The notes under the pieces are model-generated. The model was not told the origin of the DNA and made no database searches. It saw only the letters and a list, made by a program, of their open reading frames with translations. From NCBI RefSeq assembly GCF_003713065.1, contig NZ_CP033433.1, positions 3,039,001-3,103,000 on the forward strand: a stretch of DNA of 64,000 nucleotides. Reading direction: 5' to 3'. The position numbers and the translations under genes are program-made. This document shows positions 1 to 64,000 of this stretch, in pieces. How positions within the stretch are numbered: the stretch's first letter is position 1; each line of letters opens with the position of its first letter. Source of the stretch: Cohnella candidum (GTDB lineage Bacteria > Bacillota > Bacilli > Paenibacillales > Paenibacillaceae).

Positions 1-13
1 TACGTCTGGTTTT

Positions 14-97
14 TTAACCCGCCCGCCACATATAGATGACGCCGAAAATAATGAAAACGACGGCTAGCGCGAACAAAGTTCCCCACAAATATTTCAT
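14..97 (-). CDS. 27-residue single-pass membrane peptide
   Basis: Small reading frame following the DUF350 gene on the same strand. The peptide starts MKYLWGTLFA and has one hydrophobic stretch covering roughly residues 4-23, ending in a short WRAG tail. A GGAGG ribosome binding site lies 10 nt before the ATG and only a few bases past the DUF350 stop codon, so translation is probably coupled. Nothing in the sequence tells its function. Small membrane peptides next to membrane genes often act as partners or modulators, but that is inference here. It is too short for most gene callers; the ribosome binding site and composition make it believable. Confidence 0.55.
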   Translation of the reverse strand: MKYLWGTLFALAVVFIIFGVIYMWRAG

Positions 98-116
98 CCG
101 GCAAAATCCTCCGAGT

Positions 117-536
117 TTACGTCACCGCAGCGCCGATAATGTACGATAGCGAGACGGATATGATCATCGCAAGCAGGCCGACGGCCCGGTTGTCCTTCCC
201 GATTTCCTCGTCGATCCGGAACACCGGGGTCAGGAATTCGAACAAAAAATAGGCGGCCAGCAGCAGCAAGAAACCGACCGCCGCCCACAGCAGGCTCTCA
301 TAGATCGAGTCGTTGGCCGAGATGGAGAATCGGAAAATGTTGCAAATCCCGAAAATCTTGCCTCCCGTCGCCATCGCGGCCGCCACGTTCCCTTTGCGGA
401 TTTCCTCCCAGCCATCGTAACGGGTGACCCGTTCGAAAACCGAGAGGAACACGATCAACGCCAAAATGCCCACCGAAAAATAAGCCAGCACCGACGCCAA
501 AGGATACTTCATTAAAGAATCGATCGCGTCCTGCAT
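117..536 (-). CDS. DUF350 family membrane protein (YshE-like)
   Basis: A 139-residue integral membrane protein with about four hydrophobic segments (near residues 14-34, 50-66, 80-103 and 119-138), the usual size and layout of DUF350 proteins. The biochemical role of this family is not established. It begins 13 bp after the mutS2 stop codon, as yshE follows mutS2 in Bacillus, so the two are probably co-transcribed. A 27-residue membrane peptide follows immediately. Confidence 0.8.
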   Translation of the reverse strand: MQDAIDSLMKYPLASVLAYFSVGILALIVFLSVFERVTRYDGWEEIRKGNVAAAMATGGKIFGICNIFRFSISANDSIYESLLWAAVGFLLLLAAYFLFEFLTPVFRIDEEIGKDNRAVGLLAMIISVSLSYIIGAAVT

Positions 537-549
537 GGAATCCCCTCCG

Positions 550-2916
550 TCAATGGAGTTCGGCGACCGTCACGCCCGCGCCGCCTTCCCCGTAATGGCC
601 GAGCCGGAAGCTTTTCACGTGCTTGTGCCTGCGCAGGAAATCCTGCACTCCCGTGCGCAAAGCGCCGGTGCCTTTACCATGGATGACGTAGACTTGGCCC
701 AAGTTGGCCAAAAACGCTTCGTCGAGGAACCGATCGACCTCGAGGATCGCTTCGTCCAGCGTGGCGCCCCGCAAATCGAGCTCGCTCCGCATGTTCTCGT
801 CCCTCGTGCGTTTCACCGAAGCTCCCGCGGATTTGGCCGGCGTTTTGGCTTGCGGTTTTTTACCCATCGGTTCGAGATCGGCCAGCGCGACTTTCATTTT
901 CATGATGCCGAGCTGCACGACGGCTTCGGCGTTCCCGGTCAGCTCCACGACATGGCCTTTCTGGCCGCCTAGGGAGTGCACCCTCACTTCGTCGCCGGGC
1001 TCGATTTTCGCCGTTTTGGCGCCCGCCGCGGCGCGCGGACGTGCAGCCGGAGCCGGCACCGCGTCCTCCAGCCGCCGCCGGGACTCGATCAGCTTATGCT
1101 CCTTGATCGAAGCGCCTTCCTCCAGGGCCATTTTGCGAAGATCGGAGATGATCTCCTCCGCTTCCCGCCTGGCTTTGGCGACGGATTGCCGCGCTTCCTC
1201 GCGAGCCTCGTCGAGCAGCTTGACCTTCTGCTCTTGAAAACGGCTGCGCTCCTCTTCGATCTGCTGCCGGAGCTTCTCCACTTCCGCACGGAGACGTTCC
1301 GCCGTCACCCGCTCCGATTCCGCCCTGCGGCGGTCCTGCTCGAGAGAGGCGATCATCGTGTCCACCTTCAGCTCGTCTTCGCTCACTTCCCCCTTGGCGT
1401 GCTCGATGATGCTCCGCTTCAGGCCCAGCCGCTCGGCGATCGCGAACGCATTGCTTCGTCCAGGCACTCCGACGAGCAGACGGTACGTCGGCCGCAGCGT
1501 CGCGACGTCGAATTCCATGCTGGCATTCGTAATGCCATCGCGATTGTATGCGTACGCCTTAAGCTCGCTGTAGTGCGTCGTGGCGACGATCCGGCAGCCG
1601 ATCCGGTGAAGATGCTCCAAAATCGCGATCGCGAGCGCCGAGCCCTCGGCGGGATCGGTGCCCGCGCCGAGCTCGTCGAGCAGCACGAGGCTTTTGGCCG
1701 TCACTTGGTCCAGCATGGAGATCAGGTTCGTCATGTGGCTGGAGAACGTACTGAGGTTCTGCTCGATGCTCTGTTCGTCTCCGATATCCGCATAGATGCC
1801 GTCGAAAACGCACAAGGTGCTTCCTTCGTCCGCAGTCACGAACAGACCGGACATCGCCATCAGGCTGAGCAGGCCGATCGTTTTGAGCGAAACGGTTTTG
1901 CCGCCGGTATTCGGGCCCGTCACGATAATCGCCGAGTAGGCGCCGCCCAGCTCCACGTCGATCGGCACGACTTTCTTGGGATCGATGAGCGGGTGACGGG
2001 CTCTGCGGAGGTCCAGCCTTCCTTCGTCGTTCATCGCCGGAAGGGTCGCGAAATCGGACTGAGCCAGGGAGGCTTTGGCGAAAATGAAATCGAGCAAACC
2101 CAGCGTTTCGGTGTCGCCGGCCAGCAGATCGGCTTTTTCCCCGGTCAATTCGCTGAGCCGGCGAAGGATCCGTTCGATCTCCCGCTGCTCGCGAAGCTTC
2201 AGCTCCCGCAGCTTGTTGTTCAGCTGGACGACCGCCTCCGGCTCGATGAACAGCGTGGCGCCGCTTCCGGACTGGTCGTGCACGATGCCGCCGAAATGCC
2301 CGCGGTATTCCTGCTTCACGGGAATGACGTAGCGGTCGCCGCGGATGGTGATCAGCGCGTCTTGAAGCATTTTCTGCACGGAAGAGGACCGGATCATGCT
2401 CTCCAGCTTCTCCCGCGCGCGCCCTTCGCCTACGCGGATCTCTCTGCGGATCGTTCCCAGCTCCGGACTCGCGGAGTCGAGCACGTCGCCCTGTTCGTCG
2501 ATGCAGCGTCGGATTTCGTCCTCGAGCGATTTGAAGTCCGTCAGCGGCTCGACCAAATCCTCCAGCAGGGGGATTTGCGCCTCTTCCGTTACCGAAACGA
2601 CGTACCGTTTCAGCTTCCGGATGCCGGCGATCAGTTGGGCGATATCCATCAGCTCGGACGGCTGCAGCATGCCGCCGAGTTTTGCTCTCGTCAGCTCCGG
2701 ACGGACGTCGCTGATGCCGCCGAACGGCGCCGATCCTTTGATCGCGGCGGCGCGCACGGCTTCGTCCGTCTCTTGGAGCAGCCGCTGCGCTTCGCGGATA
2801 TCTCGCGTCGGCTTCAGACGGCCGGCAAGTTCCTTGCCGAGCGAGGTCTCGCATGCCGCCGTCAGCCGTTGGATGATTTTGTCGTATTCCAATGTATGGA
2901 GCGCCTTGTCGTTCAC
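550..2916 (-). CDS. mutS2: MutS2, MutS-family ATPase/Smr nuclease
   Basis: A 788-residue MutS2, normal length. In this family the protein acts on branched DNA or collided ribosomes rather than in mismatch repair. The clamp/lever coiled coil covers roughly residues 1-320. The ABC ATPase has Walker A GPNTGGKT at 334-341, a signature region around 383-394 and Walker B VLLDE near 411-415. A Lys/Glu-rich coiled coil follows. The C-terminal Smr domain (about 710-788) carries LDLRG and the HGKGTGALR motif of the nuclease. There is no mismatch-recognition domain I, as expected for MutS2. DUF350 follows it at 13 bp. In Bacillus, cvpA and polX precede mutS2; here two plus-strand genes occupy that place. 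Confidence 0.96.
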   Translation of the reverse strand: MNDKALHTLEYDKIIQRLTAACETSLGKELAGRLKPTRDIREAQRLLQETDEAVRAAAIKGSAPFGGISDVRPELTRAKLGGMLQPSELMDIAQLIAGIRKLKRYVVSVTEEAQIPLLEDLVEPLTDFKSLEDEIRRCIDEQGDVLDSASPELGTIRREIRVGEGRAREKLESMIRSSSVQKMLQDALITIRGDRYVIPVKQEYRGHFGGIVHDQSGSGATLFIEPEAVVQLNNKLRELKLREQREIERILRRLSELTGEKADLLAGDTETLGLLDFIFAKASLAQSDFATLPAMNDEGRLDLRRARHPLIDPKKVVPIDVELGGAYSAIIVTGPNTGGKTVSLKTIGLLSLMAMSGLFVTADEGSTLCVFDGIYADIGDEQSIEQNLSTFSSHMTNLISMLDQVTAKSLVLLDELGAGTDPAEGSALAIAILEHLHRIGCRIVATTHYSELKAYAYNRDGITNASMEFDVATLRPTYRLLVGVPGRSNAFAIAERLGLKRSIIEHAKGEVSEDELKVDTMIASLEQDRRRAESERVTAERLRAEVEKLRQQIEEERSRFQEQKVKLLDEAREEARQSVAKARREAEEIISDLRKMALEEGASIKEHKLIESRRRLEDAVPAPAARPRAAAGAKTAKIEPGDEVRVHSLGGQKGHVVELTGNAEAVVQLGIMKMKVALADLEPMGKKPQAKTPAKSAGASVKRTRDENMRSELDLRGATLDEAILEVDRFLDEAFLANLGQVYVIHGKGTGALRTGVQDFLRRHKHVKSFRLGHYGEGGAGVTVAELH

Positions 2917-3043
2917 GGCGTTATCCCCAACTCCTCTCGCCCCTTATTATAGCCGAACCGTTCATTCTTGCGAAAGCTACCGCTCATAGGGAACGGAAGA
3001 AGGGATACACTAAGCGTATCCCGAAAGAAGGAGGCAACTGCAC

Positions 3044-3406
3044 ATGAGTTTCATCGGTCATGTGGTACGGTTCATCGTTTCGGCGATCGTGTTGATGATC
3101 GTAGGATGGCTCGTCCCGAACTTCAGCGTAGGCGGATTCTGGAGCGCGCTGTTCCTTGCGCTCGTCATTGCGCTTTTCGGGTGGATCCTCGAAGGCATCT
3201 TCGGCAGAAGGATCACCCCGTTCGGACGGGGAATCGTCGGTTTCCTGTCCAGCGCTCTCGTTATTTGGCTGGCCCAATTCGTCGTCGGCGGCGTACGCGC
3301 TACGATCTTGGGAGCGATTTTGGCGGCCCTCGTGGTCGGCATCATCGACCTGTTCATTCCGGTGGGCCCATTTCGGGCGGCGAAGGACGACAGAGCCCGC
3401 AGTTGA
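3044..3406 (+). CDS. phage-holin-family (YvlD-like) four-TM protein
   Basis: A 120-residue protein with four hydrophobic segments and short loops, ending in a polar KDDRARS tail. It matches the small 4-TM superfamily annotated 'phage holin family protein', which includes Bacillus YvlD. Despite the name these are usually chromosomal envelope proteins, and nothing nearby suggests a prophage. An AGGAGG-type ribosome binding site (AAGGAGGCAACTGCAC) precedes the ATG. It is transcribed divergently from mutS2 and forms a two-gene plus-strand island with the CuA lipoprotein downstream. Confidence 0.75.
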   Translation: MSFIGHVVRFIVSAIVLMIVGWLVPNFSVGGFWSALFLALVIALFGWILEGIFGRRITPFGRGIVGFLSSALVIWLAQFVVGGVRATILGAILAALVVGIIDLFIPVGPFRAAKDDRARS

Positions 3407-3430
3407 TCCGAACGGGCATGCCCGCTTGCA

Positions 3431-3451
3431 CCCCGGCGCCGGGCGCCGGGG
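3431..3451. terminator. GC-rich hairpin after the holin-family gene
   Basis: CCCCGGCGCC and GGCGCCGGGG form a 10-bp inverted repeat with one base between the arms. No T tract follows on either strand, so termination is uncertain; it may be only a stable hairpin between the two plus-strand genes. Confidence 0.35.
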
Positions 3452-3566
3452 TACTTCGCGTTCGGGCAGTTGTTCACGAACCCGCCATGGTTGGGGCGAA
3501 AACGATCGAACGGCTTGTGATACAATAGGTTCGATCATTTTCTATTTTTGGAGGGAGAACCCAATC

Positions 3567-3947
3567 ATGCGCCACAAACTGGCATCCTTGCTGATCCTCG
3601 GTGCCCTGGCTTTCGCGCTGTCCGCATGCGGCGGCGGCAAAGACAGCGGACCCCAGGCGAGCGAAAGCCCGTCCGCCTCTCAAACGGCCTCTCAAGAGGT
3701 GGTCATCAAAGCAAGCAACTGGGAATTCGACAAACCGGAATACATCGTACCTAAAGATACGCCCGTCAAAATCACGCTGGAATTGGACGGCGGCCACGGC
3801 ATCAAAATCGACGAAGCCGGCATCAACCTCGGACCCGGCCACGAGTCGACGGTCGTCACCATGAAGGCCGGCACGTATGAATTCAAATGCAGCATCATGT
3901 GCGGCAGAGGCCACAAGGACATGGTCTCGAAGCTCATCGTGCAATGA
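3567..3947 (+). CDS. CuA-type cupredoxin lipoprotein (COX2-like domain)
   Basis: A 126-residue secreted lipoprotein. The signal peptide ends in the lipobox LSAC, followed by a Gly/Ser-rich linker, so it should be anchored on the outer face of the membrane. The rest is a cupredoxin fold with CSIMCGRGHKDM, the C-x3-C-x3-H-x2-M pattern of the binuclear CuA centre of cytochrome oxidase subunit II, and an upstream histidine in GGHGIK as the likely remaining ligand. It lacks the N-terminal transmembrane hairpin of a real subunit II, and no oxidase subunits are nearby. The start is fixed by TTGGAGGGAGAACCC before the ATG. A role in electron transfer or copper delivery is inferred. It lies about 6 kb from a copper operon. 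Confidence 0.8.
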   Translation: MRHKLASLLILGALAFALSACGGGKDSGPQASESPSASQTASQEVVIKASNWEFDKPEYIVPKDTPVKITLELDGGHGIKIDEAGINLGPGHESTVVTMKAGTYEFKCSIMCGRGHKDMVSKLIVQ

Positions 3948-3952
3948 GGCGG

Positions 3953-3984
3953 AATCCCGGAGCTTAAGGCGCCGGGATTTTTTG
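3953..3984 (+). terminator. Rho-independent terminator of the CuA lipoprotein gene
   Basis: AATCCCGG and CCGGGATT form an 8-bp stem with an 11-nt loop, followed by TTTTTG on the plus strand, directly after the stop codon. Confidence 0.8.
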
Positions 3985-3985
3985 T

Positions 3986-4156
3986 TGCGTGCATGCGTAC
4001 GGTTAACCGGAAAATCGGGCAATCTCCCGCATTTGGCTGCCCTCTAGCGATTCATTAACCCAAATTTCCGCTGATCTCGTTGATCGGCAGGAGGCAGCAC
4101 CTCTCTCCTGAGCGAAAGGGATACCGAGGTTTCGACGAAATGACCGCCTTAGTCGC
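3986..4156. other. intergenic stretch, no gene recognised
   Basis: About 170 bp between two convergent terminators. Short inverted repeats are visible, for example CAGGAG near 4090 with CTCCTG near 4110. No reading frame with a ribosome binding site was found, and the sequence fits none of the riboswitch consensus patterns I compared (SAM, c-di-AMP, c-di-GMP, glycine, fluoride). Confidence 0.4.
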
Positions 4157-4190
4157 GCAAAAGCCGCACCCCGAAGAAGGGGTGCGGCTT
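4157..4190 (-). terminator. terminator of the zapA-like gene
   Basis: AAGCCGCACCCC (4161-4172) pairs with GGGGTGCGGCTT (4179-4190). On the minus strand the stem is followed by TTTTG. It lies just after the stop codon of the ZapA-like gene. Confidence 0.85.
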
Positions 4191-4194
4191 CGTT

Positions 4195-5760
4195 TTACGG
4201 CTGTTCGAGCAGGTCGATCCACTCGTTGAACTCGTTCTGCAGCTTCGAGTATTCGCCGCGCAGCTCCTCGTGCTCCCGGCGGAGCGCCGCCAGCTCCGCC
4301 TCGCGAGCGTCCAGGGCGGCGGCCTGCGCGCGCGCCGCCTCCAGCTCTTGCGCCGCCGCGTCGCTGGCGGCGCTCATGCGGGTTTCCGCCTCGGCCAGCT
4401 CGGCGAGGCGCCATTCCAAGGCGGCTGCGCGTTCCGTCGCCGCCCGGTGCTCCCGCTGCGCGGAGGCGAGCTGCTCCTGCAGGCGCTGCGCGGCAGCGCT
4501 TGCCGCCTGCTCCCGCTCGCCCGCTTCGCGCAGCTTCCGGTTCGCGTCGCTCAGCTCCCGCTCGGCGCGCTCACGTTCCGCATGCGAGGCGGCCAGCTCC
4601 GCCTCGCGAACGTCCAGGGCGGCGGCCTGCGCGCGCGCCGCCTCCAGCTCTTGCGCCGCCGCGTCCCTCGCGGCGCTCATGCGGGCTTCCGCCTCGGCCA
4701 GCTCGGCGAGGCGCTCTTCCAAGGCGGCCGCGCGTTCCGTCGCCGCCTGCTCCCGTTCGCCCGCTTCGCGCAGCTTTCGGTTCGCCTCGTCCAGCTCCCG
4801 CGCCGCGCGTTCCACCGCAGCCTGATGCTCCCGCTGCGCGGACGCGAGCTGCTCCTGCAGGCGCTGCGCGGCAGCGCTTGCCGCCTGCTCCCGCTCGCCC
4901 GCTTCGCGCAGCTTCCGGTTCGCGTCGCCCAACTCCCGCTCGGCGCGCTCCCGGGCGGCGGTCTGCGACCGCAGGCGCTCCGCGGCCTGGGTGTCCGCCG
5001 CTTGCCGCTTGCGCAGCTCTTCGGCGGCTTCGCGGCGAAGCTCTTCCGCTTCGCGAGCCGACCGCTGCGATTCGCCTTCCAGCTTGGAGCGCTGCTTCAG
5101 CCATTCGAGCTCGCGCGCCAGCCATTCCGCTTTCTCGCCGGCCCAGGCGGAACGCTCCGCTTCCATCGCGGCGCGGTCTTCCGCCCACGACGCGCGCTCG
5201 GTCAACCATGCCTCGCGGTCGGCCGCATGACCCGCGTCGCGTTCCTCCAGCAGCTTCTGCGCTTCCCGGCGCGTCTCTTCCTGCATGCGGGCGTAACGGC
5301 TCTCCAGTTCCTCCGTCTTCTCCAGCAGCTCTTCCCGAGCGAGCGCGCGTTCCGTTTCCCGTTCCTGCTCCATTTTCGCAACGAAATCCGCCTGCTCCGC
5401 ACGCACCTCGGCAACCCGGGCTTCCGCTTCGCGGCGTTCCGCTTCGAGCGCATCGCGCAAATCGGCAGCCTCAGAGGCGTAACGTTCCCCATCGGCCGCT
5501 TGGCGCTCAAGCTCCGCCCGTTCCTGCAGCAGCGCATTGTAATCCGTTCGAAGGCGCATGCACTCGTCGGCCATGTTCACCGCCGCAAGCACGGCGAGCC
5601 GAGGCAGGTCGAGCCGGGGATCGGTAGAAGAAATCCGGTTGATCTGGTCATTGACGAGAGCGGCGACCCTTTTCATGTATTCCGGGTTGGAGTGGCCTTT
5701 CAGCGAATATTGCGTACCGTATATGTCAACTGTCACGCGGGTCCGATTTTCTTCATTCAA
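4195..5760 (-). CDS. zapA: ZapA-like division protein with long coiled-coil extension
   Basis: A 521-residue protein. Residues about 8-75 are a ZapA domain (VTVDIYGTQY, then a dimerisation helix with AVLAAVNMADE). ZapA binds and bundles FtsZ in the division ring. Ordinary ZapA is about 85-110 residues. Here it continues into some 430 residues of Ala/Glu/Arg-rich coiled coil with internal near-identical blocks, ending in NEFNEWIDLLEQP. The TTG start at 5760 was chosen because GGGGAGGG lies 7 nt upstream and the ZapA domain begins right after it; the frame is open further upstream but without homology. It follows pheS-pheT as in Bacillus, although rnhC is missing between them. Confidence 0.8.
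   Translation of the reverse strand: MNEENRTRVTVDIYGTQYSLKGHSNPEYMKRVAALVNDQINRISSTDPRLDLPRLAVLAAVNMADECMRLRTDYNALLQERAELERQAADGERYASEAADLRDALEAERREAEARVAEVRAEQADFVAKMEQERETERALAREELLEKTEELESRYARMQEETRREAQKLLEERDAGHAADREAWLTERASWAEDRAAMEAERSAWAGEKAEWLARELEWLKQRSKLEGESQRSAREAEELRREAAEELRKRQAADTQAAERLRSQTAARERAERELGDANRKLREAGEREQAASAAAQRLQEQLASAQREHQAAVERAARELDEANRKLREAGEREQAATERAAALEERLAELAEAEARMSAARDAAAQELEAARAQAAALDVREAELAASHAERERAERELSDANRKLREAGEREQAASAAAQRLQEQLASAQREHRAATERAAALEWRLAELAEAETRMSAASDAAAQELEAARAQAAALDAREAELAALRREHEELRGEYSKLQNEFNEWIDLLEQP
4291..4965 (-). repeat. internal direct repeats in the coiled-coil part of zapA
   Basis: Two block pairs are nearly identical at DNA level. 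About 155 bp starting at 4291 matches the block starting at 4594 (offset 303 bp, 101 codons). About 140 bp starting at 4448 matches the block starting at 4826 (offset 378 bp, 126 codons). Both offsets are multiples of three, so the frame is kept. The encoded repeats include ANRKLREAGEREQA and RMSAA-type segments. Such high identity points to recent unequal crossing-over or slippage. Confidence 0.85.
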
Positions 5761-5795
5761 GGCTTGTCCCTCCCCTTGCCAATCGTGCGTCCGAA

Positions 5796-5854
5796 AACAA
5801 CGGCGCAGCGACCGTCTCAAGCGCCTTCCGGCGTCCTGATTATTTCGCTGCGCC
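5796..5854 (-). terminator. terminator-like hairpin between pheT and zapA
   Basis: GGCGCAGCG (5802-5810) pairs with CGCTGCGCC (5846-5854) around a smaller inner hairpin. On the minus strand the stem is followed by GTTGTTTTC. It may end or attenuate pheST transcription before zapA; the T tract is interrupted. Confidence 0.5.
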
Positions 5855-5870
5855 CTGTTCGGTTTCCTGC

Positions 5871-8318
5871 CTATTTGCGAAGTTCGGCACCGAAAGATTG
5901 TTCCAATTCCGCCAAAACCCGGGAATGGCTCTCGGTCACTTCTTCATCCGTCAACGTGCGTTCCGGATGCCTGTAGACCATCGCCAGTGCCACGCTTTTT
6001 TTGCCTTGGCCCAGCCGCTCGCCCACGTATACGTCGAATACGGATACCGACTCCAGCAGATCCCCCGCCGCTTTCCGAATCGCTTCCGTCAATGCGCCGC
6101 CCGTGACGGCCATATCGACCACGACGGCCAAGTCGCGTTCCACCGAAGGGAAGCGCGGCAGCGTCCGGTATTCGATGCGGCGATCCGCCTTCCCGTAAAC
6201 CGGCTCCAGCTCGATTTCGGCCACGAACGTATCCGGAAGGTCGAACTCCCGCTGCATGTCCGGATGAAGCTGGCCGACGTACCCGATCGTCTCGGGACCG
6301 TGTTCGGTGCGGAGTTTGATCGCCGCCGTGCGGCCGGGATGGAAGCCGTCCGGGCGAGCTGCCTCATAGGAGATCGCTCCCTCCAGTCCCAAGCGGCGGA
6401 AGATCGCTTCCAGCAGGCCTTTGGCGTCATAGAAATCCGCCGCTTCGGCTTTGCGGTTCCAGCCGGCCGCCTTGAAGTTGCCCGTCAACAGCATAGCCAG
6501 GCGCGGCTTCTCCCGCGGCAAGCGGGTCAGCGTCTCTTCGTCCGTATGGTAGACGCTGCCGATCTCGAACAGCGCCACGTCGTCGTTTTTGCGGGAACGG
6601 TTGTATACCGCGGCTTCCAACAGGCTCGGGAGCAGTACGGTGCGAAGCACGCTGCGCTCCTCGCTCATCGGCATGGCCAACGCGATCGGCCGCGCTGCAA
6701 GCGCAAGTTCCGCGAATCTGCCCGCGTTCGCGGCTGAAGTGACCGAATACGAGATCGCTTCGCGAAGCCCTGCGTTCGTGAGCGTCGTCCGGAGATCCCG
6801 GCGGATGGACTGCCTCTTGGTCAAAGCGCCGGTCGTCGAAGGACCTTCGATCGGAGTCGTCGGAATTTCGTCGTAGCCATACAACCGCGCCACTTCTTCA
6901 ATCAGGTCCACGTCGCGGGTAATTTCGCCGCGGCGGGAAGGCACGGTCACGCGCCACTCCCCTTCCCGGGCGGAGTCCGCACGGAAACCGAGCCGGGTCC
7001 ACAAGGTGTCCACTTCAAGCGGGGACAACGACGTGCCCAGCATGCCGTTGATCCGGGACAAGGCAATGTCGATCGCGACAGGCTCCGGCGACCGGACGAC
7101 CGCTTCGGCGACGCCTTCGGCCACGTGTCCGCCGGCGAGCTTCGCCATCAGCGACGCGGCCCGGTCCAATGCCGCAATCACGCGGCCGGGATCGACTTCC
7201 TTCTCGAACCTCGCCGAAGCTTCCGAACGCAGGCCGAGCTGCCGGGAAGTTTTGCGGACCGATCCGCCGGAGAATTTCGCCGATTCGAGAAGGATATCGG
7301 TCGTCTCGGCCGACACCTCAGAATTGGCGCCGCCCATCACACCTGCGAGCGCGATCGCTTTCTCGGCGTCCGCGATGACCAGCATGTGGGGTTCCAGCTT
7401 GCGCGTTTGCCCGTCGAGCGTCTCGAGCGTTTCGCCTTCGCGCGCCAACCGGACTTCAATGCGGCCTCCGGCCACCTTCGACGCGTCGAAGGCGTGCAGC
7501 GGCTGCCCGTATTCCAGCATGACGTAGTTCGTGACGTCCACGATGTTGCTGATCGGACGGATGCCGGCCGCGATCAGCCGGTTCTGCATCCAGAGCGGAG
7601 AAGGGCCGATCTTCACGCCCTTGATATAACGAACGGAATAGTGGGAGCACAGGTCGGACGCTTGAATCGATACCGACACGTAATCCGTCGTACGGTCCGG
7701 CGTGTTGAAGAGCTCCTGCTCCGGGTGCGGCAGCTTGACCGGACGGCCGGTCAACGCCGACGTCTCGTAGGCCACGCCGAGCATGCTGAGGCAATCCGAA
7801 CGGTTCGGCGTGAGATCGAGCTCCAGCACGGAATCGTTCAAACCCAGCACTTCCAAGATGTCCGAGCCGACCGCCGTATTTTCCGGGAGCACCAGAATGC
7901 CTTCCTGCAATTCCTTAGGGAGCAGCTTGTCGTTGATGCCCAGTTCTTTGGCCGAGCAGATCATGCCCTGGGACTCGACGCCCCTCAGTTTCGCTCGTTT
8001 GATGTCAAGTCCGCCGGGCAGCTTGGCGCCGATCAGCGCCACCGGCACCTTCTGGCCTGCTGCCACGTTCGGCGCGCCGCAGACGATTTGCAAATCCCCG
8101 TCTTGGCCCGCGTCCACGGTGCACACGTTCAGCTTGTCGGCGTCCGGATGTTTTTCGCGCGTTTTGACGTAACCGACCACGACTTTGCTCACGCCCTGGT
8201 TGCGCGACGGCACGTTGTCGATTTCGATGCCCCCGCGGGTCAGCATCTCGGCCAATTGCTGCGGCTCGATGCCGCTTAAATCGATATAATCGGATAACCA
8301 CCTGTACGAAACGTTCAT
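5871..8318 (-). CDS. pheT: phenylalanine--tRNA ligase beta subunit
   Basis: An 815-residue PheT, full length. It pairs with PheS in the alpha2-beta2 enzyme that charges tRNA-Phe. The N-terminal tRNA-binding OB domain covers about residues 40-150 (VVVGYVKTREKHPDADKL), followed by the B3/B4 editing domain, the B5 domain, the catalytic-like core and the C-terminal ferredoxin-fold anticodon-binding domain (about 720-813, RFPSVERDLAVVVD). It starts about 50 bp after the pheS stop codon, so the two form one operon controlled by the upstream T-box. Confidence 0.97.
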   Translation of the reverse strand: MNVSYRWLSDYIDLSGIEPQQLAEMLTRGGIEIDNVPSRNQGVSKVVVGYVKTREKHPDADKLNVCTVDAGQDGDLQIVCGAPNVAAGQKVPVALIGAKLPGGLDIKRAKLRGVESQGMICSAKELGINDKLLPKELQEGILVLPENTAVGSDILEVLGLNDSVLELDLTPNRSDCLSMLGVAYETSALTGRPVKLPHPEQELFNTPDRTTDYVSVSIQASDLCSHYSVRYIKGVKIGPSPLWMQNRLIAAGIRPISNIVDVTNYVMLEYGQPLHAFDASKVAGGRIEVRLAREGETLETLDGQTRKLEPHMLVIADAEKAIALAGVMGGANSEVSAETTDILLESAKFSGGSVRKTSRQLGLRSEASARFEKEVDPGRVIAALDRAASLMAKLAGGHVAEGVAEAVVRSPEPVAIDIALSRINGMLGTSLSPLEVDTLWTRLGFRADSAREGEWRVTVPSRRGEITRDVDLIEEVARLYGYDEIPTTPIEGPSTTGALTKRQSIRRDLRTTLTNAGLREAISYSVTSAANAGRFAELALAARPIALAMPMSEERSVLRTVLLPSLLEAAVYNRSRKNDDVALFEIGSVYHTDEETLTRLPREKPRLAMLLTGNFKAAGWNRKAEAADFYDAKGLLEAIFRRLGLEGAISYEAARPDGFHPGRTAAIKLRTEHGPETIGYVGQLHPDMQREFDLPDTFVAEIELEPVYGKADRRIEYRTLPRFPSVERDLAVVVDMAVTGGALTEAIRKAAGDLLESVSVFDVYVGERLGQGKKSVALAMVYRHPERTLTDEEVTESHSRVLAELEQSFGAELRK

Positions 8319-8366
8319 GGGATACTCCCCTCTTTTATGCGGAAAATGGTTTCGGGCGCTCCGCCC

Positions 8367-9401
8367 TTACATTTTGGCGAACTGGTTCAGGAACCGGAGA
8401 TCGTTGGAATAGAAGTGGCGGATGTCGTCGATTTCGTACTTGAGCAGAGCGATGCGCTCGATGCCCATGCCGAACGCGAAGCCGGACACTTCCGCCGGGT
8501 CGTATCCGCCGTGCTCCAGCACCTTCGGATGAACCATGCCGCAGCCGAGAATTTCGATCCAGCCGGTCTGCTTGCACATGCGGCAGCCATGGCCTCCGCA
8601 TTTGACGCAGGTCACGTCCACCTCCGCGCTCGGTTCCGTAAACGGGAAGAAGCTCGGGCGCAGGCGGATTTGCATCTGGGGGCCGTACATTTCGCGCACG
8701 AATTGCAGCAGGGTGCCCTTCAAATCGCTCATCCGGATGTTCGGCCCGATGACAAGCCCTTCGATCTGGTGGAACATGAACGAGTGGGTCGCGTCGTCGT
8801 CGTCCCTCCGGTACACCTTGCCCGGGCAAATGACCTTGACCGGCGTCTTGCCCTTCATCGCCTGCATCGTACGGATCTGCACGGGAGACGTGTGCGTCCG
8901 GAGCAGGATTTCGTCCGTGATGTAGAACGAATCCTGCATATCGCGGGCCGGATGGTCTTTGGGCAGGTTCAGCGCTTCGAAGTTGAAATAATCGGTTTCC
9001 ACTTCCGGTCCTTCCGCGATCGTATAGCCCATGCCGAGGAAAATGTCCTCGATCTCCTGCGCCACTTTGTTGAGCGGATGGACGCTGCCGACGGACGGCG
9101 TCTTGCCGGGCAGCGTGACGTCAATCGTTTCCGCCTGAAGGCGGCGGGCCGTCTCGGCCCGATCGAACGCTTCCTGCTTCTCCGCGAGGACCGCTTCGAT
9201 CGCGGCGCGGACTTCGTTGCCCACTTGGCCGATGATCGGCCGCTCTTCCGCGGACAGGCCGCCCATGCCCCGCAAAATCTCGGTCAACTGGCCTTTTTTC
9301 CCCAAGTAATGCACCCTTAAATCATTCAGCGCGGCAGCATCCTCAACGTTCTGCAATCGGTCGAGCGCTTCGCTGCGAAGCGCCTCCAAACGTTCTTTCA
9401 T
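8367..9401 (-). CDS. pheS: phenylalanine--tRNA ligase alpha subunit
   Basis: A 344-residue catalytic subunit of PheRS, the typical Firmicute length. An N-terminal coiled coil (about 1-85) is followed by the class II synthetase core with motif 2 in [21 protein letters not shown] and motif 3 near [15 protein letters not shown] Cys-rich insert ([12 protein letters not shown]) is common in Gram-positive PheS. The ATG at 9401 was chosen because GGAGGAG precedes it at normal spacing; an ATG four codons upstream overlaps that site and is less likely. First gene of the pheST operon behind a T-box leader. Confidence 0.97.
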
Positions 9402-9754
9402 CGCTCTCTCCTCCATCGTCTTCTTGCCCGGCCCCCGGCCGGTCGGCAAAAAAATAAAGGCCCTTCCTCCCCGTAAGGGACGAAAGGACCGTGGTACCAC
9501 CCTTGTTGGAATGCCGCGGCTGTCATCAGCCGCCCGCCGAACCCGGCAAAAGCATTCCCGCTTCCGCGGCGTAACGGGCCGCTGCCGGTTCCCCCTACCC
9601 GCTTCCGAACGCGCCAGGCGTTCTTCCGTTTCAGGGGACTGCTCCGGAGTGAATTTCAGCAGCCTGGTTTCCTAGGAACGCTTCCAGTCTCCGGCGTTCC
9701 CTCCCTGTAAGAAGGCGCTGCTTACTTGTCTCCATCTGCGCATTTGCAAGATTT
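9402..9754 (-). ncRNA. T-box riboswitch leader of pheST, Phe (TTC) specifier
   Basis: The 14-nt T-box AGGGTGGTACCACG is read on the minus strand at 9490-9503. It is followed by a terminator (9447-9489) whose 5' arm overlaps the T-box side, the usual competing structure. The candidate specifier codon is TTC (9651-9653) in the context GAAATTCACTCC, before the GGAGC segment of Stem I. Uncharged tRNA-Phe should stabilise the antiterminator and allow pheST expression. It fills the 420-bp gap upstream of pheS. Confidence 0.92.
9447..9489 (-). terminator. regulated terminator of the pheS T-box
   Basis: On the minus strand GGTCCTTTCGTCCC pairs with GGGGAGGAAGGGCC around a TTAC loop (two or three G-T or mismatched positions), followed by TTTATTTTTTT. 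Confidence 0.88.
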
Positions 9755-9760
9755 ATTGCC

Positions 9761-9789
9761 ATTATAGGCGAAGTACGCGGCGGAGGCAA
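9761..9789 (-). promoter_or_regulatory. sigma-A promoter of the pheS T-box leader
   Basis: Minus strand: -35 TTGCCT (9784-9789), 17-bp spacer, -10 TATAAT (9761-9766). The predicted start near 9754 fits the beginning of the T-box leader. Confidence 0.8.
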
Positions 9790-9824
9790 GCGGACGCGAG
9801 CCCGCTTCCTCCATCGGCCTCAAG

Positions 9825-10412
9825 TCAGGCTTTCTTCCTGCGGATAAGCGAGACGACGAGCGCCAGCAGGCCGGCCGCCAAGCCGGCGATCGCGAGCGCC
9901 AGCGTCAGCGGATCGCGGTCTCCGTCCTTCGCGGAATCCGTAGCCGCGGCAGCGGCGGTGACCGTCGTCACGGAAGCCGGCGTGTCTGCGTCCGCCGGGC
10001 CCGTCCAGTCGACGACGGTGCCGTCGGAGTAAGTCTGGTGCGCTTTCCAAGCCAGCTCTTTCGCGTCCGCGGCGACTTTGCCCTGGAAGTTGAATTGTCC
10101 GAATTCCGTCGAGCCGATGCCCGCGCCGGTCGCTTTCCAGGTGACGGCCGTGATTTTGCCGTCCGCGTTCTTCTCAATCTCGTAAGTCCAGTCCGGCTTG
10201 GGCTCGAACCGGGACACGTCCACGCCGGCGGGCACTTCCACTTTCACCTGCGTCGTCGCGGCCTCCTTCTCCGAAGGGACGCGCAGCGTGAATACCTGGT
10301 ACGAATTCGCCGGCACTTCCTTCGGCTGCACGGTCACGTGCGCGCTTGCAAGCCCTCCGAACGCCATCGTGAGCGCGAGTGTCAGCAACGGGATGATTAA
10401 ACGTTTCTTCAT
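9825..10412 (-). CDS. ycnI: YcnI-type copper-binding membrane-anchored protein (DUF1775)
   Basis: A 195-residue protein: signal peptide ending SAHVTVQP, a DUF1775 beta domain (about 25-145), a low-complexity linker and one C-terminal transmembrane helix followed by RRKKA. In YcnI the histidine at the mature N-terminus binds Cu(II), and here the mature chain would start at that HVTVQPKEVP histidine. It would sit outside the cell, anchored in the membrane. It lies downstream of the copCD, sensor kinase and regulator genes, but a 108-bp gap with its own operator-like palindrome suggests separate control. Confidence 0.9.
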   Translation of the reverse strand: MKKRLIIPLLTLALTMAFGGLASAHVTVQPKEVPANSYQVFTLRVPSEKEAATTQVKVEVPAGVDVSRFEPKPDWTYEIEKNADGKITAVTWKATGAGIGSTEFGQFNFQGKVAADAKELAWKAHQTYSDGTVVDWTGPADADTPASVTTVTAAAAATDSAKDGDRDPLTLALAIAGLAAGLLALVVSLIRRKKA

Positions 10413-10431
10413 CTTTTTCCCGACCTCTTTC

Positions 10432-10448
10432 CTGTAAACTCTTTACAG
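10432..10448. promoter_or_regulatory. operator-like palindrome upstream of ycnI
   Basis: A perfect inverted repeat: CTGTAAA, three bases, TTTACAG. It lies 20-36 bp before the ycnI start codon and just downstream of a TATACT -10 candidate on the minus strand, so a protein bound there would overlap the transcription start. The TGTAA half-site resembles repeats upstream of copCD at 13811-13836. Confidence 0.45.
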
Positions 10449-10520
10449 TTTTCAGTATAGAGGCGGTCCGGTCTTCCCGCATGACTCGAAAGAGCCAGTC
10501 CCGCGAAGAAAGTATGGCGT

Positions 10521-11204
10521 TTATGTGGCGTCCGGCTCCATCATCCCCCGCTCGTAAGCGTAACGGGTCAATTGAACCCGGTTGTCGAGATGAAGCTTCT
10601 GCAAAATGTTTTTCAGGTGATTTTTGACCGTATGCTCCGACAGCCCGAGCGCGTCGGCCACCTCGCGGTTTTTACGGCCGCGGGCGACCTCCAGCAGGAT
10701 CTCGCGTTCCCGGGGGGTCAATTCGGACGCCGGACCGATTTCCGCCGTTTCCCGCGAAACGGCCGGCGCGGCCTTGCGGTTGCCGAGCTCCCGCAGGATC
10801 GACATCGCAATGTCGGGGCTCAAGGGCGCTTCGTCATGGACGATCGCCCGCAGATAGTCCCGCCACGCCGACGGGTTCAAATTTTTGAGCAGGTATCCTT
10901 GGGCTCCCTTCTTGAGCGCCTCGAACAAGTGGGACGCGTCGTCCGACACGGTCACCATCACGATTTTGACCTGCGGATGGGCGCTTTTGATCGACTTGAC
11001 CGCTTCGAAGCCGCCCATCCCCGGCATTTGGATGTCCATGAGAATGAGCTCGGGCATCGTCCGGCCCGCCATTTCAACCGCTTCTTCTCCGCTCGCGGCT
11101 TCCCCGACGATCTCGAAGGCGGAATCCGCGGACAGGATTTCGCGCATGCCTTCCCTCGCGTGATGATGATCGTCCGCGATCAGCACCCGGATCGGCTGCT
11201 TCAT
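10521..11204 (-). CDS. NarL/LuxR-family response regulator
   Basis: A 227-residue regulator. The receiver domain (about 5-120) has the acidic pair in IADDHHH and the phospho-acceptor Asp in LILMDIQMPGMGG. The C-terminal LuxR-type helix-turn-helix (about 160-220) shows LTPREREILLEVARG and the recognition segment LSEHTVKNHL. Its start codon overlaps the stop of the histidine kinase gene by 4 bp (ATGA), so the two are translationally coupled and form a pair. The position between copCD and ycnI suggests control of copper genes; the stimulus is inferred only from context. Confidence 0.93.
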   Translation of the reverse strand: MKQPIRVLIADDHHHAREGMREILSADSAFEIVGEAASGEEAVEMAGRTMPELILMDIQMPGMGGFEAVKSIKSAHPQVKIVMVTVSDDASHLFEALKKGAQGYLLKNLNPSAWRDYLRAIVHDEAPLSPDIAMSILRELGNRKAAPAVSRETAEIGPASELTPREREILLEVARGRKNREVADALGLSEHTVKNHLKNILQKLHLDNRVQLTRYAYERGMMEPDAT

Positions 11205-12061
11205 GAGCGTCTCCCTCCCGGCTTGGCGATTTCCACGACCGTCCGATCCGCCCGCCGCTCGGCCGCGAACGTCCAGCCCATACGCGTCGCCCGGTCCCGT
11301 ACCATGCGAAGGCCGAACCGGCCGTAAACCGCCAGCGGATCTCCGGAAAAGCCGACCCCGTCGTCCTCCACCGTACAGCGGAAGCCGCCGTTCTCCTCAG
11401 GTTCTCCCGTCACGATAACCTTCGAAGCGTTGGCGTGTTTGCGCACGTTGATCAAAGCTTCCCGAAGGCAAGCGTGCAGCTCGACCTTCTCTTTGTTGGA
11501 CAAAGCTTCGTCCTTAATCGTCCAACGGAACTCCGCCTCGGCTTCCGTCACGCCGGCGGTCTCCTCGAGCAACTCCCGCAGCGGAACGACCCAAGCCGCT
11601 TCCGCGGCCGTCGGCGGCTGCCGCAGGTTCTCGATCGCCTGCCGGACGTCATCGTGCATGACCCTCACCGTTTCCTTCAGCTCTCCTGACATCTCGAGCA
11701 CCTTGCGCTCGCCTTCCGCAGCCGTCCGGTCGAGCTTATCCAGCTTCACGGCCAGCAGGAACAGCGATTGCGCGATCCCGTCATGCAGCTCCCGGGCCAG
11801 CTTCTCCCTTTCCTCGAGCGCTCCGCTGACCGCCCGTTCCCGCTGCAGCTCTGCCTGCGACTGCTCCAGCCGCGCGAACAAACCCCGCACGAGCGTCAGC
11901 GTCACCCCGAGCACGATGAAAGGCGCCAGGAAATTGCCCATTTCCATGGACATATAGGGCAACAGGAAGACATGCCGGACATACTCCCACAGACCGATCG
12001 TGAGCGTAGGCGTCAGCAAGATCATCCATTTGATTCTCCGGTCCGCAGAGCGCCTCGGCAT
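11201..12061 (-). CDS. sensor histidine kinase (HisKA_3 family)
   Basis: A 286-residue kinase, partner of the overlapping NarL-type regulator. Two N-terminal transmembrane segments (about 13-35 and 42-60) leave only a short external loop and no large sensing domain, so it may be an intramembrane-sensing kinase. The dimerisation/phosphoacceptor part has ELHDGIAQSL with the phospho-His, and the ATPase has the N box EALINVRKHANA, DDGVGFS and GRFGLRMV. The start at 12061 was chosen because GGGAGG lies 6 nt upstream; longer frames would overlap copCD. It begins about 13 bp after copCD. Confidence 0.9.
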   Translation of the reverse strand: MPRRSADRRIKWMILLTPTLTIGLWEYVRHVFLLPYMSMEMGNFLAPFIVLGVTLTLVRGLFARLEQSQAELQRERAVSGALEEREKLARELHDGIAQSLFLLAVKLDKLDRTAAEGERKVLEMSGELKETVRVMHDDVRQAIENLRQPPTAAEAAWVVPLRELLEETAGVTEAEAEFRWTIKDEALSNKEKVELHACLREALINVRKHANASKVIVTGEPEENGGFRCTVEDDGVGFSGDPLAVYGRFGLRMVRDRATRMGWTFAAERRADRTVVEIAKPGGRRS

Positions 12062-12074
12062 CCTCATCCTCCCG

Positions 12075-13736
12075 TCAATAGATCCGGAACGTCGTTTCCC
12101 GTTCGATTTCATTGCCCTTGGCATCGGTCACCAATACCTGGGCTTTCCATTTGGCCGCAAAAGGCAAGTACGGGCCTTCCGCCTGGTACGTGTATTTCCC
12201 GTAACCGTCGAAAGCATCGATTTCGTCGTCCTGGTAAGCCTTGATCGGCACCTCGATCGCGCCGACGTCCGGTCGGTCCAGCGGAAGCATCTTGAGCGAG
12301 ACGTTCTTCGGCGCTCCGTCCTGCTCCGGCAGCCAGATTTTCACGATGAAACGGTTGTCGCCCGGGGCATTCGGGGTGATGCGGAGCGTCAGGTGCATGT
12401 CCGTGCCCATCTGATGGTAACTGAGCGGCTCGTTCGGGGGCAGGGGCGTTTGGTAAGTCAAAATGCCGACCACGAATACGATCGCCGCCAGCAGCCCGAC
12501 ATCCGCTTTGAGCATGAAACCGTGCGGAAGGTCTCCTTTGCGCAGCCTCAGCCTGATCAGGAAGGCGGTAACGGCGACAAGCAAGGAGAGCGCGCCTTTG
12601 GCGAGCAGCCATTTTCCCCAGAGCGTATATTTCAAATAGGTCAGACTCGGCAAGAAATCGAGCACGGACAAGACGCCCGTGATCCATAAGGCAAGAAAGA
12701 GCAGAAGGGCTACCCGGGAAAACACCAGCGCGAAGCGTCCCGCTTCCGGCCGGTCCTTCAACCAGATGACCAGCAGGAGCACCAGCCCGCCCGCCCACAA
12801 GGACGCCGCTTCCAAATGCACGAAGTCAAGCGCGATCATATAGGCTTTTGGACTGACCGCAGAGGCGTGGCCGGACCACGCTTCGATACCGATGAACGCC
12901 GCCGCCCAGATGAGCCGGGCCGCAGAGCCCAAGCTGACCAACAAAGGTGCGGCCAACGCCAGCAGCAGCTCGGCGTCGTACAGCCGCCCGATTGTCGTTA
13001 CCTTCAAAATGCGAAGCCATTCGGACATGGGCTCATCCTGAGCCAAGTCCATGAGACTGATGGCGATATAGGCGATCGTGGATAGCAGCGTGAATTTTCC
13101 CGCGAACGAGAGAGCCTTTTCCCGCAAGCCGCCGACGAGGGGGGAAACGCCGCGCAGCAGGCTCCACATCGCAAGACCGGCCGTGCCGAGCAAGCCCGCG
13201 TAATAAGCGATCCGGGTCGCGTAAATCAGGAACTCCCGGTCCGTCGTGGTCGACCCACCGTGATTGTGGCCCACTTGAGCGTGCGGATCCAGCTGCTGCG
13301 CGTCCGGGAGCGGCGGCGGATTGCCGACCGTGAACACGAACGCGCCCGAAACGGGATGACCGTCCGCGGAAATCACGCTGTAAGAGACTGTATAATGCCC
13401 TTCTCCGAGCGACGGCAGGGAAAGGCGAATCCCCTTGCCTTCCTCGAACCGTTCGGGCGTTCCTTTGGCGACCGAACGGGAGGCTTCATCCAAAACGGTA
13501 AGATTCGTGCCGCCCGGATCCAGGCGCTCATTGAACAAAAGTTCGACGGCGGCCGGACTTTTGCTCAATTTTTCCCCGACGTCCGGCGTCGTGCGGACCA
13601 GCTGCGCATGCGCATCGGCCGTTTGGAGAAACGCCGCCAATCCCAGCCACAGGGCGACCGCGGCCGCCCAAAACGACCGGGTGATACGGCGCTTTCGGGA
13701 GGTTAGAAATCCTTGAACGATCCCGCTTATAGACAA
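12075..13736 (-). CDS. CopC-CopD fusion copper resistance/uptake protein (YcnJ-like)
   Basis: A 553-residue fusion. A signal helix ends before HAQLVRTTP, and the mature CopC-like beta domain covers about residues 43-140 with an N-terminal His ligand. A short His-rich stretch (PHAQVGHNHGG) leads into a CopD-type eight-helix membrane domain, and a beta-rich outer domain (about 420-553) ends the protein. YcnJ in Bacillus is a copper importer. The start is TTG at 13736 with AAGGAGGAAG upstream; the nearby ATG is out of frame. First gene of a probable copCD-kinase-regulator operon, with in-phase GTAA repeats upstream. Confidence 0.9.
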   Translation of the reverse strand: MSISGIVQGFLTSRKRRITRSFWAAAVALWLGLAAFLQTADAHAQLVRTTPDVGEKLSKSPAAVELLFNERLDPGGTNLTVLDEASRSVAKGTPERFEEGKGIRLSLPSLGEGHYTVSYSVISADGHPVSGAFVFTVGNPPPLPDAQQLDPHAQVGHNHGGSTTTDREFLIYATRIAYYAGLLGTAGLAMWSLLRGVSPLVGGLREKALSFAGKFTLLSTIAYIAISLMDLAQDEPMSEWLRILKVTTIGRLYDAELLLALAAPLLVSLGSAARLIWAAAFIGIEAWSGHASAVSPKAYMIALDFVHLEAASLWAGGLVLLLVIWLKDRPEAGRFALVFSRVALLLFLALWITGVLSVLDFLPSLTYLKYTLWGKWLLAKGALSLLVAVTAFLIRLRLRKGDLPHGFMLKADVGLLAAIVFVVGILTYQTPLPPNEPLSYHQMGTDMHLTLRITPNAPGDNRFIVKIWLPEQDGAPKNVSLKMLPLDRPDVGAIEVPIKAYQDDEIDAFDGYGKYTYQAEGPYLPFAAKWKAQVLVTDAKGNEIERETTFRIY

Positions 13737-13809
13737 ATCATCTTCCTCCTTCTCCCTGCGGCTCGCTAATGCGCTCGGAGACTCCTATACTTTGACTACG
13801 TATTTGACC

Positions 13810-13838
13810 GGTAAAGGGTTTGTAAGGGAATGTAAGTT
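13810..13838. promoter_or_regulatory. in-phase direct repeats upstream of copCD
   Basis: GTAA occurs at 13811, 13822 and 13832 (contexts GGTAAAGG, TGTAAGGG, TGTAAGTT), spaced 11 and 10 bp, about one helical turn. Such phasing is typical of binding sites for a multimeric regulator. The same TGTAA half-site forms the palindrome upstream of ycnI. Binding by the encoded NarL-type regulator is inference. Confidence 0.35.
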
Positions 13839-13908
13839 TGAAACGTTCTCGGGTGTGAAGTCAGGGTTCATCCTTTTCTTTACTTGCTGGTGAAACGGGG
13901 GTTTGCGT

Positions 13909-14096
13909 ATTAGCGGGAAATACTCCTGTTAATTTCCACGTTTTTCTGTTTTTTAGAAAAACAATTGGAAAAGTTCCCACTAATCCCGTGCATGAAAGCT
14001 TATCAAGGCAACATGGGCAAAATTAGTGGGAGCTTTTCCCTTAATTTTGCCTAATTACTCATTTACCGATAAATTAGCGGAAAAAATCCCACTAAT
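13909..14096 (-). repeat. dispersed ~190-bp palindromic element, copy 1
   Basis: Four imperfect palindromes with arms like ATTAGTGGGA and TCCCACTAAT lie at 13909-13933, 13962-13984, 14022-14045 and 14073-14096 (start-to-start 53, 60 and 51 bp). Read on the minus strand, they match in order the four palindromes of copy 2 at 54580-54768. Two of the three spacers are also alignable; the 37-nt middle spacer is the same length in both. It lies between the copCD upstream region and the terminator of the gamma-glutamylcyclotransferase gene, in a 490-bp gap with no gene. Confidence 0.8.
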
Positions 14097-14179
14097 ACCA
14101 CGAGCATCGAATCTCGGCAAAGGACCATTTCCATCGTAACCGAACGGGACTACCTCTTCAACTGCGCGAGTATTGACAA

Positions 14180-14221
14180 AATAAAGAACGGCCCTCGCCG
14201 CCTTGCGGCAAGGGCCGTTCG
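14180..14221 (-). terminator. terminator after the gamma-glutamylcyclotransferase gene
   Basis: GAACGGCCCT and AGGGCCGTTC arms form a long perfect stem. On the minus strand it is followed by TTTATTTT. It closes the pxpBC-pxpA-GGDEF/EAL-cyclotransferase run. Confidence 0.9.
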
Positions 14222-14224
14222 ATT

Positions 14225-14650
14225 TCAACTGCGATTCCTTGAATTTGACGCTGCATCCGGCCACCAATCGCCTGCCGCTTCCGGATACCCTCGCGCCGTC
14301 GGCCAGACGTATACCCAACCTTCATGATTTGGTTCGTCCGCGTCCCGAATCCACACCCGCTCGTAATCGTTCTTTTCTTCGATGCCGTAAAATTCTTCGA
14401 GCTCATCCAGTACCGGCAAGCCGTCCGCATCGATGTCCGTCCAGTTGCCGCGCACGAACCGTAATCCGATCGCAGGCTCAAGCACAAGAGCGGGATACGA
14501 TCCGGCATCGAGCAGCCTTCCTCGGACCCGTCCCGGCTGCATCGCCCTGACATAAGGTTCGATGATATGGCGGTTCGGCATACCCGGCAGCAAGGTTCCG
14601 TAAACGAATACCCGAATCGTATGCCGGCCGCTCTCTCCGTACATCGTCAT
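14225..14650 (-). CDS. gamma-glutamylcyclotransferase-family protein (GGCT/AIG2-like)
   Basis: A 141-residue protein with the family signature [13 protein letters not shown] near the N-terminus, which forms the substrate cavity, and the catalytic-type acid in LDELEEFYG. Family enzymes release 5-oxoproline from gamma-glutamyl amines or peptides. The start codon overlaps the stop of the GGDEF-EAL gene by 4 bp. The operon also encodes a 5-oxoprolinase (PxpABC), the enzyme that would consume its product, which supports a real cyclotransferase activity. The exact substrate cannot be read from sequence. Confidence 0.85.
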
Positions 14651-16737
14651 ACCGCCTTATCGGCAGCGAACAGTTGCTCGAAGGTTTCCGGCGCAACCGG
14701 CCTGGAGAAGAAGTATCCTTGCGCTTCCTGGCATTTCTGCTCCTTCAGGAAGGCGACCTGGCCCTCGCTTTCCACCCCTTCGGCCGTGACCTTCAGGTTC
14801 AGGTTGCGGGCCATCGCGGAAATCCCGGAAACGATCGCCGCATCGTTGCGGTCGGTCAGCACGTCGCTGACGAAGGAGCGGTCGATCTTGAGCTTGTCGA
14901 TCGGGAACTTCTTCAAATAGTGAAGCGAGCTGTACCCGGTGCCGAAATCGTCGATGCTGATCCGGACGCCGATCTTCTTGAGCATTTCCAGCATCTCCGT
15001 CGCGTAATTGACGTCGGCCATGATGCTCTCCGTGATTTCTAGCTCGAGCCACCGCGCATCCAGCCCGGTATCCTCCAGCACGCTGCGGATCCGCTCGCAC
15101 AGGTCATGCTGCCGGAACTGCCGGATCGACAGGTTCACCGACATGATGATCGGCGGATACCCTTTATCCTGCCACGCTTTCATCTGCATGCAGGCGTTTC
15201 GGAGCACCCATTCCCCCAACGGCAGAATGAATCCGTTCTCTTCGCACAGCGGGATGAATTCAGAAGGGGGAATCTCCCCTTTTTGGGGATGGCTCCAGCG
15301 CAGGAGCGCCTCGGTGCCGACGAGCCTTCCGCTCTCGAGTTCCACGAGCGGCTGGTAGACGAGACGGAACTGGCCGAGCTCAAGGGCGATTCTCAGGTCA
15401 TTTTCCAGCAGCAGCCTTTCTTTCGCTTTGAGGTTCATGTTCGGCACGTAGCGTTTCCAGCCGTTGCGGGTTTCTTTGGCGCTGTACATGGCGGTGTCCG
15501 CATTCTGCTGCAGCAAATCCAAGTTATGCCCGTCGTCGGGATACAGGGCGATACCTACGCTGACGCTCATATGGAAAGCCGAAGGACCGATCCGCACCGG
15601 CTGCTGGAACGCGTCGACAAGCTTTTGGGCCGTCGCCTCCGCTTCCTCTCCCTCGGTACCGGGCAGCAGCACCGTAAATTCGTCCCCGCCCATTCGAAAA
15701 ACGTTGTCGTACTTCTCCCTGAACTGGGAAAGCCGTTCGGAAACCGCCACCAGCAGCTGATCCCCGAAAGCGTGCCCCATGGAGTCGTTAATCGTTTTAA
15801 AACGGTCCAGATCGAGCCAAAGCAGCGCGAAACGGCCTTTATCCCGGAAAGCTCGCCCCATCTCGGTTTGCACCTTCTCCGCGAACATCCGGCGATTGGG
15901 CAGCCCCGTCAATTCGTCATGGTAGGCCAGGTAGTTGATGCGGGATTCGATTTTCTTCTGCCTTTTCAGAGGCTCTTCGATGGACACGTAATAGATGCCT
16001 TTCAGCAAGCAGTAATAACCGGCCAGTTTCAGGCCTTCCGCGAACAGTTCATGGTACGTACCCAGGCCGACTGCGCCTTCCAGCCGCGAAAAGAACAGCC
16101 AGATAAGCCCTTGTACGATCGTCAGCATTGCCTGCGGTTTTTCTTGCCGGTTGCGGTACAGGATCATCAATGCAGCCGTCGCGTAAAGAAGCAGGACCGC
16201 CGAATAATGATAGGGACGGAAGGCGTTCAATGCATCGTAGTCCCAATGGCCGACATGAAAAACTCCCCAGCTGAGCAGCCCCAGCAACGCGGCGACCGAT
16301 ACCATCGCGACGACGCGCGACCGGGGAGGAACGTTGACGTTCCGCATCGCGAAGAGCACAAGCACGCCGATTGCAGCTAAGGTTTGCGAAAACCAGCCCA
16401 GCAAAATATTCGGGGCGTTGCCGATCTCCCGGTCAAAAAAAGGCATTCCCGGCAGGCTCATGCCGTGCAGCAGGTCGATGACGCCGATGGCGGCGAACAA
16501 AGCGGCGGTGGAAAGGCGAAGACGGCACAGCGTCGGAAGGAAGATCATCCATCCGAGCGTCAGGATCGCGAAACAGAATGCGAATGACAACGCATCCAAA
16601 AGCAGGTAAGCGTTCATGTATCCGATCGGGGCGATCCATTGCCTAAGCTGCCCGTACACGGCCTGAAGGACGGCGAAAGCCGCGGCTGCGGCCAGGAGCG
16701 TCCATACGGTTCTCATTTCGGCGCGATTAATCGACAT
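14647..16737 (-). CDS. membrane GGDEF-EAL cyclic di-GMP enzyme with MASE3-like sensor
   Basis: A 696-residue protein. The N-terminal ~250 residues hold about eight hydrophobic segments in a MASE3-like arrangement (includes [12 protein letters not shown]). The GGDEF domain has an intact RMGGDEF active site, but the usual RxxD inhibitory site five residues upstream reads EKYD. The EAL domain keeps EALLRW, ExTES (EITES), [15 protein letters not shown] and AEGVE, so phosphodiesterase activity is expected. It could be bifunctional. The start at 16737 has GGAGG 7 nt upstream. It sits between pxpA and the cyclotransferase gene, overlapping the latter by 4 bp. Confidence 0.92.
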
Positions 16738-16849
16738 GTAGGGGCCTCCAACCAAACGTCCGCGACAAGGTGGTCTTTTTTTGTATGAATATACGTTTCT
16801 ATGAATTTCCACACGAATCGCGATTTTCCTGCATGATGGAAAAATCCGG

Positions 16850-17647
16850 TCACCGTTCGACGAAACTTCCTCCGTTTTGACAAGGAGCGGCAATTCTCAC
16901 CCCTGCCGAGAGCAGTCCCCGGGCCAGCAAAGCCGCGCGTTCGGCCGCGCCGGGAGCATCCCCATGTATGCAAATCGTGCGTACTTCAAGCGCGACCCGC
17001 ACTCCGTCCGGCGTCACGGCGTACCCGTGTTTCGCGAGCGACAACGCTTGGCCAAGCGCTTGTTCTTCGGTTTCCAGCAGCGCGCCCGGCATCTCCCGGG
17101 AGACGAGCGATCCGTCGGCCGCATAAGCCCGGTCCGCGAAGCCTTCGGCTGCGAACGCTAAACCCGCCCGCTCCGCCGCTTCCCTCAGCCGGCTGTTCGG
17201 GGGTCCGTACACGAGCAGCCTCCCATCCGCGGCGCGGATCGCGCGAACGACGGCATCCGCCAAAGCTTCGTCCTTCGAAACCATGTGATACAAAGCGCCA
17301 TGCGGCTTGACGTGCCGCACCTCGCCGCCGGCTGCCGCCGCGATGGCCTGCAGGGCGCCAAGCTGATACGAGACCCAGTCTCCGGCCTCTTGGGCGGTGA
17401 TTTTCATTTCCCTTCTGCCGAAACCCAACCGATCAGGCAGCCCTGGATGCGCTCCGATCGCGACACCGTGCTCCAGGCATTGCTCGACGGTACGGCGCAT
17501 GATGCTCGGATCTCCCGCATGGAATCCGCAAGCGACGTTCGCAGAGGACACAATGCGCAGCAGCGCTTCATCCTCTCCGAAGCCGTAGGGCCCGAACCCT
17601 TCCCCCAAATCCGCGTTCAAATCGATGCTGATGGCAGTACCCGACAC
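16850..17647 (-). CDS. pxpA: 5-oxoprolinase subunit A (LamB/YcsF family)
   Basis: A 265-residue protein with the family opening [11 protein letters not shown] and [13 protein letters not shown], the [10 protein letters not shown] segment and the C-terminal VRTICIHGD. With PxpB and PxpC it hydrolyses 5-oxoproline to glutamate using ATP. The GTG start at 17647 lies 2 bp after the pxpBC stop codon, with AAGGAGGG inside the end of pxpBC, so translation is coupled. The open frame continues upstream as an antisense-like extension over pxpBC that has no homology and is not part of the gene. Confidence 0.95.
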
Positions 17648-17648
17648 G

Positions 17649-19448
17649 TTACGAATTCCCTCCTTCTTTATGGCGAACTCCCGCCTGCAATAGGTGAAGG
17701 TTTCTTTCCGTCGTTTCCCATGCCGCCCAAGCGTCTTCCAGACCGACCAGCCGAAAACGTACCGCATCCCCCGGCCGCAGCTGCGCGAGCAGCGGCAGAT
17801 CGGCGCCGATGACGTGCGCGATTTTCGGATAACCTCCGGTCGGCTGGCAGCCGGCCGCCAGAATGATCGGCCGGCCGTCCGCGGGAATCTGCATCGTCCC
17901 CGGTGCCACGCCGTGCGAAGCCAGCTCAACTTGCAGGTTCCGTTCAATCGGAGGGCCCGACAGGCGGACGCCCATCCGGTCGGATGAAGCCTCCACCCGG
18001 TACTCTTCCTCCAGCAAACGCCGGTATCCCTCTTCACCGAACTCTTCCCACTCCGCGCCGGCCACGAGGCGGAGGATCGCGCGGCTTCCTGAGGGGGCCA
18101 CGTTGTCGGCGATCCTCCCGGCATGCCAGGACACGGCCTGCCATGAAGCGGCACGGCGATCTGCCTGCTCCTTCAACACGGCGGCCAAACGTCCGCTTTC
18201 CCGGGGCAGCGGACCGACCGGGACCCAATCGCCCGACGCCAATGCTTGCCCGGCGATGCCGCCCAACCCGGCGCGATCATCGGTGCTCCGGCTCCCGAGC
18301 GCGGGCGGCACGGCGATCCCTCCCGCGACGGCCAAGTAAGCTCGGCAGCCACGGACCGCCCTGCCGAATTCAAGGAACGTGCCGGCTCGCAGCCAAACCG
18401 GGCGGTCCGTCGGCAAGGACATGCCGTCCGCCCGAGCCTCCATGTCCGCGCCGCAAATGGCGCAAAGCAGGTCTCGCCGCAGCTTCAGCGAGGCACCGAG
18501 CAGCGTCATTTCGAGAACCGCCGCGTCTTCCGGATTGCCGACGAGCGCATTCGCGGTCCGCATCGAAACGGTGTCCATCGCCCCGCCTTCGGTAACCCCG
18601 TAAGCGAGCCACCCGTATCTTCCCGCATCCTGTATAGTGGTCAGGAGACCCGGTTTGATCACTTCCAAACCGATTTCTTCCGCACGGAACGAGGATCCGT
18701 TTCCCGACGCGGTAACCGGCTCGAACTCCCGCTCCTCCGGTTTCTCGATCTCCTCTGCCGGCACCGGCACGAAGGACACGCGGTCACCCGGCGCGAGCAA
18801 GAAAGGCTCGCGCGCTTCCGGCCGGAACAACCGCTCGGCCGTCCGCCCGATTAACTGCCAGCCCCCGGGGGAGTCCACCGGATACACCCCCGTCTGGCCC
18901 CCGGCGACGCCGACGGAACCGGCCGGCACTTTCCTTCTCGGCGACGGGAGGCGGGGCTGCGCCAGTTCTTCCGGTAAGCCGGACAAATAAGGAAATCCCG
19001 GCGCAAAGCCGATCATGGCCACGGCGTAGACGACGGAAGAATGCGCCTCGACGAACCGTTCGGAGGACATCCCGCTGCGTTCGGCGCAAGCGTTGAGATC
19101 CGGCCCGTTCTCGCCGCCATAGGCCACGCGCAGCCGGATATGCCGGTCCGCTTCGGCCGGAACCCCGTCCGCTTCATCGACCAGCGCTCGATACAGGCGC
19201 TCCGCCAGCCGCTCGACCTCCGCTGCCAGGCTTCTTCCCGCCCTCCGGGCGGCCCCGGCCAATTCCCTCAGGTTCAAGTGGACGGCTAGCGTTCGGTAAG
19301 CCGGCACCACATCCCGGAGCCCCGTCCAGCCTTGCTTGCGTAAGCGCGCTGCCCTGGCGGCGATCCCGGACGGCGTCGTTCCGTCTTCTTCGGTCCAAGA
19401 AAACAGGAAAGCCGCATCTCCCAGCGGAAACATCCGCATTCGTTCCAC
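17649..19448 (-). CDS. fused 5-oxoprolinase subunits B and C (PxpB-PxpC, KipI-KipA type)
   Basis: A 599-residue fusion. Residues about 1-235 are PxpB/KipI-like (FPLGDAAFLF; GFAPGFPYLSGL; GGWQLIGRT). Residues about 245-590 are PxpC/KipA-like (EVIKPGLLTTIQDAGRYGW; GVTEGGAMD; QIPADGRPIILAAGCQPTGGYPKI, broken here only by wording). In Bacillus the two are separate genes. GTG at 19448 was chosen: AGGAGGAG precedes it by 7 nt, and an ATG 6 bp earlier is out of frame. Pathway: 5-oxoproline to glutamate. It heads the run leading to pxpA, the GGDEF-EAL gene and the cyclotransferase gene. Confidence 0.93.
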   Translation of the reverse strand: MERMRMFPLGDAAFLFSWTEEDGTTPSGIAARAARLRKQGWTGLRDVVPAYRTLAVHLNLRELAGAARRAGRSLAAEVERLAERLYRALVDEADGVPAEADRHIRLRVAYGGENGPDLNACAERSGMSSERFVEAHSSVVYAVAMIGFAPGFPYLSGLPEELAQPRLPSPRRKVPAGSVGVAGGQTGVYPVDSPGGWQLIGRTAERLFRPEAREPFLLAPGDRVSFVPVPAEEIEKPEEREFEPVTASGNGSSFRAEEIGLEVIKPGLLTTIQDAGRYGWLAYGVTEGGAMDTVSMRTANALVGNPEDAAVLEMTLLGASLKLRRDLLCAICGADMEARADGMSLPTDRPVWLRAGTFLEFGRAVRGCRAYLAVAGGIAVPPALGSRSTDDRAGLGGIAGQALASGDWVPVGPLPRESGRLAAVLKEQADRRAASWQAVSWHAGRIADNVAPSGSRAILRLVAGAEWEEFGEEGYRRLLEEEYRVEASSDRMGVRLSGPPIERNLQVELASHGVAPGTMQIPADGRPIILAAGCQPTGGYPKIAHVIGADLPLLAQLRPGDAVRFRLVGLEDAWAAWETTERNLHLLQAGVRHKEGGNS

Positions 19449-19551
19449 GATCCATCTCCTCCTTCCCGTCCCGGCGTTGCATCGCCATCCGGCATCCTTA
19501 TACAATGATACTATCGGCGATTTTCAGCAAACAGAAGAGGGTGCAACGGCT

Positions 19552-19878
19552 TTGGAACAATTCGAACTGGCGGCATTGACCGTCACGGAAGGTCCTGAAG
19601 AACGGCAGCTTGCGTTCGGACGGGCCAAACTGACGGTCGTTTCCGAATACGGAACGAGACTTTGGTATATCGACGCCGAGGAAATATCGGACTCGGCCTT
19701 GTTGCGGCGTTTTGCCGAAACCGACGAGATCGGGGTCCGCATCTCCGCTGTCACGGCAGGCGGCAAAACGTTCTCGGGAGAAGGATTTTTCCACCCGAAC
19801 CCCGCCCACCGCTCCGCGGCAATCCGCGGGAACGGGGAATTGGAAGGTTACAGCCGCCTGGCCGGCTCCCAGCCTTAA
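19552..19878 (+). CDS. conserved hypothetical protein, 108 residues
   Basis: A soluble 108-residue protein, not recognised. It begins LEQFELAALTVTEG (first residue read as Met) and contains EYGTRLWYIDAEEISD and a C-terminal NPAHRSAAIRGNG segment. No cysteines or transmembrane segments were seen. The TTG start has GAAGAGGG upstream; the frame also runs back over pxpBC but without a ribosome binding site. It is divergent from pxpBC and convergent with the TetR gene. Confidence 0.6.
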   Translation: MEQFELAALTVTEGPEERQLAFGRAKLTVVSEYGTRLWYIDAEEISDSALLRRFAETDEIGVRISAVTAGGKTFSGEGFFHPNPAHRSAAIRGNGELEGYSRLAGSQP

Positions 19879-19888
19879 ACAAAGCGAA

Positions 19889-19938
19889 AGCGCGCAGCGG
19901 CGCCGCGAACGCGAAGTTCGCGAGGGCTGCTGCGCGCT
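19889..19938 (-). terminator. hairpin between the hypothetical gene and tetR
   Basis: AGCGCGCAGC (19889-19898) pairs with GCTGCGCGCT (19929-19938) around a second small stem. On the minus strand it is followed by TTTCGCTTTG, a weak T tract. It could serve both convergent genes. Confidence 0.6.
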
Positions 19939-19957
19939 CCTCCCAACAATATCGACT

Positions 19958-20536
19958 TCACGGAGCCATGCCCCGAATGAACACCTCGAACGTCAACGCC
20001 ATTTGATCCACGAGTTCAGGCTCTCCTTGTTCCAGCGCCCAACTCATCAATACCCCGAAATAGGTTTGCACGGCCAGTTGCGCCACCTGACCCGCCGAAA
20101 TGTCGGAGCGGATTTCTCCTTTGCCCTGCGCATGAGCGAAAATCGGAGTCAAATTGGCGTGCATCTCGTCGCAGCGCTCACATTGAATCTCGCGAAGCTT
20201 GGCGCTGCCGAATATACCTTGCAGGACGGCGCGGGTGACCGACCGGTTCATCGGAAAATTCCGGGCGAACTCGAACACGATGGCCTGCAGGCGGGGAACG
20301 ATGGGACCCGGCTTGCCGAGCATCGTTTCGATCTCCTTCATGATCATCATGCTCAGCAGTTCCATCATCAGGTCTTCTTTGGAACTGTAGTAATTGAAGA
20401 AGGTCCCTTTGGCCACATCCGCCCGTTCGGCGATTTGCTGCACCGTCGTCTGTTCGTATCCTTGAAGCTCGAACAACTCGATGGCCGAATCGGAAATCCT
20501 CTGCCGCGTCTGAGCTTTCTTCACTTCCCGTTTCAT
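19958..20536 (-). CDS. TetR-family transcriptional repressor
   Basis: A 192-residue regulator. The N-terminal helix-turn-helix (about 10-56) has the classic TTVQQIAERADVAKGTFFNYY motif (recognition helix AKGTFFNYY). The C-terminal ligand/dimer domain has no recognisable signature. The start was chosen at ATG 20536 because AAGGAGGGGG precedes it; the longer frame has no ribosome binding site. It is divergent from the MMPL exporter gene with a 290-bp AT-rich gap, the usual arrangement for a local repressor. The inducer is unknown. Confidence 0.92.
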   Translation of the reverse strand: MKREVKKAQTRQRISDSAIELFELQGYEQTTVQQIAERADVAKGTFFNYYSSKEDLMMELLSMMIMKEIETMLGKPGPIVPRLQAIVFEFARNFPMNRSVTRAVLQGIFGSAKLREIQCERCDEMHANLTPIFAHAQGKGEIRSDISAGQVAQLAVQTYFGVLMSWALEQGEPELVDQMALTFEVFIRGMAP

Positions 20537-20593
20537 GGGCCCCCTCCTTGTTCCCCTTATTTTAACACACCTTCGCGCCCCTGCAATATAAAA

Positions 20594-20607
20594 TGACCGA
20601 AAGCACA
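20594..20607. promoter_or_regulatory. TetR operator candidate near the tetR promoter region
   Basis: TGACCGAAAGCACA. It shares the pattern TGACC-N4-G-N2-CA with the site at 20705-20718 in the same intergenic region. Assignment to the TetR protein is inference from position and recurrence. Confidence 0.3.
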
Positions 20608-20704
20608 AGTTTTGAAACGGAAACCGCTATTTTTAACCTAAATCTTCTAATTGGAATTCAATTTTACTTTGTCGTTACAATATTTTCACTCCTTAAAATA
20701 ATTA

Positions 20705-20718
20705 TGACCAACAGTCCA
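20705..20718. promoter_or_regulatory. TetR operator candidate upstream of the MMPL promoter
   Basis: TGACCAACAGTCCA, an imperfect inverted repeat (TGAC / GTCCA) just upstream of the -35 element of the exporter promoter, matching the second copy at 20594. Confidence 0.35.
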
Positions 20719-20726
20719 ACTTTTTA

Positions 20727-20755
20727 TTGCATTTCGATTTTCGATCCGTTATAAC
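20727..20755 (+). promoter_or_regulatory. sigma-A promoter of the MMPL exporter
   Basis: -35 TTGCAT (20727-20732), 17-bp spacer, -10 TATAAC (20750-20755). It lies 70 bp before the start codon, in a stretch distinctly richer in A and T than the surrounding genes. Confidence 0.65.
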
Positions 20756-20826
20756 TGACTTACAGAGAAACGGCGGGAAGCTTTCGCGACACTCACCGCT
20801 AACGGATAGAGAGGAGATTTTACCGA

Positions 20827-23748
20827 ATGGACAAATGGGTCAAATGGACGTCGAAGCTTCGTTGGGCGCTGCTGGCCGTATGGATCGCGCTGGCGGCCGT
20901 ATCGGTGGCTGCTCTGCCGGACCTTCAGGAAATCGTGAAGAAAACGGAGCAGAAGTTCCTGCCGGCGGATTCCGAATCGCTCCGGGCCACGAAGCTGCTG
21001 GAACAAGTGAATCCGTCTTCGCGCGCCGCTTCCAACGCGGTCATCGTGCTGAGCCGGGACGGAGGCCTTCAGGCTTCCGACCAAGCGTGGATGGACGATT
21101 TGCTCGCCAAGCTGGACCGGGAGAAAGAGCAGCTCGGTATCACGGGCGTCATTTCCTCGCAAACCCAGCCTGAGCTGAAGGAGCGCTTCCTCAGCAAGGA
21201 CGGGACGACCGCGATCGCCATCGTCAACCTGCCGAAGGCGGATTTCGAGGACACCACGCTGGTCACGCTGGAGAAGCTGAAGAAATTGGTGAAACAGGCT
21301 CCAAGCGGCACGAAAGCCGAATTGACCGGAGCCGCGCCGATCTCGCAGGAATTCCAACAATCCTCGCAGGACGGCTTGAAAAAGACGGAGCTGCTGACGG
21401 TCGGGCTGGTGCTCGTGATCCTGCTGATCGTTTTCCGCTCCCCGGTCGCCCCGCTCATTCCGCTCGTGACGATCGGGATCAGCCTCGTGATTTCGAGAGG
21501 ACTCATCGCCGCGGCGACGGATCTCGGGCTCCCGGTGTCCAACTTCACGGAATCGTTCCTGATCGCCGTCCTGTTCGGAGCCGGAACGGATTACTGCATC
21601 CTGATGATCCAGCGTTTCCGGGAAGAGCTGTCGAAGGACGGGGACCGGAGACTGGCAATGGTGAGGACGATGAGCGGCGTCGGCAAGACGATCTTTTTCT
21701 CGGCGAGCACCGTGTTCGCCGCGTTCTTCCTGATCGGCTTCGCCCAGTTCGGCCTGTACCAATCCGCGGCCGGCGTCGCCATCGGCGTCGTCGTGACGCT
21801 GATCGCGGCCATGACGCTGGCTCCTGCGCTGCTTCTGCTGCTCGGACGCGCCGCCTACTGGCCGATGAAAGTCGGCAGCGGACACGGCCACGGAGAATCT
21901 CGGCTGTGGGGCGCGGCGGCGAAACTCAGCTCCAAAAGAGCCGGGCTCGTCATTCTCGTCGTCGCCATCCTGCTGGCGCCCGTCACGCTGCTGTTCAAAG
22001 GCCAGCGTTCGTTTGACGACATCGCCGAAATCAACCCCGAGCTCGGCTCCGTCGTCGGTTTCCGCCAGGTGGAGAAATCGTTCGGCTCCGGCGAGGTGTT
22101 CCCCGTATCGATCGCGATCACGTCTTCGGCGTCGATGCGCACGCCGTCCGCCTTGGCCGCTCTCGAGCAAGCGAGCGTGGACGCCATGAAGGTGCCCGGC
22201 GTCCAGGAAGTGCGCAGCGCCGTCCGGCCGCTCGGCCGCCAATTGACGGAGCTGACCGTGCCGGACCAGCTTGGCAAAACGAGCGACGCCATCGGGCAGC
22301 TGAAGGACGGCGTCGCGAAGGTGGGCGCCGGCTTGCAGGACGCCGGCAAACAACTGAGCGGCGGTCAAGCCGACATGGATAAGCTGACCGGCGGCTTGCG
22401 CGACATGGCTGCGAAGACGCAGGAAGCCCAGAAGGGCGCAGGCGAGCTTCGCGGAGGCTTGGAGCAAAGCGCGAGCGGCGCCTCCCGCATCGCTTCCGGC
22501 CTGAAAGATTCCAGCGGTGCCGCGTCGTCCATGAAGAGCGATATCGATATGCTGCTGAAGGCGCACCCCGAGCTCGCGAAAGATCCCAACATGCTCGCGA
22601 TTGCGGCCAAGCAGCAAGCGCTGGCGGAGGGGTTGAAATCCCTCGCGGCGGGCGCCGCTCCTCTCAGCCAAGGTTTGATCGGCATGGTCCCGGCTCTCCG
22701 CCAGCTCGGAGACGGCCTCGGTCAATTGGCCGGCGGACATCTGCAAGCAGCACAGGGTGTCGAATCCCTTCAGACGGGTCTGGGCAAATTGACCGACGGA
22801 CTCAAGCAAGGCTCCGACGGCCTGGGTCAAGTAACCGAAGGCTTGGGAAAAGTCCAGGCGGCTCAGGAAGACATCGCCTCGGAAGGCAAAAACCAAATCG
22901 GCGGCTGGGTGCTGCCCGAAGAAGCGCTGAACACCGACAGCTTCAAGCAGGCGCTCGACTTCTACGTCTCCGAAGACGGGAAAGTCACCAAGTTCGATAT
23001 TATCCTGAAGGAAAACCCGTATTCCGGCGAAGCGATGGACACCGTAGACAAAGTCACCTCCGCCCTCCGCCAAAGCCTGGGCGCATCCGTCATCCCGGAC
23101 GCGAAAGTGTACGCTTCCGGCACGTCCGCCCGCTATAACGAGCTGCGCGACATTTCGTTCAACGATTTCGTCCGGACCGGCATGCTCGTGCTCGCGGGTA
23201 TCGCGATCGTCCTTATGCTTTTGCTGCGCTCCGTGCTGGCGCCGTTATACGTGCTGCTGTCGCTCGGATTCAACTACCTGGTGACGATGGGCATCGTGGA
23301 ATTCCTGTTCGTTAAAATTTTAGGTTACCCCGGACTGTCCTGGACGGTATCGTTCTTCATCTTCCTGATCATCGTCGCTCTCGGAGTCGACTACAGCATC
23401 TTCCTGATGGCCCGGTTCAAGGAAGAGTACCGGACCGGCGCCGTCGCGGCCGCGATGGCCAAAGCGATGACCACGACGGGAGGCGTCATCGTCTCCGCGG
23501 CCGTCATCATGGGCGGCACCTTCGGCGCGCTCGGCTTCTCCGGCGTCGTCACGCTCGTGCAGATCGGCGTAGGCACGTTGATCGGGCTGCTCCTATACGC
23601 CGTGATCTTCATGGCGCTCGTCGTCCCTTCGTTCTCCATCCTATTTGGAGAGGCGAACTGGTGGCCATTCCGCCGCAAAGACACCGCCAAGGCCGCTGGT
23701 CACAGCGAGTCCTTGCAGGCGGGCGGTACCGCGACGGACGCGCTTTAA
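20827..23748 (+). CDS. MMPL/RND-family exporter (YdfJ-like)
   Basis: A 973-residue inner-membrane transporter with two repeats of one plus five transmembrane helices. The first helix is near residue 15, the first bundle at about 195-370, and the second at about 785-950 (GVDYSIFLMARF is the second-half motif; AGTDYCILMIQRF the first). The external loop in the second half (about 478-690) holds many Gly-spaced heptads such as LGDGLGQLAGG, as in YhgE-like and some Gram-positive MmpL proteins, and probably forms a long helical stalk. Likely proton-driven export of a lipid or hydrophobic compound. Probably repressed by the divergent TetR. Confidence 0.9.
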   Translation: MDKWVKWTSKLRWALLAVWIALAAVSVAALPDLQEIVKKTEQKFLPADSESLRATKLLEQVNPSSRAASNAVIVLSRDGGLQASDQAWMDDLLAKLDREKEQLGITGVISSQTQPELKERFLSKDGTTAIAIVNLPKADFEDTTLVTLEKLKKLVKQAPSGTKAELTGAAPISQEFQQSSQDGLKKTELLTVGLVLVILLIVFRSPVAPLIPLVTIGISLVISRGLIAAATDLGLPVSNFTESFLIAVLFGAGTDYCILMIQRFREELSKDGDRRLAMVRTMSGVGKTIFFSASTVFAAFFLIGFAQFGLYQSAAGVAIGVVVTLIAAMTLAPALLLLLGRAAYWPMKVGSGHGHGESRLWGAAAKLSSKRAGLVILVVAILLAPVTLLFKGQRSFDDIAEINPELGSVVGFRQVEKSFGSGEVFPVSIAITSSASMRTPSALAALEQASVDAMKVPGVQEVRSAVRPLGRQLTELTVPDQLGKTSDAIGQLKDGVAKVGAGLQDAGKQLSGGQADMDKLTGGLRDMAAKTQEAQKGAGELRGGLEQSASGASRIASGLKDSSGAASSMKSDIDMLLKAHPELAKDPNMLAIAAKQQALAEGLKSLAAGAAPLSQGLIGMVPALRQLGDGLGQLAGGHLQAAQGVESLQTGLGKLTDGLKQGSDGLGQVTEGLGKVQAAQEDIASEGKNQIGGWVLPEEALNTDSFKQALDFYVSEDGKVTKFDIILKENPYSGEAMDTVDKVTSALRQSLGASVIPDAKVYASGTSARYNELRDISFNDFVRTGMLVLAGIAIVLMLLLRSVLAPLYVLLSLGFNYLVTMGIVEFLFVKILGYPGLSWTVSFFIFLIIVALGVDYSIFLMARFKEEYRTGAVAAAMAKAMTTTGGVIVSAAVIMGGTFGALGFSGVVTLVQIGVGTLIGLLLYAVIFMALVVPSFSILFGEANWWPFRRKDTAKAAGHSESLQAGGTATDAL

Positions 23749-23759
23749 GTCAAAAATAA

Positions 23760-23800
23760 AAAAATGGCGGTGCAAGGGATATCCCTGCATCGCCATTTCT
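23760..23800. terminator. bidirectional terminator between MMPL gene and the next minus-strand gene
   Basis: AAATGGCG...CGCCATTT arms with an inner GCA-GGG/CCC-TGC stem and an ATAT loop. T-rich sequence lies on both sides (TTTCTTTC on plus; TTTTTTATTTTTGAC on minus). Confidence 0.85.
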
Positions 23801-23801
23801 T

Positions 23802-24407
23802 TCATATGCCAACGTTTAGGCGAGCCTCAAGAAACCGGAGCAGCGCGGCCAACTCCAGATGCTGCAGCCCTTCCAGCACCTCCCGCGCGTCATCGTCCCC
23901 GATCCTGCCCTCTACCATGGCGACCGCGTCCGTGAACAGATACGGATTCCAGATGCCTTGCGCCGCGATCGTACGGATCGCGTGTCCGGACGGCCCGTGT
24001 GGCAGCCGGCCTTCCCTCTCCAATCCGCCGAGCCACTCCGACGCGCGGGACTGCAAGCCATGCCATGCCGGATGATCCCCCGTACGCCGAAACCAGTACT
24101 TGGCGTTGTCGTAATCGCCTTCCCGCCTGTGCAGGATTCCGTGTAACGCCGATCCCGTGGGCGTATCCAAGTCCTGCACGAGGGCATGCGCGGGCTCAAG
24201 GCTGTCGTTCCACAGATGGAGAGCCGCCTTCCACGCCAGCGCCGACGGCCAACCGTCAGGGCGGCCTTCCGCCATCTTCTCTTCGGAAAGCGCCGCGATC
24301 TCCGCATCCAAGCCGGGATGCCAAACCCGCTCCGGGGTCAGGGACGGCAAGCTCTTCCGATTCTGCAGCTTCGCGACGATATCTTGATACGGGGATGCGG
24401 ACGGCAA
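23802..24407 (-). CDS. conserved hypothetical protein (HRREGDYDNAKYWFR family)
   Basis: A 201-residue soluble protein of unknown function. The core LHGILHRREGDYDNAKYWFRRTGDHPAW resembles a conserved domain found in scattered bacteria, though I cannot name its activity; quoted here only to identify it: key residues are HRREGD and KYWFR. TTG at 24407 was chosen because GAGGAGG precedes it by 8 nt, while the ATG 13 codons upstream has no ribosome binding site. Residues further upstream in the open frame are antisense to the aldolase gene. It ends at the bidirectional terminator. Confidence 0.65.
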   Translation of the reverse strand: MPSASPYQDIVAKLQNRKSLPSLTPERVWHPGLDAEIAALSEEKMAEGRPDGWPSALAWKAALHLWNDSLEPAHALVQDLDTPTGSALHGILHRREGDYDNAKYWFRRTGDHPAWHGLQSRASEWLGGLEREGRLPHGPSGHAIRTIAAQGIWNPYLFTDAVAMVEGRIGDDDAREVLEGLQHLELAALLRFLEARLNVGI

Positions 24408-24483
24408 TCCGGTTTCCTCCTCGGGAACCTCGTTTGCTCCCACCATACCGTAAAAGGAAAAAATTGTCGATAGCCCGCCGTAC

Positions 24484-24513
24484 AAAAAAGGCCGGAGCCT
24501 GGAGGCTCCGACC
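24484..24513 (-). terminator. terminator of the aldolase-family gene
   Basis: On the minus strand GGTCGGAGCC pairs with GGCTCCGGCC, followed by TTTTTTG. It ends the DRE-TIM aldolase transcript. Confidence 0.88.
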
Positions 24514-24526
24514 CTAACGGTTACGA

Positions 24527-25492
24527 TTATTTGTGGAACGTTTCCGGCGTCGTCATCTTGTCGTAGAACTCCGTGAAGCGGTCGCGTTTGTCGGAAGCGC
24601 GCCAGCCCATGGCCGAACGCGGATGCTCGTCGAGCATGCCCGTTACCATGTCGGGAATGAGATAGCCCCACTCTTCCTTCTCGCGCAGCTTCAGCATGTG
24701 CTTCTCGATCATGCCGAGCACCGGACGGACGTTGTACTCCGGCTTGTTGAGCCGGGCAAGCAGCAGCTCGGTCGGCGTATTGCCGGCGGCGCGGCCCATG
24801 CCGTAGACGGAAGAGTCGAGCAGCTCGACGCCCATCTGCGAAGCGACCAGCGAGTTGGCGAACGCCAACTGCAGGTTATTGTGCGTGTGTACGCCCAGCT
24901 TTTTGTTTTTCACCGTGCGGCGGAACTTCTCGATCAGGTACCGGAAATCGTCCGGATCCAGGCTGCCGTAGGAGTCCACGACATAGACGTAGTCTACCGG
25001 ACTGTCTTGGATCAGTGCGAGAGATTCGTTCAGCTCGTTGTCCATGACGTTGGACAGCGCCATGATGTTGATCGTCGTCTCGTAGCCCCGATCGTGGAAC
25101 AGCTTGACGAGTTCTACGGCTTTCTCCGTATCGCGCGCGTAGCAGGCGACGCGGATCAGGTCGAGCATCGACTCTTCGCGCGGCAGGATGTCGGCTTCAT
25201 CCACGCGGCCGATATCGACCAGCGCCGACAGCTTCGTGCGCTTCTTGTTCGGGATGACCTTGCGCAGGAACGCGTCGTCCAGAAAACGCCACGGTCCTTC
25301 GCTTCCGTCGCTTTTGAGCAGCTTAGGGGAGTTTTTATAGCCGATTTCCATATATTCGACGCCAGCCTCGTTCAGCGACTCGTACAGGTCTTGAACGAAT
25401 TCGACGCTGAAATCCCAATTGTTGACGAGTCCGCCGTCGCGGACGGTGCAATCGACGATTTGGCAATGCAAGCCGTGCTTGTTCGGGGTCAT
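24527..25492 (-). CDS. aldolase catalytic-domain protein (HMGL-like, DRE-TIM family)
   Basis: A 321-residue single-domain DRE-TIM metallolyase. The N-terminal VDCTVRDGGLVNNW carries the RDGG signature (Arg and Asp bind metal and substrate), and GVHTHNNLQLAFAN supplies the metal-binding HxH. Relatives include 4-hydroxy-2-oxovalerate aldolases and homocitrate/isopropylmalate synthases, but this form lacks the C-terminal regulatory or LeuA dimer domain. The true reaction cannot be decided. The ATG at 25492 has AAGGAG upstream. It stands alone between two terminated units. Confidence 0.82.
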   Translation of the reverse strand: MTPNKHGLHCQIVDCTVRDGGLVNNWDFSVEFVQDLYESLNEAGVEYMEIGYKNSPKLLKSDGSEGPWRFLDDAFLRKVIPNKKRTKLSALVDIGRVDEADILPREESMLDLIRVACYARDTEKAVELVKLFHDRGYETTINIMALSNVMDNELNESLALIQDSPVDYVYVVDSYGSLDPDDFRYLIEKFRRTVKNKKLGVHTHNNLQLAFANSLVASQMGVELLDSSVYGMGRAAGNTPTELLLARLNKPEYNVRPVLGMIEKHMLKLREKEEWGYLIPDMVTGMLDEHPRSAMGWRASDKRDRFTEFYDKMTTPETFHK

Positions 25493-25599
25493 GTTCCTTA
25501 CTCCTTCGGTCCGCGAGATTATCACCGGATTTTGTATTTCCATAGTGTACAACAATCCGGCTGGGTTTGCCACCCAAGTTTCGCCCGAAGTCGGAAAAG

Positions 25600-25890
25600 T
25601 CAACGCGAGCCTATGCGAAAAACGATATCCTCGCCCTCGCAATCGACCAAAAGCGGGTTGCCTTCGAGAAACCAGACGTCCTTGCTCTCCATGTAAAACG
25701 TAAGCGGTCCTGCGGACGCGATCAGGCCGGCTTCCTGCGGAGTGTCCCGCGTAATTCCCAACGCGAAGGGCGTTTCTCCGCCGCTGACGTACCTCACGAA
25801 AATCCGGATTTGCTCCCCGTCCTCAAACGCCCATTCTTCGCGGAAACATGCCAGCGCGGCCGGCGTCACCACAAGCTCCATGCCCGTCAC
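25600..25890 (-). CDS. HesB/YadR/YfhF-family protein (YneR-like)
   Basis: A 96-residue protein with the HesB-like beta fold: VTPAALACFREEW, IRIFVRYVSGGETPFALGI and LEGNPLLVDCEGEDIVF in key positions. It lacks the three conserved cysteines of true IscA iron-sulfur carriers, as in YneR-type proteins, so it is unlikely to carry a cluster. GTG at 25890 with GAGGG upstream is the chosen start; an ATG three codons later is possible. Confidence 0.75.
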   Translation of the reverse strand: MTGMELVVTPAALACFREEWAFEDGEQIRIFVRYVSGGETPFALGITRDTPQEAGLIASAGPLTFYMESKDVWFLEGNPLLVDCEGEDIVFRIGSR

Positions 25891-25951
25891 CCCGTCCCTC
25901 GATATGTATACGCTTCCATTTTACGTGAATTCGGATATCCACCGCAACCGC

Positions 25952-27676
25952 CTATTCTGTCGAAGGCGACAATGACAGTACCGGTTCAGGCTGATACCCC
26001 TCCGCGGGGAGATCGGCGATCAAGATCCCGGCCTCCGACCACCCCAGCAGGTAACCCGCCCCTGCCCACACAGCCTGAGAATCCCCGTCGGTATCGACGA
26101 TCCACACTTCCGGTACGAAAGCCGAATTCCGATTGACTTCCAAGGCGATGCGGTTCGAGCCGCCTGCCGGTTCCCGGTAATATCGGACGATTTCCATGCC
26201 TGCACCCAGCTGCTTCTCCAGACTCAGCCGTTCGGCTTCGGACAAAAGCGGGAAATCTCCCGGCCGTGCTCGGCCGTCCGTTATACGCACGAAAGCCATC
26301 CCCCACGCGGATTCGCGAAGATCCGGCACGGCAATTTCCTCTTCCGTTATCCAAGACAATCTCGCGGGAAAAAGCGATCCGTGGCCATGGGAATGGGGAG
26401 CCGCATTTTTCATGATGACCGGATTCCCGCCATCCCGGCTGACCAGAACGACGTCCGAGTCATCCCCCAGACCGTTGTCCGTTCCTACGAGCACGGCCGC
26501 TCTTTTGCCGTCGGGAGAAGGAGTGAGCCCGTAAATCGGAGTCGGTGACGCGTACAGAAATCGAGCCTGGCCGGTTCGCCGATCCAGCAGATAGACGTTC
26601 CTGTTGCCGACCGCTACATAACATTCTTCGTCTTGCAGTCGATCCGGAAACAGCAGATCCGTCCCGTAATCGTTCCCGAAAGAGGGGGCCGCTTCCGGCC
26701 ATGCCGGCGGAATCGGAATCTCCTGTTGTTTCCCCGTTGCAGTCGACACCAGTAGAGGCGGTCGATCCTTCCGATGCAAAATCAAACCCCGTTCCCGAGC
26801 TCCCCCGACGCGAACCTCCTGGATGTACCTCGCATTCAAGGCGACGGAGAGGGCCTCTCGCCCTTCCGCATCGATCCACCGGATCGCCTGGGTAGCCGCA
26901 GGATGGAACAACACGCCGACGTTGCGCGGGGAATCGTCCGCCGAACGGAACGACTCTCCGCTTGCCGATGCCGCTTCATCCAGCGAAAATCGCAGCGATC
27001 GTGCGGGAACCAAACCTGAAAATGAAATCCGGAAATGGCGGTCGTCGATCCACCGAACCTCATAGGACGCAGGAGTGTCCGTCGCAGGTCCCGATTGGAG
27101 AAGCGTCCGCTTCAGGGCCGCCTCAACCGTGCTGCGGTCGACTTCGCGATTGGCGGAGACATCGACGTAAGAATCGGTAAGCGAAGTGCTCAAGTAAAGT
27201 AAGGGAGGTTCTTGGGATTCGGGTGTCACACTTCCCGCTATCAGGCCCACCAAGTCCGCCGGCAAGGACCAGACCTCGTCCCGATCCGGATTTTCCGGAT
27301 AGATTTTGCCGCCGAGGTAGGAACCCGTTCCTCTTAGATCGTTCAGAAAAAACCGATTCGCGTGATCGCCTCTTTTTATTTCAATCACGTACATCGTGCC
27401 CATGAATTCGGGATCGTCGAAATGGGAACGGGGAGCCGCGGCCAACCCGTCCAAGATCTTACGGATACGTTCAGGATCTCCGATCAGGCGGGTTGCAGCC
27501 GTATCTTCCCCGTCGCGGTGAACGGCAATCTCCCGAACAGGCGCCAGCTTGGGAAAACCCGAAATCGGCGCCAAAGCCCCTTCGCCCGATTCCTGCCGCG
27601 ACAGCAAGGCCGAGAACATGAACCCAATCGCCGCTGCGGCCAGCACTCCCGCAATCCATGCATAGGCATGACGCAT
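25952..27676 (-). CDS. membrane-anchored beta-propeller-like protein of unknown function
   Basis: A 574-residue protein with one N-terminal transmembrane helix (about 5-25), so most of it should be outside the cell. Residues about 30-150 form one domain (FFLNDLRGTGSYLGGKIYP is the clearest segment). The region about 200-290 resembles a Big-like domain with SLRFSLDEAASASG. The C-terminal half (about 300-574) has propeller-like strands such as YGLTPSPDGKRAAVLVG. No catalytic motif was recognised. ATG 27676 was preferred, with GGGGTG 6 nt before it; GTG 27685 is an alternative. Confidence 0.6.
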   Translation of the reverse strand: MRHAYAWIAGVLAAAAIGFMFSALLSRQESGEGALAPISGFPKLAPVREIAVHRDGEDTAATRLIGDPERIRKILDGLAAAPRSHFDDPEFMGTMYVIEIKRGDHANRFFLNDLRGTGSYLGGKIYPENPDRDEVWSLPADLVGLIAGSVTPESQEPPLLYLSTSLTDSYVDVSANREVDRSTVEAALKRTLLQSGPATDTPASYEVRWIDDRHFRISFSGLVPARSLRFSLDEAASASGESFRSADDSPRNVGVLFHPAATQAIRWIDAEGREALSVALNARYIQEVRVGGARERGLILHRKDRPPLLVSTATGKQQEIPIPPAWPEAAPSFGNDYGTDLLFPDRLQDEECYVAVGNRNVYLLDRRTGQARFLYASPTPIYGLTPSPDGKRAAVLVGTDNGLGDDSDVVLVSRDGGNPVIMKNAAPHSHGHGSLFPARLSWITEEEIAVPDLRESAWGMAFVRITDGRARPGDFPLLSEAERLSLEKQLGAGMEIVRYYREPAGGSNRIALEVNRNSAFVPEVWIVDTDGDSQAVWAGAGYLLGWSEAGILIADLPAEGYQPEPVLSLSPSTE

Positions 27677-27743
27677 CGCCAACACCCCATTTCGAGCTCA
27701 CTGCATGATTAGACGCAGCCTGGAAACGGTTGGTTGCAGGCTC

Positions 27744-27781
27744 GAAAAAAGCCATCCGGGCCTGAGGGCCACGGATGGCTT
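27744..27781 (-). terminator. terminator after bshB2
   Basis: AAGCCATCCG and CGGATGGCTT form the stem around a GGCC inner stem. On the minus strand it is followed by TTTTTTCG. It closes the run from the kinase or pepA down to bshB2. Confidence 0.88.
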
Positions 27782-27792
27782 CCGCGAACGGA

Positions 27793-28449
27793 TCAATCGA
27801 AACGATACGTATAAAAGCTTTCGTTGCCGAAACGGCTTTCCATCTCTTTCTTGGCATTCTTTCCTTTGCCGAGCAATTCGGCCGCCTGGAACTGCGAACG
27901 GTGCGCCTGGATCGAAGCGAGCTTCTGCTTCAGGAACCCGCGGATGTCCACGTGCACGTCGGGTTTGCCGATCGCTTCGTCCTTGTTTTTGGAGAAGGCG
28001 ATGCATCGGACGATCGGCCGCTCTTCCTTCGGCAGCCGGGAGATCGTACGCACGACGGCGGCTCCGGTGGCGTCGTGGTCCGGATGGACGCTGTGCCCGG
28101 GATAAAAGGTGAACACGATTTCGGGACGCACCTCGCGAATCAGGGACAGAATATCGGCGTCCAAGGCGTCTTTGTCTTCGAACTCGATCGTTTTGTCATG
28201 ATAGCCGAGCTTCCGGACGTCCTGAATGCCGATGGCTTTGCAGGATTCCTCCAGCTCCAGCGCGCGGATGGCGGGAAGCGTCACCCGATTCGCGAACGGC
28301 GGGATGCCCATGTTGCGGCCCATTTCGCCGAGCGTCAAGCAGGCGTAAGTCACGCGCGCTCCTTCGCTGATGTATTTGGCCAGCGTTCCGGACAGGCCGA
28401 ACGCTTCGTCGTCGGGATGCGGCAAGATCACCAAAATATTTTGCGTCAT
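27793..28449 (-). CDS. bshB2: bacillithiol biosynthesis deacetylase BshB2 (PIG-L family)
   Basis: A 218-residue zinc deacetylase. The N-terminal HPDDE motif (residues 11-15) and the distal HSVHPDHDATG provide the zinc ligands and catalytic Asp. BshB2 removes acetate from GlcNAc-malate in bacillithiol synthesis. It follows yojF by 20 bp, as yojF-bshB2 (yojG) in Bacillus, which separates it from the paralogous BshB1. Cytosolic. Confidence 0.92.
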   Translation of the reverse strand: MTQNILVILPHPDDEAFGLSGTLAKYISEGARVTYACLTLGEMGRNMGIPPFANRVTLPAIRALELEESCKAIGIQDVRKLGYHDKTIEFEDKDALDADILSLIREVRPEIVFTFYPGHSVHPDHDATGAAVVRTISRLPKEERPIVRCIAFSKNKDEAIGKPDVHVDIRGFLKQKLASIQAHRSQFQAAELLGKGKNAKKEMESRFGNESFYTYRFD

Positions 28450-28469
28450 TTCAAGGTTCCCCCTTCTGC

Positions 28470-28814
28470 TCAGAACGGCGTACGGCCAAGCTGAAGCGCG
28501 ACGACTAGCTTGCCTTGTGTGTCATGGCCGGCCAGGATGAGCCGCTCCCGTTCCTCTTCGTCCCAGTGGGTCAACCCCTCGGAGTACACCCATCCGTTAT
28601 CGGTTTTCAAGCCGACCCGGTAGGGACCGGGACCTTCGATCGACCCGTTCGAGTATCGGATCACGGCGTTCGAAATGAAAGTCGCCGCGGGATGTTTCGA
28701 GCTGTCGTGATGGGCGGCATAGGCCCCCGTGGTCATTTCGAGATGGATAAACAAATCTTGGTCGCGCAGCTCGTTCAACCGAAGCTGCACGGTTACGGGA
28801 TTGATCAACTGCAT
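28470..28814 (-). CDS. yojF: YojF family protein (DUF1806)
   Basis: A 114-residue protein of the DUF1806 family, found almost always beside bshB2; function not established. Conserved segments include LFIHLEMTTGAYAAHHD and WVYSEGLTHWD. ATG 28814 was chosen with GGAGG 7 nt upstream; a TTG two codons earlier lies too close to that site. Confidence 0.9.
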   Translation of the reverse strand: MQLINPVTVQLRLNELRDQDLFIHLEMTTGAYAAHHDSSKHPAATFISNAVIRYSNGSIEGPGPYRVGLKTDNGWVYSEGLTHWDEEERERLILAGHDTQGKLVVALQLGRTPF

Positions 28815-28892
28815 CTGCAAACCTCCAAAACGAGGATTCCTGTCTTCCTACCATCATACATGAATCTGAAGGCAGGAACTACTGCACGCCGT

Positions 28893-29480
28893 TCAATCGA
28901 AATCGTACCTTTGCTCTTCCCAGGGGTCCCCGTACATATGGTAGCCGTTCCGCTCCCAGAAGCCGGGCCGGTCGGTTTCCCGGAATTCGATGCTCCGGAG
29001 CCACTTGGCGCTTTTCCAGAAATAGAGGTGCGGCACGACCATGCGGACGGGGTAGCCGTGCTCCGGCGACAGAGCCTCCCCGTTGTGCTTGATCGCGAGG
29101 AACGAAGTGTCGCGCAGGAAATCCTCCAGGGGCAAATTCGTCGTCCAGCCATGCTCCGCGTGCAGCATGACGTATTTGGCTTCGGGCTTTATTTTCACCC
29201 GTTCCAGCACCGTCGCGACGGCCACGCCTTCCCATTCGTTGTCCAGCTTGGACCACGTGGTGACGCAATGGATGTCGTTGCCGTACGTTCGGCGCGGCAG
29301 CTTCATGAATTCGTCATGGGAAATAACCGCTTCTTCTTCCACCAGTCCGAACAACCGCAAATTCCACTGGCTGCTCACATCACGGTAATAGGGAACCTCC
29401 CCGTAATGCAGCACCGGGAAGGCGCTCGTCAAATGCTGTCCCGGCGGTACGCGGTTTTCCAGACTATGTTTCGTATTCAT
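28893..29480 (-). CDS. sulfite-oxidase-like molybdopterin oxidoreductase
   Basis: A 195-residue protein of the oxidoreductase molybdopterin-binding domain family (YuiH-like). The cysteine in DIHCVTTWSKLDNEW is the expected molybdenum ligand. HGWTTNLPLEDF, HNGEALSPEHGYPVRMVVP and KSAKWLRSIEF are the usual cofactor and active-site segments. There is no signal peptide, so it is probably cytosolic, unlike MsrP. The ATG overlaps the MFS stop codon by 4 bp. A moaB gene at 60.8 kb in the same window fits molybdenum cofactor use. Confidence 0.88.
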   Translation of the reverse strand: MNTKHSLENRVPPGQHLTSAFPVLHYGEVPYYRDVSSQWNLRLFGLVEEEAVISHDEFMKLPRRTYGNDIHCVTTWSKLDNEWEGVAVATVLERVKIKPEAKYVMLHAEHGWTTNLPLEDFLRDTSFLAIKHNGEALSPEHGYPVRMVVPHLYFWKSAKWLRSIEFRETDRPGFWERNGYHMYGDPWEEQRYDFD

Positions 29481-30790
29481 CTTGCCGTCACTCCTCGATC
29501 GATCGTCGTTTTCTTCGGTTTGCGCGCGCGGAAAACGAAAGGCCCGACTCCGAGCGCCAACGCGAGCATGGCGGCACCGGACACGGCCGTCAGCCCGTAT
29601 TCCTGGATCCAACGCGGGCCGTCGGCCGCCGCTTTGTACAGCCAGCCGCCGACGAGAGGCCCTACGAAACCGGCAAAGCCGGTCAAAGCCGAAAACACCG
29701 CGACGTACATAGGCCGCTCCGATTTGGGAGAATCCCCGATCAGAAAGTTGAACACCAACAGGTTATAGCCGCCCAGACCGACGCCGAGCAGAATATGGAC
29801 GGCGACGAGCACGAGCAGCGCGGGCAGCGCCGCCATCCCCAACCATACGAAGCAAGATCCAGCAATCAGCGGAAACGTCCAGAACAGCAGCTTCCTCGCC
29901 GCATAACGCCCGTTCAAGACTCCCCAATAATAATAGCTGACCATCATGACGACGTTCTGCAGCATCGTGATCAGCGTCACTTCGCTGTAATTCAGCTTGA
30001 GGACGTTCAGCATGGCGTAGGAAAAAAGCGGTACCGCGATATTTTGCGCCAACAGAAAAACGGATATGAACGCCGTTGCCGACATGAAGGTCCCGTCCGC
30101 GAAGGGCCGGAACAGCATGGAGAACGACGACCCATTCTCGGAGGGCTGGAAGGCGGGGTTCGGGTAACGGGAAAGCTCCCAGCCGTTCCAGACGACGCTG
30201 GCCGCGCTGATCACGAACAGGACGGTGAAGCCCGCGCCTCCCGGCAGCCATTCCATGATCTGTCCGCCCGCCAACAAAGTCGTGCAAACGACCGCGAAAT
30301 GGACCGTGTTCCGGATACCGAAATATTTGCCGCGCACTGCAGGCGGCACGGCATCGGCCATGAGCGAGGTCCAGATGATTCCGCAAATCTGGGCCGACGT
30401 GAACGACAACAGGAAAAGAACGATATATAGCGGCACCCAGGCGGCGTGCGGGAACAGCAGCGGGATAAGTCCCGTCGCCACCCACAGCGTTCGGTGGCTG
30501 ACGGCGAACAGCACGACGAAAAACCGGCGGTTCCGCCATTTTTGCATGGCGAATGCCACGACTAGCTGAACGAGCAACGTAAACGAGGGAATCGCCAGCA
30601 CGACGCCGATCTGCGCCGACGTGAAACCCAAATACAGCAGAAAAGCCGTCTGCAGCGGCCCGCCCAGCAAACTGCCCACGATGTTGGCCGGAATTCCTTC
30701 GAGCAGCATAATCCGCAAGCCTCTTCGATGCTCCGATTCGAACGCTCTGGGCTCCATGACGCGGCGAACGTTCACGAACCATCGTTTCAT
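29477..30790 (-). CDS. MFS transporter
   Basis: A 437-residue membrane protein with about twelve hydrophobic segments. A first-half loop shows the MFS pattern GVVLAIPSFTLLVQ and a central loop the charged segment RYPNPAFQPSENG. The substrate is unknown. ATG 30790 was chosen with GGGGGA upstream; a TTG five codons earlier has no ribosome binding site. It is coupled to the sulfite-oxidase-like gene downstream and follows pepA by about 37 bp. A link between transport and the molybdoenzyme is possible but unproven. Confidence 0.85.
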   Translation of the reverse strand: MKRWFVNVRRVMEPRAFESEHRRGLRIMLLEGIPANIVGSLLGGPLQTAFLLYLGFTSAQIGVVLAIPSFTLLVQLVVAFAMQKWRNRRFFVVLFAVSHRTLWVATGLIPLLFPHAAWVPLYIVLFLLSFTSAQICGIIWTSLMADAVPPAVRGKYFGIRNTVHFAVVCTTLLAGGQIMEWLPGGAGFTVLFVISAASVVWNGWELSRYPNPAFQPSENGSSFSMLFRPFADGTFMSATAFISVFLLAQNIAVPLFSYAMLNVLKLNYSEVTLITMLQNVVMMVSYYYWGVLNGRYAARKLLFWTFPLIAGSCFVWLGMAALPALLVLVAVHILLGVGLGGYNLLVFNFLIGDSPKSERPMYVAVFSALTGFAGFVGPLVGGWLYKAAADGPRWIQEYGLTAVSGAAMLALALGVGPFVFRARKPKKTTIDRGVTAR

Positions 30791-30827
30791 ACGGGATTCC
30801 CCCAAACCGCATATTCATGGTGCTTCA

Positions 30828-32363
30828 TTACCCGTTTGAGCCGGAATCTCCCCGGAAATACTCGAGCAGCGTCCTGACCATGACGCCGGTTCCGCCTTTA
30901 GGCTCATGGTCTCGGTCTTCCCACATCCAGGCCGTCCCGCCGATATCGAGATGCACCCAAGGAAGCTCCTCGGCGAACGAGCCGATGAAGAGTCCTCCGG
31001 CGATCGCGCCGCCCCAGGCGCCGCCGTGGTTTTTCAAATCCGCGACGCTGCTGCGGAGCATTTTCCGATACTCGGGATGCGACGGCAGCGGCCAGACATA
31101 CTCGCCGGCCCGCTCCGACGCCCTCTCGATCGCCTGCAGCAGCGGCTTATCGTTGGTGACCGCGCCGGTCGTCACGTCGCCGAGCGCGTGCATGACGGCG
31201 CCCGTCAAGGTCGCCACGTCGATCAGCTTGCCCGCGCCTTCGCGGATCGCGGTCGTCAGGCCGTCGGCCAGCACGACGCGGCCTTCCGCGTCCGTGTTCA
31301 AGATCTCCACCGTCTTGCCGCTGTAGGTGGTGATAACGTCTCCCGGCTTGAAGGCGCTGCCTGAAGGCATATTCTCTGCCGCGGGAACGACCGCCACGAC
31401 GTTGGCGCGCAGCCGGTGCTCGGCCAATCCTCTCATGACCCCGAACACGGCTGCCGCGCCGCCCATGTCGGAGATGAACTCTTCCATCCCCGCTCCGGGT
31501 TTCAGGTTGATGCCGCCGGTGTCGAAAGTCACGCCTTTCCCGATCAAGCCGGTCCACTCGTCAGAGTCAGGGTCTCCGGCATAACGGAGCACGATCATCC
31601 TCGGAGGATTCACGCTTCCCATGCCGACGGCGAGCAGCCCGCCCATGCCTTCGGCCGCAGCCTCGTTCTCATCGTATACCCGGCAGGCCAGCAGGCTGGA
31701 ACGGTTAGCGAGCTCCACCGCCTCTTGGGCGAACCGGGCAGGGGTAAGAATATTGCTCGGCAGATTGGTAAGCTCCCTGGCGTAACAGACGGCGTCCGCC
31801 GTCCGCACGCCTTCCAGAAACCCTTGGTCCCAGGCCTCGGCTTCTTCCGCCCGTTCTAGATCGAACCGCAAATCCCACTGCGGCAGCATTCGGCCCTCCG
31901 CAGCGGCAGTGTCTTTCTTATAGGAGCCGAGCAGCAAACCTTCCGCGCAGGCGGAAGCGGCGGCCCGTAATCCTAAGCGATCCGTCAGCCGGGACGGCAC
32001 TTTCCACTTCACCGCGCCCATCCGAAGACCGGCAAGCGTTTTTCCGACGGCTGCCGCCGCGATCCGAACTTCTTTGGCGGTTGGAGCGTCCAGTGGACAG
32101 CCCGCGAATACCACATAACGCTCCGCGCTCCGTCCGAGCGTCGGAATGACCTGCGTTTCGCCCGGCAAAGCGGCAAAAGCCCCGCGACGGAAAAAGTCGC
32201 GGAGCGATTGATCGAACTCGTTTTGATAAAGAGCGGATTCGCCTTTCAACGCTGCCGCATCCACCAGGACGACGACGGCTTCCGCCGCGCGTCCCGAAGC
32301 GTCCCGGGCGGCGATTTCCGATCCGTCTGCCGTCCACTGCAACTGCCATCCTGTCCACACCAT
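30828..32363 (-). CDS. pepA: leucyl aminopeptidase (M17)
   Basis: A 511-residue M17 metallopeptidase releasing N-terminal residues from peptides in the cytosol. The variable N-terminal domain covers about 1-170. The catalytic domain has GKGVTFDTGGINLKPG, SDMGGAAAV and the signature NTDAEGRVVLAD with two-metal ligands. Length is normal for the family. The ribosome binding site (GGTGGG) is weak. It starts about 38 bp after the histidine kinase gene. Confidence 0.95.
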   Translation of the reverse strand: MVWTGWQLQWTADGSEIAARDASGRAAEAVVVLVDAAALKGESALYQNEFDQSLRDFFRRGAFAALPGETQVIPTLGRSAERYVVFAGCPLDAPTAKEVRIAAAAVGKTLAGLRMGAVKWKVPSRLTDRLGLRAAASACAEGLLLGSYKKDTAAAEGRMLPQWDLRFDLERAEEAEAWDQGFLEGVRTADAVCYARELTNLPSNILTPARFAQEAVELANRSSLLACRVYDENEAAAEGMGGLLAVGMGSVNPPRMIVLRYAGDPDSDEWTGLIGKGVTFDTGGINLKPGAGMEEFISDMGGAAAVFGVMRGLAEHRLRANVVAVVPAAENMPSGSAFKPGDVITTYSGKTVEILNTDAEGRVVLADGLTTAIREGAGKLIDVATLTGAVMHALGDVTTGAVTNDKPLLQAIERASERAGEYVWPLPSHPEYRKMLRSSVADLKNHGGAWGGAIAGGLFIGSFAEELPWVHLDIGGTAWMWEDRDHEPKGGTGVMVRTLLEYFRGDSGSNG

Positions 32364-32401
32364 GTTCCGTATCCCACCCGTACCGACGATTTACCCCGAT
32401 T

Positions 32402-33787
32402 CTACTCTTTTCCGTCGGTCGAAGGCAAATAAATCATGAATTCGGTTCCTTCGTTCAGCTGGCTGTCGACATGGATCGTGCCGCCGTGGTTATTGATGAT
32501 CCGGTAGCTGACGGAGAGGCCGAGCCCCGTCCCTTCTTCCTTGGTCGTGAAGAACGGGTCGAACAGACGGCCGAGCGTGTTCCGGTCCATTCCCTTCCCA
32601 TTATCCCGGACGGAGATGAGCGCGAATTTGCCTTCGCGCCTTGCCGAAACGTCGATCCTTCCCTTGCGTCCGTCCCCGACCTCGTGGATGGCATCCATCG
32701 CGTTCTTAATGATGTTGAGCAGCACCTGCTTGACTTGCTTGACGTCGATCGCCACCGTCAGGTAAGGATCGAAAATTTCGCAATTAAGCTCGCAGCCCTT
32801 CATATGGGCTTCGCTCTCGGAGAGCAGGATCATTTCCTTGAGCAGCAAACCGACCAGCACCGTCTGTTTCATGGGCGCGGAAGGCTTGGAGGAATTGAGG
32901 AACTCGTAAATGATATCGTTCGCCCGGTCGATCTCCGACAGGATGATCCGGGCATACTCCTGCTTCCCGATATCCCGGAGAAACGGGGTGAGCAGCTGGA
33001 TGAAGCCGCGGATGGAGGTGAGCGGGTTCCGGATTTCATGGGCGATCGCCGCGGCGATTTTACCGAGCATAGCCAGCTTGTCGTTCTGGAACGCCGCCTG
33101 CTCGATCTGCTTATATTCCGAGACGTCCTTCACGCTGACCAGAAAATCCCCTTCGAGTTCCTCCGATTGGGAAATCCCCACGAGAAGAATGCGGCCCGCG
33201 GTGTCCTGGAACTCGCCGTGAAAACGGCGGTACTGCCTCATTTCCTTCAGCATCTGGAGGAAAAACCGACGGGTGGTACGGTCCAAATGGGGATGGAACA
33301 AGAGCTGGCGCAGCGTGCAGCCGATCAGCGACCGCCGGGGCGCCTGCAGGAATTTGGACATCTGTACGTTCAGAAAACGGAGGTTGCCGGCTTCGTCGAA
33401 CAAGGCGACGCCGCTGTCCATGTGCTGGAGAACGGTTTCAAATTTGTTCGGCTGCGTTTCCTCCATGATCGGCGCGGCGTTCAGCGCGGCGGAGAAAACC
33501 GGCTCGCTGCGGGGGGCTTCTTCGGCCGCCGCATGTTCCGGCATCCGGAGGGCAATGAGCAATTCCGTCAAAAACAAAAGAGACCGATGAACGAGGGTCA
33601 TCCGGTCTTCGGGGTCGGCGAAAGAGAATAGGAAACGAACGCTTTCTTCGTGATGCTTCAGCACTTCGTCTTGGCTCGTCCCGTTAAGCTCCCTGCGAAG
33701 TTCTTCCGTTTCTTTGCGGAAATCGTTTCCGCCCGTTCGGACGAATTCGGCAAGTACAGGAAAATACCTTGTCTTCCAAGCTTCCAT
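32402..33787 (-). CDS. orphan PAS-domain sporulation-type sensor kinase
   Basis: A 461-residue soluble histidine kinase with no transmembrane segment. The N-terminal ~100 residues are helical. A PAS domain lies at about 118-230 (VLQHMDSGVALFDEAGNLRFLN identifies it; key part GVALFDEAG). HisKA has AIAHEIRNPLTSIRGF with the phospho-His, and HATPase has NIIKNAMDAI, DNGKGM and GTGLGLS. No response regulator gene adjoins it. The H-box is of the KinA/KinB/KinE type, so phosphate transfer to Spo0F is likely. Its promoter has a Spo0A-box-like site nearby. Confidence 0.88.
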   Translation of the reverse strand: MEAWKTRYFPVLAEFVRTGGNDFRKETEELRRELNGTSQDEVLKHHEESVRFLFSFADPEDRMTLVHRSLLFLTELLIALRMPEHAAAEEAPRSEPVFSAALNAAPIMEETQPNKFETVLQHMDSGVALFDEAGNLRFLNVQMSKFLQAPRRSLIGCTLRQLLFHPHLDRTTRRFFLQMLKEMRQYRRFHGEFQDTAGRILLVGISQSEELEGDFLVSVKDVSEYKQIEQAAFQNDKLAMLGKIAAAIAHEIRNPLTSIRGFIQLLTPFLRDIGKQEYARIILSEIDRANDIIYEFLNSSKPSAPMKQTVLVGLLLKEMILLSESEAHMKGCELNCEIFDPYLTVAIDVKQVKQVLLNIIKNAMDAIHEVGDGRKGRIDVSARREGKFALISVRDNGKGMDRNTLGRLFDPFFTTKEEGTGLGLSVSYRIINNHGGTIHVDSQLNEGTEFMIYLPSTDGKE

Positions 33788-33843
33788 GATGCGGGGTCCT
33801 CCCGCCGCGAAGCGGCGCGCTCGAGATGCTGTAAATCAAGTTC

Positions 33844-33873
33844 ATCATATTCAATATTTTGTCAGCATGTCAA
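33844..33873 (-). promoter_or_regulatory. sigma-A promoter of the orphan kinase
   Basis: Minus strand: -35 TTGACA (33868-33873), 18-bp spacer, -10 TATGAT (33844-33849), about 55 bp before the kinase start codon. Confidence 0.75.
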
Positions 33874-33882
33874 CCGGAGATG

Positions 33883-33890
33883 TTGTCGAG
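33883..33890 (+). promoter_or_regulatory. Spo0A-box-like site upstream of the kinase promoter
   Basis: TTGTCGAG differs from the 0A box TTGTCGAA by one base and sits about 10 bp upstream of the -35 element. Random occurrence is possible. Confidence 0.35.
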
Positions 33891-33908
33891 AGAATGTCGT
33901 CTTTTGGC

Positions 33909-33949
33909 GAAAAAAACGCGATCCGCCGTGAGTCCCGGCGATCGCGTTT
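33909..33949 (-). terminator. terminator of the sigI-rsgI operon
   Basis: AAACGCGATC (33914-33923) pairs with GATCGCGTTT (33940-33949) with an inner CGCCG/CGGCG stem. The minus strand continues TTTTTTTCG. Confidence 0.92.
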
Positions 33950-33956
33950 GGTAGAA

Positions 33957-35318
33957 TCATCGTTCTTTGTCTTGCTTTTTACCGCCGTTTGAGCCGCGGT
34001 CTTGCCCGCGGCCCTTGCTCTGCGAATCGTCGTTCCCTTTCCCGTTGCCCTGTTGTGGGTCTCGGCCTTTTTCCTCATCCTGATTTTTGTTGCCTGGGTT
34101 ATCCTCGCTGCTTTTGCCTTTATCGCGGTTTTCATTCCGATCCTGGGTTTGTCCGCCGTATTTGACCGGATCTCCGTTCGAATCCTGCGGATCGACAGCG
34201 GCATTCCCGGAAGCGCCGGACTTGCCTCCGTTCTTATCGTTGCCTTTGCCCCTGTTTTTGCCCTGAGCGTCTTCGTCTTTGCCCTTGTTTTGGTCCTTGT
34301 CTTTCTCTTTGTCCTTATCCTTATCTTTATCCTTATTCTTGTCCTGGCCGGCGGCGTCGCCTGCGCCTTTGCCAACGTCAGCGGAAACGTCGTCTTCGGT
34401 TTTCGGCTGATTCGTCGCCTTCGCCGCATCCTCGTCCGTTTCCTTCAACTGCTTGTTCTTGCTTTTGGCTTCGGCGAGCAGCTGCTTCCAAGACTCTTTG
34501 TCACCCTTGTCGATTTTGCCGTCCTTCAGCACCTTTTCCACACCGCCCCAATCGGAAGCCACCTTTCGGACCGACGTCTTCTGGAGCTCTTCCAAAGGGA
34601 TCTCACGTCCGCTGTTCTCCGCCGCGAGCCAGAACGCCATCTTGCCGGCGGACAAACCGTTTTCCTGCGCTTCTTCCCGAACCTCTTCCGGAAGGTACAA
34701 CGTCTCAATCGTGAGCGAAGGCTTCGTCCCTGAAGAATCCGGCTGGGTTACCTTCGAACCGGTGCCGGCTTCCTGCAGCACGCTGCTGATCTTCGCGGCG
34801 ACTTGGGCTTCCCATCCCTCGCCGACTTTCCGGACGCTTACGCTGGCAATGACGATATCGCCGCCGGTTTCCGGCGTCAGAATATGAGACTCGGCAAGTT
34901 TGCCTGCCAATGCTTTCGTAACGTCTTCCACCGGCTTGCCCTTGTATTTCACTCCATCCACGATGACCGCCGCATCCTCGTTCAAGGCGCGAAGTTCGCG
35001 AACCCGTTCTTTGGCGTCCAGGCCCAGCTCGATGCTGGGGTTGATGTCCATCGATACGTAAGCCACCACGGGTGGAGTACGGAAAGAAACGAGCGCCACG
35101 ACGAACAGCAGCAGCGCCGCGGCGAAAGCGCCCGCGGAAATCCAGCGCCTCCTCCGCCCGGTTGAAGCGGATTGACCCGCCACGCGGTCCGCTTCCGTCC
35201 AAGGGATCTCTTCGCCGACGGCCGCATCGCGGCTTGCCTTCACCCGGACGAATTGTCCGTCGGGCGTCAACAAGACGGCCGTACCGCCTTTCTTCTCCAT
35301 GACCGTGCCCCGATTCAT
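33957..35318 (-). CDS. rsgI: RsgI-type membrane anti-sigma factor with disordered tail
   Basis: A 453-residue protein. The cytosolic anti-sigma-I domain covers about residues 1-55 (GTVMEKKGGTAVLLTPDGQF), one transmembrane helix about 62-84, then the external RsgI domain with YVSMDINPSIELGLD and a region to about 300. The last ~150 residues are low-complexity, rich in K, D, N, G and Q (DKDKDKDKEKDKD), with no carbohydrate-binding module. RsgI holds SigI inactive at the membrane until cleaved. The start codon overlaps the sigI stop by 4 bp, typical for the pair. Confidence 0.92.
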   Translation of the reverse strand: MNRGTVMEKKGGTAVLLTPDGQFVRVKASRDAAVGEEIPWTEADRVAGQSASTGRRRRWISAGAFAAALLLFVVALVSFRTPPVVAYVSMDINPSIELGLDAKERVRELRALNEDAAVIVDGVKYKGKPVEDVTKALAGKLAESHILTPETGGDIVIASVSVRKVGEGWEAQVAAKISSVLQEAGTGSKVTQPDSSGTKPSLTIETLYLPEEVREEAQENGLSAGKMAFWLAAENSGREIPLEELQKTSVRKVASDWGGVEKVLKDGKIDKGDKESWKQLLAEAKSKNKQLKETDEDAAKATNQPKTEDDVSADVGKGAGDAAGQDKNKDKDKDKDKEKDKDQNKGKDEDAQGKNRGKGNDKNGGKSGASGNAAVDPQDSNGDPVKYGGQTQDRNENRDKGKSSEDNPGNKNQDEEKGRDPQQGNGKGNDDSQSKGRGQDRGSNGGKKQDKER

Positions 35319-36121
35319 GGCCGATCCCCCTCTTCTCCGCTGCGTTCCAAAGCTATGTATGAACGCAAGCAAGGATAAGCCCCGCCCGCGATCAAAGATA
35401 CCGCGATCAAATACTTGCGGTGCCGTTCCACCGTCTTGCGGGAAACGGACACTGCCGAACAAAGCTCTTTCACCGGCAGCTGGCGCTTGTCCAGCATGAC
35501 TCGGAATAGCTCAGGCGCTTCGGCGAGCGTCCGGCCGATCCGGACGAGCGTCTCTCTCGAATCCTTATGGCGCGGCGAACCGTCCACAAGGTCCTGGAAG
35601 CGTATGCCAAACAGAGCGAGCTGCTCCGAGAGCATCGCGATTTCCGATCTGCGCAGTTCCGCGGCCAAATCACGCTCGTAAACTTCCATCGCAGCGGCGC
35701 TTTCGACGCGGTTCAGCGCGTCCTGGTCTTCATCCGAGCCGTCCGTCAGCGCGCTATAAGGTACGCTTGCGGAATGGCGCTTCTCTTGCCGGACGAAATC
35801 GATGAGCCGCCGCGTGATGACCGTTTCGGCGAAGCCGATGAACCTGCCGCCCGCTTCCGGCGAATACCGGTTGATCGCTTCGTCGAATGCCGCCAGGGCG
35901 ACGCTGAACTCGTCGTCGCGCTCCGGATCGATGAACCGCCGGCTGAACTTGCTGGCCGTCTTGACGATAAACGGCCGATATTGAACGATGAGCCTCTCTC
36001 TTTGCTCTTCATCGCCTTGTTGAATGGCCGCCACCCGGCTTTCAGTCGCGCTCCCGTCATCTTCATGGGAAGCGGCGGCGTGCCCGGGGGAGAACCATCT
36101 TTTCCAAAGTACGAGCAGCAC
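35315..36121 (-). CDS. sigI: RNA polymerase sigma factor SigI
   Basis: A 268-residue SigI. The N-terminal region 2-like part has FSVALAAFDEAINRY and GGRFIGFAETVITRRLIDFVR, with residues around it conserved in SigI. The C-terminal helix-turn-helix reads KELCSAVSVSRKTVERHRKYL. SigI controls heat-stress and cell-wall or polysaccharide-response genes in this group. GTG 36121 was chosen with GGGGTG 5 nt upstream; an ATG five codons earlier has no ribosome binding site. Followed by rsgI with 4-bp overlap. A SigI-like promoter lies 78 bp upstream, pointing to autoregulation. Confidence 0.93.
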   Translation of the reverse strand: MLLVLWKRWFSPGHAAASHEDDGSATESRVAAIQQGDEEQRERLIVQYRPFIVKTASKFSRRFIDPERDDEFSVALAAFDEAINRYSPEAGGRFIGFAETVITRRLIDFVRQEKRHSASVPYSALTDGSDEDQDALNRVESAAAMEVYERDLAAELRRSEIAMLSEQLALFGIRFQDLVDGSPRHKDSRETLVRIGRTLAEAPELFRVMLDKRQLPVKELCSAVSVSRKTVERHRKYLIAVSLIAGGAYPCLRSYIALERSGEEGDRP

Positions 36122-36174
36122 TTGCTCACCCCACATTCATATGATTCGTGGCTGCCAAGTGGTTTCAGGGGGCT

Positions 36175-36226
36175 CCCCAAAAAGTAATCGGAATAAACTT
36201 CGAAGGCAATCGTCACTTTTTGGGGT
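36175..36226 (-). promoter_or_regulatory. sigI: SigI-type autoregulatory promoter inside a perfect inverted repeat
   Basis: Minus strand: -35-like ACCCCAAAAA (ACCCCA at 36221-36226), 18-bp spacer, -10 CGAA (36199-36202), matching the ACCCCC / CGAA type described for SigI. The -35 lies in one arm of a perfect 11-bp inverted repeat, CCCCAAAAAGT (36175-36185) and ACTTTTTGGGG (36215-36225). Confidence 0.6.
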
Positions 36227-36257
36227 TATTGTAGGGGGTGGTGCCCATTGCCCCATA

Positions 36258-36303
36258 AATATATAAACGCCCCCGATCCGGAATTGTTCCGTTTCAGGGG
36301 CGG
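36258..36303 (-). terminator. terminator after the zinc-binding protein gene
   Basis: On the minus strand CGCCCC...CGGAA pairs with TTCCG...GGGGGCG, followed by TTTATATATTTAT. The stem is interrupted by a few unpaired bases. Confidence 0.75.
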
Positions 36304-36353
36304 CTTCGTTCAAGGTCCAGTGAGTAAGTTCACTACACAGGCGTACCGGCGGA

Positions 36354-36779
36354 TTAAATCGCGCCGCCCGACGTCCGTTTCTGTTTCAGCTTGTGCCGGC
36401 GCTGGCTGAGAACGCCAAGCCGCCGCTTCAGTTGCTGCTCCCATTCGGCGTCTCCGAGCTGCTTGGCGAACGAAAGCAGGTCGAGCGCCATGTCGATTTG
36501 ATTTTGCACCACATGCAACGGTTCCTCGTTCTCATTGTTCACGCAGTTCTCGTGGAGGGCTTTGTCCGACTCGTCGACGTAATCGTGGAAGTCGACTTCC
36601 GAAGCGCCGTCGCCGTGCGCGTACTCCGCCAGGATGTCGTACTCGTTTTCCACCAAGTAATGCACCTCTACCCTATGGCAGACGGGACAGAACAAAATCG
36701 GCACATTGTGGATGCGGGTCCGGTAATGCTTCAGCGTCCCCTTCGTTCCGATCATGCTGGCTCCGCAGCAAAAGCTCAT
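36354..36779 (-). CDS. small zinc-finger-like protein (YgiT/MqsA-type N-terminus)
   Basis: A 141-residue soluble protein. MSFCCGA near the N-terminus and FCPVCHRVEVHY at about 31-42 look like one four-cysteine zinc site, as in YgiT-type proteins. The remaining part is acidic then helical, ending in a basic RRHKLKQKRTSGG tail. No toxin gene is adjacent, so an antitoxin role is not supported. The ATG has GGAGGGG upstream. Confidence 0.65.
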   Translation of the reverse strand: MSFCCGASMIGTKGTLKHYRTRIHNVPILFCPVCHRVEVHYLVENEYDILAEYAHGDGASEVDFHDYVDESDKALHENCVNNENEEPLHVVQNQIDMALDLLSFAKQLGDAEWEQQLKRRLGVLSQRRHKLKQKRTSGGAI

Positions 36780-36930
36780 CGGCTTCCCCTCCTTGCTTCC
36801 AACGCCGGAATGGTACTTTACGAATATCAGACGAATGTTATTCACTATATTCTCTACCCGTATCGCGGATTCCTGCCATCGCCCGCAGCTGGAAAAAAGT
36901 TAACGCGTTCCGCCCGCGCCGGCTGCGTAG

Positions 36931-36965
36931 AAAAATAACTCCCCGGAAGCGTCTTCCGGGGAGTT
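36931..36965 (-). terminator. terminator of ahpC
   Basis: AACTCCCCGGAA (36937-36948) pairs with TTCCGGGGAGTT (36954-36965). The minus strand continues ATTTTTC. Confidence 0.9.
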
Positions 36966-36990
36966 GCCGTGCGCGGGGCACGATGCGTTC

Positions 36991-37539
36991 TTATTTTACG
37001 ACCAGGTTTTTGTCGCCCGGTTTCCAGTTCATCGGGCACAGCCCGCCGGATTGGAGCGCCTGCAGCACGCGGAGCGTTTCTTCGACGCTGCGGCCTACGT
37101 CGTTATGGTTAACGACTTGGTATTTCAGTTCGCCTTCCGGATCGACGATGAACAAGCCGCGCAAGGCAACGCCTTCCTCTTCGATCAGGACGCCGTAATC
37201 GCGCGCGACTTCTTTGGTGATGTCGGAAGCGAGCGGGAAGTTCAGCTTGCCAAGGCCGTTGTCGTTCTTCGGCGTGTTGATCCACGCTTTGTGGCTGTGC
37301 TTGCTGTCCACGCTGACGCCGAGGATCTCGGTGTTCAGCTTCTTGAACTCTTCCGCAGCATCGGACAAAGCGGTGATTTCCGTCGGGCACACGAACGTGA
37401 AGTCCAGCGGATAGAAGAAGAATACGAGCCATTTGCCTTTGTAATCGGACAGTTGGGCGTTGCCGAAGCCCGTGCCGTCGCCGAGGGCCGTCTCCATATT
37501 GAAGTTCGGAGCCTTGCGACCTACCAAACGTTCTGCCAT
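36991..37539 (-). CDS. ahpC: 2-Cys peroxiredoxin (AhpC/Prx family)
   Basis: A 182-residue typical 2-Cys peroxiredoxin. The peroxidatic cysteine is in FTFVCPTEI (about residue 52), and the resolving cysteine in GGLCPMNWKPG near the C-terminus. It reduces hydrogen and organic peroxides. No ahpF is adjacent, so the reductant may be thioredoxin or another system. A sigma-A promoter and a PerR-box-like palindrome lie upstream. Confidence 0.93.
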   Translation of the reverse strand: MAERLVGRKAPNFNMETALGDGTGFGNAQLSDYKGKWLVFFFYPLDFTFVCPTEITALSDAAEEFKKLNTEILGVSVDSKHSHKAWINTPKNDNGLGKLNFPLASDITKEVARDYGVLIEEEGVALRGLFIVDPEGELKYQVVNHNDVGRSVEETLRVLQALQSGGLCPMNWKPGDKNLVVK

Positions 37540-37599
37540 CTCTCCATTACCTCCAATGTTTTCCCGGCATCTGTGCCGGTGTCTTTGTTCACGAAAGAA

Positions 37600-37628
37600 A
37601 TCGTACCATTCCCGTTGGACAACGTCAA
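37600..37628 (-). promoter_or_regulatory. sigma-A promoter of ahpC
   Basis: Minus strand: -35 TTGACG (37623-37628), 17-bp spacer, -10 TACGAT (37600-37605), 61 bp before the start codon. Confidence 0.78.
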
Positions 37629-37647
37629 GATGATACCGATTCTTTTT

Positions 37648-37662
37648 TTAGAATAATTCTTA
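37648..37662. promoter_or_regulatory. PerR-box candidate upstream of ahpC
   Basis: On the minus strand TAAGAATTATTCTAA matches 12 of 14 defined positions of the PerR box TTATAATNATTATAA. It lies 20 bp upstream of the -35 element, between leuB and ahpC. Confidence 0.6.
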
Positions 37663-37674
37663 ACTGCTTGGAGA

Positions 37675-38754
37675 TTAACGGGTCATGGCCGCGACGATGA
37701 GATCGCCCATGGCGGTCGTGCCGATCGCTTTGCTGCGGTCGACTGCGATGTCCCCGGTGCGGTGGCCGGCGTCGAGCACGTTTTTGACCGCGCGCTCGAT
37801 GGAGTCGGCGGCTTCCGCGAATCCGAACGTCAGGCGGAACATGAGCGCGACCGACAGGATCGTGGCGATCGGGTTGGCGATGCCTTGGCCGGCGATATCC
37901 GGCGCCGAACCGTGTACCGGTTCGTACAAGCCGAAGCTTCCTTCTCCAAGGGAAGCGGAGGACAGCATGCCGATAGAACCGGTCAGCATGGCCGCTTCAT
38001 CGCTCAGAATGTCCCCGAACATGTTCTCGGTCACGATGACGTCGAAGCTGGAAGGGCGGCGGAGCAGCTGCATGGCGCAGTTATCGACGAGCACGTGCTC
38101 CAGTTCGACGTCCGGATACTCGGGCGCGATGCGGTTCACCGTTTCCCGCCACAGCCGGGACGTTTCCAGCACGTTGGCCTTGTCCACCGAAGCCAGCTTC
38201 TTGCGGCGCGTACGCGCGACTTCGAATGCCTGGCGAACGATCCGCTCCACTTCGTTCACGTTGTATACGCAAGTGTCTACCGCTTCCTGGCCGTTCGGCG
38301 ATTCCCGGCGGAACTTCTCTCCGAAGTAGATGCCGCCCGTCAGCTCGCGCACGACGATAAGATCCGTTCCTTCCAATACTTCCGGTTTCAGCGTGGAAGC
38401 ATCCTTCAGGCAATCGAAAACGACGGCCGGACGGATGTTGGAGAACAGGCCGAGCGCTTTGCGGATGCCGAGCAAGCCGGTTTCCGGGCGAAGCTCTTTC
38501 GGATTGTTGTCCCATTTGGGGCCGCCGACCGCACCGAGCAGGACCGCGTCCGCGTTTTTGCACAGGTCCAGCGTATCCTGCGGCAGCGGGGTGCCTTTCT
38601 GATCGATCGCGATGCCTCCGAACAGGCCGTGCGACAACTCGAATTTGTATCCGAAAAGTTCTTCCGTGCGCTTCAATACTTTTTCCGCTTCCGCCACGAC
38701 TTCGGGGCCGATGCCGTCGCCGGCGATAACGGCGATTTTTTTCGTTTCTGCCAT
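37675..38754 (-). CDS. leuB: 3-isopropylmalate dehydrogenase
   Basis: A 359-residue enzyme of leucine synthesis, oxidising and decarboxylating 3-isopropylmalate with NAD. It has [13 protein letters not shown], the substrate Arg-containing ELTGGIYFG segment, [12 protein letters not shown], and the metal-binding [19 protein letters not shown] (key part DEAAMLTGS). Starts at 38754 or 38763 are both possible; GGAG lies close upstream. It is separated from leuA by an aminotransferase and two phosphodiesterase-like genes, has its own promoter, and leuCD are not in the window. Confidence 0.95.
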
Positions 38755-38803
38755 GAGCTCCATACACTCCTCTATGCGTTTGTCCGTTTGGACCGCTATG
38801 TCA

Positions 38804-38832
38804 GTTTTAGCACATTTCCCGCTCAGTGGCAA
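38804..38832 (-). promoter_or_regulatory. promoter of leuB
   Basis: Minus strand: -35 TTGCCA (38827-38832), 17-bp spacer, -10 TAAAAC (38804-38809), between the phosphodiesterase-like gene and leuB. Confidence 0.55.
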
Positions 38833-38866
38833 AATAGATAAAAGCTATGAATTTAATAGGAACAGC

Positions 38867-39754
38867 CTATTTTATACGATCAGCCGCATCGATCCCCGCC
38901 AGCGTTGCCGCCTGACCGGGGTAGCGAAGCTCGGCCATCCGGATCTCTTTTTCCGCCAATCGGTCGGTATAAATGCCGTCGATACCCAAACCTCGCAAGC
39001 TTTCATATACGAAATAATCGTTGACCGTATGCACGTACGTTTTCACGCCCGCCCGCTTCAACTCGGACGCGAACGGCTGCGTGACCCGATCCTGAGGCAT
39101 CGCCACCGCTTTGATTTTGGGCGTCTCCTTTACGAATTCCACCACTTCTTCATTCGAGTCATCAGACTCGTAGAGCGTGTAGATATAGGAATAAAACGGA
39201 TAGACGTCTTCCAGGGTTTCGTACATGTCCTGGTCGTAAATTTGGGGAACGATGCGCTTTAGCACTTCCGGCGCGATGTCGGCAGCCGTTTCCGCGATGA
39301 TGCCGAACTTGCGGCGCACGGCATCCGGATCCCACTCTTTCGTATCCGTCACGAGATAGGCGTCCGGGTACGCTTCGAGCAGCTTTACGATATCCGCGAA
39401 TTCAAGAGGACGGTACTTTCCGTCGATCCGCAAGGATTTGAACGTTTCGAGCGGAATCGGCTCCTTCTCCCCGACGCCGTCGGGCTTGTCTTGGCCGAGC
39501 AAGCCGTAGAGATAGGCGCCCCAATCGTGCCGGGCCACCAAATAGCCGTCCGAGGTGAGCTGAAGGTCCGTTTCGAATACCCGAAAGCCCTTCGCGTAGT
39601 TCGAGACGAAGGCGTCATAGGAATTGGAGACCGCCGTCCCGCCGATCTCTCCCATTCCATGGGCGATGACCGGGTACCGCGTCCACCCGGCAGGGTCCGT
39701 TTGGGAACCCATGAACGGCGAAACCAGCGAAAGCAGCAACAGCAGCACGGGCAT
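38867..39754 (-). CDS. secreted glycerophosphodiesterase-like protein, paralog 2
   Basis: A 295-residue protein: a short hydrophobic N-terminal signal (MPVLLLLLSLVS) then a TIM-barrel of the PLC-like/GDPD superfamily. IAHGMGEIGG, RVFETDLQLTSDG, ARHDWG and VTDTKEW correspond to the GDPD core strands with the catalytic His and metal-binding Glu/Asp. It has the HD of family members but not a full canonical HRG start. The GDPD gene upstream encodes a clear paralog, so a tandem duplication is likely. Substrate unknown; extracytoplasmic phosphodiester hydrolysis is plausible. Confidence 0.75.
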   Translation of the reverse strand: MPVLLLLLSLVSPFMGSQTDPAGWTRYPVIAHGMGEIGGTAVSNSYDAFVSNYAKGFRVFETDLQLTSDGYLVARHDWGAYLYGLLGQDKPDGVGEKEPIPLETFKSLRIDGKYRPLEFADIVKLLEAYPDAYLVTDTKEWDPDAVRRKFGIIAETAADIAPEVLKRIVPQIYDQDMYETLEDVYPFYSYIYTLYESDDSNEEVVEFVKETPKIKAVAMPQDRVTQPFASELKRAGVKTYVHTVNDYFVYESLRGLGIDGIYTDRLAEKEIRMAELRYPGQAATLAGIDAADRIK

Positions 39755-39814
39755 AACCGCATCCCCCTAACCGTAAGGTGATGCTGTTATTTACCCGATT
39801 CGGTTGCTTTCCAA

Positions 39815-39847
39815 AATAAAACGCGCCCTCCCATGAAGGAGGACGCG
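39815..39847 (-). terminator. terminator between the two phosphodiesterase-like genes
   Basis: CGCGCCCTCC pairs with GGAGGACGCG around a CATGAA-type loop. On the minus strand it is followed by TTTTATTTTGG. It probably ends the transcript that begins at ilvB or leuA. Confidence 0.85.
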
Positions 39848-39856
39848 AAGTCCGGC

Positions 39857-40735
39857 TTATTCCGCAGGGAGGGGCGGCTGAGCGGTCCAGCTGCCTTTGA
39901 TCCCCTTGGCAATATCGGAATAGTGCAGAAAATCGGTATAAACACCGAAAACTCCGATTTTACGGTACTTGTCGAAGGAAGCCTTGCTGTTGACGGTGTG
40001 CACGAAAACCCGGGCTCCCGCCTGGTTCAAGGACTGTACGAACGATTTGACCGCACGGCTTTCGGCCATGGTGATCGCCTGCACGCGCAAATGCGACCGG
40101 ACGAAATCGATGACTTGCTGATTCGTATCCTTGGTCTGGTACAACGTGTAAATGTAAGAAGGAAACACGTGCACGGACTCGATCCAAGCCAGCATGTCTT
40201 GGTGATACAGCTGGGGAATGACGCGGTTCAGCAAGGCGGGATCCTTGTCCTCCGCTTCTTTCACCAGAATCCCGTACTGCTTCAGGACGGTCGCCTGATC
40301 CGTGAATTTGGTGTCGAGCACGAGGAAAGCGTCCGGATGCGTCGCCAGGAGATCCAACAGATCCGTCCAAGCCAGCGGCGTATAGCGATGGTTGATCGGT
40401 ACCTTCAGGAATTCCTCCAGCGACAGGGGATACCATTCGCCGTCGACCGGCACGTACTCGTCCTGTTCGAATTTTTGGTATTGCTCCTTCGTCCAGTCAT
40501 GCTTGGCGACGAGATCCTTCAAGTTCCTCGTTGGCATCAGGTCCGTCTCGAACACGCGGATGCCCTTGGCGTAGTTGGTTTCGAACGCCTCCCGCGAATT
40601 CGTCAAATCATGCCCGTCGATTCCCCCGAGCGCATGGGCGATCAACGGATGGGCCAGCCAACTGGCCGCATCCGCCGGCGGAACGCCCTGAGGCTGCGAC
40701 AGAAGGCTGAGGAGCAGTAGGATGGAATGAAGCAT
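39857..40735 (-). CDS. secreted glycerophosphodiesterase-like protein, paralog 1
   Basis: A 292-residue paralog of the next gene. A hydrophobic N-terminus (MLHSILLLLSLL) is followed by the same core: LIAHALGGIDG, RVFETDLMPT, VAKHDWT, FLVLDTKF and a C-terminal FVHTVNSKASFDKY with GVFGVYTD. AGGAG precedes the ATG. It starts 60 bp after the aminotransferase gene, so it may be carried on the ilv-leu transcript. The link to amino acid synthesis is positional only. Confidence 0.75.
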   Translation of the reverse strand: MLHSILLLLSLLSQPQGVPPADAASWLAHPLIAHALGGIDGHDLTNSREAFETNYAKGIRVFETDLMPTRNLKDLVAKHDWTKEQYQKFEQDEYVPVDGEWYPLSLEEFLKVPINHRYTPLAWTDLLDLLATHPDAFLVLDTKFTDQATVLKQYGILVKEAEDKDPALLNRVIPQLYHQDMLAWIESVHVFPSYIYTLYQTKDTNQQVIDFVRSHLRVQAITMAESRAVKSFVQSLNQAGARVFVHTVNSKASFDKYRKIGVFGVYTDFLHYSDIAKGIKGSWTAQPPLPAE

Positions 40736-40795
40736 GCTCTTCTCCTGGTTTCCGTAGTGTGATGCAAACTACAGGAAATGTAAACAGAAAGCGGG

Positions 40796-41992
40796 TTAGC
40801 GAACCAGCACGCTCTCCATGGCCTGAGACAGCCTGTTCATTCCCGTAATGGTGTTCTCGGTGTCGTTATGCGTGAAATTCATGCGCATCGCGTTCGCTTT
40901 CGGATTTTCTGCGAAGAACGTGGCTCCCGGCACGAAGGCGACGCCCAGCTGAACGGCGGTCTTGAGCAATTCCGCCGTATCGACCGCTTCCGGCAGCTCC
41001 AGCCAGAAGAACATGCCCCCTTTGGGCTCATTCCAGGTGACGCCGGGCCAATTCTTCTCCCGCAGCAACTCGGCCATCTGGCGCATGCGGGCTTCGTATT
41101 CCTTGCGGACGAACGAGATGTGGCCGTCCAGATCGAAGTGCTCGAAGAGCTGATACAGCGTCTGCTGGTCGAGAGAACTCGAATGCAGATCGGCCGCTTG
41201 CTTGGCCCGCGCCATGTTACGGATCAGGTCGGGATCGCCCATGACCCATCCGGTGCGCAGCGCCGGCGCGACCGTCTTCGAGAAGGTGCTCGTGTAAACG
41301 ACGCAGGAGCCCGCCGGATGTTGGTCCAGCGAGAAGATCGAAGGGTAATGCACGGATTCGTCGCCGAATTTCAATTCCCCGTACGGATCGTCCTCCAGGA
41401 TCAGCGCGTCGTATTTGCGGCACAGCTCCAGCACGCCCTTGCGGCGCTCCAGGCTCCAAGCCTGGCCCGTCGGGTTCGAGAACGTGGGGATCACGTAAAC
41501 CATTTTGGGGCGGTGCTGCTCCAATTTGGCGGCGAGATCGGCCAAGTCCATGCCGTCGCTGTCCCCGGCGACGGACACGAGTCGGGCGCCGTAGGAGTTG
41601 AACACCTGGATCGCCGACAGGTAAGTGGGCCGCTCGACCAGGATGACGTCACCCGGGTCGATGTAGATGCGGGTCAGGAGATCGATCGCCTGCTGGGAAC
41701 CCGTCGTCAGCAGCATGTCGTCCGGAGTGACTTGGATTCCTTTCTTCGCCATGCGGCGGCTGATGCTTTCGCGAAGCGGCAGGTAACCTTCGGTCAAGCC
41801 GTATTGAAGCGCCTTGTTCCCTTGCGCCAACACCCGGTCGAAGGCTTCGCCCACGGCGGCGACCGGGAAATGCTCTTCCGCCGGCAATCCGCCGGCGAAA
41901 GAAATGACCGATTGCCGCTGGGTCAGCTTCAGGATTTCACGGACCGCGGAAGAGGAGAATTTCCCCAGCCGGTCTGAGTATCGATAGTTCAT
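40796..41992 (-). CDS. PLP-dependent aminotransferase (class I/II, LysN/2-aminoadipate type)
   Basis: A 398-residue fold-type I aminotransferase of the group that includes 2-aminoadipate and branched-chain/aromatic transaminases. ISFAGGLPAEEHFP is the N-terminal marker, LLTTGSQQAIDL binds the cofactor phosphate, IPTFSNPTG is the Asn-Pro loop, and STFSKTVAPALRTGW holds the Schiff-base lysine. Lying 19 bp after leuA in the same direction, it may supply the final transamination for Leu, Val or Ile. This is inference from position. Confidence 0.85.
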   Translation of the reverse strand: MNYRYSDRLGKFSSSAVREILKLTQRQSVISFAGGLPAEEHFPVAAVGEAFDRVLAQGNKALQYGLTEGYLPLRESISRRMAKKGIQVTPDDMLLTTGSQQAIDLLTRIYIDPGDVILVERPTYLSAIQVFNSYGARLVSVAGDSDGMDLADLAAKLEQHRPKMVYVIPTFSNPTGQAWSLERRKGVLELCRKYDALILEDDPYGELKFGDESVHYPSIFSLDQHPAGSCVVYTSTFSKTVAPALRTGWVMGDPDLIRNMARAKQAADLHSSSLDQQTLYQLFEHFDLDGHISFVRKEYEARMRQMAELLREKNWPGVTWNEPKGGMFFWLELPEAVDTAELLKTAVQLGVAFVPGATFFAENPKANAMRMNFTHNDTENTITGMNRLSQAMESVLVR

Positions 41993-42011
41993 TGGGACTC
42001 CCCGTTTCCTA

Positions 42012-43562
42012 TTAGATCAACGTGACGTTGTCACGGCGGCTGCGGGCAGGCGCCTGGCGCTTGTCTAGTAGCCGGTTCAGCGCGTCCACGTAAGCGCGGG
42101 CGCTCGCTTCCAAAATGTCGGTGCTGACGCCGCGCCCGTGCGCGGACAGCTCGCCTTGTTTCAGATGCACATGGACTTCGCCGAGCGCGTCGGTTCCGTC
42201 CGTAACGGATTTAATCGCGTAGTCGTCCAGCTCCACAAGCTCCCCGGTCAGGGAATCGATCGCCTGGTAGATTGCGTCGACGGAGCCGTTGCCTTCCGAC
42301 GTGCGTTCCAGGATGCCTTGGGCCGTCTTGAGACGGACTTTGGCGGTCGGAACGGCATGGCTGTCGAAGGACACGACCAACTGCTCCAGCCCGAAAACCT
42401 CCGGCGTCAAAGCCAGCTTCTCTTCCAGCAAGGCGCGGATATCTTCGTCGCTGACCGTCTTCTTCCGGTCCGCAAGGTCTTTGAATTTGCCGAAGGCCGC
42501 GTTCACTTGCTCTTCGGTCAGATCTTCGTAGCCGAGATCGATCAGCTTCTCGCGGAAGGCGTGGCGCCCGGAATGCTTGCCCATGACGAGCTTGCTTTCC
42601 TTCAGGCCGATCGTCTCCGGGGAAATGATTTCGTAGGTGGTCTTTTCTTTCAGCATGCCGTCTTGGTGGATACCCGATTCATGCGCGAACGCGTTGGCGC
42701 CGACGATCGCCTTGTTGCCGGGTACGACCATGCCCGTCAGCTTGCTGACGAGACGGCTCGTCTTGGCGATTTCTTTCAGGTTGAGCGACGTTTTCGCGTC
42801 GAAATAAGCGGCTCGAGTCTCGAGGGCCAGCGCGACTTCCTCAAGCGCGGTGTTGCCGGCGCGTTCGCCGATGCCGTTAATCGTTCCTTCGATCTGGTCG
42901 GCGCCGTTCAGTACGGCCGCCAAGGCGTTGGCCGTCGCCATCCCGAGGTCGTCATGGCAATGGGCCGACAGCTGGATCCGCTCGATCCCCGGCACCTTTT
43001 CTTTCAGCGTTTTGAAAATGTTGCCGAACTCATACGGCGTCATGTAGCCGACGGTGTCCGGAATGTTGACGACGGTCGCTCCCGCGCGGATGGCCATTTC
43101 GGTTACTTCGCAGAGGAAATCCAGCTCCGTGCGGCCGGCATCCTCGGGGGAGAACTCGATTTTATCGAAGTATTGCTTGGCGTAACGGATCGCCTTCTCC
43201 GCCGTTTCCAGCACTTGCTCCTTCTCCATCTTCAGCTTATGCTTCCGGTGGATCGGCGAAGTCGCCAGAAACACGTGAATGCCCGGGTCCTGGGCGCCTT
43301 TAAGCGCTTCCCGAACCGCGTCGATGTCCGGCTCGCGGGAACGCGCCAGACCGATGACGGTCGCGTTCTTGACGGCCCGAGCCACGGCGTTGACCGCGGC
43401 CAAGTCGCCCGGCGACGCCGCCGGAAAGCCGGCTTCGATCCGGTCGACGCCGAGCTTCTCGAGCTGCAGCGCGATCTCCACTTTCTCTTGGGTATTCAGG
43501 TTCACGCCCGGGGACTGTTCGCCGTCGCGGAGCGTCGTGTCGAAAATATAGATTTTACGCAT
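42012..43562 (-). CDS. leuA: 2-isopropylmalate synthase
   Basis: A 516-residue DRE-TIM enzyme, first step of leucine synthesis (acetyl-CoA plus 2-oxoisovalerate). It has DTTLRDGEQSPG at the N-terminus, LSAHCHDDLGMA with metal-binding histidines, GIGERAGN and the C-terminal LeuA allosteric domain (about 390-505) that senses leucine. ATG 43562 matches the family start, although the AGGAGGTG site lies 15 nt away; a GTG six codons upstream lies too near to it. Part of the ilv-leu run. Confidence 0.96.
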   Translation of the reverse strand: MRKIYIFDTTLRDGEQSPGVNLNTQEKVEIALQLEKLGVDRIEAGFPAASPGDLAAVNAVARAVKNATVIGLARSREPDIDAVREALKGAQDPGIHVFLATSPIHRKHKLKMEKEQVLETAEKAIRYAKQYFDKIEFSPEDAGRTELDFLCEVTEMAIRAGATVVNIPDTVGYMTPYEFGNIFKTLKEKVPGIERIQLSAHCHDDLGMATANALAAVLNGADQIEGTINGIGERAGNTALEEVALALETRAAYFDAKTSLNLKEIAKTSRLVSKLTGMVVPGNKAIVGANAFAHESGIHQDGMLKEKTTYEIISPETIGLKESKLVMGKHSGRHAFREKLIDLGYEDLTEEQVNAAFGKFKDLADRKKTVSDEDIRALLEEKLALTPEVFGLEQLVVSFDSHAVPTAKVRLKTAQGILERTSEGNGSVDAIYQAIDSLTGELVELDDYAIKSVTDGTDALGEVHVHLKQGELSAHGRGVSTDILEASARAYVDALNRLLDKRQAPARSRRDNVTLI

Positions 43563-43636
43563 GGCAGGGAATTCCCGCACCTCCTGAAAAGCACGTTAGA
43601 CCGCTCATAATGGCCTTTTTAGGATTATATCACAAA

Positions 43637-43657
43637 GCCCCGGCGTACTGCCGGGGC
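43637..43657 (-). terminator. hairpin between ilvC and leuA
   Basis: GCCCCGGC (43637-43644) pairs with GCCGGGGC (43650-43657). On the minus strand only TTTG follows, so it is more likely a weak attenuator or an mRNA-stabilising hairpin than a full terminator. Confidence 0.45.
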
Positions 43658-43673
43658 CCCAGGTCTATCGAAT

Positions 43674-44696
<1,023 letters not shown>

Positions 44697-44849
44697 CTAA
44701 TATGGCGACCCTCGAAGCGGGCGTTCCAGAAGCGGAACCTACCGGACGAGCCTTGGCCCTTCACGGATGCGTCTGCTCCTCGAACCCCCGCTCCGACAGT
44801 TGCTTGAAGCGGGAAAAGGTTAGTGCGTTAAAGCGTTGCGGTGCGACAA

Positions 44850-45332
44850 TTAACGGTTGCCGCGGGTCATCGCGGTAACGCCGGTCCGGGACAATTCGCG
44901 AATCCCGTACGGCTTGAGCAATTCGACCATCGCGTCGATCTTCTCCGTGTCCCCGACCACTTGCACGATCAGGGAAGCAGGACCGATGTCGACCACGGCT
45001 GCGCGGAACGTCTCCACGATACCGAGAATTTCGGGACGGGCGGCCGGCTCGGCGCCGACCTTGATCAGGCCGAGCTCGCGCGCCACCATCGGGTTGGAAC
45101 TGACATCCACGACCTTGATGACGTCGATGAGTTTGTACAGCTGCTTCTGAACCTGCTCCAGCGTACGGTCGTCGCCGGTCGTGACGATGACCATCCGGGA
45201 AAGGCCCGGCTCCTCGGAGGAGCCGACGGTGATGCTGTCGATGTTGAAACCGCGCCGGCCGAACAGGCCGGATACCCGCTGCATGACCCCGGGCTGGTCG
45301 TTGACGAGAATGGAGATCGTATGTTTGCTCAT
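44850..45332 (-). CDS. ilvN: acetolactate synthase small (regulatory) subunit
   Basis: A 160-residue regulatory subunit (also called IlvH). An N-terminal ACT domain, [25 protein letters not shown] in part, covers about residues 2-75 and gives valine feedback control; the C-terminal domain covers about 80-158. The start codon overlaps the ilvB stop by 4 bp, so the subunits are made together. Confidence 0.96.
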
Positions 45333-47074
45333 TCGGAATCCCCCATGATCATTTGGTCGATCGTGCTTCCCTGGGTGACCATCGGATACACGTTCTCATC
45401 CCGGCGGACGACGAATTCCACGACGGCCGGTCCGGGGTGCTGAAGGGCTTCTTCCCATACCCGGCGGGCTTCTTCTTTGTTCGTGGCGCGGAATGCTTTC
45501 ACGCCGTATGCTTCCGCCAGCTTGACGAAGTCCGGGCTGCCGGCCAGGTCGATGTGGCTGAAGCGGTTCTCGTGGATCAGCTCCTGCCATTGCCGCACCA
45601 TGCCGAGCACCTGGTTATTCAAGATCGCGACTTTGACCGGAATGTTGTTGATCGCGCAAATCGCCAGCTCCTGGGCGCACATCTGCATGCCGCCGTCTCC
45701 GTTGATCGAGACGACCGTGCGTTCCGGGTTGCCCATTTGGGCGCCGATCGCGGATGGGAAGCCGAAGCCCATCGTTCCGAGTCCGCCCGAGGTGACCCAA
45801 GAGCGCGGCTTTTTGAACGGATAATATTGGGCCGCCCACATTTGGTGCTGGCCGACGTCCGTCGTGACGATGGCGTCGCCTTGCGTGGTGTCGTGGATCA
45901 TGGAAACGACCCACTGCGGCTTCAATTCCTTGTCGGAATCGATATACTTGAACGGTTTGGACGCTTTCCAATCGCGAAGCAGGGAGCGCCATTCGTCGGC
46001 TTTGTCCGCGCGTTTGGCCGCAGCGTTCGCGATTTGCAGAACGGCTTTCACGTCGCCGACGATCGGTACGTCGGTCGGCACGTTTTTGCCGATTTCCGCG
46101 GGATCGATATCGATGTGGACGATCTTCGCTTTCGGAGCGAAGCCGGACAACTTGCCGGTCACGCGGTCGTCGAAGCGGGCGCCGATGTTGATCAGCAGGT
46201 CCGCGTTCTGGATCGCGTTGTTCGCCGTATAAGTCCCGTGCATGCCCGGCATGCCGAGGTGAAGATCGTGCCCGCTCGGGAATGCCCCGAGTCCGAGCAA
46301 CGTCGTCGTAATCGGGATTTCCGTTTTCGTGACGAACTCGTACAGTTCCTCGTGCGCCCCGGAGTAGATCGCGCCGCCGCCGACCAAGAGAAGCGGACGC
46401 TCCGCCTCCTCGATGGCGCGAAGCATTTTGTCCACTTGGCCTTTGTTCGGTTGGACCGTCGGGTTGTAGCCGCGCAGGTTCACCTCGCTGACCGGCTGGA
46501 ACAACGTTTTTTGCGCGGAAACGTCTTTGGGGATGTCGATCAGCACCGGCCCTTTACGTCCGCTGTTCGCGATATGGAAGGCTTCGTGGATGATGCGCGG
46601 AAGATCCGCGGCATCCCGGACCAGATAGCTGTGCTTCGTGATCGGCATCGTGATGCCGACGATGTCCGCCTCTTGGAACGCGTCGGTTCCGATGAGGTGG
46701 GTCGCGACGTTGCCGGTGATGACGACGAGCGGGACCGAGTCCATGTAAGCCGTGGCGATGCCGGTGACGACGTTCGTCGCTCCCGGGCCGGAAGTGGCGA
46801 TGCACACTCCCACTTTGCCGGTGGAACGGGCATATCCGTCCGCCGCGTGAATGGCGCCTTGTTCGTGACGGGTCAGCAAGTGGTTGAAATCGGAAAAGCC
46901 GTACATGGCGTCATAGATGTACAGCACCGCGCCCCCCGGATAACCGAAGACGCAATCGACGCCCTCCAACAATAGACTGCGAAGCAGCATTTCCGAACCC
47001 GAGATGACCTCCGGTTTGCTCCATTTTGCGATCAGTTCTTCTTTGGATTTCAGCGTGGCACTTTGCGCGCTCAT
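45329..47074 (-). CDS. ilvB: acetolactate synthase large (catalytic) subunit
   Basis: A 581-residue thiamine-diphosphate enzyme that joins two pyruvates, or pyruvate and 2-oxobutyrate. The N-terminal PYR domain has the catalytic Glu in [17 protein letters not shown], the middle FAD-binding domain lies around 210-350, and the C-terminal PP domain has [12 protein letters not shown] with [12 protein letters not shown], the TPP/Mg motif. First gene behind the T-box leader. It overlaps ilvN by 4 bp. Confidence 0.97.
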
Positions 47075-47442
47075 CCGTCATCCTCCTTTCGAAGATTGGT
47101 TGAATGGAAAAATAAAAAGCCTTCCGTCCCGAACGCCGTTAAAGACGTTCTGGGACGAAAGGCTGTTGCTTCCGCGGTACCACCCGAGTTTGCCGCGTCA
47201 CCTTGCGATGGCGGCCTCTGAAGGAGCGTCTTCCCGGTTTCGCGGTTCGATCGCACCTTCGGCGCGGATAACGTGCGCCACTCCGATTCTCCCTACTGGC
47301 CGACAGCGGCGTTCAGGCGAATAGCTCCGAGGAGACTTCGCGGTTAGGGGTTTTGGCATCGGTCTCAGCAATCCCGACGCTCTCTGAGCAAAAGAGCCCT
47401 TCGCTTTATCCTCATCACGGCTGTTGTCTTGTTCAACGATTA
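47075..47442 (-). ncRNA. T-box riboswitch leader of the ilv-leu operon, probable Leu (CTC) specifier
   Basis: The T-box core GGGTGGTACCGCGG is read on the minus strand at 47173-47186. The terminator (47111-47163) follows it toward ilvB. Stem I shows AGAGAGCG and, before CTCGGAGC, the context CGAAGTCTC, giving a likely specifier CTC (47332-47334, Leu), as in the Bacillus ilv-leu leader. The specifier call depends on alignment by eye. Uncharged tRNA-Leu should permit readthrough. Confidence 0.9.
47107..47163 (-). terminator. regulated terminator of the ilvB T-box
   Basis: On the minus strand AGCCTTTCGTCCC pairs with GGGACGGAAGGCT, with an inner AACG/CGTT stem, followed by TTTTTATTTTTCC. Confidence 0.9.
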
Positions 47443-47448
47443 GGTCTC

Positions 47449-47477
47449 ATTATATGCTTCGCGAAGCCGTACGTCAA
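47449..47477 (-). promoter_or_regulatory. sigma-A promoter of the ilv-leu operon
   Basis: Minus strand: -35 TTGACG (47472-47477), 17-bp spacer, -10 TATAAT (47449-47454). The predicted start near 47442 opens the T-box leader. The spacer contains the palindrome GCTTCGCGAAGC. Confidence 0.85.
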
Positions 47478-47615
47478 TATGCATCGGACATGAAATTTGC
47501 TTAAACAACGCGGGCGCGCGGTTCTTCCGTTTTTTGGGGGACCGGGCCGGCCTCCTTCGACATACGATGGTAACGACCACGTCCGGATAGAGAGATCGCT
47601 TGGAGGCGAGGACAT

Positions 47616-48125
47616 TTGATTCGATGGAGACGCTCGGGAGACGAGGCGGCGATCGTGGAACTGGTGCGGACGGAACTTGTGCCTCTGTCGAGAAGGCCGG
47701 GCATGAAGGGCAGCCGGATTCGGGAGGAAATCGCCGAGCGGATGCGCCGGGGCGTTACGTTGGTGGCGGCCGGTTCGAACCGGGGAGAGCCGATCGCCTT
47801 CCTCCACATGGAAGTACGGAACGAAACGTTGTTCGTCGACCTTCTCGCGGTCAAAGCAAGCGAGCAAAACCGCCGCTGGGGCTCACAGCTCATGGAGAAG
47901 GGCGAACTGTACGGAATCTCGATGGGCTGCAAGGAAGTCCGCCTGTTCGTGGACGATACGAATGCACGCGGACTTCGGTTCTACGGAAAACGGGGGTATT
48001 ATACGGTCCGCCACATTCCGAGCGCTTATTGCTACGAACTGGGCAAGCCGCTCGCGGCATGGCGGCCGCCGTTCGGCAACGACCTATCCTTCTTTGAAGA
48101 ATGGAACTTTAAAGTAGGCGAGTAG
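47616..48125 (+). CDS. GNAT-family N-acetyltransferase
   Basis: A 169-residue acetyltransferase. The acetyl-CoA site shows LLAVKASEQNRRWGSQLM (the R/Q-x-x-G-x-G/A region, here NRRWGS) and the C-terminal ARGLRFYGKRGY typical of GNAT proteins. The substrate is unknown. The start is TTG at 47616 with GGAGGCGAGG upstream. Divergent from ilvB. Its 3' end overlaps the convergent CBO0543-type gene by 42 bp. Confidence 0.85.
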   Translation: MIRWRRSGDEAAIVELVRTELVPLSRRPGMKGSRIREEIAERMRRGVTLVAAGSNRGEPIAFLHMEVRNETLFVDLLAVKASEQNRRWGSQLMEKGELYGISMGCKEVRLFVDDTNARGLRFYGKRGYYTVRHIPSAYCYELGKPLAAWRPPFGNDLSFFEEWNFKVGE

Positions 48126-48617
48126 AAACGCGGTCATGAGCACCAAAATCCAAAGCGCCGCAGCCCGCCGGGTTTCGTGCAGGCGAATGGTCATGAACAT
48201 CAGCAAGTAGAAGCAGATCGACCACAACAAATTCCATCCGTGGTGGTACGTGATTCGCCCGAATGCGTACCAGGTATATTCGAGCGCGGAGTAACCCAGA
48301 ACCCAGAGTACGTAATACAGGTACTTCCAGCGGCTGCGGGCGGGAAAATATTTCAGGTACAAAAGGACGGTGGCCGGCAAAAACACGACCGTGTTGAGCA
48401 GATCCGCCGTTTTGTGGTTCAGCAGGAATTCGGGATTCAGAGCCCACAGCAAGTAGCGGTCGCAGAAAAAGTTGTAGAGGAGATTGCAGAACGATACGAA
48501 AACGATCGTCCCGTAGTATTCGCGCCATTTGCCGTAAGCCCGCGTCATCGCGGCGGCCAGCATAAGAAGGATATTCGTGCCGAGAATCACGGATGACTGC
48601 CCCCCGCCCGTCTTCAA
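48084..48617 (-). CDS. CBO0543-family membrane protein
   Basis: A 177-residue protein with about five hydrophobic segments, resembling the Firmicute CBO0543 family of unknown function (aromatic-rich FCDRYLLWALNPEFL, YTWYAFGRITYHHGW). It converges on the GNAT gene and overlaps it by 42 bp, so no terminator separates them. Confidence 0.7.
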   Translation of the reverse strand: MKTGGGQSSVILGTNILLMLAAAMTRAYGKWREYYGTIVFVSFCNLLYNFFCDRYLLWALNPEFLLNHKTADLLNTVVFLPATVLLYLKYFPARSRWKYLYYVLWVLGYSALEYTWYAFGRITYHHGWNLLWSICFYLLMFMTIRLHETRRAAALWILVLMTAFLLAYFKVPFFKEG

Positions 48618-48688
48618 CCGATACTATAAGTCCCCCCGCTGGCTGTAAAATATTCTCAGGCGCTTCGTTCTACCGTGTAATCCAGACG

Positions 48689-48714
48689 AAAAAGCCGGCA
48701 TGGCCGGCTTTTTC
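48689..48714. terminator. terminator after the Gly-rich protein gene
   Basis: AAAAAGCCGGC and GCCGGCTTTTT form a nearly perfect palindrome with a short loop. It works on the minus strand for the Gly-rich gene. Confidence 0.88.
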
Positions 48715-48735
48715 CATTGGCGTATTCGCCGATGA

Positions 48736-49014
48736 TTACCACCAGAATCCAGGGAAGCCAAAGCCGCCGCCAAAGCCGCCGCCAAAGCCGCCGAAGCCGA
48801 AGCCGGCAAAAGGCAGCGTGCTGATCGCCAGAATATCGAACAAAGCAAGCGGAAGAATCGCCTTCGTACGCGCTTTCCCGTCGGTTGGCGCCAGAATCAG
48901 CTCGTTTCCTTGGACGCGCACCAGTTTTCCTTTGACGACGGAGCCGTCGCGTTGAAGCGCATAGATTTCCTTCCCGACGAGTTCCTTCGCTTGCGAGCGA
49001 GAGACATGAGACAT
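48736..49014 (-). CDS. small protein with Gly/Phe-rich C-terminal tail
   Basis: A 92-residue protein. Residues 1-60 form a compact, possibly SH3/Sm-like beta domain (VGKEIYALQRDGSVVKGKLVRV), and the last ~24 are almost only G and F, ending FPGFWW. Not recognised by name. Gly/aromatic tails occur in spore-coat and self-assembling proteins, so a coat or surface role is possible. The ATG has AGGAGGGG upstream. Monocistronic with its own terminator. Confidence 0.6.
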   Translation of the reverse strand: MSHVSRSQAKELVGKEIYALQRDGSVVKGKLVRVQGNELILAPTDGKARTKAILPLALFDILAISTLPFAGFGFGGFGGGFGGGFGFPGFWW

Positions 49015-49092
49015 GCTTTACCCCTCCTTCTCCAGTTGTCCTTCAGCATATGGCCGCGGAGGAGGGATTGCTTGTATGAATGCCACGACAAT

Positions 49093-49121
49093 GAAAAAGC
49101 CCCGGTTGCCCGGGGCTTTTA
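49093..49121 (-). terminator. terminator of the infC-rpmI-rplT operon
   Basis: AAAAGCCCCGG and CCGGGGCTTTT arms around a short loop, with TTTTTC on the minus strand after the stem. Confidence 0.92.
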
Positions 49122-49125
49122 CGCT

Positions 49126-49485
49126 TTATGCGTTGAGTTTCGCTTTCGCGGCGTTCGCCAGCGAATTGAACGCATGGATATCGTTCACGGCCAGGTCGGC
49201 CAGCATTTTGCGGTTGACGTTGATGCCGGCCAGCTTCAGGCCGTTCATCAGCTTGCTGTAGGACAGGCCGTTTTGACGGGCTGCCGCGTTGATGCGCACG
49301 ATCCACAGTCTGCGGAAGTTCCGCTTCGTCTGGCGACGGTCGCGGTATGCGTACCAGAGGGATTTCATCACCTGTTCTTTGGCTTTCTTGAACAGGCGGT
49401 GTTTCGCGCCCCAGTAACCTTTCGCCAGCTTCAACATTCTATTGCGACGGCGGCGCGTTACGAACCCGCCTTTAACTCTTGCCAT
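49126..49485 (-). CDS. rplT: ribosomal protein L20
   Basis: A 119-residue L20, full length. [26 protein letters not shown] is the family start; the basic N-terminal arm enters 23S rRNA during assembly, and the C-terminal globular domain also binds its own mRNA leader as repressor. Last gene of infC-rpmI-rplT. Confidence 0.98.
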
Positions 49486-49521
49486 GATTCATTACCTCCC
49501 GGAGAATGTTAAACGATAAAA

Positions 49522-49722
49522 TTATTTGAGATTCGCGAGTTGTTGCTGCATGCGGCGGACGTCGCCTGCTGCCATGACCGGGTTGCCGGAAAGAACGCGC
49601 TTCTGGCGGCCGGATTTGTGGGACAAAAGATGGTTCTTGTGCGCTTTGTAGCGCAGGACTTTACCGGTGCCGGTTACTTTGAAACGGCCCTTGATGCTGC
49701 TGTGGGTTTTCATTTTAGGCAT
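49522..49722 (-). CDS. rpmI: ribosomal protein L35
   Basis: A 66-residue L35, standard size, starting MPKMKTHSSIKGRFKVTGTGK with the conserved KHLLSHKS-type segment (here NHLLSHKSGRQKR). It lies between infC and rplT with short gaps. Confidence 0.98.
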   Translation of the reverse strand: MPKMKTHSSIKGRFKVTGTGKVLRYKAHKNHLLSHKSGRQKRVLSGNPVMAAGDVRRMQQQLANLK

Positions 49723-49738
49723 TGGATGTTTCCTCCTG

Positions 49739-50254
49739 TCAGTGGCTCTGCTTCGGAGCCAGAATCATAATCATGGCGCGGCCTTCCAATTTCGGCACGC
49801 GTTCGACGACGCAAATGTCGGCGACTTCCTTCGCTACGCGCTCCAGAATTTTCTGGCCGATATTGGCATGCGCGATTTCGCGGCCGCGGAACCGTACGGA
49901 ACATTTGACTTTATCGCCTTCGCCCAGAAACTTCACGACGTTGCGAAATTTCGTCTGGTAGTCGTGTTCCTCAATATTCGAGCGGAACCAGACTTCCTTG
50001 AGGTCGACGATCTTTTGGTTCTTGCGGGCTTCTTTTTCCTTCTTCTGCTGCTCGTAACGGAACTTGCCGTAGTCCATGATGCGGCACACCGGCGGTTTCG
50101 CCTGCGGAGCCACGTTGACCAGGTCCATGTTCGCGTCGATGGCCATCTGCATAGCTTCACGGAACGGCTTGATTCCGAGTTGCTCGCCTTCGGCGCCTAC
50201 GAGTCTGACTTCCTTCGCACGGATTTCCTCGTTGATTTGATGATCCTTGCTAAT
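49739..50254 (-). CDS. infC: translation initiation factor IF-3, AUU start
   Basis: A 171-residue IF-3. The N-terminal domain (ISKDHQINEEIRAKEVRLVG, first residue read as Met) and C-terminal domain (about 85-170, VKCSVRFRGREIAH) are both complete. No ATG, GTG or TTG lies at the family start; the codon 7 nt after GGAGGTG is ATT. AUU starts of infC are known in E. coli and Geobacillus and allow IF-3 to limit its own synthesis. First gene of the infC-rpmI-rplT operon behind an L20-type leader. Confidence 0.95.
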   Translation of the reverse strand: MSKDHQINEEIRAKEVRLVGAEGEQLGIKPFREAMQMAIDANMDLVNVAPQAKPPVCRIMDYGKFRYEQQKKEKEARKNQKIVDLKEVWFRSNIEEHDYQTKFRNVVKFLGEGDKVKCSVRFRGREIAHANIGQKILERVAKEVADICVVERVPKLEGRAMIMILAPKQSH

Positions 50255-50299
50255 AGTGTTCCACCTCCGAAATGGATTGGCGTACCCGTATGTGCGGTT

Positions 50300-50484
50300 G
50301 AAAAACAAAAAAAGCGGGTCGCATTGACCCGCAACCTGCTCACTCGTCGGTCAGGCGCCTGCGGGAATGGTTTCCCGTCATCCGCCGTCTTCCGTCGGCT
50401 ACGCGAACCCGTCAGCGCAAGCCGAGCAGGTGAGAAGCGGGTGCTTCTGCTTTAGCGTACTGAATACTTTCGAAAATCAGTCAC
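50300..50484 (-). ncRNA. L20-type autoregulatory leader of infC-rpmI-rplT
   Basis: The leader between the promoter and infC contains AGAAGCACCCGCTTCTCACC and several GC stems typical of the L20 leader of low-GC Gram-positives. It ends in a terminator, GCGGGTC/GACCCGC (50314-50332), followed by TTTTTTT. L20 binding should favour the terminator. The identification rests on position plus recognisable leader segments. Confidence 0.82.
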
Positions 50485-50490
50485 TCGAGT

Positions 50491-50519
50491 AATATATCAT
50501 GCGGAATTTCGATTGTCAA
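50491..50519 (-). promoter_or_regulatory. sigma-A promoter of infC operon
   Basis: Minus strand: -35 TTGACA (50514-50519), 17-bp spacer, -10 TATATT (50491-50496). Confidence 0.85.
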
Positions 50520-50541
50520 CGCGAAAAGTTGCGTGCCGACG

Positions 50542-51024
50542 TCACTTCAGCTTTTTTCGCTCGGCCAGCATCATTACGGCTTTCCCGATCCGGGAACGGC
50601 GGGTTTCCTCGCGTTTGGCCGATTCCACCCACGTCACGTATTCTTTGCGGTAGCTGTAAGCGAGACCGGCCCAGTACGCAGCCGCTTCCTCATTTGCCGA
50701 GATCGCTTCGTGCATGTCTTCCGGAGCGTCCATCACGCGTTCCTCCGGATCCGGCTCCAACCGCACTTCGACCGTATCTCCCACGCCGGCCCCCGCGGCT
50801 TCGCGCAGCTCCGCGCCAACGACAAGGTAATGCGCCCCGTTGCCGAAAGGCATGAGAGAGCTGCGGAAAGCGGCGCCGTTCACGGTTCCGCGCACCCGGA
50901 TCTGGCCCCGTTTGCCGAATGCTTCTTCCGCCGGGAAAGGAACGGTCACGTACACCCACGTCCCTATGCCGTCCGGCCGGAACAGCTCGCCTTTGAACGT
51001 TTTCATCGCGCTTGCGTCGGACAT
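50542..51024 (-). CDS. YdeI/OmpD-associated family protein with DUF1905 domain
   Basis: A 160-residue protein. The N-terminal DUF1905 barrel covers about 8-95 (GKRGQIRVRGTVNGAAFRSSLMP, PFGNGAHYLVV), and the C-terminal helical segment (WVESAKREETRRSRI) is typical of YdeI/OmpD-associated proteins. The molecular function is unknown. It stands alone upstream of the infC promoter. Confidence 0.8.
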   Translation of the reverse strand: MSDASAMKTFKGELFRPDGIGTWVYVTVPFPAEEAFGKRGQIRVRGTVNGAAFRSSLMPFGNGAHYLVVGAELREAAGAGVGDTVEVRLEPDPEERVMDAPEDMHEAISANEEAAAYWAGLAYSYRKEYVTWVESAKREETRRSRIGKAVMMLAERKKLK

Positions 51025-51066
51025 ATCCGGCTACCCCCGAGATTTTTCAATATGGTTGCATTGTAA

Positions 51067-51093
51067 CAAAAAACCCCGGGACGCGCCCGGGGC
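51067..51093 (-). terminator. terminator of the GT2 gene
   Basis: CCCCGGG (51074-51080) pairs with CCCGGGG (51086-51092). The minus strand continues TTTTTTGTT. Confidence 0.9.
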
Positions 51094-51099
51094 CGTACG

Positions 51100-52341
51100 T
51101 TACATCTGTTTGCCCTGCACTTCTTCGAGCCGGAGGACCCGGGTATGCTGCGTATGGCTCCAGGTCTTGTTGTTCTGCGTGAAGAACGCGTACAACGTGA
51201 TCGGCCACCAGGAGAGCAGGAATACCGGGAACAGCAGCAGGTAAGCATACACTTTCCAGGACTTCACTTTCTCCAGCATCATGGCAAAAGGGAACTGGGC
51301 GCAACTGACGAACAAGGAAACGACGGTGACCCAGCCCGGCAGGTAGTAATAGATCGACGTAAACGTCGGAGCGCCCGGCGCGGCTTGGTCGAACCACAGG
51401 ACCAGCGTCAAAATGGAGCCGATCAGCACGTTATATACCGTGACGGTATAAAGTGCGGTATCGAATTTCGCCAAATTCCGTTCCTTGATGCTCTTCCAGA
51501 GCAGCGGGAAGAAGTAACGGCGCGCTACGCTGAAGTGGCCCTGCATCCATCTGAGGCGCTGGCGGGCCGATGCGCGGAAGGAGAGCGGCTTCTCATCGTA
51601 CACCTTCGCGTCGTAGTTCATGGTCGGGTAGATTCCGCGCTGCACGCAGCGGACCGTGAATTCCAGGTCTTCGACGAGGCTGGTCGCGCCCCATCCCATT
51701 TCCTTCAGCAGCTCCGTGTCGAAGCACATGCCCGTGCCGCCGAGGAAGTTAGCCATTTTCAGACGGGTGCGGGGCAGCTGCCACAGGCGGTTGCAGAACC
51801 AGTAGGTGATTCCGTATGCGGCGGTAACCCAGGAGTCTTCCGGGTTTTTGGTATCGAGATATCCTTGCACGACTTTGTGACCGTCGCACAAGCTGTTGTT
51901 CATATGGCTGAGGAAATCCGGATCGACCAGGTTGTCGGCGTCCAGCATGACGATGCCGTCATATTGGCGCTGGCGGCCCCACAGCTCCTTGAGCATCCAT
52001 TCGATGGCGAAGCCTTTGCCGCGCTGATGCTTGTTAAACCGCTCGCAGGCGTAGACGCCGGGATACTTCCGAACGACGGAGGCGGTGGCGTCCGTGCAAT
52101 TGTCGCAAATGACGAAGACGTCGAACAGCTCGCGAGGATAGTTCAGCTTCAGCAGGTTTTCGATGAGCGCGCCCACGACTCGCTCTTCGTTGTGCGCGGC
52201 GATCAAGACGGCGAACGACTTTTTCGGATCGTGATTCACGGCGGCTTTCTTGCCGGCCCAGCCCCAGATCGAGAGCACGAACTGGTACACCCCGATGGCG
52301 CCTACCAAAATCTGCACGACAAAAAGAATGTTGTTCAACAT
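51100..52341 (-). CDS. processive family-2 membrane glycosyltransferase
   Basis: A 413-residue membrane glycosyltransferase. One N-terminal helix (about 5-22) is followed by a GT-A domain with VLIAAHNEE, MLDADN (the DxD-type Asp), GTGMCFDTE, EDLEFT and the QRLRW motif (here RQRLRWMQGH), then about four C-terminal helices. This D,D,D,QxxRW set is that of processive polysaccharide synthases such as hyaluronan- or PNAG-type enzymes. The product is unknown. It is transcribed alone from its own promoter. A second glycosyltransferase gene lies upstream. Confidence 0.88.
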   Translation of the reverse strand: MLNNILFVVQILVGAIGVYQFVLSIWGWAGKKAAVNHDPKKSFAVLIAAHNEERVVGALIENLLKLNYPRELFDVFVICDNCTDATASVVRKYPGVYACERFNKHQRGKGFAIEWMLKELWGRQRQYDGIVMLDADNLVDPDFLSHMNNSLCDGHKVVQGYLDTKNPEDSWVTAAYGITYWFCNRLWQLPRTRLKMANFLGGTGMCFDTELLKEMGWGATSLVEDLEFTVRCVQRGIYPTMNYDAKVYDEKPLSFRASARQRLRWMQGHFSVARRYFFPLLWKSIKERNLAKFDTALYTVTVYNVLIGSILTLVLWFDQAAPGAPTFTSIYYYLPGWVTVVSLFVSCAQFPFAMMLEKVKSWKVYAYLLLFPVFLLSWWPITLYAFFTQNNKTWSHTQHTRVLRLEEVQGKQM

Positions 52342-52453
52342 ATTCGGTTGTCCCCCTAGACCCCAATTTTTCCGTTTTTATCTCTCTGTTTTGTTTCGGC
52401 CCATTTGGCGAGGTTTCTATTTCTTCCCTTTTTCAGCCAAAGGCATATCCATG

Positions 52454-52482
52454 ATTCTGTTCGTTTTGCGGCGATTTGTCAA
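52454..52482 (-). promoter_or_regulatory. promoter candidate of the GT2 gene
   Basis: Minus strand: -35 TTGACA (52477-52482), 17-bp spacer, -10 CAGAAT (52454-52459). The -10 is weak. It lies in a 240-bp gap with no gene. Confidence 0.45.
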
Positions 52483-52579
52483 AAGGGTTTACGCTCGTTC
52501 TCCGATGTTGAAACGGGGTGACGGGAACTATGGAGAACTGAGCCCCGGGATAACCCGGATTCCTCGCCGATAGGCCGAT

Positions 52580-53833
52580 TTAAAGCGTTTTCCTTGCTAA
52601 TTCGCTAAAAAATGCGCGCTCCCGGACGCTTGCCGGAAGCTCATCCCCACAGCGATTATTAGATTTTATCATCTGGGAAGTTGCAGGATCCTGCGCGCAA
52701 ACTTGCCGGATTTCCTCCAGCAAGCCTTCGAATACGCTTTCCCAAGAGCGCGCGGACGCCTTGCGCAAACCGGCTTCCGCCAGCCTCTCGCGAAGGCTCC
52801 GGTCGGCGTGCAGCTTCGCCAGCGCCTCCGCGAATCCCGTGGCGTCGCCTGGCGGGCAGAGCCATCCGTCCTCTCCGTGGCGGACCGTATCCGGCACGGC
52901 TCCTCCGGCGGCGGCGGCGACGGGCAGCCCGCACGCCATCGCTTCCAACACGACGTTGCCGAACGTTTCGGTCGGCGACGGGAACAGCAAAGCATCGCTC
53001 GCGGCCATAAAGCGGCGCAGTTCCGGCTGCGTCAGCATGCCCAGCATGCGCACGGGCAGTTGATGCTTCGATGCGATCGCGCGGAGATGGCCGGCGGAAG
53101 GTCCGTCTCCGGCCATCGCGAGCGCCGCATCGATACCGCGTTCCGACCGAAGCAATCTTACCGCTTCCAACGCGATTTCCGTCTGCTTCTCGGGGGCCAT
53201 TCTGCCGGCATACAGCACGTTGAAGCGCGAACGTTCCATGCCGAGTTCCGCCTTCAGGGATTCCCGGTCGACTTCGGGATAGAAGAGGGAAGCATCGACG
53301 CCGCGGCTCCAAACGGCCAGCCCCTTCCACCCGTCCCTGACGCACTCCTCCAACACCGATTCGGAGGGCACGAATACGCGCAGGCACGGGCGATGAAACC
53401 AGTGCAAATATCTCCATAAAAGTTTACCCAACCACCTTAGATTGTAAAACGGCAAGTATCTCACGAAATGGGTGTGATGGGAGGCAACGAGAGGGATGCC
53501 GTGGCGCAAAGCCAGCTGCCTCCCGGTGAGGCCTATGCCGAACGGCGTCGCCACGTGGATCGCGGTCGGCCGGAAGGCGAGCAGACGGCGTTCCGCTTCC
53601 GGCAAGTTCGGCAACGCGAACCGCGTTTGCGGATACAGGATGAAAGGCAGGCTGGCGAGCCTTTCGGCGTTTTCCAGGCCGGGATACTCCCCGCGCGGAC
53701 GGGAAGGAGCGAACACCTGGCAAGCGATTCCCCGTCCCCGCAAATAAGCCGTCCAACGTTCCAGCGTTTTCGCCACGCCGTTCACTTCGGGCGCGTAAGT
53801 ATCGGTGAACAAAGCCAAACGAACTTCGGTCAT
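52580..53833 (-). CDS. GT4-family glycosyltransferase (MgtA-like)
   Basis: A 417-residue GT-B enzyme of family GT4, close to alpha-mannosyl/glucosyl transferases acting on diacylglycerol. The N-terminal domain has TDTYAPEVNGVA and ASHHTHFVRYLPFY; the C-terminal domain has LYAGRMAPEKQTE, MAGDGPSAGHLR and PSPTETFGNVVLEAMACG with the conserved E-x7-E. ATG 53833 has GGGAGG upstream. Divergent from a PAP2 phosphatase gene, which would fit membrane-lipid or glycolipid metabolism; this is inference. Confidence 0.85.
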   Translation of the reverse strand: MTEVRLALFTDTYAPEVNGVAKTLERWTAYLRGRGIACQVFAPSRPRGEYPGLENAERLASLPFILYPQTRFALPNLPEAERRLLAFRPTAIHVATPFGIGLTGRQLALRHGIPLVASHHTHFVRYLPFYNLRWLGKLLWRYLHWFHRPCLRVFVPSESVLEECVRDGWKGLAVWSRGVDASLFYPEVDRESLKAELGMERSRFNVLYAGRMAPEKQTEIALEAVRLLRSERGIDAALAMAGDGPSAGHLRAIASKHQLPVRMLGMLTQPELRRFMAASDALLFPSPTETFGNVVLEAMACGLPVAAAAGGAVPDTVRHGEDGWLCPPGDATGFAEALAKLHADRSLRERLAEAGLRKASARSWESVFEGLLEEIRQVCAQDPATSQMIKSNNRCGDELPASVRERAFFSELARKTL

Positions 53834-54016
53834 CGCATAGCCTCCCGTTTTTCTTCCAGCATGGCAAACGGAGGTCAAGGGCGTGTCATGGCCGCGTAAA
53901 CTTCGCGATTTAACGGATTGACCGCTATGCGTTAACGCACGGGTGACAAAGAGGTGATATCGTGAAAAACAGATACCGTTCCGGTCTCCCGGGCCGGCGG
54001 GAAGAGGAGGATGCCT

Positions 54017-54541
54017 ATGAGCCGAATTTACCGAATGCTGCTTGAAGTCGAGCGTCCGCTGTTCCTGCACGTTAATGTCCGATGGAATCGCACGTATTTA
54101 AACTGGTTATTTACCGTCCTGTCGCTTCTCGGCGGAGCGACGTTCACACTCTGCGTTTCCCTGGCCGCCGGCCTGTTCGCGCCGGAGCCTTGGAGCACGG
54201 CGGGCTGGCAGGCGCTGGCGGCCGTCGCGCTCAGCCACATTCCCGTCGCCATTGCCAAGCGAAGCGCACCTCGCCTGCGGCCCTACCAGGTCTTCCCGCA
54301 AGCTCATACCGGCAAGAAGCCGCTGGAGGATCCTTCTTTCCCTTCCGGCCATACGACGGCCGCTTTCGCCATGCTGACGCCCTGGATGCTGGCACAGCCG
54401 CAGTTGATTCCGATCCTGCTGCCCGTGGCCGTCGGCGTCGCGCTTTCGCGGATTTATTTCGGCCTTCACTTCCCCAGCGACACGGTCGCGGGAGCTTTGC
54501 TCGGCAGTTCGACCGCGCTGCTCATGTCGCTTTGGATCTGA
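54017..54541 (+). CDS. PAP2-family membrane phosphatase
   Basis: A 174-residue integral membrane protein with the three PAP2 signatures: KRSAPRLRPY (K-x6-RP), FPSGHTTAAF (PSGH) and SRIYFGLHFPSD (SR-x5-H-x3-D). Family members dephosphorylate lipid phosphates such as undecaprenyl pyrophosphate or phosphatidate outside the membrane. ATG 54017 was chosen, 6 nt after GAGGAGG. Divergent from the GT4 gene. A second PAP2 protein lies at 55.7 kb. Confidence 0.9.
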   Translation: MSRIYRMLLEVERPLFLHVNVRWNRTYLNWLFTVLSLLGGATFTLCVSLAAGLFAPEPWSTAGWQALAAVALSHIPVAIAKRSAPRLRPYQVFPQAHTGKKPLEDPSFPSGHTTAAFAMLTPWMLAQPQLIPILLPVAVGVALSRIYFGLHFPSDTVAGALLGSSTALLMSLWI

Positions 54542-54579
54542 GGACCTGGCTTAGTGCGGAAAGCATGATGTACATGGGC

Positions 54580-54768
54580 ATTAATAGGATTTTCTCCCAC
54601 TAATCGTTCACTATAGGAGCACCTCGATCAAATAGTGGGAAAATATCCCACTAAAAACGCCCTTGACGCCTTTCTTGTCATTCACGCACGGTATTAGTGG
54701 GAACTTTTCCAACTAATCTTCTAAAAAGCGTTGAAACGCAGAAATTAGTGGCATCTTTTCCCACTATT
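54580..54768 (+). repeat. dispersed ~190-bp palindromic element, copy 2
   Basis: Four palindromes at 54580-54604, 54631-54655, 54693-54717 and 54744-54768 (start-to-start 51, 62 and 51 bp). They match copy 1 (13909-14096) in the opposite orientation. The third has arms ATTAGTGGGA and CCAACTAAT with ACTTTT between, nearly identical to its counterpart at 13962-13984. The 37-nt middle spacers share their ends (GCCC... and CACGG). Located between the PAP2 gene and the trmB terminator; no gene in this 310-bp gap. Confidence 0.82.
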
Positions 54769-54800
54769 GTGTCAACCACCCATCCTAACTCTTATATCAA

Positions 54801-54846
54801 AAAACCATCCGGTTTACGCCCGAGCAATAGCGTAACGGATGGTTTT
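54801..54846 (-). terminator. terminator of trmB
   Basis: AAAACCATCCG (54801-54811) pairs with CGGATGGTTTT (54836-54846). The minus strand continues TTTGATAT. Confidence 0.85.
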
Positions 54847-54854
54847 CGTTTGTT

Positions 54855-55643
54855 TTAGGCGGGGTCCGACTCCGCCGGACGATTTTCTTCGCTGCCCGGG
54901 GCCGGCTCCTTCGCGCCTCCGCGTCGGGCTTGTTCCTCCAGTTCCTGCGCGATCCGCTGCCGATTGCGCTCGATGGCTTTCTCCCCGATCGCCGCCTCCA
55001 GCCGGTAGATCGGCATGCCTTGCTTGTGGAACTTGGTCTCATATTCGGTCATGACCAGATCTTCGCGAAGACCGTTGCGATGGAGGTCAAGGGATATATT
55101 CTTCATTTGCAGCCCGGTATCCGAGAAGCTGTTCAGCGAAAACTCGAAAAGGGTGAGCGAGTCGGTTTTGAAGTGGATTTCGCCTTCCTCGTCCAAGACC
55201 TGCTTGTACTTCTCCAGAAAACGGGGGTGCGTCAGCCTTCTGCGGGCGTGTTTGCTTTTCGGCCACGGATCGCTGAAGTTCAGGTAGACCCGGTTGAGCT
55301 CCCCAGGCTCGAACATAAGCTCCAAGTACTCCACGTTGCCCCGGACCAGCGCCAGGTTCGGCACTTTGTCCTCGCCTTTTTCCCGCCACACGGCCCTGGC
55401 TTTCTCGCTTCCGCGCCGGATCAGCTCGTCGAAAATATCCATTCCAATATAGTTAATGCCGGGATTGTTGCCGCTCATCCGGCTGATGAACTGGCCTTTG
55501 CCCATGCCGAGCTCGACGTGGATCGGCCGATCGTTTCCGAAAAACTCGTGCCAGCGGCCCCGCCATTGCTGCGGCTCCAGTATCACCAATTCCGGCTGGC
55601 TCTCCAAGCTCTCCCGGATGTTCTTTCTACCTCTTAACCTCAT
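54855..55643 (-). CDS. trmB: tRNA (guanine-46-N7)-methyltransferase
   Basis: A 262-residue TrmB, slightly long because of an acidic/Pro-rich tail of about 25 residues. The SAM site is VELGMGKGQFI, with IGMDIFDEL following, and the family signature LNFSDPWPKSKHARRR carries substrate-binding residues. YETKFHKQGMPIYRLE is the conserved C-terminal block. It methylates G46 in the tRNA variable loop. Confidence 0.95.
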   Translation of the reverse strand: MRLRGRKNIRESLESQPELVILEPQQWRGRWHEFFGNDRPIHVELGMGKGQFISRMSGNNPGINYIGMDIFDELIRRGSEKARAVWREKGEDKVPNLALVRGNVEYLELMFEPGELNRVYLNFSDPWPKSKHARRRLTHPRFLEKYKQVLDEEGEIHFKTDSLTLFEFSLNSFSDTGLQMKNISLDLHRNGLREDLVMTEYETKFHKQGMPIYRLEAAIGEKAIERNRQRIAQELEEQARRGGAKEPAPGSEENRPAESDPA

Positions 55644-55710
55644 GAACGGTCCTCCCGATGTCCGGTTTTCAACCTATTATTCTGCCCAATGCGGGCTGCC
55701 ATGTAAAGCG

Positions 55711-56370
55711 TCAAGACGTCGTCCTACCCGCCGCTCTCCGTCTCTTCGTCCAGCGCTGGTAGACAGCGATGGATAAGAGCAGCCACACGCCGCTCGCTAA
55801 ATAGCCTCCGAGCACATCACTCGGATAGTGGACGCCCAGATAGATCCGGCTCCAACCGATGCCGAGGAACATGGCGGCACAGACGAGAACAAGCAAGACG
55901 CGGCCGACGACGCTGTTCACATGCCGCCACAACAAGTATGCCAAAATGCCGTATAAAGCAAAGGCCGCCATCGCATGGCCGCTCGGAAACGAGAATCCCG
56001 CTTCTTCCGCCAGCCGGTGGATGTTGGGCCTTTCCCGGTGGAAGACCGCCTTCAGCACTTTATTGAGCGTTGTGGACCCGAGCATGACGACGGCGAACAG
56101 CAGCAGTTCCCACCGGTGCCGCAAAAAGAAGTACAACGCGATCATGATCGCGATGGAGAATACCGTTACGGGCAGCGTTCTCCCGAACCAGGTGAGCCCT
56201 TCCGCCAAAGACGTCAGTCCCGGCGCTTCAGCACCCTGCACGGCCGAAATGATATCGGAATCGAATCCGGAGATCCGATCGTCCCCGATCAACCATGCCA
56301 CGATTCCGAATAAAACCGCGGCGATCAGAGCCAAGCCGAATGCGCTAAGCAATCGCCCGAGCAATTTCAT
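55711..56370 (-). CDS. PAP2-family membrane phosphatase
   Basis: A 219-residue membrane protein with about six helices and the PAP2 motifs KAVFHRERP, FPSGHAMAAF and SRIYLGVHYPSD. Probably a lipid-phosphate phosphatase such as undecaprenyl-diphosphate or phosphatidylglycerophosphate phosphatase. ATG 56370 lies 12 nt after GAGGGGAAG; longer frames run upstream without support. It is separated from trmB by about 65 bp in the same direction. Confidence 0.88.
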   Translation of the reverse strand: MKLLGRLLSAFGLALIAAVLFGIVAWLIGDDRISGFDSDIISAVQGAEAPGLTSLAEGLTWFGRTLPVTVFSIAIMIALYFFLRHRWELLLFAVVMLGSTTLNKVLKAVFHRERPNIHRLAEEAGFSFPSGHAMAAFALYGILAYLLWRHVNSVVGRVLLVLVCAAMFLGIGWSRIYLGVHYPSDVLGGYLASGVWLLLSIAVYQRWTKRRRAAGRTTS

Positions 56371-56560
56371 GACCCGAATCTTCCCCTCTTCCAACAATGT
56401 CACAAAGCAACAATTGGAAGTGTACCACGAATGCGGGACGGAAAACATCCGGATTGTGCGCGGCGAGTCCGAAGGGCTGTTTACGGAGCGGGAAAAGGCG
56501 CGGTCGGCGGGGGAATGGAACTTCGGGAACGCGTGTTGCAGCGATGGTGCTTAGAAGTTA

Positions 56561-56805
56561 AGTAAACGAGCATTACTTATCTGCGTATTTGTTCGGGGGG
56601 GAAGTAAACGAGCACGACGCTTAAGTCGAATTTGCACAACTGCAGGGCGATCAACGGACGGATGGACTCAGCAATTCGATTTTGCACACTCGGAACCCCT
56701 TTTCCAGACTCCGCTGGCGATTTTCGCCGTGCAAGCGGGCAAATACGAATTGCGCATGCAACGAGTATGCATGATGACGATTTAGTTGTGCGAATCCGAA
56801 TTGCG
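56561..56805. repeat. cluster of two families of short intergenic repeats
   Basis: AGTAAACGAGCA occurs at 56561 and 56603. A second motif, ATTCG-N2-TTTGCACAACT-like, occurs four times: plus strand at 56625-56641 and 56672-56690, minus strand at 56740-56755 (partial) and 56784-56805. The 517-bp gap between the PAP2 gene and the next gene has no convincing reading frame. Confidence 0.6.
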
Positions 56806-56845
56806 CCGTTGCTGTCATCTAGACGCGCCAGCGGGCCGGGAAATA

Positions 56846-56876
56846 AAAAACCGGGTTCCCCTCAGGGTTCCCGGTG
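56846..56876 (-). terminator. terminator of the 61-residue protein gene
   Basis: ACCGGG-AACCC and GGGAACCCGGT arms around a TGAG loop. The minus strand continues TTTTTTATTTCC. Confidence 0.88.
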
Positions 56877-56887
56877 TTCGCCACTCT

Positions 56888-57073
56888 TCAGTTCAAATGC
56901 CGATGGTCATCGACATATTGGTCTTCCAAAATGTGATTCAGCTTCTTCTTCGCGGAGACCTCGATTTTATGGTTACCGTGGAATTTGATTCCCGCCAGCG
57001 CCATGATTTCCTTCACCGTCAATTCGACTTTCACCGTGTCGTCCCCTTGGGGAATGCGTACGACGGAATCCAT
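56888..57073 (-). CDS. small conserved-looking soluble protein, 61 residues
   Basis: A 61-residue protein: MDSVVRIPQGDD, KVELTVKEIMALAGIKF and a basic AKKKLNH segment ending DDHRHLN. Not recognised. ATG 57073 was chosen since GGAGAGGTGAG precedes it. A longer frame to 57178 would begin only about 11 nt from the predicted transcription start and has no ribosome binding site. Own promoter and terminator make it a real single gene. Confidence 0.65.
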   Translation of the reverse strand: MDSVVRIPQGDDTVKVELTVKEIMALAGIKFHGNHKIEVSAKKKLNHILEDQYVDDHRHLN

Positions 57074-57195
57074 GAAACTCACCTCTCCGAAAATATTGGC
57101 ATAAAATTCGGCTATGCAGCATACCCGGTGACGGACGGCTCGCAACAAAATTTCGGCGTTCATGTAAGGTTTGTTCATTGATTTGACGCACTTTT

Positions 57196-57224
57196 AATAT
57201 AACACACCATGTTAGGTTACGCAA
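57196..57224 (-). promoter_or_regulatory. promoter of the 61-residue protein gene
   Basis: Minus strand: -35 TTGCGT (57219-57224), 17-bp spacer, -10 TATATT (57196-57201). This leaves a leader of about 115 nt. Confidence 0.6.
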
Positions 57225-57332
57225 GCGGGCTCATGCCTGAATCCGCTTAAATTTACGATTCCCGTTCCTCGCAATTTCACTCCGCTTTCGTTACAATAAA
57301 TACCGACCGCAGTAAAAAAGGACGGATGCAGC

Positions 57333-58295
57333 ATGCTCATGAGCCCTGAAACGCAGGCTCAACCCCCGATGTCGTGGGGAGACAAAAGATTTCACACCTG
57401 GAACCATGAGATGAGGAACGTTTTCGGGACGAAAGTGTTCAAAGTCATGCTCGACGCTGGCTTCACCTGTCCGAACCGCGACGGCACCATCGCGGCGGGC
57501 GGCTGCACGTTTTGCAGCGCGCGAGGCTCGGGAGACTTCGCCGGCAGCCGGCGCGACGATCTCGTGACCCAGTTCAACGACGTGCGGGACCGGCAGCATC
57601 TCAAATGGCCCGACGCCAAATACATCGGCTACTTTCAGGCGTACACCAACACGTATGCCCCGCTCGAAACGCTAAAGGAATACTACGAGGAAATCCTTCG
57701 CCAACCCGGCGTGGTCGGACTTTCGATCGCGACGCGTCCGGATTGCCTGCCCGACGATGTCGTCGACTATTTGGCCGAGCTGAACCAACGCACTTATCTG
57801 TGGCTGGAAATGGGCCTGCAGACGGTGCACGAATCCACGTCTCGGTTGATCAACCGCGCGCACGATACCGAGTGTTTCCGCGACGCGGTGGCCCGTTTGC
57901 GGGCTCGGGGTATCCGGGTATGCGCCCATATCATTTACGGATTGCCCGGCGAGACGCGCGAAATGATGTTGGAAACCGGACGGCAGACGGCCGCGATGGA
58001 CGTGCAGGGCATCAAAATCCACTTGCTCCATCTGATGCGCAAAACGCCGATGGTACGGCAGTGGAGAGAAGGGCTGCTCCGTTTCCTGGAGAAGGACGAG
58101 TACATCGATCTCGTCGTCGATACGCTCGAAATGCTGCCCCCGGAAATGATCGTCCACCGTTTGACCGGCGACGCGCCCCGCGACCTGCTGATCGGACCGA
58201 TGTGGAGTCTCCGAAAATGGGAAGTGCTCAACTCGATCGATGCTGAGTTGGTTCGCCGAAACAGCTGGCAGGGTAAATCGTGGGGAGGAAGCTGA
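57333..58295 (+). CDS. ytqA: TIGR01212-family radical SAM protein (YtqA)
   Basis: A 320-residue radical SAM enzyme. The cluster cysteines are in FTCPNRDGTIAAGGCTFCS, a C-x11-C-x2-C arrangement typical of this family. YFQAYTNTYAP, SIATRPDCLPDD and HIIYGLPGETREMM complete the SAM barrel. Related proteins are thought to act on tRNA or other RNA, but the substrate is not settled. It is followed after 4 bp by a YtqB-type methyltransferase, as in Bacillus. Confidence 0.9.
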   Translation: MLMSPETQAQPPMSWGDKRFHTWNHEMRNVFGTKVFKVMLDAGFTCPNRDGTIAAGGCTFCSARGSGDFAGSRRDDLVTQFNDVRDRQHLKWPDAKYIGYFQAYTNTYAPLETLKEYYEEILRQPGVVGLSIATRPDCLPDDVVDYLAELNQRTYLWLEMGLQTVHESTSRLINRAHDTECFRDAVARLRARGIRVCAHIIYGLPGETREMMLETGRQTAAMDVQGIKIHLLHLMRKTPMVRQWREGLLRFLEKDEYIDLVVDTLEMLPPEMIVHRLTGDAPRDLLIGPMWSLRKWEVLNSIDAELVRRNSWQGKSWGGS

Positions 58296-58299
58296 CGGC

Positions 58300-58881
58300 A
58301 TGGGGTTCCTCTCTGTCCTGAGCCAAGCCCAGCGCTGGGTAGCCGAGAGGACTTCGCCCGGAGACGCCGTGGTCGACGCCACCGCCGGAAACGGAGTCGA
58401 CACGCTGTTCCTGGCCCGGGCCGCCGGCGCGAAAGGCACCGTTTTCGCGTTCGACGTGCAGGAAACGGCACTCCTCCGGACAAGGGAGCGATTGGACGCC
58501 GCTTCCCGGACCGAGCCGCCGCTCGCGAACGTCGTGCTTCTGCACGCCGGGCATGAGCGCATGTCGGAGCTCATCCCTGCCCCGTACCATGGCAAGATCC
58601 GAGCCGTTATGTTCAATCTCGGCTACCTGCCGGGGGCCGACGAAGGCTTAATTACGAAACCCGATACGACGCTGCCCGCTCTGGAAGCCGCCCTTGAGCT
58701 GCTCTCGCCGGGCGGCGTGCTGACGGCGGTTCTCTATCCCGGCCACCCGGGGGGAGTCGAGGAAGCCCAGTCCGTCGAACGTTGGGCCGCCGGCCTCTCT
58801 CCCGCCCGCGCCCAAACGGTACATTACCGTTTCCCCCAAAAACCGAGCGCGCCTTATCTGGTCGCTGTGGAAAAACGTTAG
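58300..58881 (+). CDS. ytqB: YtqB-type SAM-dependent methyltransferase
   Basis: A 193-residue Rossmann methyltransferase: DATAGNGVDTLFLA is the SAM motif, FAFDVQETAL motif II, and MFNLGYLPGADEGLITKPDTT (key part NLGYLPG) the family motif IV. YtqB/TrmN-like enzymes are linked to tRNA wobble-base methylation. ATG 58300 has GGGGAGG upstream and starts 4 bp after ytqA, so the two are an operon. Confidence 0.9.
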   Translation: MGFLSVLSQAQRWVAERTSPGDAVVDATAGNGVDTLFLARAAGAKGTVFAFDVQETALLRTRERLDAASRTEPPLANVVLLHAGHERMSELIPAPYHGKIRAVMFNLGYLPGADEGLITKPDTTLPALEAALELLSPGGVLTAVLYPGHPGGVEEAQSVERWAAGLSPARAQTVHYRFPQKPSAPYLVAVEKR

Positions 58882-58897
58882 GAGGCTGTTTTCGTCT

Positions 58898-59299
58898 ATG
58901 TCCGTACGCAAAATCGAACACGTAGGCATCATGGTCAGTTCCATCGAAAAATCCATTCCCTTCTATGAGAACGTCTTGGGGCTGAAGCATTCGGAGACGA
59001 TGGGCCACACGAACGGCGTCATCCGTCTCGCGTTTCTATCGTTTCCCGATCATCCGGAAACCGAAATCGAGCTGATCGAAGGATACACGGGCCAATTGGC
59101 GCCCGAGGGCCGCGTCCATCACGTCGCGTTCACCGTCGACGATATCGAAGCCGAATACGAGCGTATCCGGCCCCTGAACGTCGCCGGCCTGGATCCCGAA
59201 ATCACCACGCTGCCGAACGGCAGCCGTTACTTCTTCTTCCAAGGACCGGACGGGGAATCCGTCGAGCTGTTCCAATCCACCAGAGGAGGGCAACGTTAA
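58898..59299 (+). CDS. VOC-family metalloprotein (glyoxalase/epimerase-like)
   Basis: A 133-residue protein with two VOC modules. Metal ligands typical of the fold are visible: H8 in KIEHVGIMV, Glu in EIELIEG, His in VHHVAFTV and Glu in ESVELFQS. It resembles methylmalonyl-CoA epimerase or lactoylglutathione lyase, but no coenzyme-B12 genes are adjacent, so the reaction is open. It follows ytqB by 17 bp and leads directly into manA. Confidence 0.82.
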   Translation: MSVRKIEHVGIMVSSIEKSIPFYENVLGLKHSETMGHTNGVIRLAFLSFPDHPETEIELIEGYTGQLAPEGRVHHVAFTVDDIEAEYERIRPLNVAGLDPEITTLPNGSRYFFFQGPDGESVELFQSTRGGQR

Positions 59300-59300
59300 C

Positions 59301-60272
59301 ATGAACGTCAAACCGTACCCGTTGCATTTTCGTCCTGAGTTCAAAGAAAGGGTTTGGGGAGGCCGCGCCCTGGAGCGCTTCGGCTTCGATGTGCCGGCCG
59401 GTGCGATCGGCGAAGGCTGGATGATCGCCGACCACCCGAACGGGGTGTCCCACGTCACGAACGGACCGCTCTCTGGCCAGGGCCTCGATGCCGTCCGCGA
59501 AGCTTACGGCGAAACTTGGTTCGGCGCGAAAGGCAGCCATTCGGGCAACGGGCGGTTCCCCTTGCTGATCAAGCTGCTGGATTGCAACGACGACCTCTCC
59601 GTCCAGGTGCACCCGAACGACCATTATGCGGGTTTGCCGAAAGGCGAGCTGGGCAAAACCGAGATGTGGTACGTCCTCAGCGCCAAGCCGGACGCTAAAA
59701 TCATCTACGGCTTGCAGCCCGGCGTCACCCGGGAATCGATGGCCCAAGCGATCGAAGAAGGCCGCATCATGGACACGCTGCAAGTGGTGCCGGTCGAAGC
59801 CGGCGATACGTTCTACATACCGGCCGGCACGGTCCACGCGTTGTGCGCGGGCGTCGTCGTCGCCGAAATCCAGCAAAACTCCGATACGACTTACCGGCTG
59901 TACGATTACGACCGCCCGGGATTGGACGGCAAGCCGCGGGAACTGCATATCGAGGATTCGCTGAACGTCACCGCCTTCGAGGGCTCCGACGCGACCCGCA
60001 TGAAGACGGACGGCGCCAAGCCGGGAGAATGGCACACGCTCGCCTCGTCTCCTTATTTCCGAACCGAAAAAGGCGTCGTCGACGGCGCTTGGAAGCTTGC
60101 CACGACGCCGGACAGCTTCGTGATCCTCATCGTGTGCGAAGGCGAAGGAACGATCGGCTGGGCGGACGGATCCCTGCAAGCCAAATCGGGAGATTGCTTC
60201 CTGCTTCCGGCGCCGCTCGGCGAATATACGCTGGACGGGAACATGACGGTGCTGCGCAGCCAAGTACCGTGA
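59301..60272 (+). CDS. manA: mannose-6-phosphate isomerase (type I)
   Basis: A 323-residue zinc isomerase that interconverts fructose-6-phosphate and mannose-6-phosphate. The zinc ligands lie in QVHPNDHYA, GKTEMWYVL and AGTVHALCAG, and IQQNSDTTYRLYDY is the conserved substrate segment. Length fits the short Firmicute form. It starts right after the VOC gene with GGAGGG upstream. Mannose supply could serve the glycosyltransferases in the window. Confidence 0.93.
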   Translation: MNVKPYPLHFRPEFKERVWGGRALERFGFDVPAGAIGEGWMIADHPNGVSHVTNGPLSGQGLDAVREAYGETWFGAKGSHSGNGRFPLLIKLLDCNDDLSVQVHPNDHYAGLPKGELGKTEMWYVLSAKPDAKIIYGLQPGVTRESMAQAIEEGRIMDTLQVVPVEAGDTFYIPAGTVHALCAGVVVAEIQQNSDTTYRLYDYDRPGLDGKPRELHIEDSLNVTAFEGSDATRMKTDGAKPGEWHTLASSPYFRTEKGVVDGAWKLATTPDSFVILIVCEGEGTIGWADGSLQAKSGDCFLLPAPLGEYTLDGNMTVLRSQVP

Positions 60273-60300
60273 CCATCCGCCGGGAGAGGAGGCGCATGTC

Positions 60301-60795
60301 GTGCGCCAAGGATTGCTGTTAACGGGGCTAGGGATTGCCGTTTGGGGTGTGGCCACGCTGTTCTTCCGTTTGATCGGAAGCTGGGTGTTGGTCGCGCCGG
60401 GCGAAGCCCATTTCGGATCGTCGCTGTTTCTGTTGGAACTGCTGACGCTGCTGATCTTGATCGGCCTGGCGGTCGCCGTGCGGCTGAAGTGGTTTCCGGA
60501 ACGCGGATCCGCTACCCGGTTCGGCTATACGGCCGCCGCGATCGGCCTGCTGCTGGATACGTTCTCCGTCTGGCGGCGCGATACCGTGTTTCCGGCGTTC
60601 AGCGAAGGGCAGCACCATGCTTTCGCGATCTGGATGACGCTGGGTTACGCGCTGATGCTGATCGTGCCGGCCGCGGTCGACCGTTTGATCCGGGAGAAGC
60701 CCGCTATAACGGCTGCAGATTCGCCGGAAACGGATGCGCAAACGCATCCGGCCGAGGAGGGAATCCGCGATGCGGACGCCGACCGAACAACATAA
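60301..60795 (+). CDS. DUF5367-like small membrane protein
   Basis: A 164-residue protein with four hydrophobic segments (about 5-27, 42-62, 74-90, 104-125) and a polar acidic tail rich in D, T and A. It resembles the DUF5367 group; function unknown. The GTG start has GGAGG 8 nt upstream. Its end overlaps moaB by 26 bp. Confidence 0.7.
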   Translation: MRQGLLLTGLGIAVWGVATLFFRLIGSWVLVAPGEAHFGSSLFLLELLTLLILIGLAVAVRLKWFPERGSATRFGYTAAAIGLLLDTFSVWRRDTVFPAFSEGQHHAFAIWMTLGYALMLIVPAAVDRLIREKPAITAADSPETDAQTHPAEEGIRDADADRTT

Positions 60796-61294
60796 GAGCG
60801 AGGCGCCTTCCCGCGTCTCCTGCCTGATCGTGACCGTATCCGATACCCGAACCGCCGAGACGGATAAGAGCGGCCAGCTGATCCGCCGTCTCTTGGAAGA
60901 GCACGGACACCCCGTCGCGGGGCATCACATCGTGCCGGACGAATACGATCGGATCACCGCGATCTTGAGGGAAGCCGCCGACAGCCCCGGCGTGGAAGCG
61001 GTCCTTCTCAACGGCGGAACGGGCATCGCGGCCCGGGACGTCACGGTGGAAGCCGTCCGTTCGATGCTCCACAAGGAGTTGCCCGGCTTCGGCGAGCTGT
61101 TCCGCTATCTGAGCTTCGCGGAGGATATCGGCTCCGCCGCCCTGCTCTCCCGCGCGGTGGCCGGCACGCTGGGCCGCAAGATCGTCTTCGCGATGCCGGG
61201 CTCCACCGGCGCGGTGAAGCTGGCGATGACGAGGCTCATCCTGCCTGAGCTCGGCCACGTGATGAGGGAGATTTACAAAGACATCCGATCTTAA
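60770..61294 (+). CDS. moaB: MoaB/Mog-family molybdenum cofactor protein
   Basis: A 174-residue MoaB-type protein, a molybdopterin adenylyltransferase-like enzyme. It has LIVTVSDTRTAETDKSG, the MPT-binding LNGGTGIAARDVTVEAV and AMPGSTGAVKLAM, all canonical for the family. ATG 60770 was chosen with GGAGGG 8 nt upstream, overlapping DUF5367 by 26 bp. It supports the presence of the molybdoenzyme at 28.9 kb. Confidence 0.92.
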   Translation: MRTPTEQHKSEAPSRVSCLIVTVSDTRTAETDKSGQLIRRLLEEHGHPVAGHHIVPDEYDRITAILREAADSPGVEAVLLNGGTGIAARDVTVEAVRSMLHKELPGFGELFRYLSFAEDIGSAALLSRAVAGTLGRKIVFAMPGSTGAVKLAMTRLILPELGHVMREIYKDIRS

Positions 61295-61304
61295 TCGCAG
61301 AACC

Positions 61305-61363
61305 AAAAAAGGCCTTCCGCCCGACTGCAGAAAGAACTGCAGATCGAGCGAGAGGCCTTTCTT
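61305..61363. terminator. bidirectional terminator between moaB and the esterase gene
   Basis: AAAGGCCT and AGGCCTTT outer arms with an inner CTGCAG/CTGCAG stem around AAAGAA. T-rich runs flank it on both strands (TTTCTTTC on plus, TTTTTTGG on minus). Confidence 0.88.
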
Positions 61364-61374
61364 TCGTTACTTCA

Positions 61375-62334
61375 TCACAACCCGAATTGGGAAGAGAGGA
61401 AGACGAGCGCTTTCCGGTTCTGGTCGCCGCCGACATGGTGGCCGGAAAACGGATACGGATGCATCTCCTTCGGAGCGGTAATCCGGTTGTAGGCGGCGTA
61501 AATCGTTTCCGGCATCGTCACCGTGTCTTTCAGCCCGACGGATACGAGCACGGGGACGCGAATCCGCGGCGCAAGGTTCAACAGGTCGAAGTAGCTGAGC
61601 GTTTCGAGCACCCGCTCCAGCCGCTCGGGGAAGCGCGCGACGTATTCCGCGGCTTCCGTCAGCGAGCCGGTGGAGTTCAGGATGCCGAAGTCCATGTGGC
61701 ACATGTTCGGGATGTGCGCCACCGCCAGCGCGACCCGGGAAGACAGCGCGGCCGCCATCAGCGAGAGTCCGCCGCCTTGGCTGCCGCCGGCGACGCAGAT
61801 GCGCGCGGCGTCCACGTCTTCTTGCTGCGCCGCCCATTCTACCGCCTTCAAAGCGTCGATCGTGATCGCTTTGTAGTAACACGTATCGCGGTCGAGAATG
61901 CCCTGCGTGATCCAGCCTTTCGTCATGCCGCCTTCCTGGCCGAGCCGGTTGCCCGTCTCTCCGCCTTGTCCCCGCACGTCGACGCTGAACACGGCCATGC
62001 CGGCCAACAAATAGGAACCGAAATCTTCCGGGTACCCTCGGCTTCCGGTATACCCATGAAAATGTACGACGCACGGCAGCTTCGTCCCTGCCGGGACGAA
62101 CCCGGGCCGCAGATACCAGCCGTGGATCCGCGTGTCGTCGAAGCCCTCGTATTCGACTTGATAGGCTTCCACGTGCGGCATCGGCGTTTCCGTCTTCCGC
62201 ATGGCGGCATGAAGCGGCTTGCCTTCGAATTGTTTCAGCGTTTCTTCCCAATAGGTCTCCAAATCCGGACGCGCCGTCAGCGGAGGCTCGTATTGCTCCA
62301 AATCCGCGATCCTGCGGGAAACGGCATGGCTCAT
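61375..62334 (-). CDS. acetylxylan esterase / cephalosporin-C deacetylase family (CE7)
   Basis: A 319-residue alpha/beta hydrolase of carbohydrate esterase family 7. The catalytic triad is Ser in AGGSQGGG, Asp in GLKDTVTMP and His in SGHHVGG; RGQGGETG is the CE7 signature. It removes acetyl groups from oligosaccharides or cephalosporin C in the cytosol (no signal peptide). ATG 62334 has GGAG 9 nt upstream; a TTG three codons earlier lies too close. Confidence 0.92.
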   Translation of the reverse strand: MSHAVSRRIADLEQYEPPLTARPDLETYWEETLKQFEGKPLHAAMRKTETPMPHVEAYQVEYEGFDDTRIHGWYLRPGFVPAGTKLPCVVHFHGYTGSRGYPEDFGSYLLAGMAVFSVDVRGQGGETGNRLGQEGGMTKGWITQGILDRDTCYYKAITIDALKAVEWAAQQEDVDAARICVAGGSQGGGLSLMAAALSSRVALAVAHIPNMCHMDFGILNSTGSLTEAAEYVARFPERLERVLETLSYFDLLNLAPRIRVPVLVSVGLKDTVTMPETIYAAYNRITAPKEMHPYPFSGHHVGGDQNRKALVFLSSQFGL

Positions 62335-62347
62335 TCCAAGCAACTCC

Positions 62348-63340
62348 TTACGCTTTCAGAATCGACTCGATCGCGGCGAGCTCATCCTCGCCGAACGCCA
62401 GGTTGTTCACGATCGCCGCGTTGTCGTCGAGCTGGCTTGCCTTGCTCGCGCCGATCAGCACGCTCGTCACGCGGTTGCCGCGCAGTACCCACGACAAGGC
62501 CATTTGGGCCAGCGATTGGCCGCGCGCTTGCGCGATGTCGTTCAATTTGCGAACCTTTTCGACGCGCTCGGGGGTGATATTGTTTTCGTTCAGGAACACC
62601 GATGCGCCGGCCGCACGGGAATCCGCCGGAATCCCGCTTAAGTACTTGTTCGTCAGCAAACCTTGCTCGAGCGGCGAGAAGGCGATGGAGCCGACGCCGT
62701 TCTCTTCGAGCACGTCCAGGAGCTCATCCTCGATCCAACGGTCGAACATGCTGTAACGCGGCTGATGAATGAGCAGCGGGGTGCCGAGCCGCTTCAGGAT
62801 CGCGATCGCTTCGCGCGCTTGCGGAGCCCGGTAATTCGATATTCCGACGTACAGCGCTTTGCCGGAACGCACGATCTGGTCAAGTGCACCCATCGTTTCT
62901 TCGAGAGGGGTTTCCGGATCCGGACGGTGATGATAGAAGATGTCGACGTAATCGAGCCCCATCCGTTTCAGGCTTTGGTCCAGGCTGGAAATCAGGTACT
63001 TGCGAGAGCCCCAGTCTCCGTACGGGCCTTCCCACATGTAGTAGCCGGCTTTGGTCGAGATGATGAGCTCGTCGCGATACGGCTTCAAGTCGGTCGCGAG
63101 CAGGCGGCCGAACATATCTTCCGCGGAGCCCGGAGGGGGTCCGTAATTGTTGGCCAGGTCGAAATGGGTGATGCCGAGGTCGAACGCGCGGCGCACGAGC
63201 GCCCTCCCGTTCTCGAAAGTATCGATGCCCCCGAAGTTGTGCCACAGCCCCAGCGATACCGCCGGCAGCTTCAGCCCCGAGCGGCCGACGCGGTTGTACT
63301 GCATGCCCGCGTATCGGTCGGATTTTGCCAAGTACGTCAT
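62348..63340 (-). CDS. aldo/keto reductase (YghZ/Gpr-like)
   Basis: A 330-residue NADPH-dependent reductase of the YghZ (L-glyceraldehyde-3-phosphate reductase) group. The catalytic tetrad is Asp/Tyr in HFDLANNYGPPPG, Lys in STKAGYYMW and His in FYHHRPDPETP; the cofactor site is near VLIGASKASQL. AGGAG precedes the ATG. It is followed after 14 bp by the esterase, so they may be co-expressed. Confidence 0.92.
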   Translation of the reverse strand: MTYLAKSDRYAGMQYNRVGRSGLKLPAVSLGLWHNFGGIDTFENGRALVRRAFDLGITHFDLANNYGPPPGSAEDMFGRLLATDLKPYRDELIISTKAGYYMWEGPYGDWGSRKYLISSLDQSLKRMGLDYVDIFYHHRPDPETPLEETMGALDQIVRSGKALYVGISNYRAPQAREAIAILKRLGTPLLIHQPRYSMFDRWIEDELLDVLEENGVGSIAFSPLEQGLLTNKYLSGIPADSRAAGASVFLNENNITPERVEKVRKLNDIAQARGQSLAQMALSWVLRGNRVTSVLIGASKASQLDDNAAIVNNLAFGEDELAAIESILKA

Positions 63341-64000
63341 GACTCCTGCCCCTTCCCGGATTCCGATAATGATTGCTGATCTGCAGCCGCCGCTTGCCCG
63401 TCCGGCAGCGGCAGCGCGACAAGCCGCGGCGGCTCGTCTTCGCCCGAGTACAGGATCACGAGCGCCGTTCCCGCCGTTTTGTCGGTTCGGCCTTCCTGGA
63501 CCCATGCGCCGTAGTCGAACGGAATGCGGTCGAGTGCCGCTTTCTTTTGCAGTTCCCGCTCCTCCATGCCCAGCTTTTCCGCCGCCCATCTCAGGCCTTG
63601 CATCCAGTCCTTCTTCTCCAGCCGGTCCTCCCACCACGTCTTGCGGGGCTTGTATTTATGCTGCAGGTAGTAGTCGATTTTGAGAAGCGCCATCGCGACG
63701 TCCGTATCCAGTCCTTCCGGCCGGTCCGCCTCGAGGAACGACCACAGCCGAATGAACAGGTCCTCGAGCTGATGGCCGATCCGGCTCCAGCCTCGGGATT
63801 CCCAGTAGTCGCCGAAGCGCTGGAAGAAATCGAACGGGGACGGGTACACGGTCGTGACCAGGTATTCCATCGTCCGATCCATCCGGTGGGCGTTCCAGTA
63901 TTTCTCCAGCACGTCTTCCACCCGTTTGATCCGCACGATGTCGGAGAACGGCATGACGTCGCTGCCCAGCATCTCGTATGGCGCCCGCTCCATATACACG
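63337..64000 (-). CDS. B12-binding radical SAM protein, C-terminal part (DUF4080)
   Basis: The visible 220 residues match the DUF4080 tail of B12-binding-domain radical SAM proteins (RIKRVEDVLEKYWN, PFDFFQRFGDYWESRGW, SFLEADRPEG). The B12-binding and radical SAM domains with the CxxxCxxC motif must lie beyond the right edge, so the gene is partial here; the ATG at 63999 is most likely internal. Its stop overlaps the aldo/keto reductase start by 4 bp (ATGA). Substrate unknown. Confidence 0.82.
   Translation of the reverse strand, partial: VYMERAPYEMLGSDVMPFSDIVRIKRVEDVLEKYWNAHRMDRTMEYLVTTVYPSPFDFFQRFGDYWESRGWSRIGHQLEDLFIRLWSFLEADRPEGLDTDVAMALLKIDYYLQHKYKPRKTWWEDRLEKKDWMQGLRWAAEKLGMEERELQKKAALDRIPFDYGAWVQEGRTDKTAGTALVILYSGEDEPPRLVALPLPDGQAAAADQQSLSESGKGQES

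Follow-up and report, generated by a model that had tools for sequence, protein, structure and literature searches.

Palindrome arrays with 51- and 62-bp spacing in Paenibacillus-like bacteria and a candidate partner protein with a predicted nuclease fold and a winged helix

Background

The spread and persistence of short palindromic repeats in bacterial genomes is an open question, for which REP sequences and TnpA-REP provide the best-studied case. In the REPtron (REP/REPIN with TnpA-REP/RAYT), short palindromes are dispersed through extragenic DNA with a cognate gene beside some of them, the repeats co-evolve with the protein, and the gene is rare on mobile DNA (PMC8266576, PMC3116915). In EDxHD homing endonucleases and Vsr, the nuclease is joined to a region that binds DNA (PMC3943268). 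MITEs, of which Bacillus cereus bcr1 is an example, are dispersed non-coding elements in Firmicutes (PMC3733652).

Here we describe two intergenic elements of four palindromes each, together with the protein family that accompanies such elements. The likeness to REP/RAYT includes a cognate gene beside a copy, extragenic dispersal, co-evolution and, here too, a gene that is rare on mobile DNA. In contrast to the HUH Y1 transposase of REP/RAYT, the enzyme has a predicted Vsr-type nuclease fold and a winged helix; the repeats form tetrads with 51- and 62-bp spacing or tandem arrays, there are several paralogs per genome, and recognition would be of the double-strand type. Membership of REP/RAYT was rejected: the HUH Y1 transposase (PF01797) had no match in this genome and was found in 5 of 14 control genomes, and inspection by eye of the outer flanks found the GTAG tag within 6 nt on the left, or CTAC within 6 nt on the right, in 0 of 13 copies. 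With the EDxHD homing endonuclease I-Bth0305I and Vsr the protein shares the predicted nuclease fold and conserved acidic and histidine residues; it differs in its MarR-like winged helix as the binding domain, in linked sites that are multi-site arrays, and in being chromosomal, multi-paralog and absent from the phage records and viral contigs searched. Unlike MITEs such as bcr1, the arrays are of multiple types, each specific to a paralog, that obey a single spacing rule and are accompanied by a dedicated nuclease-like gene.

Neither repeats nor protein were found described in the titles and abstract openings of the matches listed from open-licence PubMed Central, subscription papers and preprints lying mostly beyond that scope. 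This is apparently an undescribed, large family of palindrome arrays in Paenibacillus-like bacteria, each type with its own nuclease-like protein. It looks like a new kind of repeat-spreading system, since the nearest known kind, the REPtron, has a different defining enzyme, within the limited reach of the literature search.

Results

The window is the whole 64,000-nucleotide stretch of DNA that was analysed. The sequence-only reading had reported two elements in it, each with four imperfect palindromes of about 25 bp, and both were recovered where it had placed them. Copy 1 (13909-14096; covariance-model score 150.7 bits) consists of palindromes at 13909-13933, 13961-13984, 14022-14045 and 14073-14096, and copy 2 (54580-54768; 156.2 bits) of palindromes at 54580-54604, 54631-54655, 54693-54717 and 54744-54768; no strand is assigned to elements or palindromes. 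The spacing of copy 2, measured start to start, is 51-62-51 bp as claimed, and that of copy 1 is 52-61-51 bp on the plus strand, a small correction to the earlier 51-60-53 read on the minus strand. The opposite orientation of the copies stands (68% identity over 204 bp, inverted), but each element is itself roughly dyad-symmetric, with AAAA centres mostly in palindromes 1 and 2 and TTTT centres in palindromes 3 and 4. Both copies lie in gene gaps, as had been said. Copy 1 separates a CopC-domain gene from a GGACT gene, co-directional on the minus strand; copy 2 sits between convergent PAP2 (plus) and Methyltransf_4 (minus) genes.

A scan of the window for palindrome chains, requiring at least 5 of 10 arm pairs, gave its top scores to copy 2 (26.5) and copy 1 (14.5), followed by 8.0 for the next chain; the highest score in 60 first-order Markov shuffles was 9.0. 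Copy 1 is the more degenerate copy, since copy 2 alone passes the stricter setting of 6 of 10 arm pairs. The sole Rfam match in the window at gathering scores is a T-box leader at 9473-9747 on the minus strand. About 1.9 kb to the left of window base 1, at G000:C1:3036501-3037127, is a paralog of the partner gene described below, which is probably a decayed copy because it has one in-frame TAG.

BLAST, followed by a covariance model (R1) built from 12 copies (alignment A2), recovered 13 full copies in the 5.29-Mb single-contig Cohnella-like genome, scoring 114-163 bits on the better strand; weaker matches are also present, the best (2614118) at 33 bits. These copies and the same architecture in relatives bear out the proposal that one element was copied. 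The architecture is strict. Copy length is exactly 189 bp in ten copies and 188-190 bp in the other three, thus 189 ± 1 bp in all. Mean pairwise identity among the 12 aligned copies is 69-77% in the palindromes and 33-34% in the three spacers (chance 25%). Palindromes are thus conserved around near-random spacers of fixed length, indicating that spacing is held, at about 51-62-51 bp, and spacer sequence is not. No two copies in this genome are more than 79% identical, which marks them as old and gives no sign of recent movement here; among the matches listed, younger copies occur elsewhere, at up to 91% identity in G045 and about 90% in G018 and G005. An exactly symmetric version of the palindrome pattern had no match anywhere in the genome. 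By crude gene calling, six copies lie in convergent gaps, seven in co-directional gaps and none in divergent gaps, and all seven co-directional ones are closer to the 3' end of the upstream gene. Inspection of the flanks of copies fixed no clear element boundary and established no target-site duplication. A tandem array of palindromes with a period of about 51 bp and the core GGGAAAAAGTCCC was seen at G000:C1:1710554-1710706, with no recognised paralog adjoining it.

The sequence-only reading had offered a structured RNA as one option, and this one fails. When the four-hairpin structure was imposed on the 12 aligned copies, 77.3% of pairs were standard against 79.6% in shuffled columns (499 of 500 shuffles were as high), and the covariation score was 0.081 against 0.110. 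Compensatory changes in the stems did not rise above the shuffles in these 12 copies. Two alternative foldings, counted separately, with stems between adjacent palindromes or one stem across the whole dyad, likewise showed no excess over shuffles. All three foldings have more paired cells than versions of themselves slid by 1-3 columns, which is to be expected of any palindrome. A mismatch in one arm is usually not compensated in the opposite arm, in keeping with degenerate protein sites, and an Rfam search found nothing at the element. A structured RNA is unlikely because its stems are without covariation.

The candidate partner emerged from clustering ORFs near high-scoring copies in nine genomes. 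One uncommon ORF family lies 0-182 bp upstream of a copy in five of them (G000, G005, G018, G031 and G045), one of which belongs to another family-level group; the other clusters near copies are common families, such as transporters and regulators. In this genome the gene is at G000:C1:91182-91850, outside the window and directly upstream of one copy, and the neighbours of this gene-linked copy are common to G000 and G018. The protein has about 225 residues. It matches DUF559 (PF04480) at residues 65-133 (27.4 bits against a cut-off of 20.6), followed by weak winged-helix matches. This cut-off is passed by two of the five proteins (this one and that of G018), the match being below it or absent in the other three, and a DUF559 match at E <= 0.1 is present in 17 of 24 family members. 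An AlkZ-like Pfam match on the winged helix (26.0 bits against a cut-off of 25.9) is barely above threshold; we rejected an AlkZ-like identity and take the match to reflect the winged helix alone.

A predicted structure of the homologue from Cohnella sp. CFH 77786 (pLDDT 85.9, pTM 0.59) comprises a nuclease-like domain at residues ~1-140, a loose linker and a winged helix at ~150-217. A second structure aligner matched the nuclease domain of this predicted model best to the catalytic domain of I-Bth0305I (3r3p; Z 11.2, 97 residues, rmsd 2.5 Å) and also to NGO0050 (Z 10.6); the best matches of the winged helix are MarR/MepR-type regulators. TnsA of Tn7 likewise combines a nuclease with a winged helix. 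It was the top row in Foldseek, which gave no match below E 0.001, at a weak E of 0.0015 with TM-scores of about 0.2. We rejected it as it was barely ahead of the next rows and missing from the best 50 matches listed by the second aligner. Across 94 aligned proteins E55, D69 and R104 are invariant, and E82 and H89 are each kept in 93. These near-invariant residues are presumed from the alignment to form the active site. Residue 84, the second after the motif glutamate, is K in 43 proteins, D in 43 and E in 5, and this split may mark two active-site types.

Ten paralogs of the partner protein are encoded in this genome, one with an in-frame stop. Genes and arrays are linked: a tandem-repeat search of the flanks found 50- or 51-bp arrays at four of the ten, starting 31-47 bp past the aligned gene end; two others have a tetrad and one has two palindromes at a distance of 51 bp, with no clear array at the remaining three. 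The linkage was also measured at 97 loci: within 800 bp of the gene, pairs of similar palindromes were counted for each spacing between 30 and 90 bp. Downstream of the gene the spacing peaks at 51 bp (22 loci), 52 bp (10) and 62 bp (8), with none at 53-60 bp. Pairs at any of 50-52 bp occur downstream at 30 of 97 loci and upstream at 5; without six loci whose array was known beforehand (L148, L149, L150, L151 and L154, found via arrays, and L244), the counts are 25 and 5 of 91. The set leaves out L159 and L163, where contig ends made coordinates unsafe; the remaining fetched loci, 60 in all, were taken mostly in score order with partial matches skipped. A repeat on 79 of 80 GTDB loci (L268 left out) from Paenibacillus, Cohnella, Fontibacillus, Gordonibacillus, Saccharibacillus and other Paenibacillaceae gave 17 of 79 downstream against 4 of 79 upstream. 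At least four genes are common to both sets (L148/L247, L153/L253, L156/L289, L188/L291). When all 176 loci were pooled and scored for chains of at least three palindromes, 56 passed downstream and 11 upstream. A class-wide sample (L373 left out) added three or more further family-level groups with arrays behind the gene (L361, L366, L368). The palindromes differ from paralog to paralog at the same 51/62-bp spacing. The difference between the two preferred spacings is close to one B-DNA turn, which argues for recognition of the double helix. Arrays of paralog types 706108 and 443406 adjoin each other at two places in this genome (G000:C1:118116-118478 and 2841250-2841814).

Palindromes and winged helices co-vary. 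At 55 loci (L247 was left out as the same gene as L148), the distance between half-sites correlates with that between winged helices once nuclease distance is removed (partial Mantel 0.206, p 0.0015), and its correlation with nuclease distance, winged-helix distance removed, is 0.024 (p 0.35). By these sequence comparisons, palindrome sequence tracks the winged helix and not the nuclease domain. At residue 181, the start of the recognition helix, D goes with G at half-site position 9 in 16 of 16 cases, and 9 of the 10 cases of N have T or C there; this rule, spotted by eye and counted on the same 55 loci, has a Fisher p of 3.2e-6, uncorrected for descent. Residue 181 and half-site position 9 each change five times on the nuclease-domain tree. 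The helices of L256 and L269 are closely similar, and the locus with D has ACTGGA and that with N has ACTGTA. A scan of all alignment columns put residue 66, in the nuclease domain, at the top and residue 181 in ninth place; the winged helix contributes 11 of the 20 highest-ranking columns, where 6.9 would be expected.

Among the matches listed, 33 of 60 genomes are hit by model R1 (E <= 0.01) and the partner protein is found in 52 of 60, with up to 15 matches each, this genome being included in both counts. The protein is present in 32 of the 33 tetrad-positive genomes and 20 of the 27 negative ones (p 0.018, among the matches listed); the tetrad-positive genome without it, G058, has a weak match (E 0.0017). 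Tetrads of relatives have the same geometry with genome-specific palindromes, for example with the arms ATTAGTTGTA, CTAAGTGTA and TTTAGCGGCA. Class-wide, 34 of 299 genomes, this one included, encode the protein at E <= 1e-10. A joined query found dispersed arrays of six other paralog types in this genome, beyond the gene-adjacent array, and manual grouping gave 34 further clusters of these six types, some weak.

Array positions vary between species. All 37 genomes of the genus searched, this one included, match at least one of the two genes flanking copy 2. Both flanking genes are present at 14 of 29 relative loci; 12 of these 14 have no array and two have arrays of other types. Nine of the 12 array-less gaps measure about 100 bp or less, L332 and L349 among them having been judged too short for the element from BLAST coordinates, and three measure 205-233 bp. 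The two occupied gaps, L330 (G030) and L340 (G021), hold unrelated palindrome arrays with 51- and 52-bp spacing, and this reuse of one gap in two other species suggests that some gene gaps may be hot spots. At the copy-1 site, both sides are matched by 11 of 29 relative loci, all of them free of arrays; the nearer right-hand gene is covered in three of these (L419, L420, L422). G018, the relative that these searches place closest, has longer gaps of ~1.8 and 4.9 kb among the matches listed, which were left out of the readings of array absence. In the same genome (G018, Cohnella sp. CFH 77786) many tetrads lie inside composite repeats of ~500-600 bp (L089-L105).

A search of 50,697 phage records did not find the protein. 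Among 72,556 plasmid records it has a single match, on a 2.7-Mb replicon, and no relative was confirmed among 44 candidate stretches of viral contigs. The one PHROG match, to phrog_503 of unknown function, is weak (E 1.3e-5 to 3.7e-4, in two of three proteins). A phage origin was rejected on the lack of phage and viral-contig matches, this weak match being all there was.

Discussion

We consider it rather probable that the dedicated DUF559-winged-helix protein has its binding sites in these elements, which would be dispersed, non-autonomous arrays of such sites. Two further options of the sequence-only reading each survive in part: a non-autonomous mobile element, in that the arrays are insertion-variable between species and cognate to a nuclease-winged-helix protein, and a DNA-architecture site, in that they are phased with the DNA helix. 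We strongly infer that arrays are bound by their cognate protein, and the nuclease might mobilise them. A MarR-like winged helix would bind each 25-bp palindrome as a dimer. Because sites are 51 or 62 bp apart, five or six turns of B-DNA, bound dimers would be placed on one face of the helix, and a tetrad or tandem array could assemble a multi-dimer complex. The domain with the Vsr/homing-endonuclease fold would make DNA breaks, by which arrays might be copied into, or lost from, the gap DNA behind genes; the resemblance of the fold to homing endonucleases suggests such break-driven copying. Each paralog would have its own palindromes and its own array family. We give about even chances to the fuller reading of a repeat-spreading system, in which several paralogs per genome each write and read their own helically phased array with a decodable recognition-helix code, residue 181 reading G as D and T as N.

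It is also conceivable, though improbable, that this is a domesticated system for chromosome organisation or gene ends, in which bound arrays shape DNA or insulate gene ends, the nuclease serves rarely or in repair, and spread is incidental. Such a role fits the helical phasing and the conservation of palindromes over diverged spacers, the position of all 13 copies behind a gene or between convergent genes (by crude gene calling), the near absence of the gene from phage and plasmid records and the common neighbours of the gene-linked copy in G000 and G018. Turnover between species and unrelated array types in the same gap would, however, be odd for architecture sites, and the presumed active-site residues are near invariant.

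That a MITE-like element is moved by an unrelated transposase and merely used by the winged-helix protein is much less probable. The dyad symmetry and dispersed non-coding copies do resemble MITEs, and some flank is common to younger copies in other genomes. Against this, many paralogs, among them 7 of 10 in this genome and others elsewhere, are followed on their 3' side by an array of their own palindromes, the palindrome tracks the winged helix, the genome has no Y1 transposase, and one transposase would leave many palindrome types with one geometry unexplained.

Slighter still is the chance that the arrays are decoys that soak up a toxic nuclease in an addiction- or restriction-like arrangement. 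An array does adjoin the nuclease gene in many paralogs; yet inspection by eye of the 25 largest neighbour clusters revealed no gene for a modification or an antidote, dispersed arrays differ between species, and the best PADLOC E-value for three proteins was 0.016. With 25-bp palindromes separated by 26-bp spacers, CRISPR was also a candidate; it was rejected since the spacers of tandem arrays are themselves repeated and the three proteins had no strong PADLOC match. Least probable of all, and largely refuted, is a structured RNA or terminator with the palindromes as transcript hairpins: they are able to pair and lie at gene ends, but pairing and covariation fall below shuffled levels, Rfam has no match, and an RNA would not need spacings that differ by one DNA turn.

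If the reading as a repeat-spreading system is true, the arrays and their proteins would parallel REP/RAYT independently, by unrelated chemistry, and would provide a second, enzymatically unrelated gene-plus-repeat system for comparison. As several paralogs with matched sites coexist in one genome (10 here), specificity, co-evolution and persistence become directly testable, and the paired proteins and palindromes could yield a modular DNA-recognition code.
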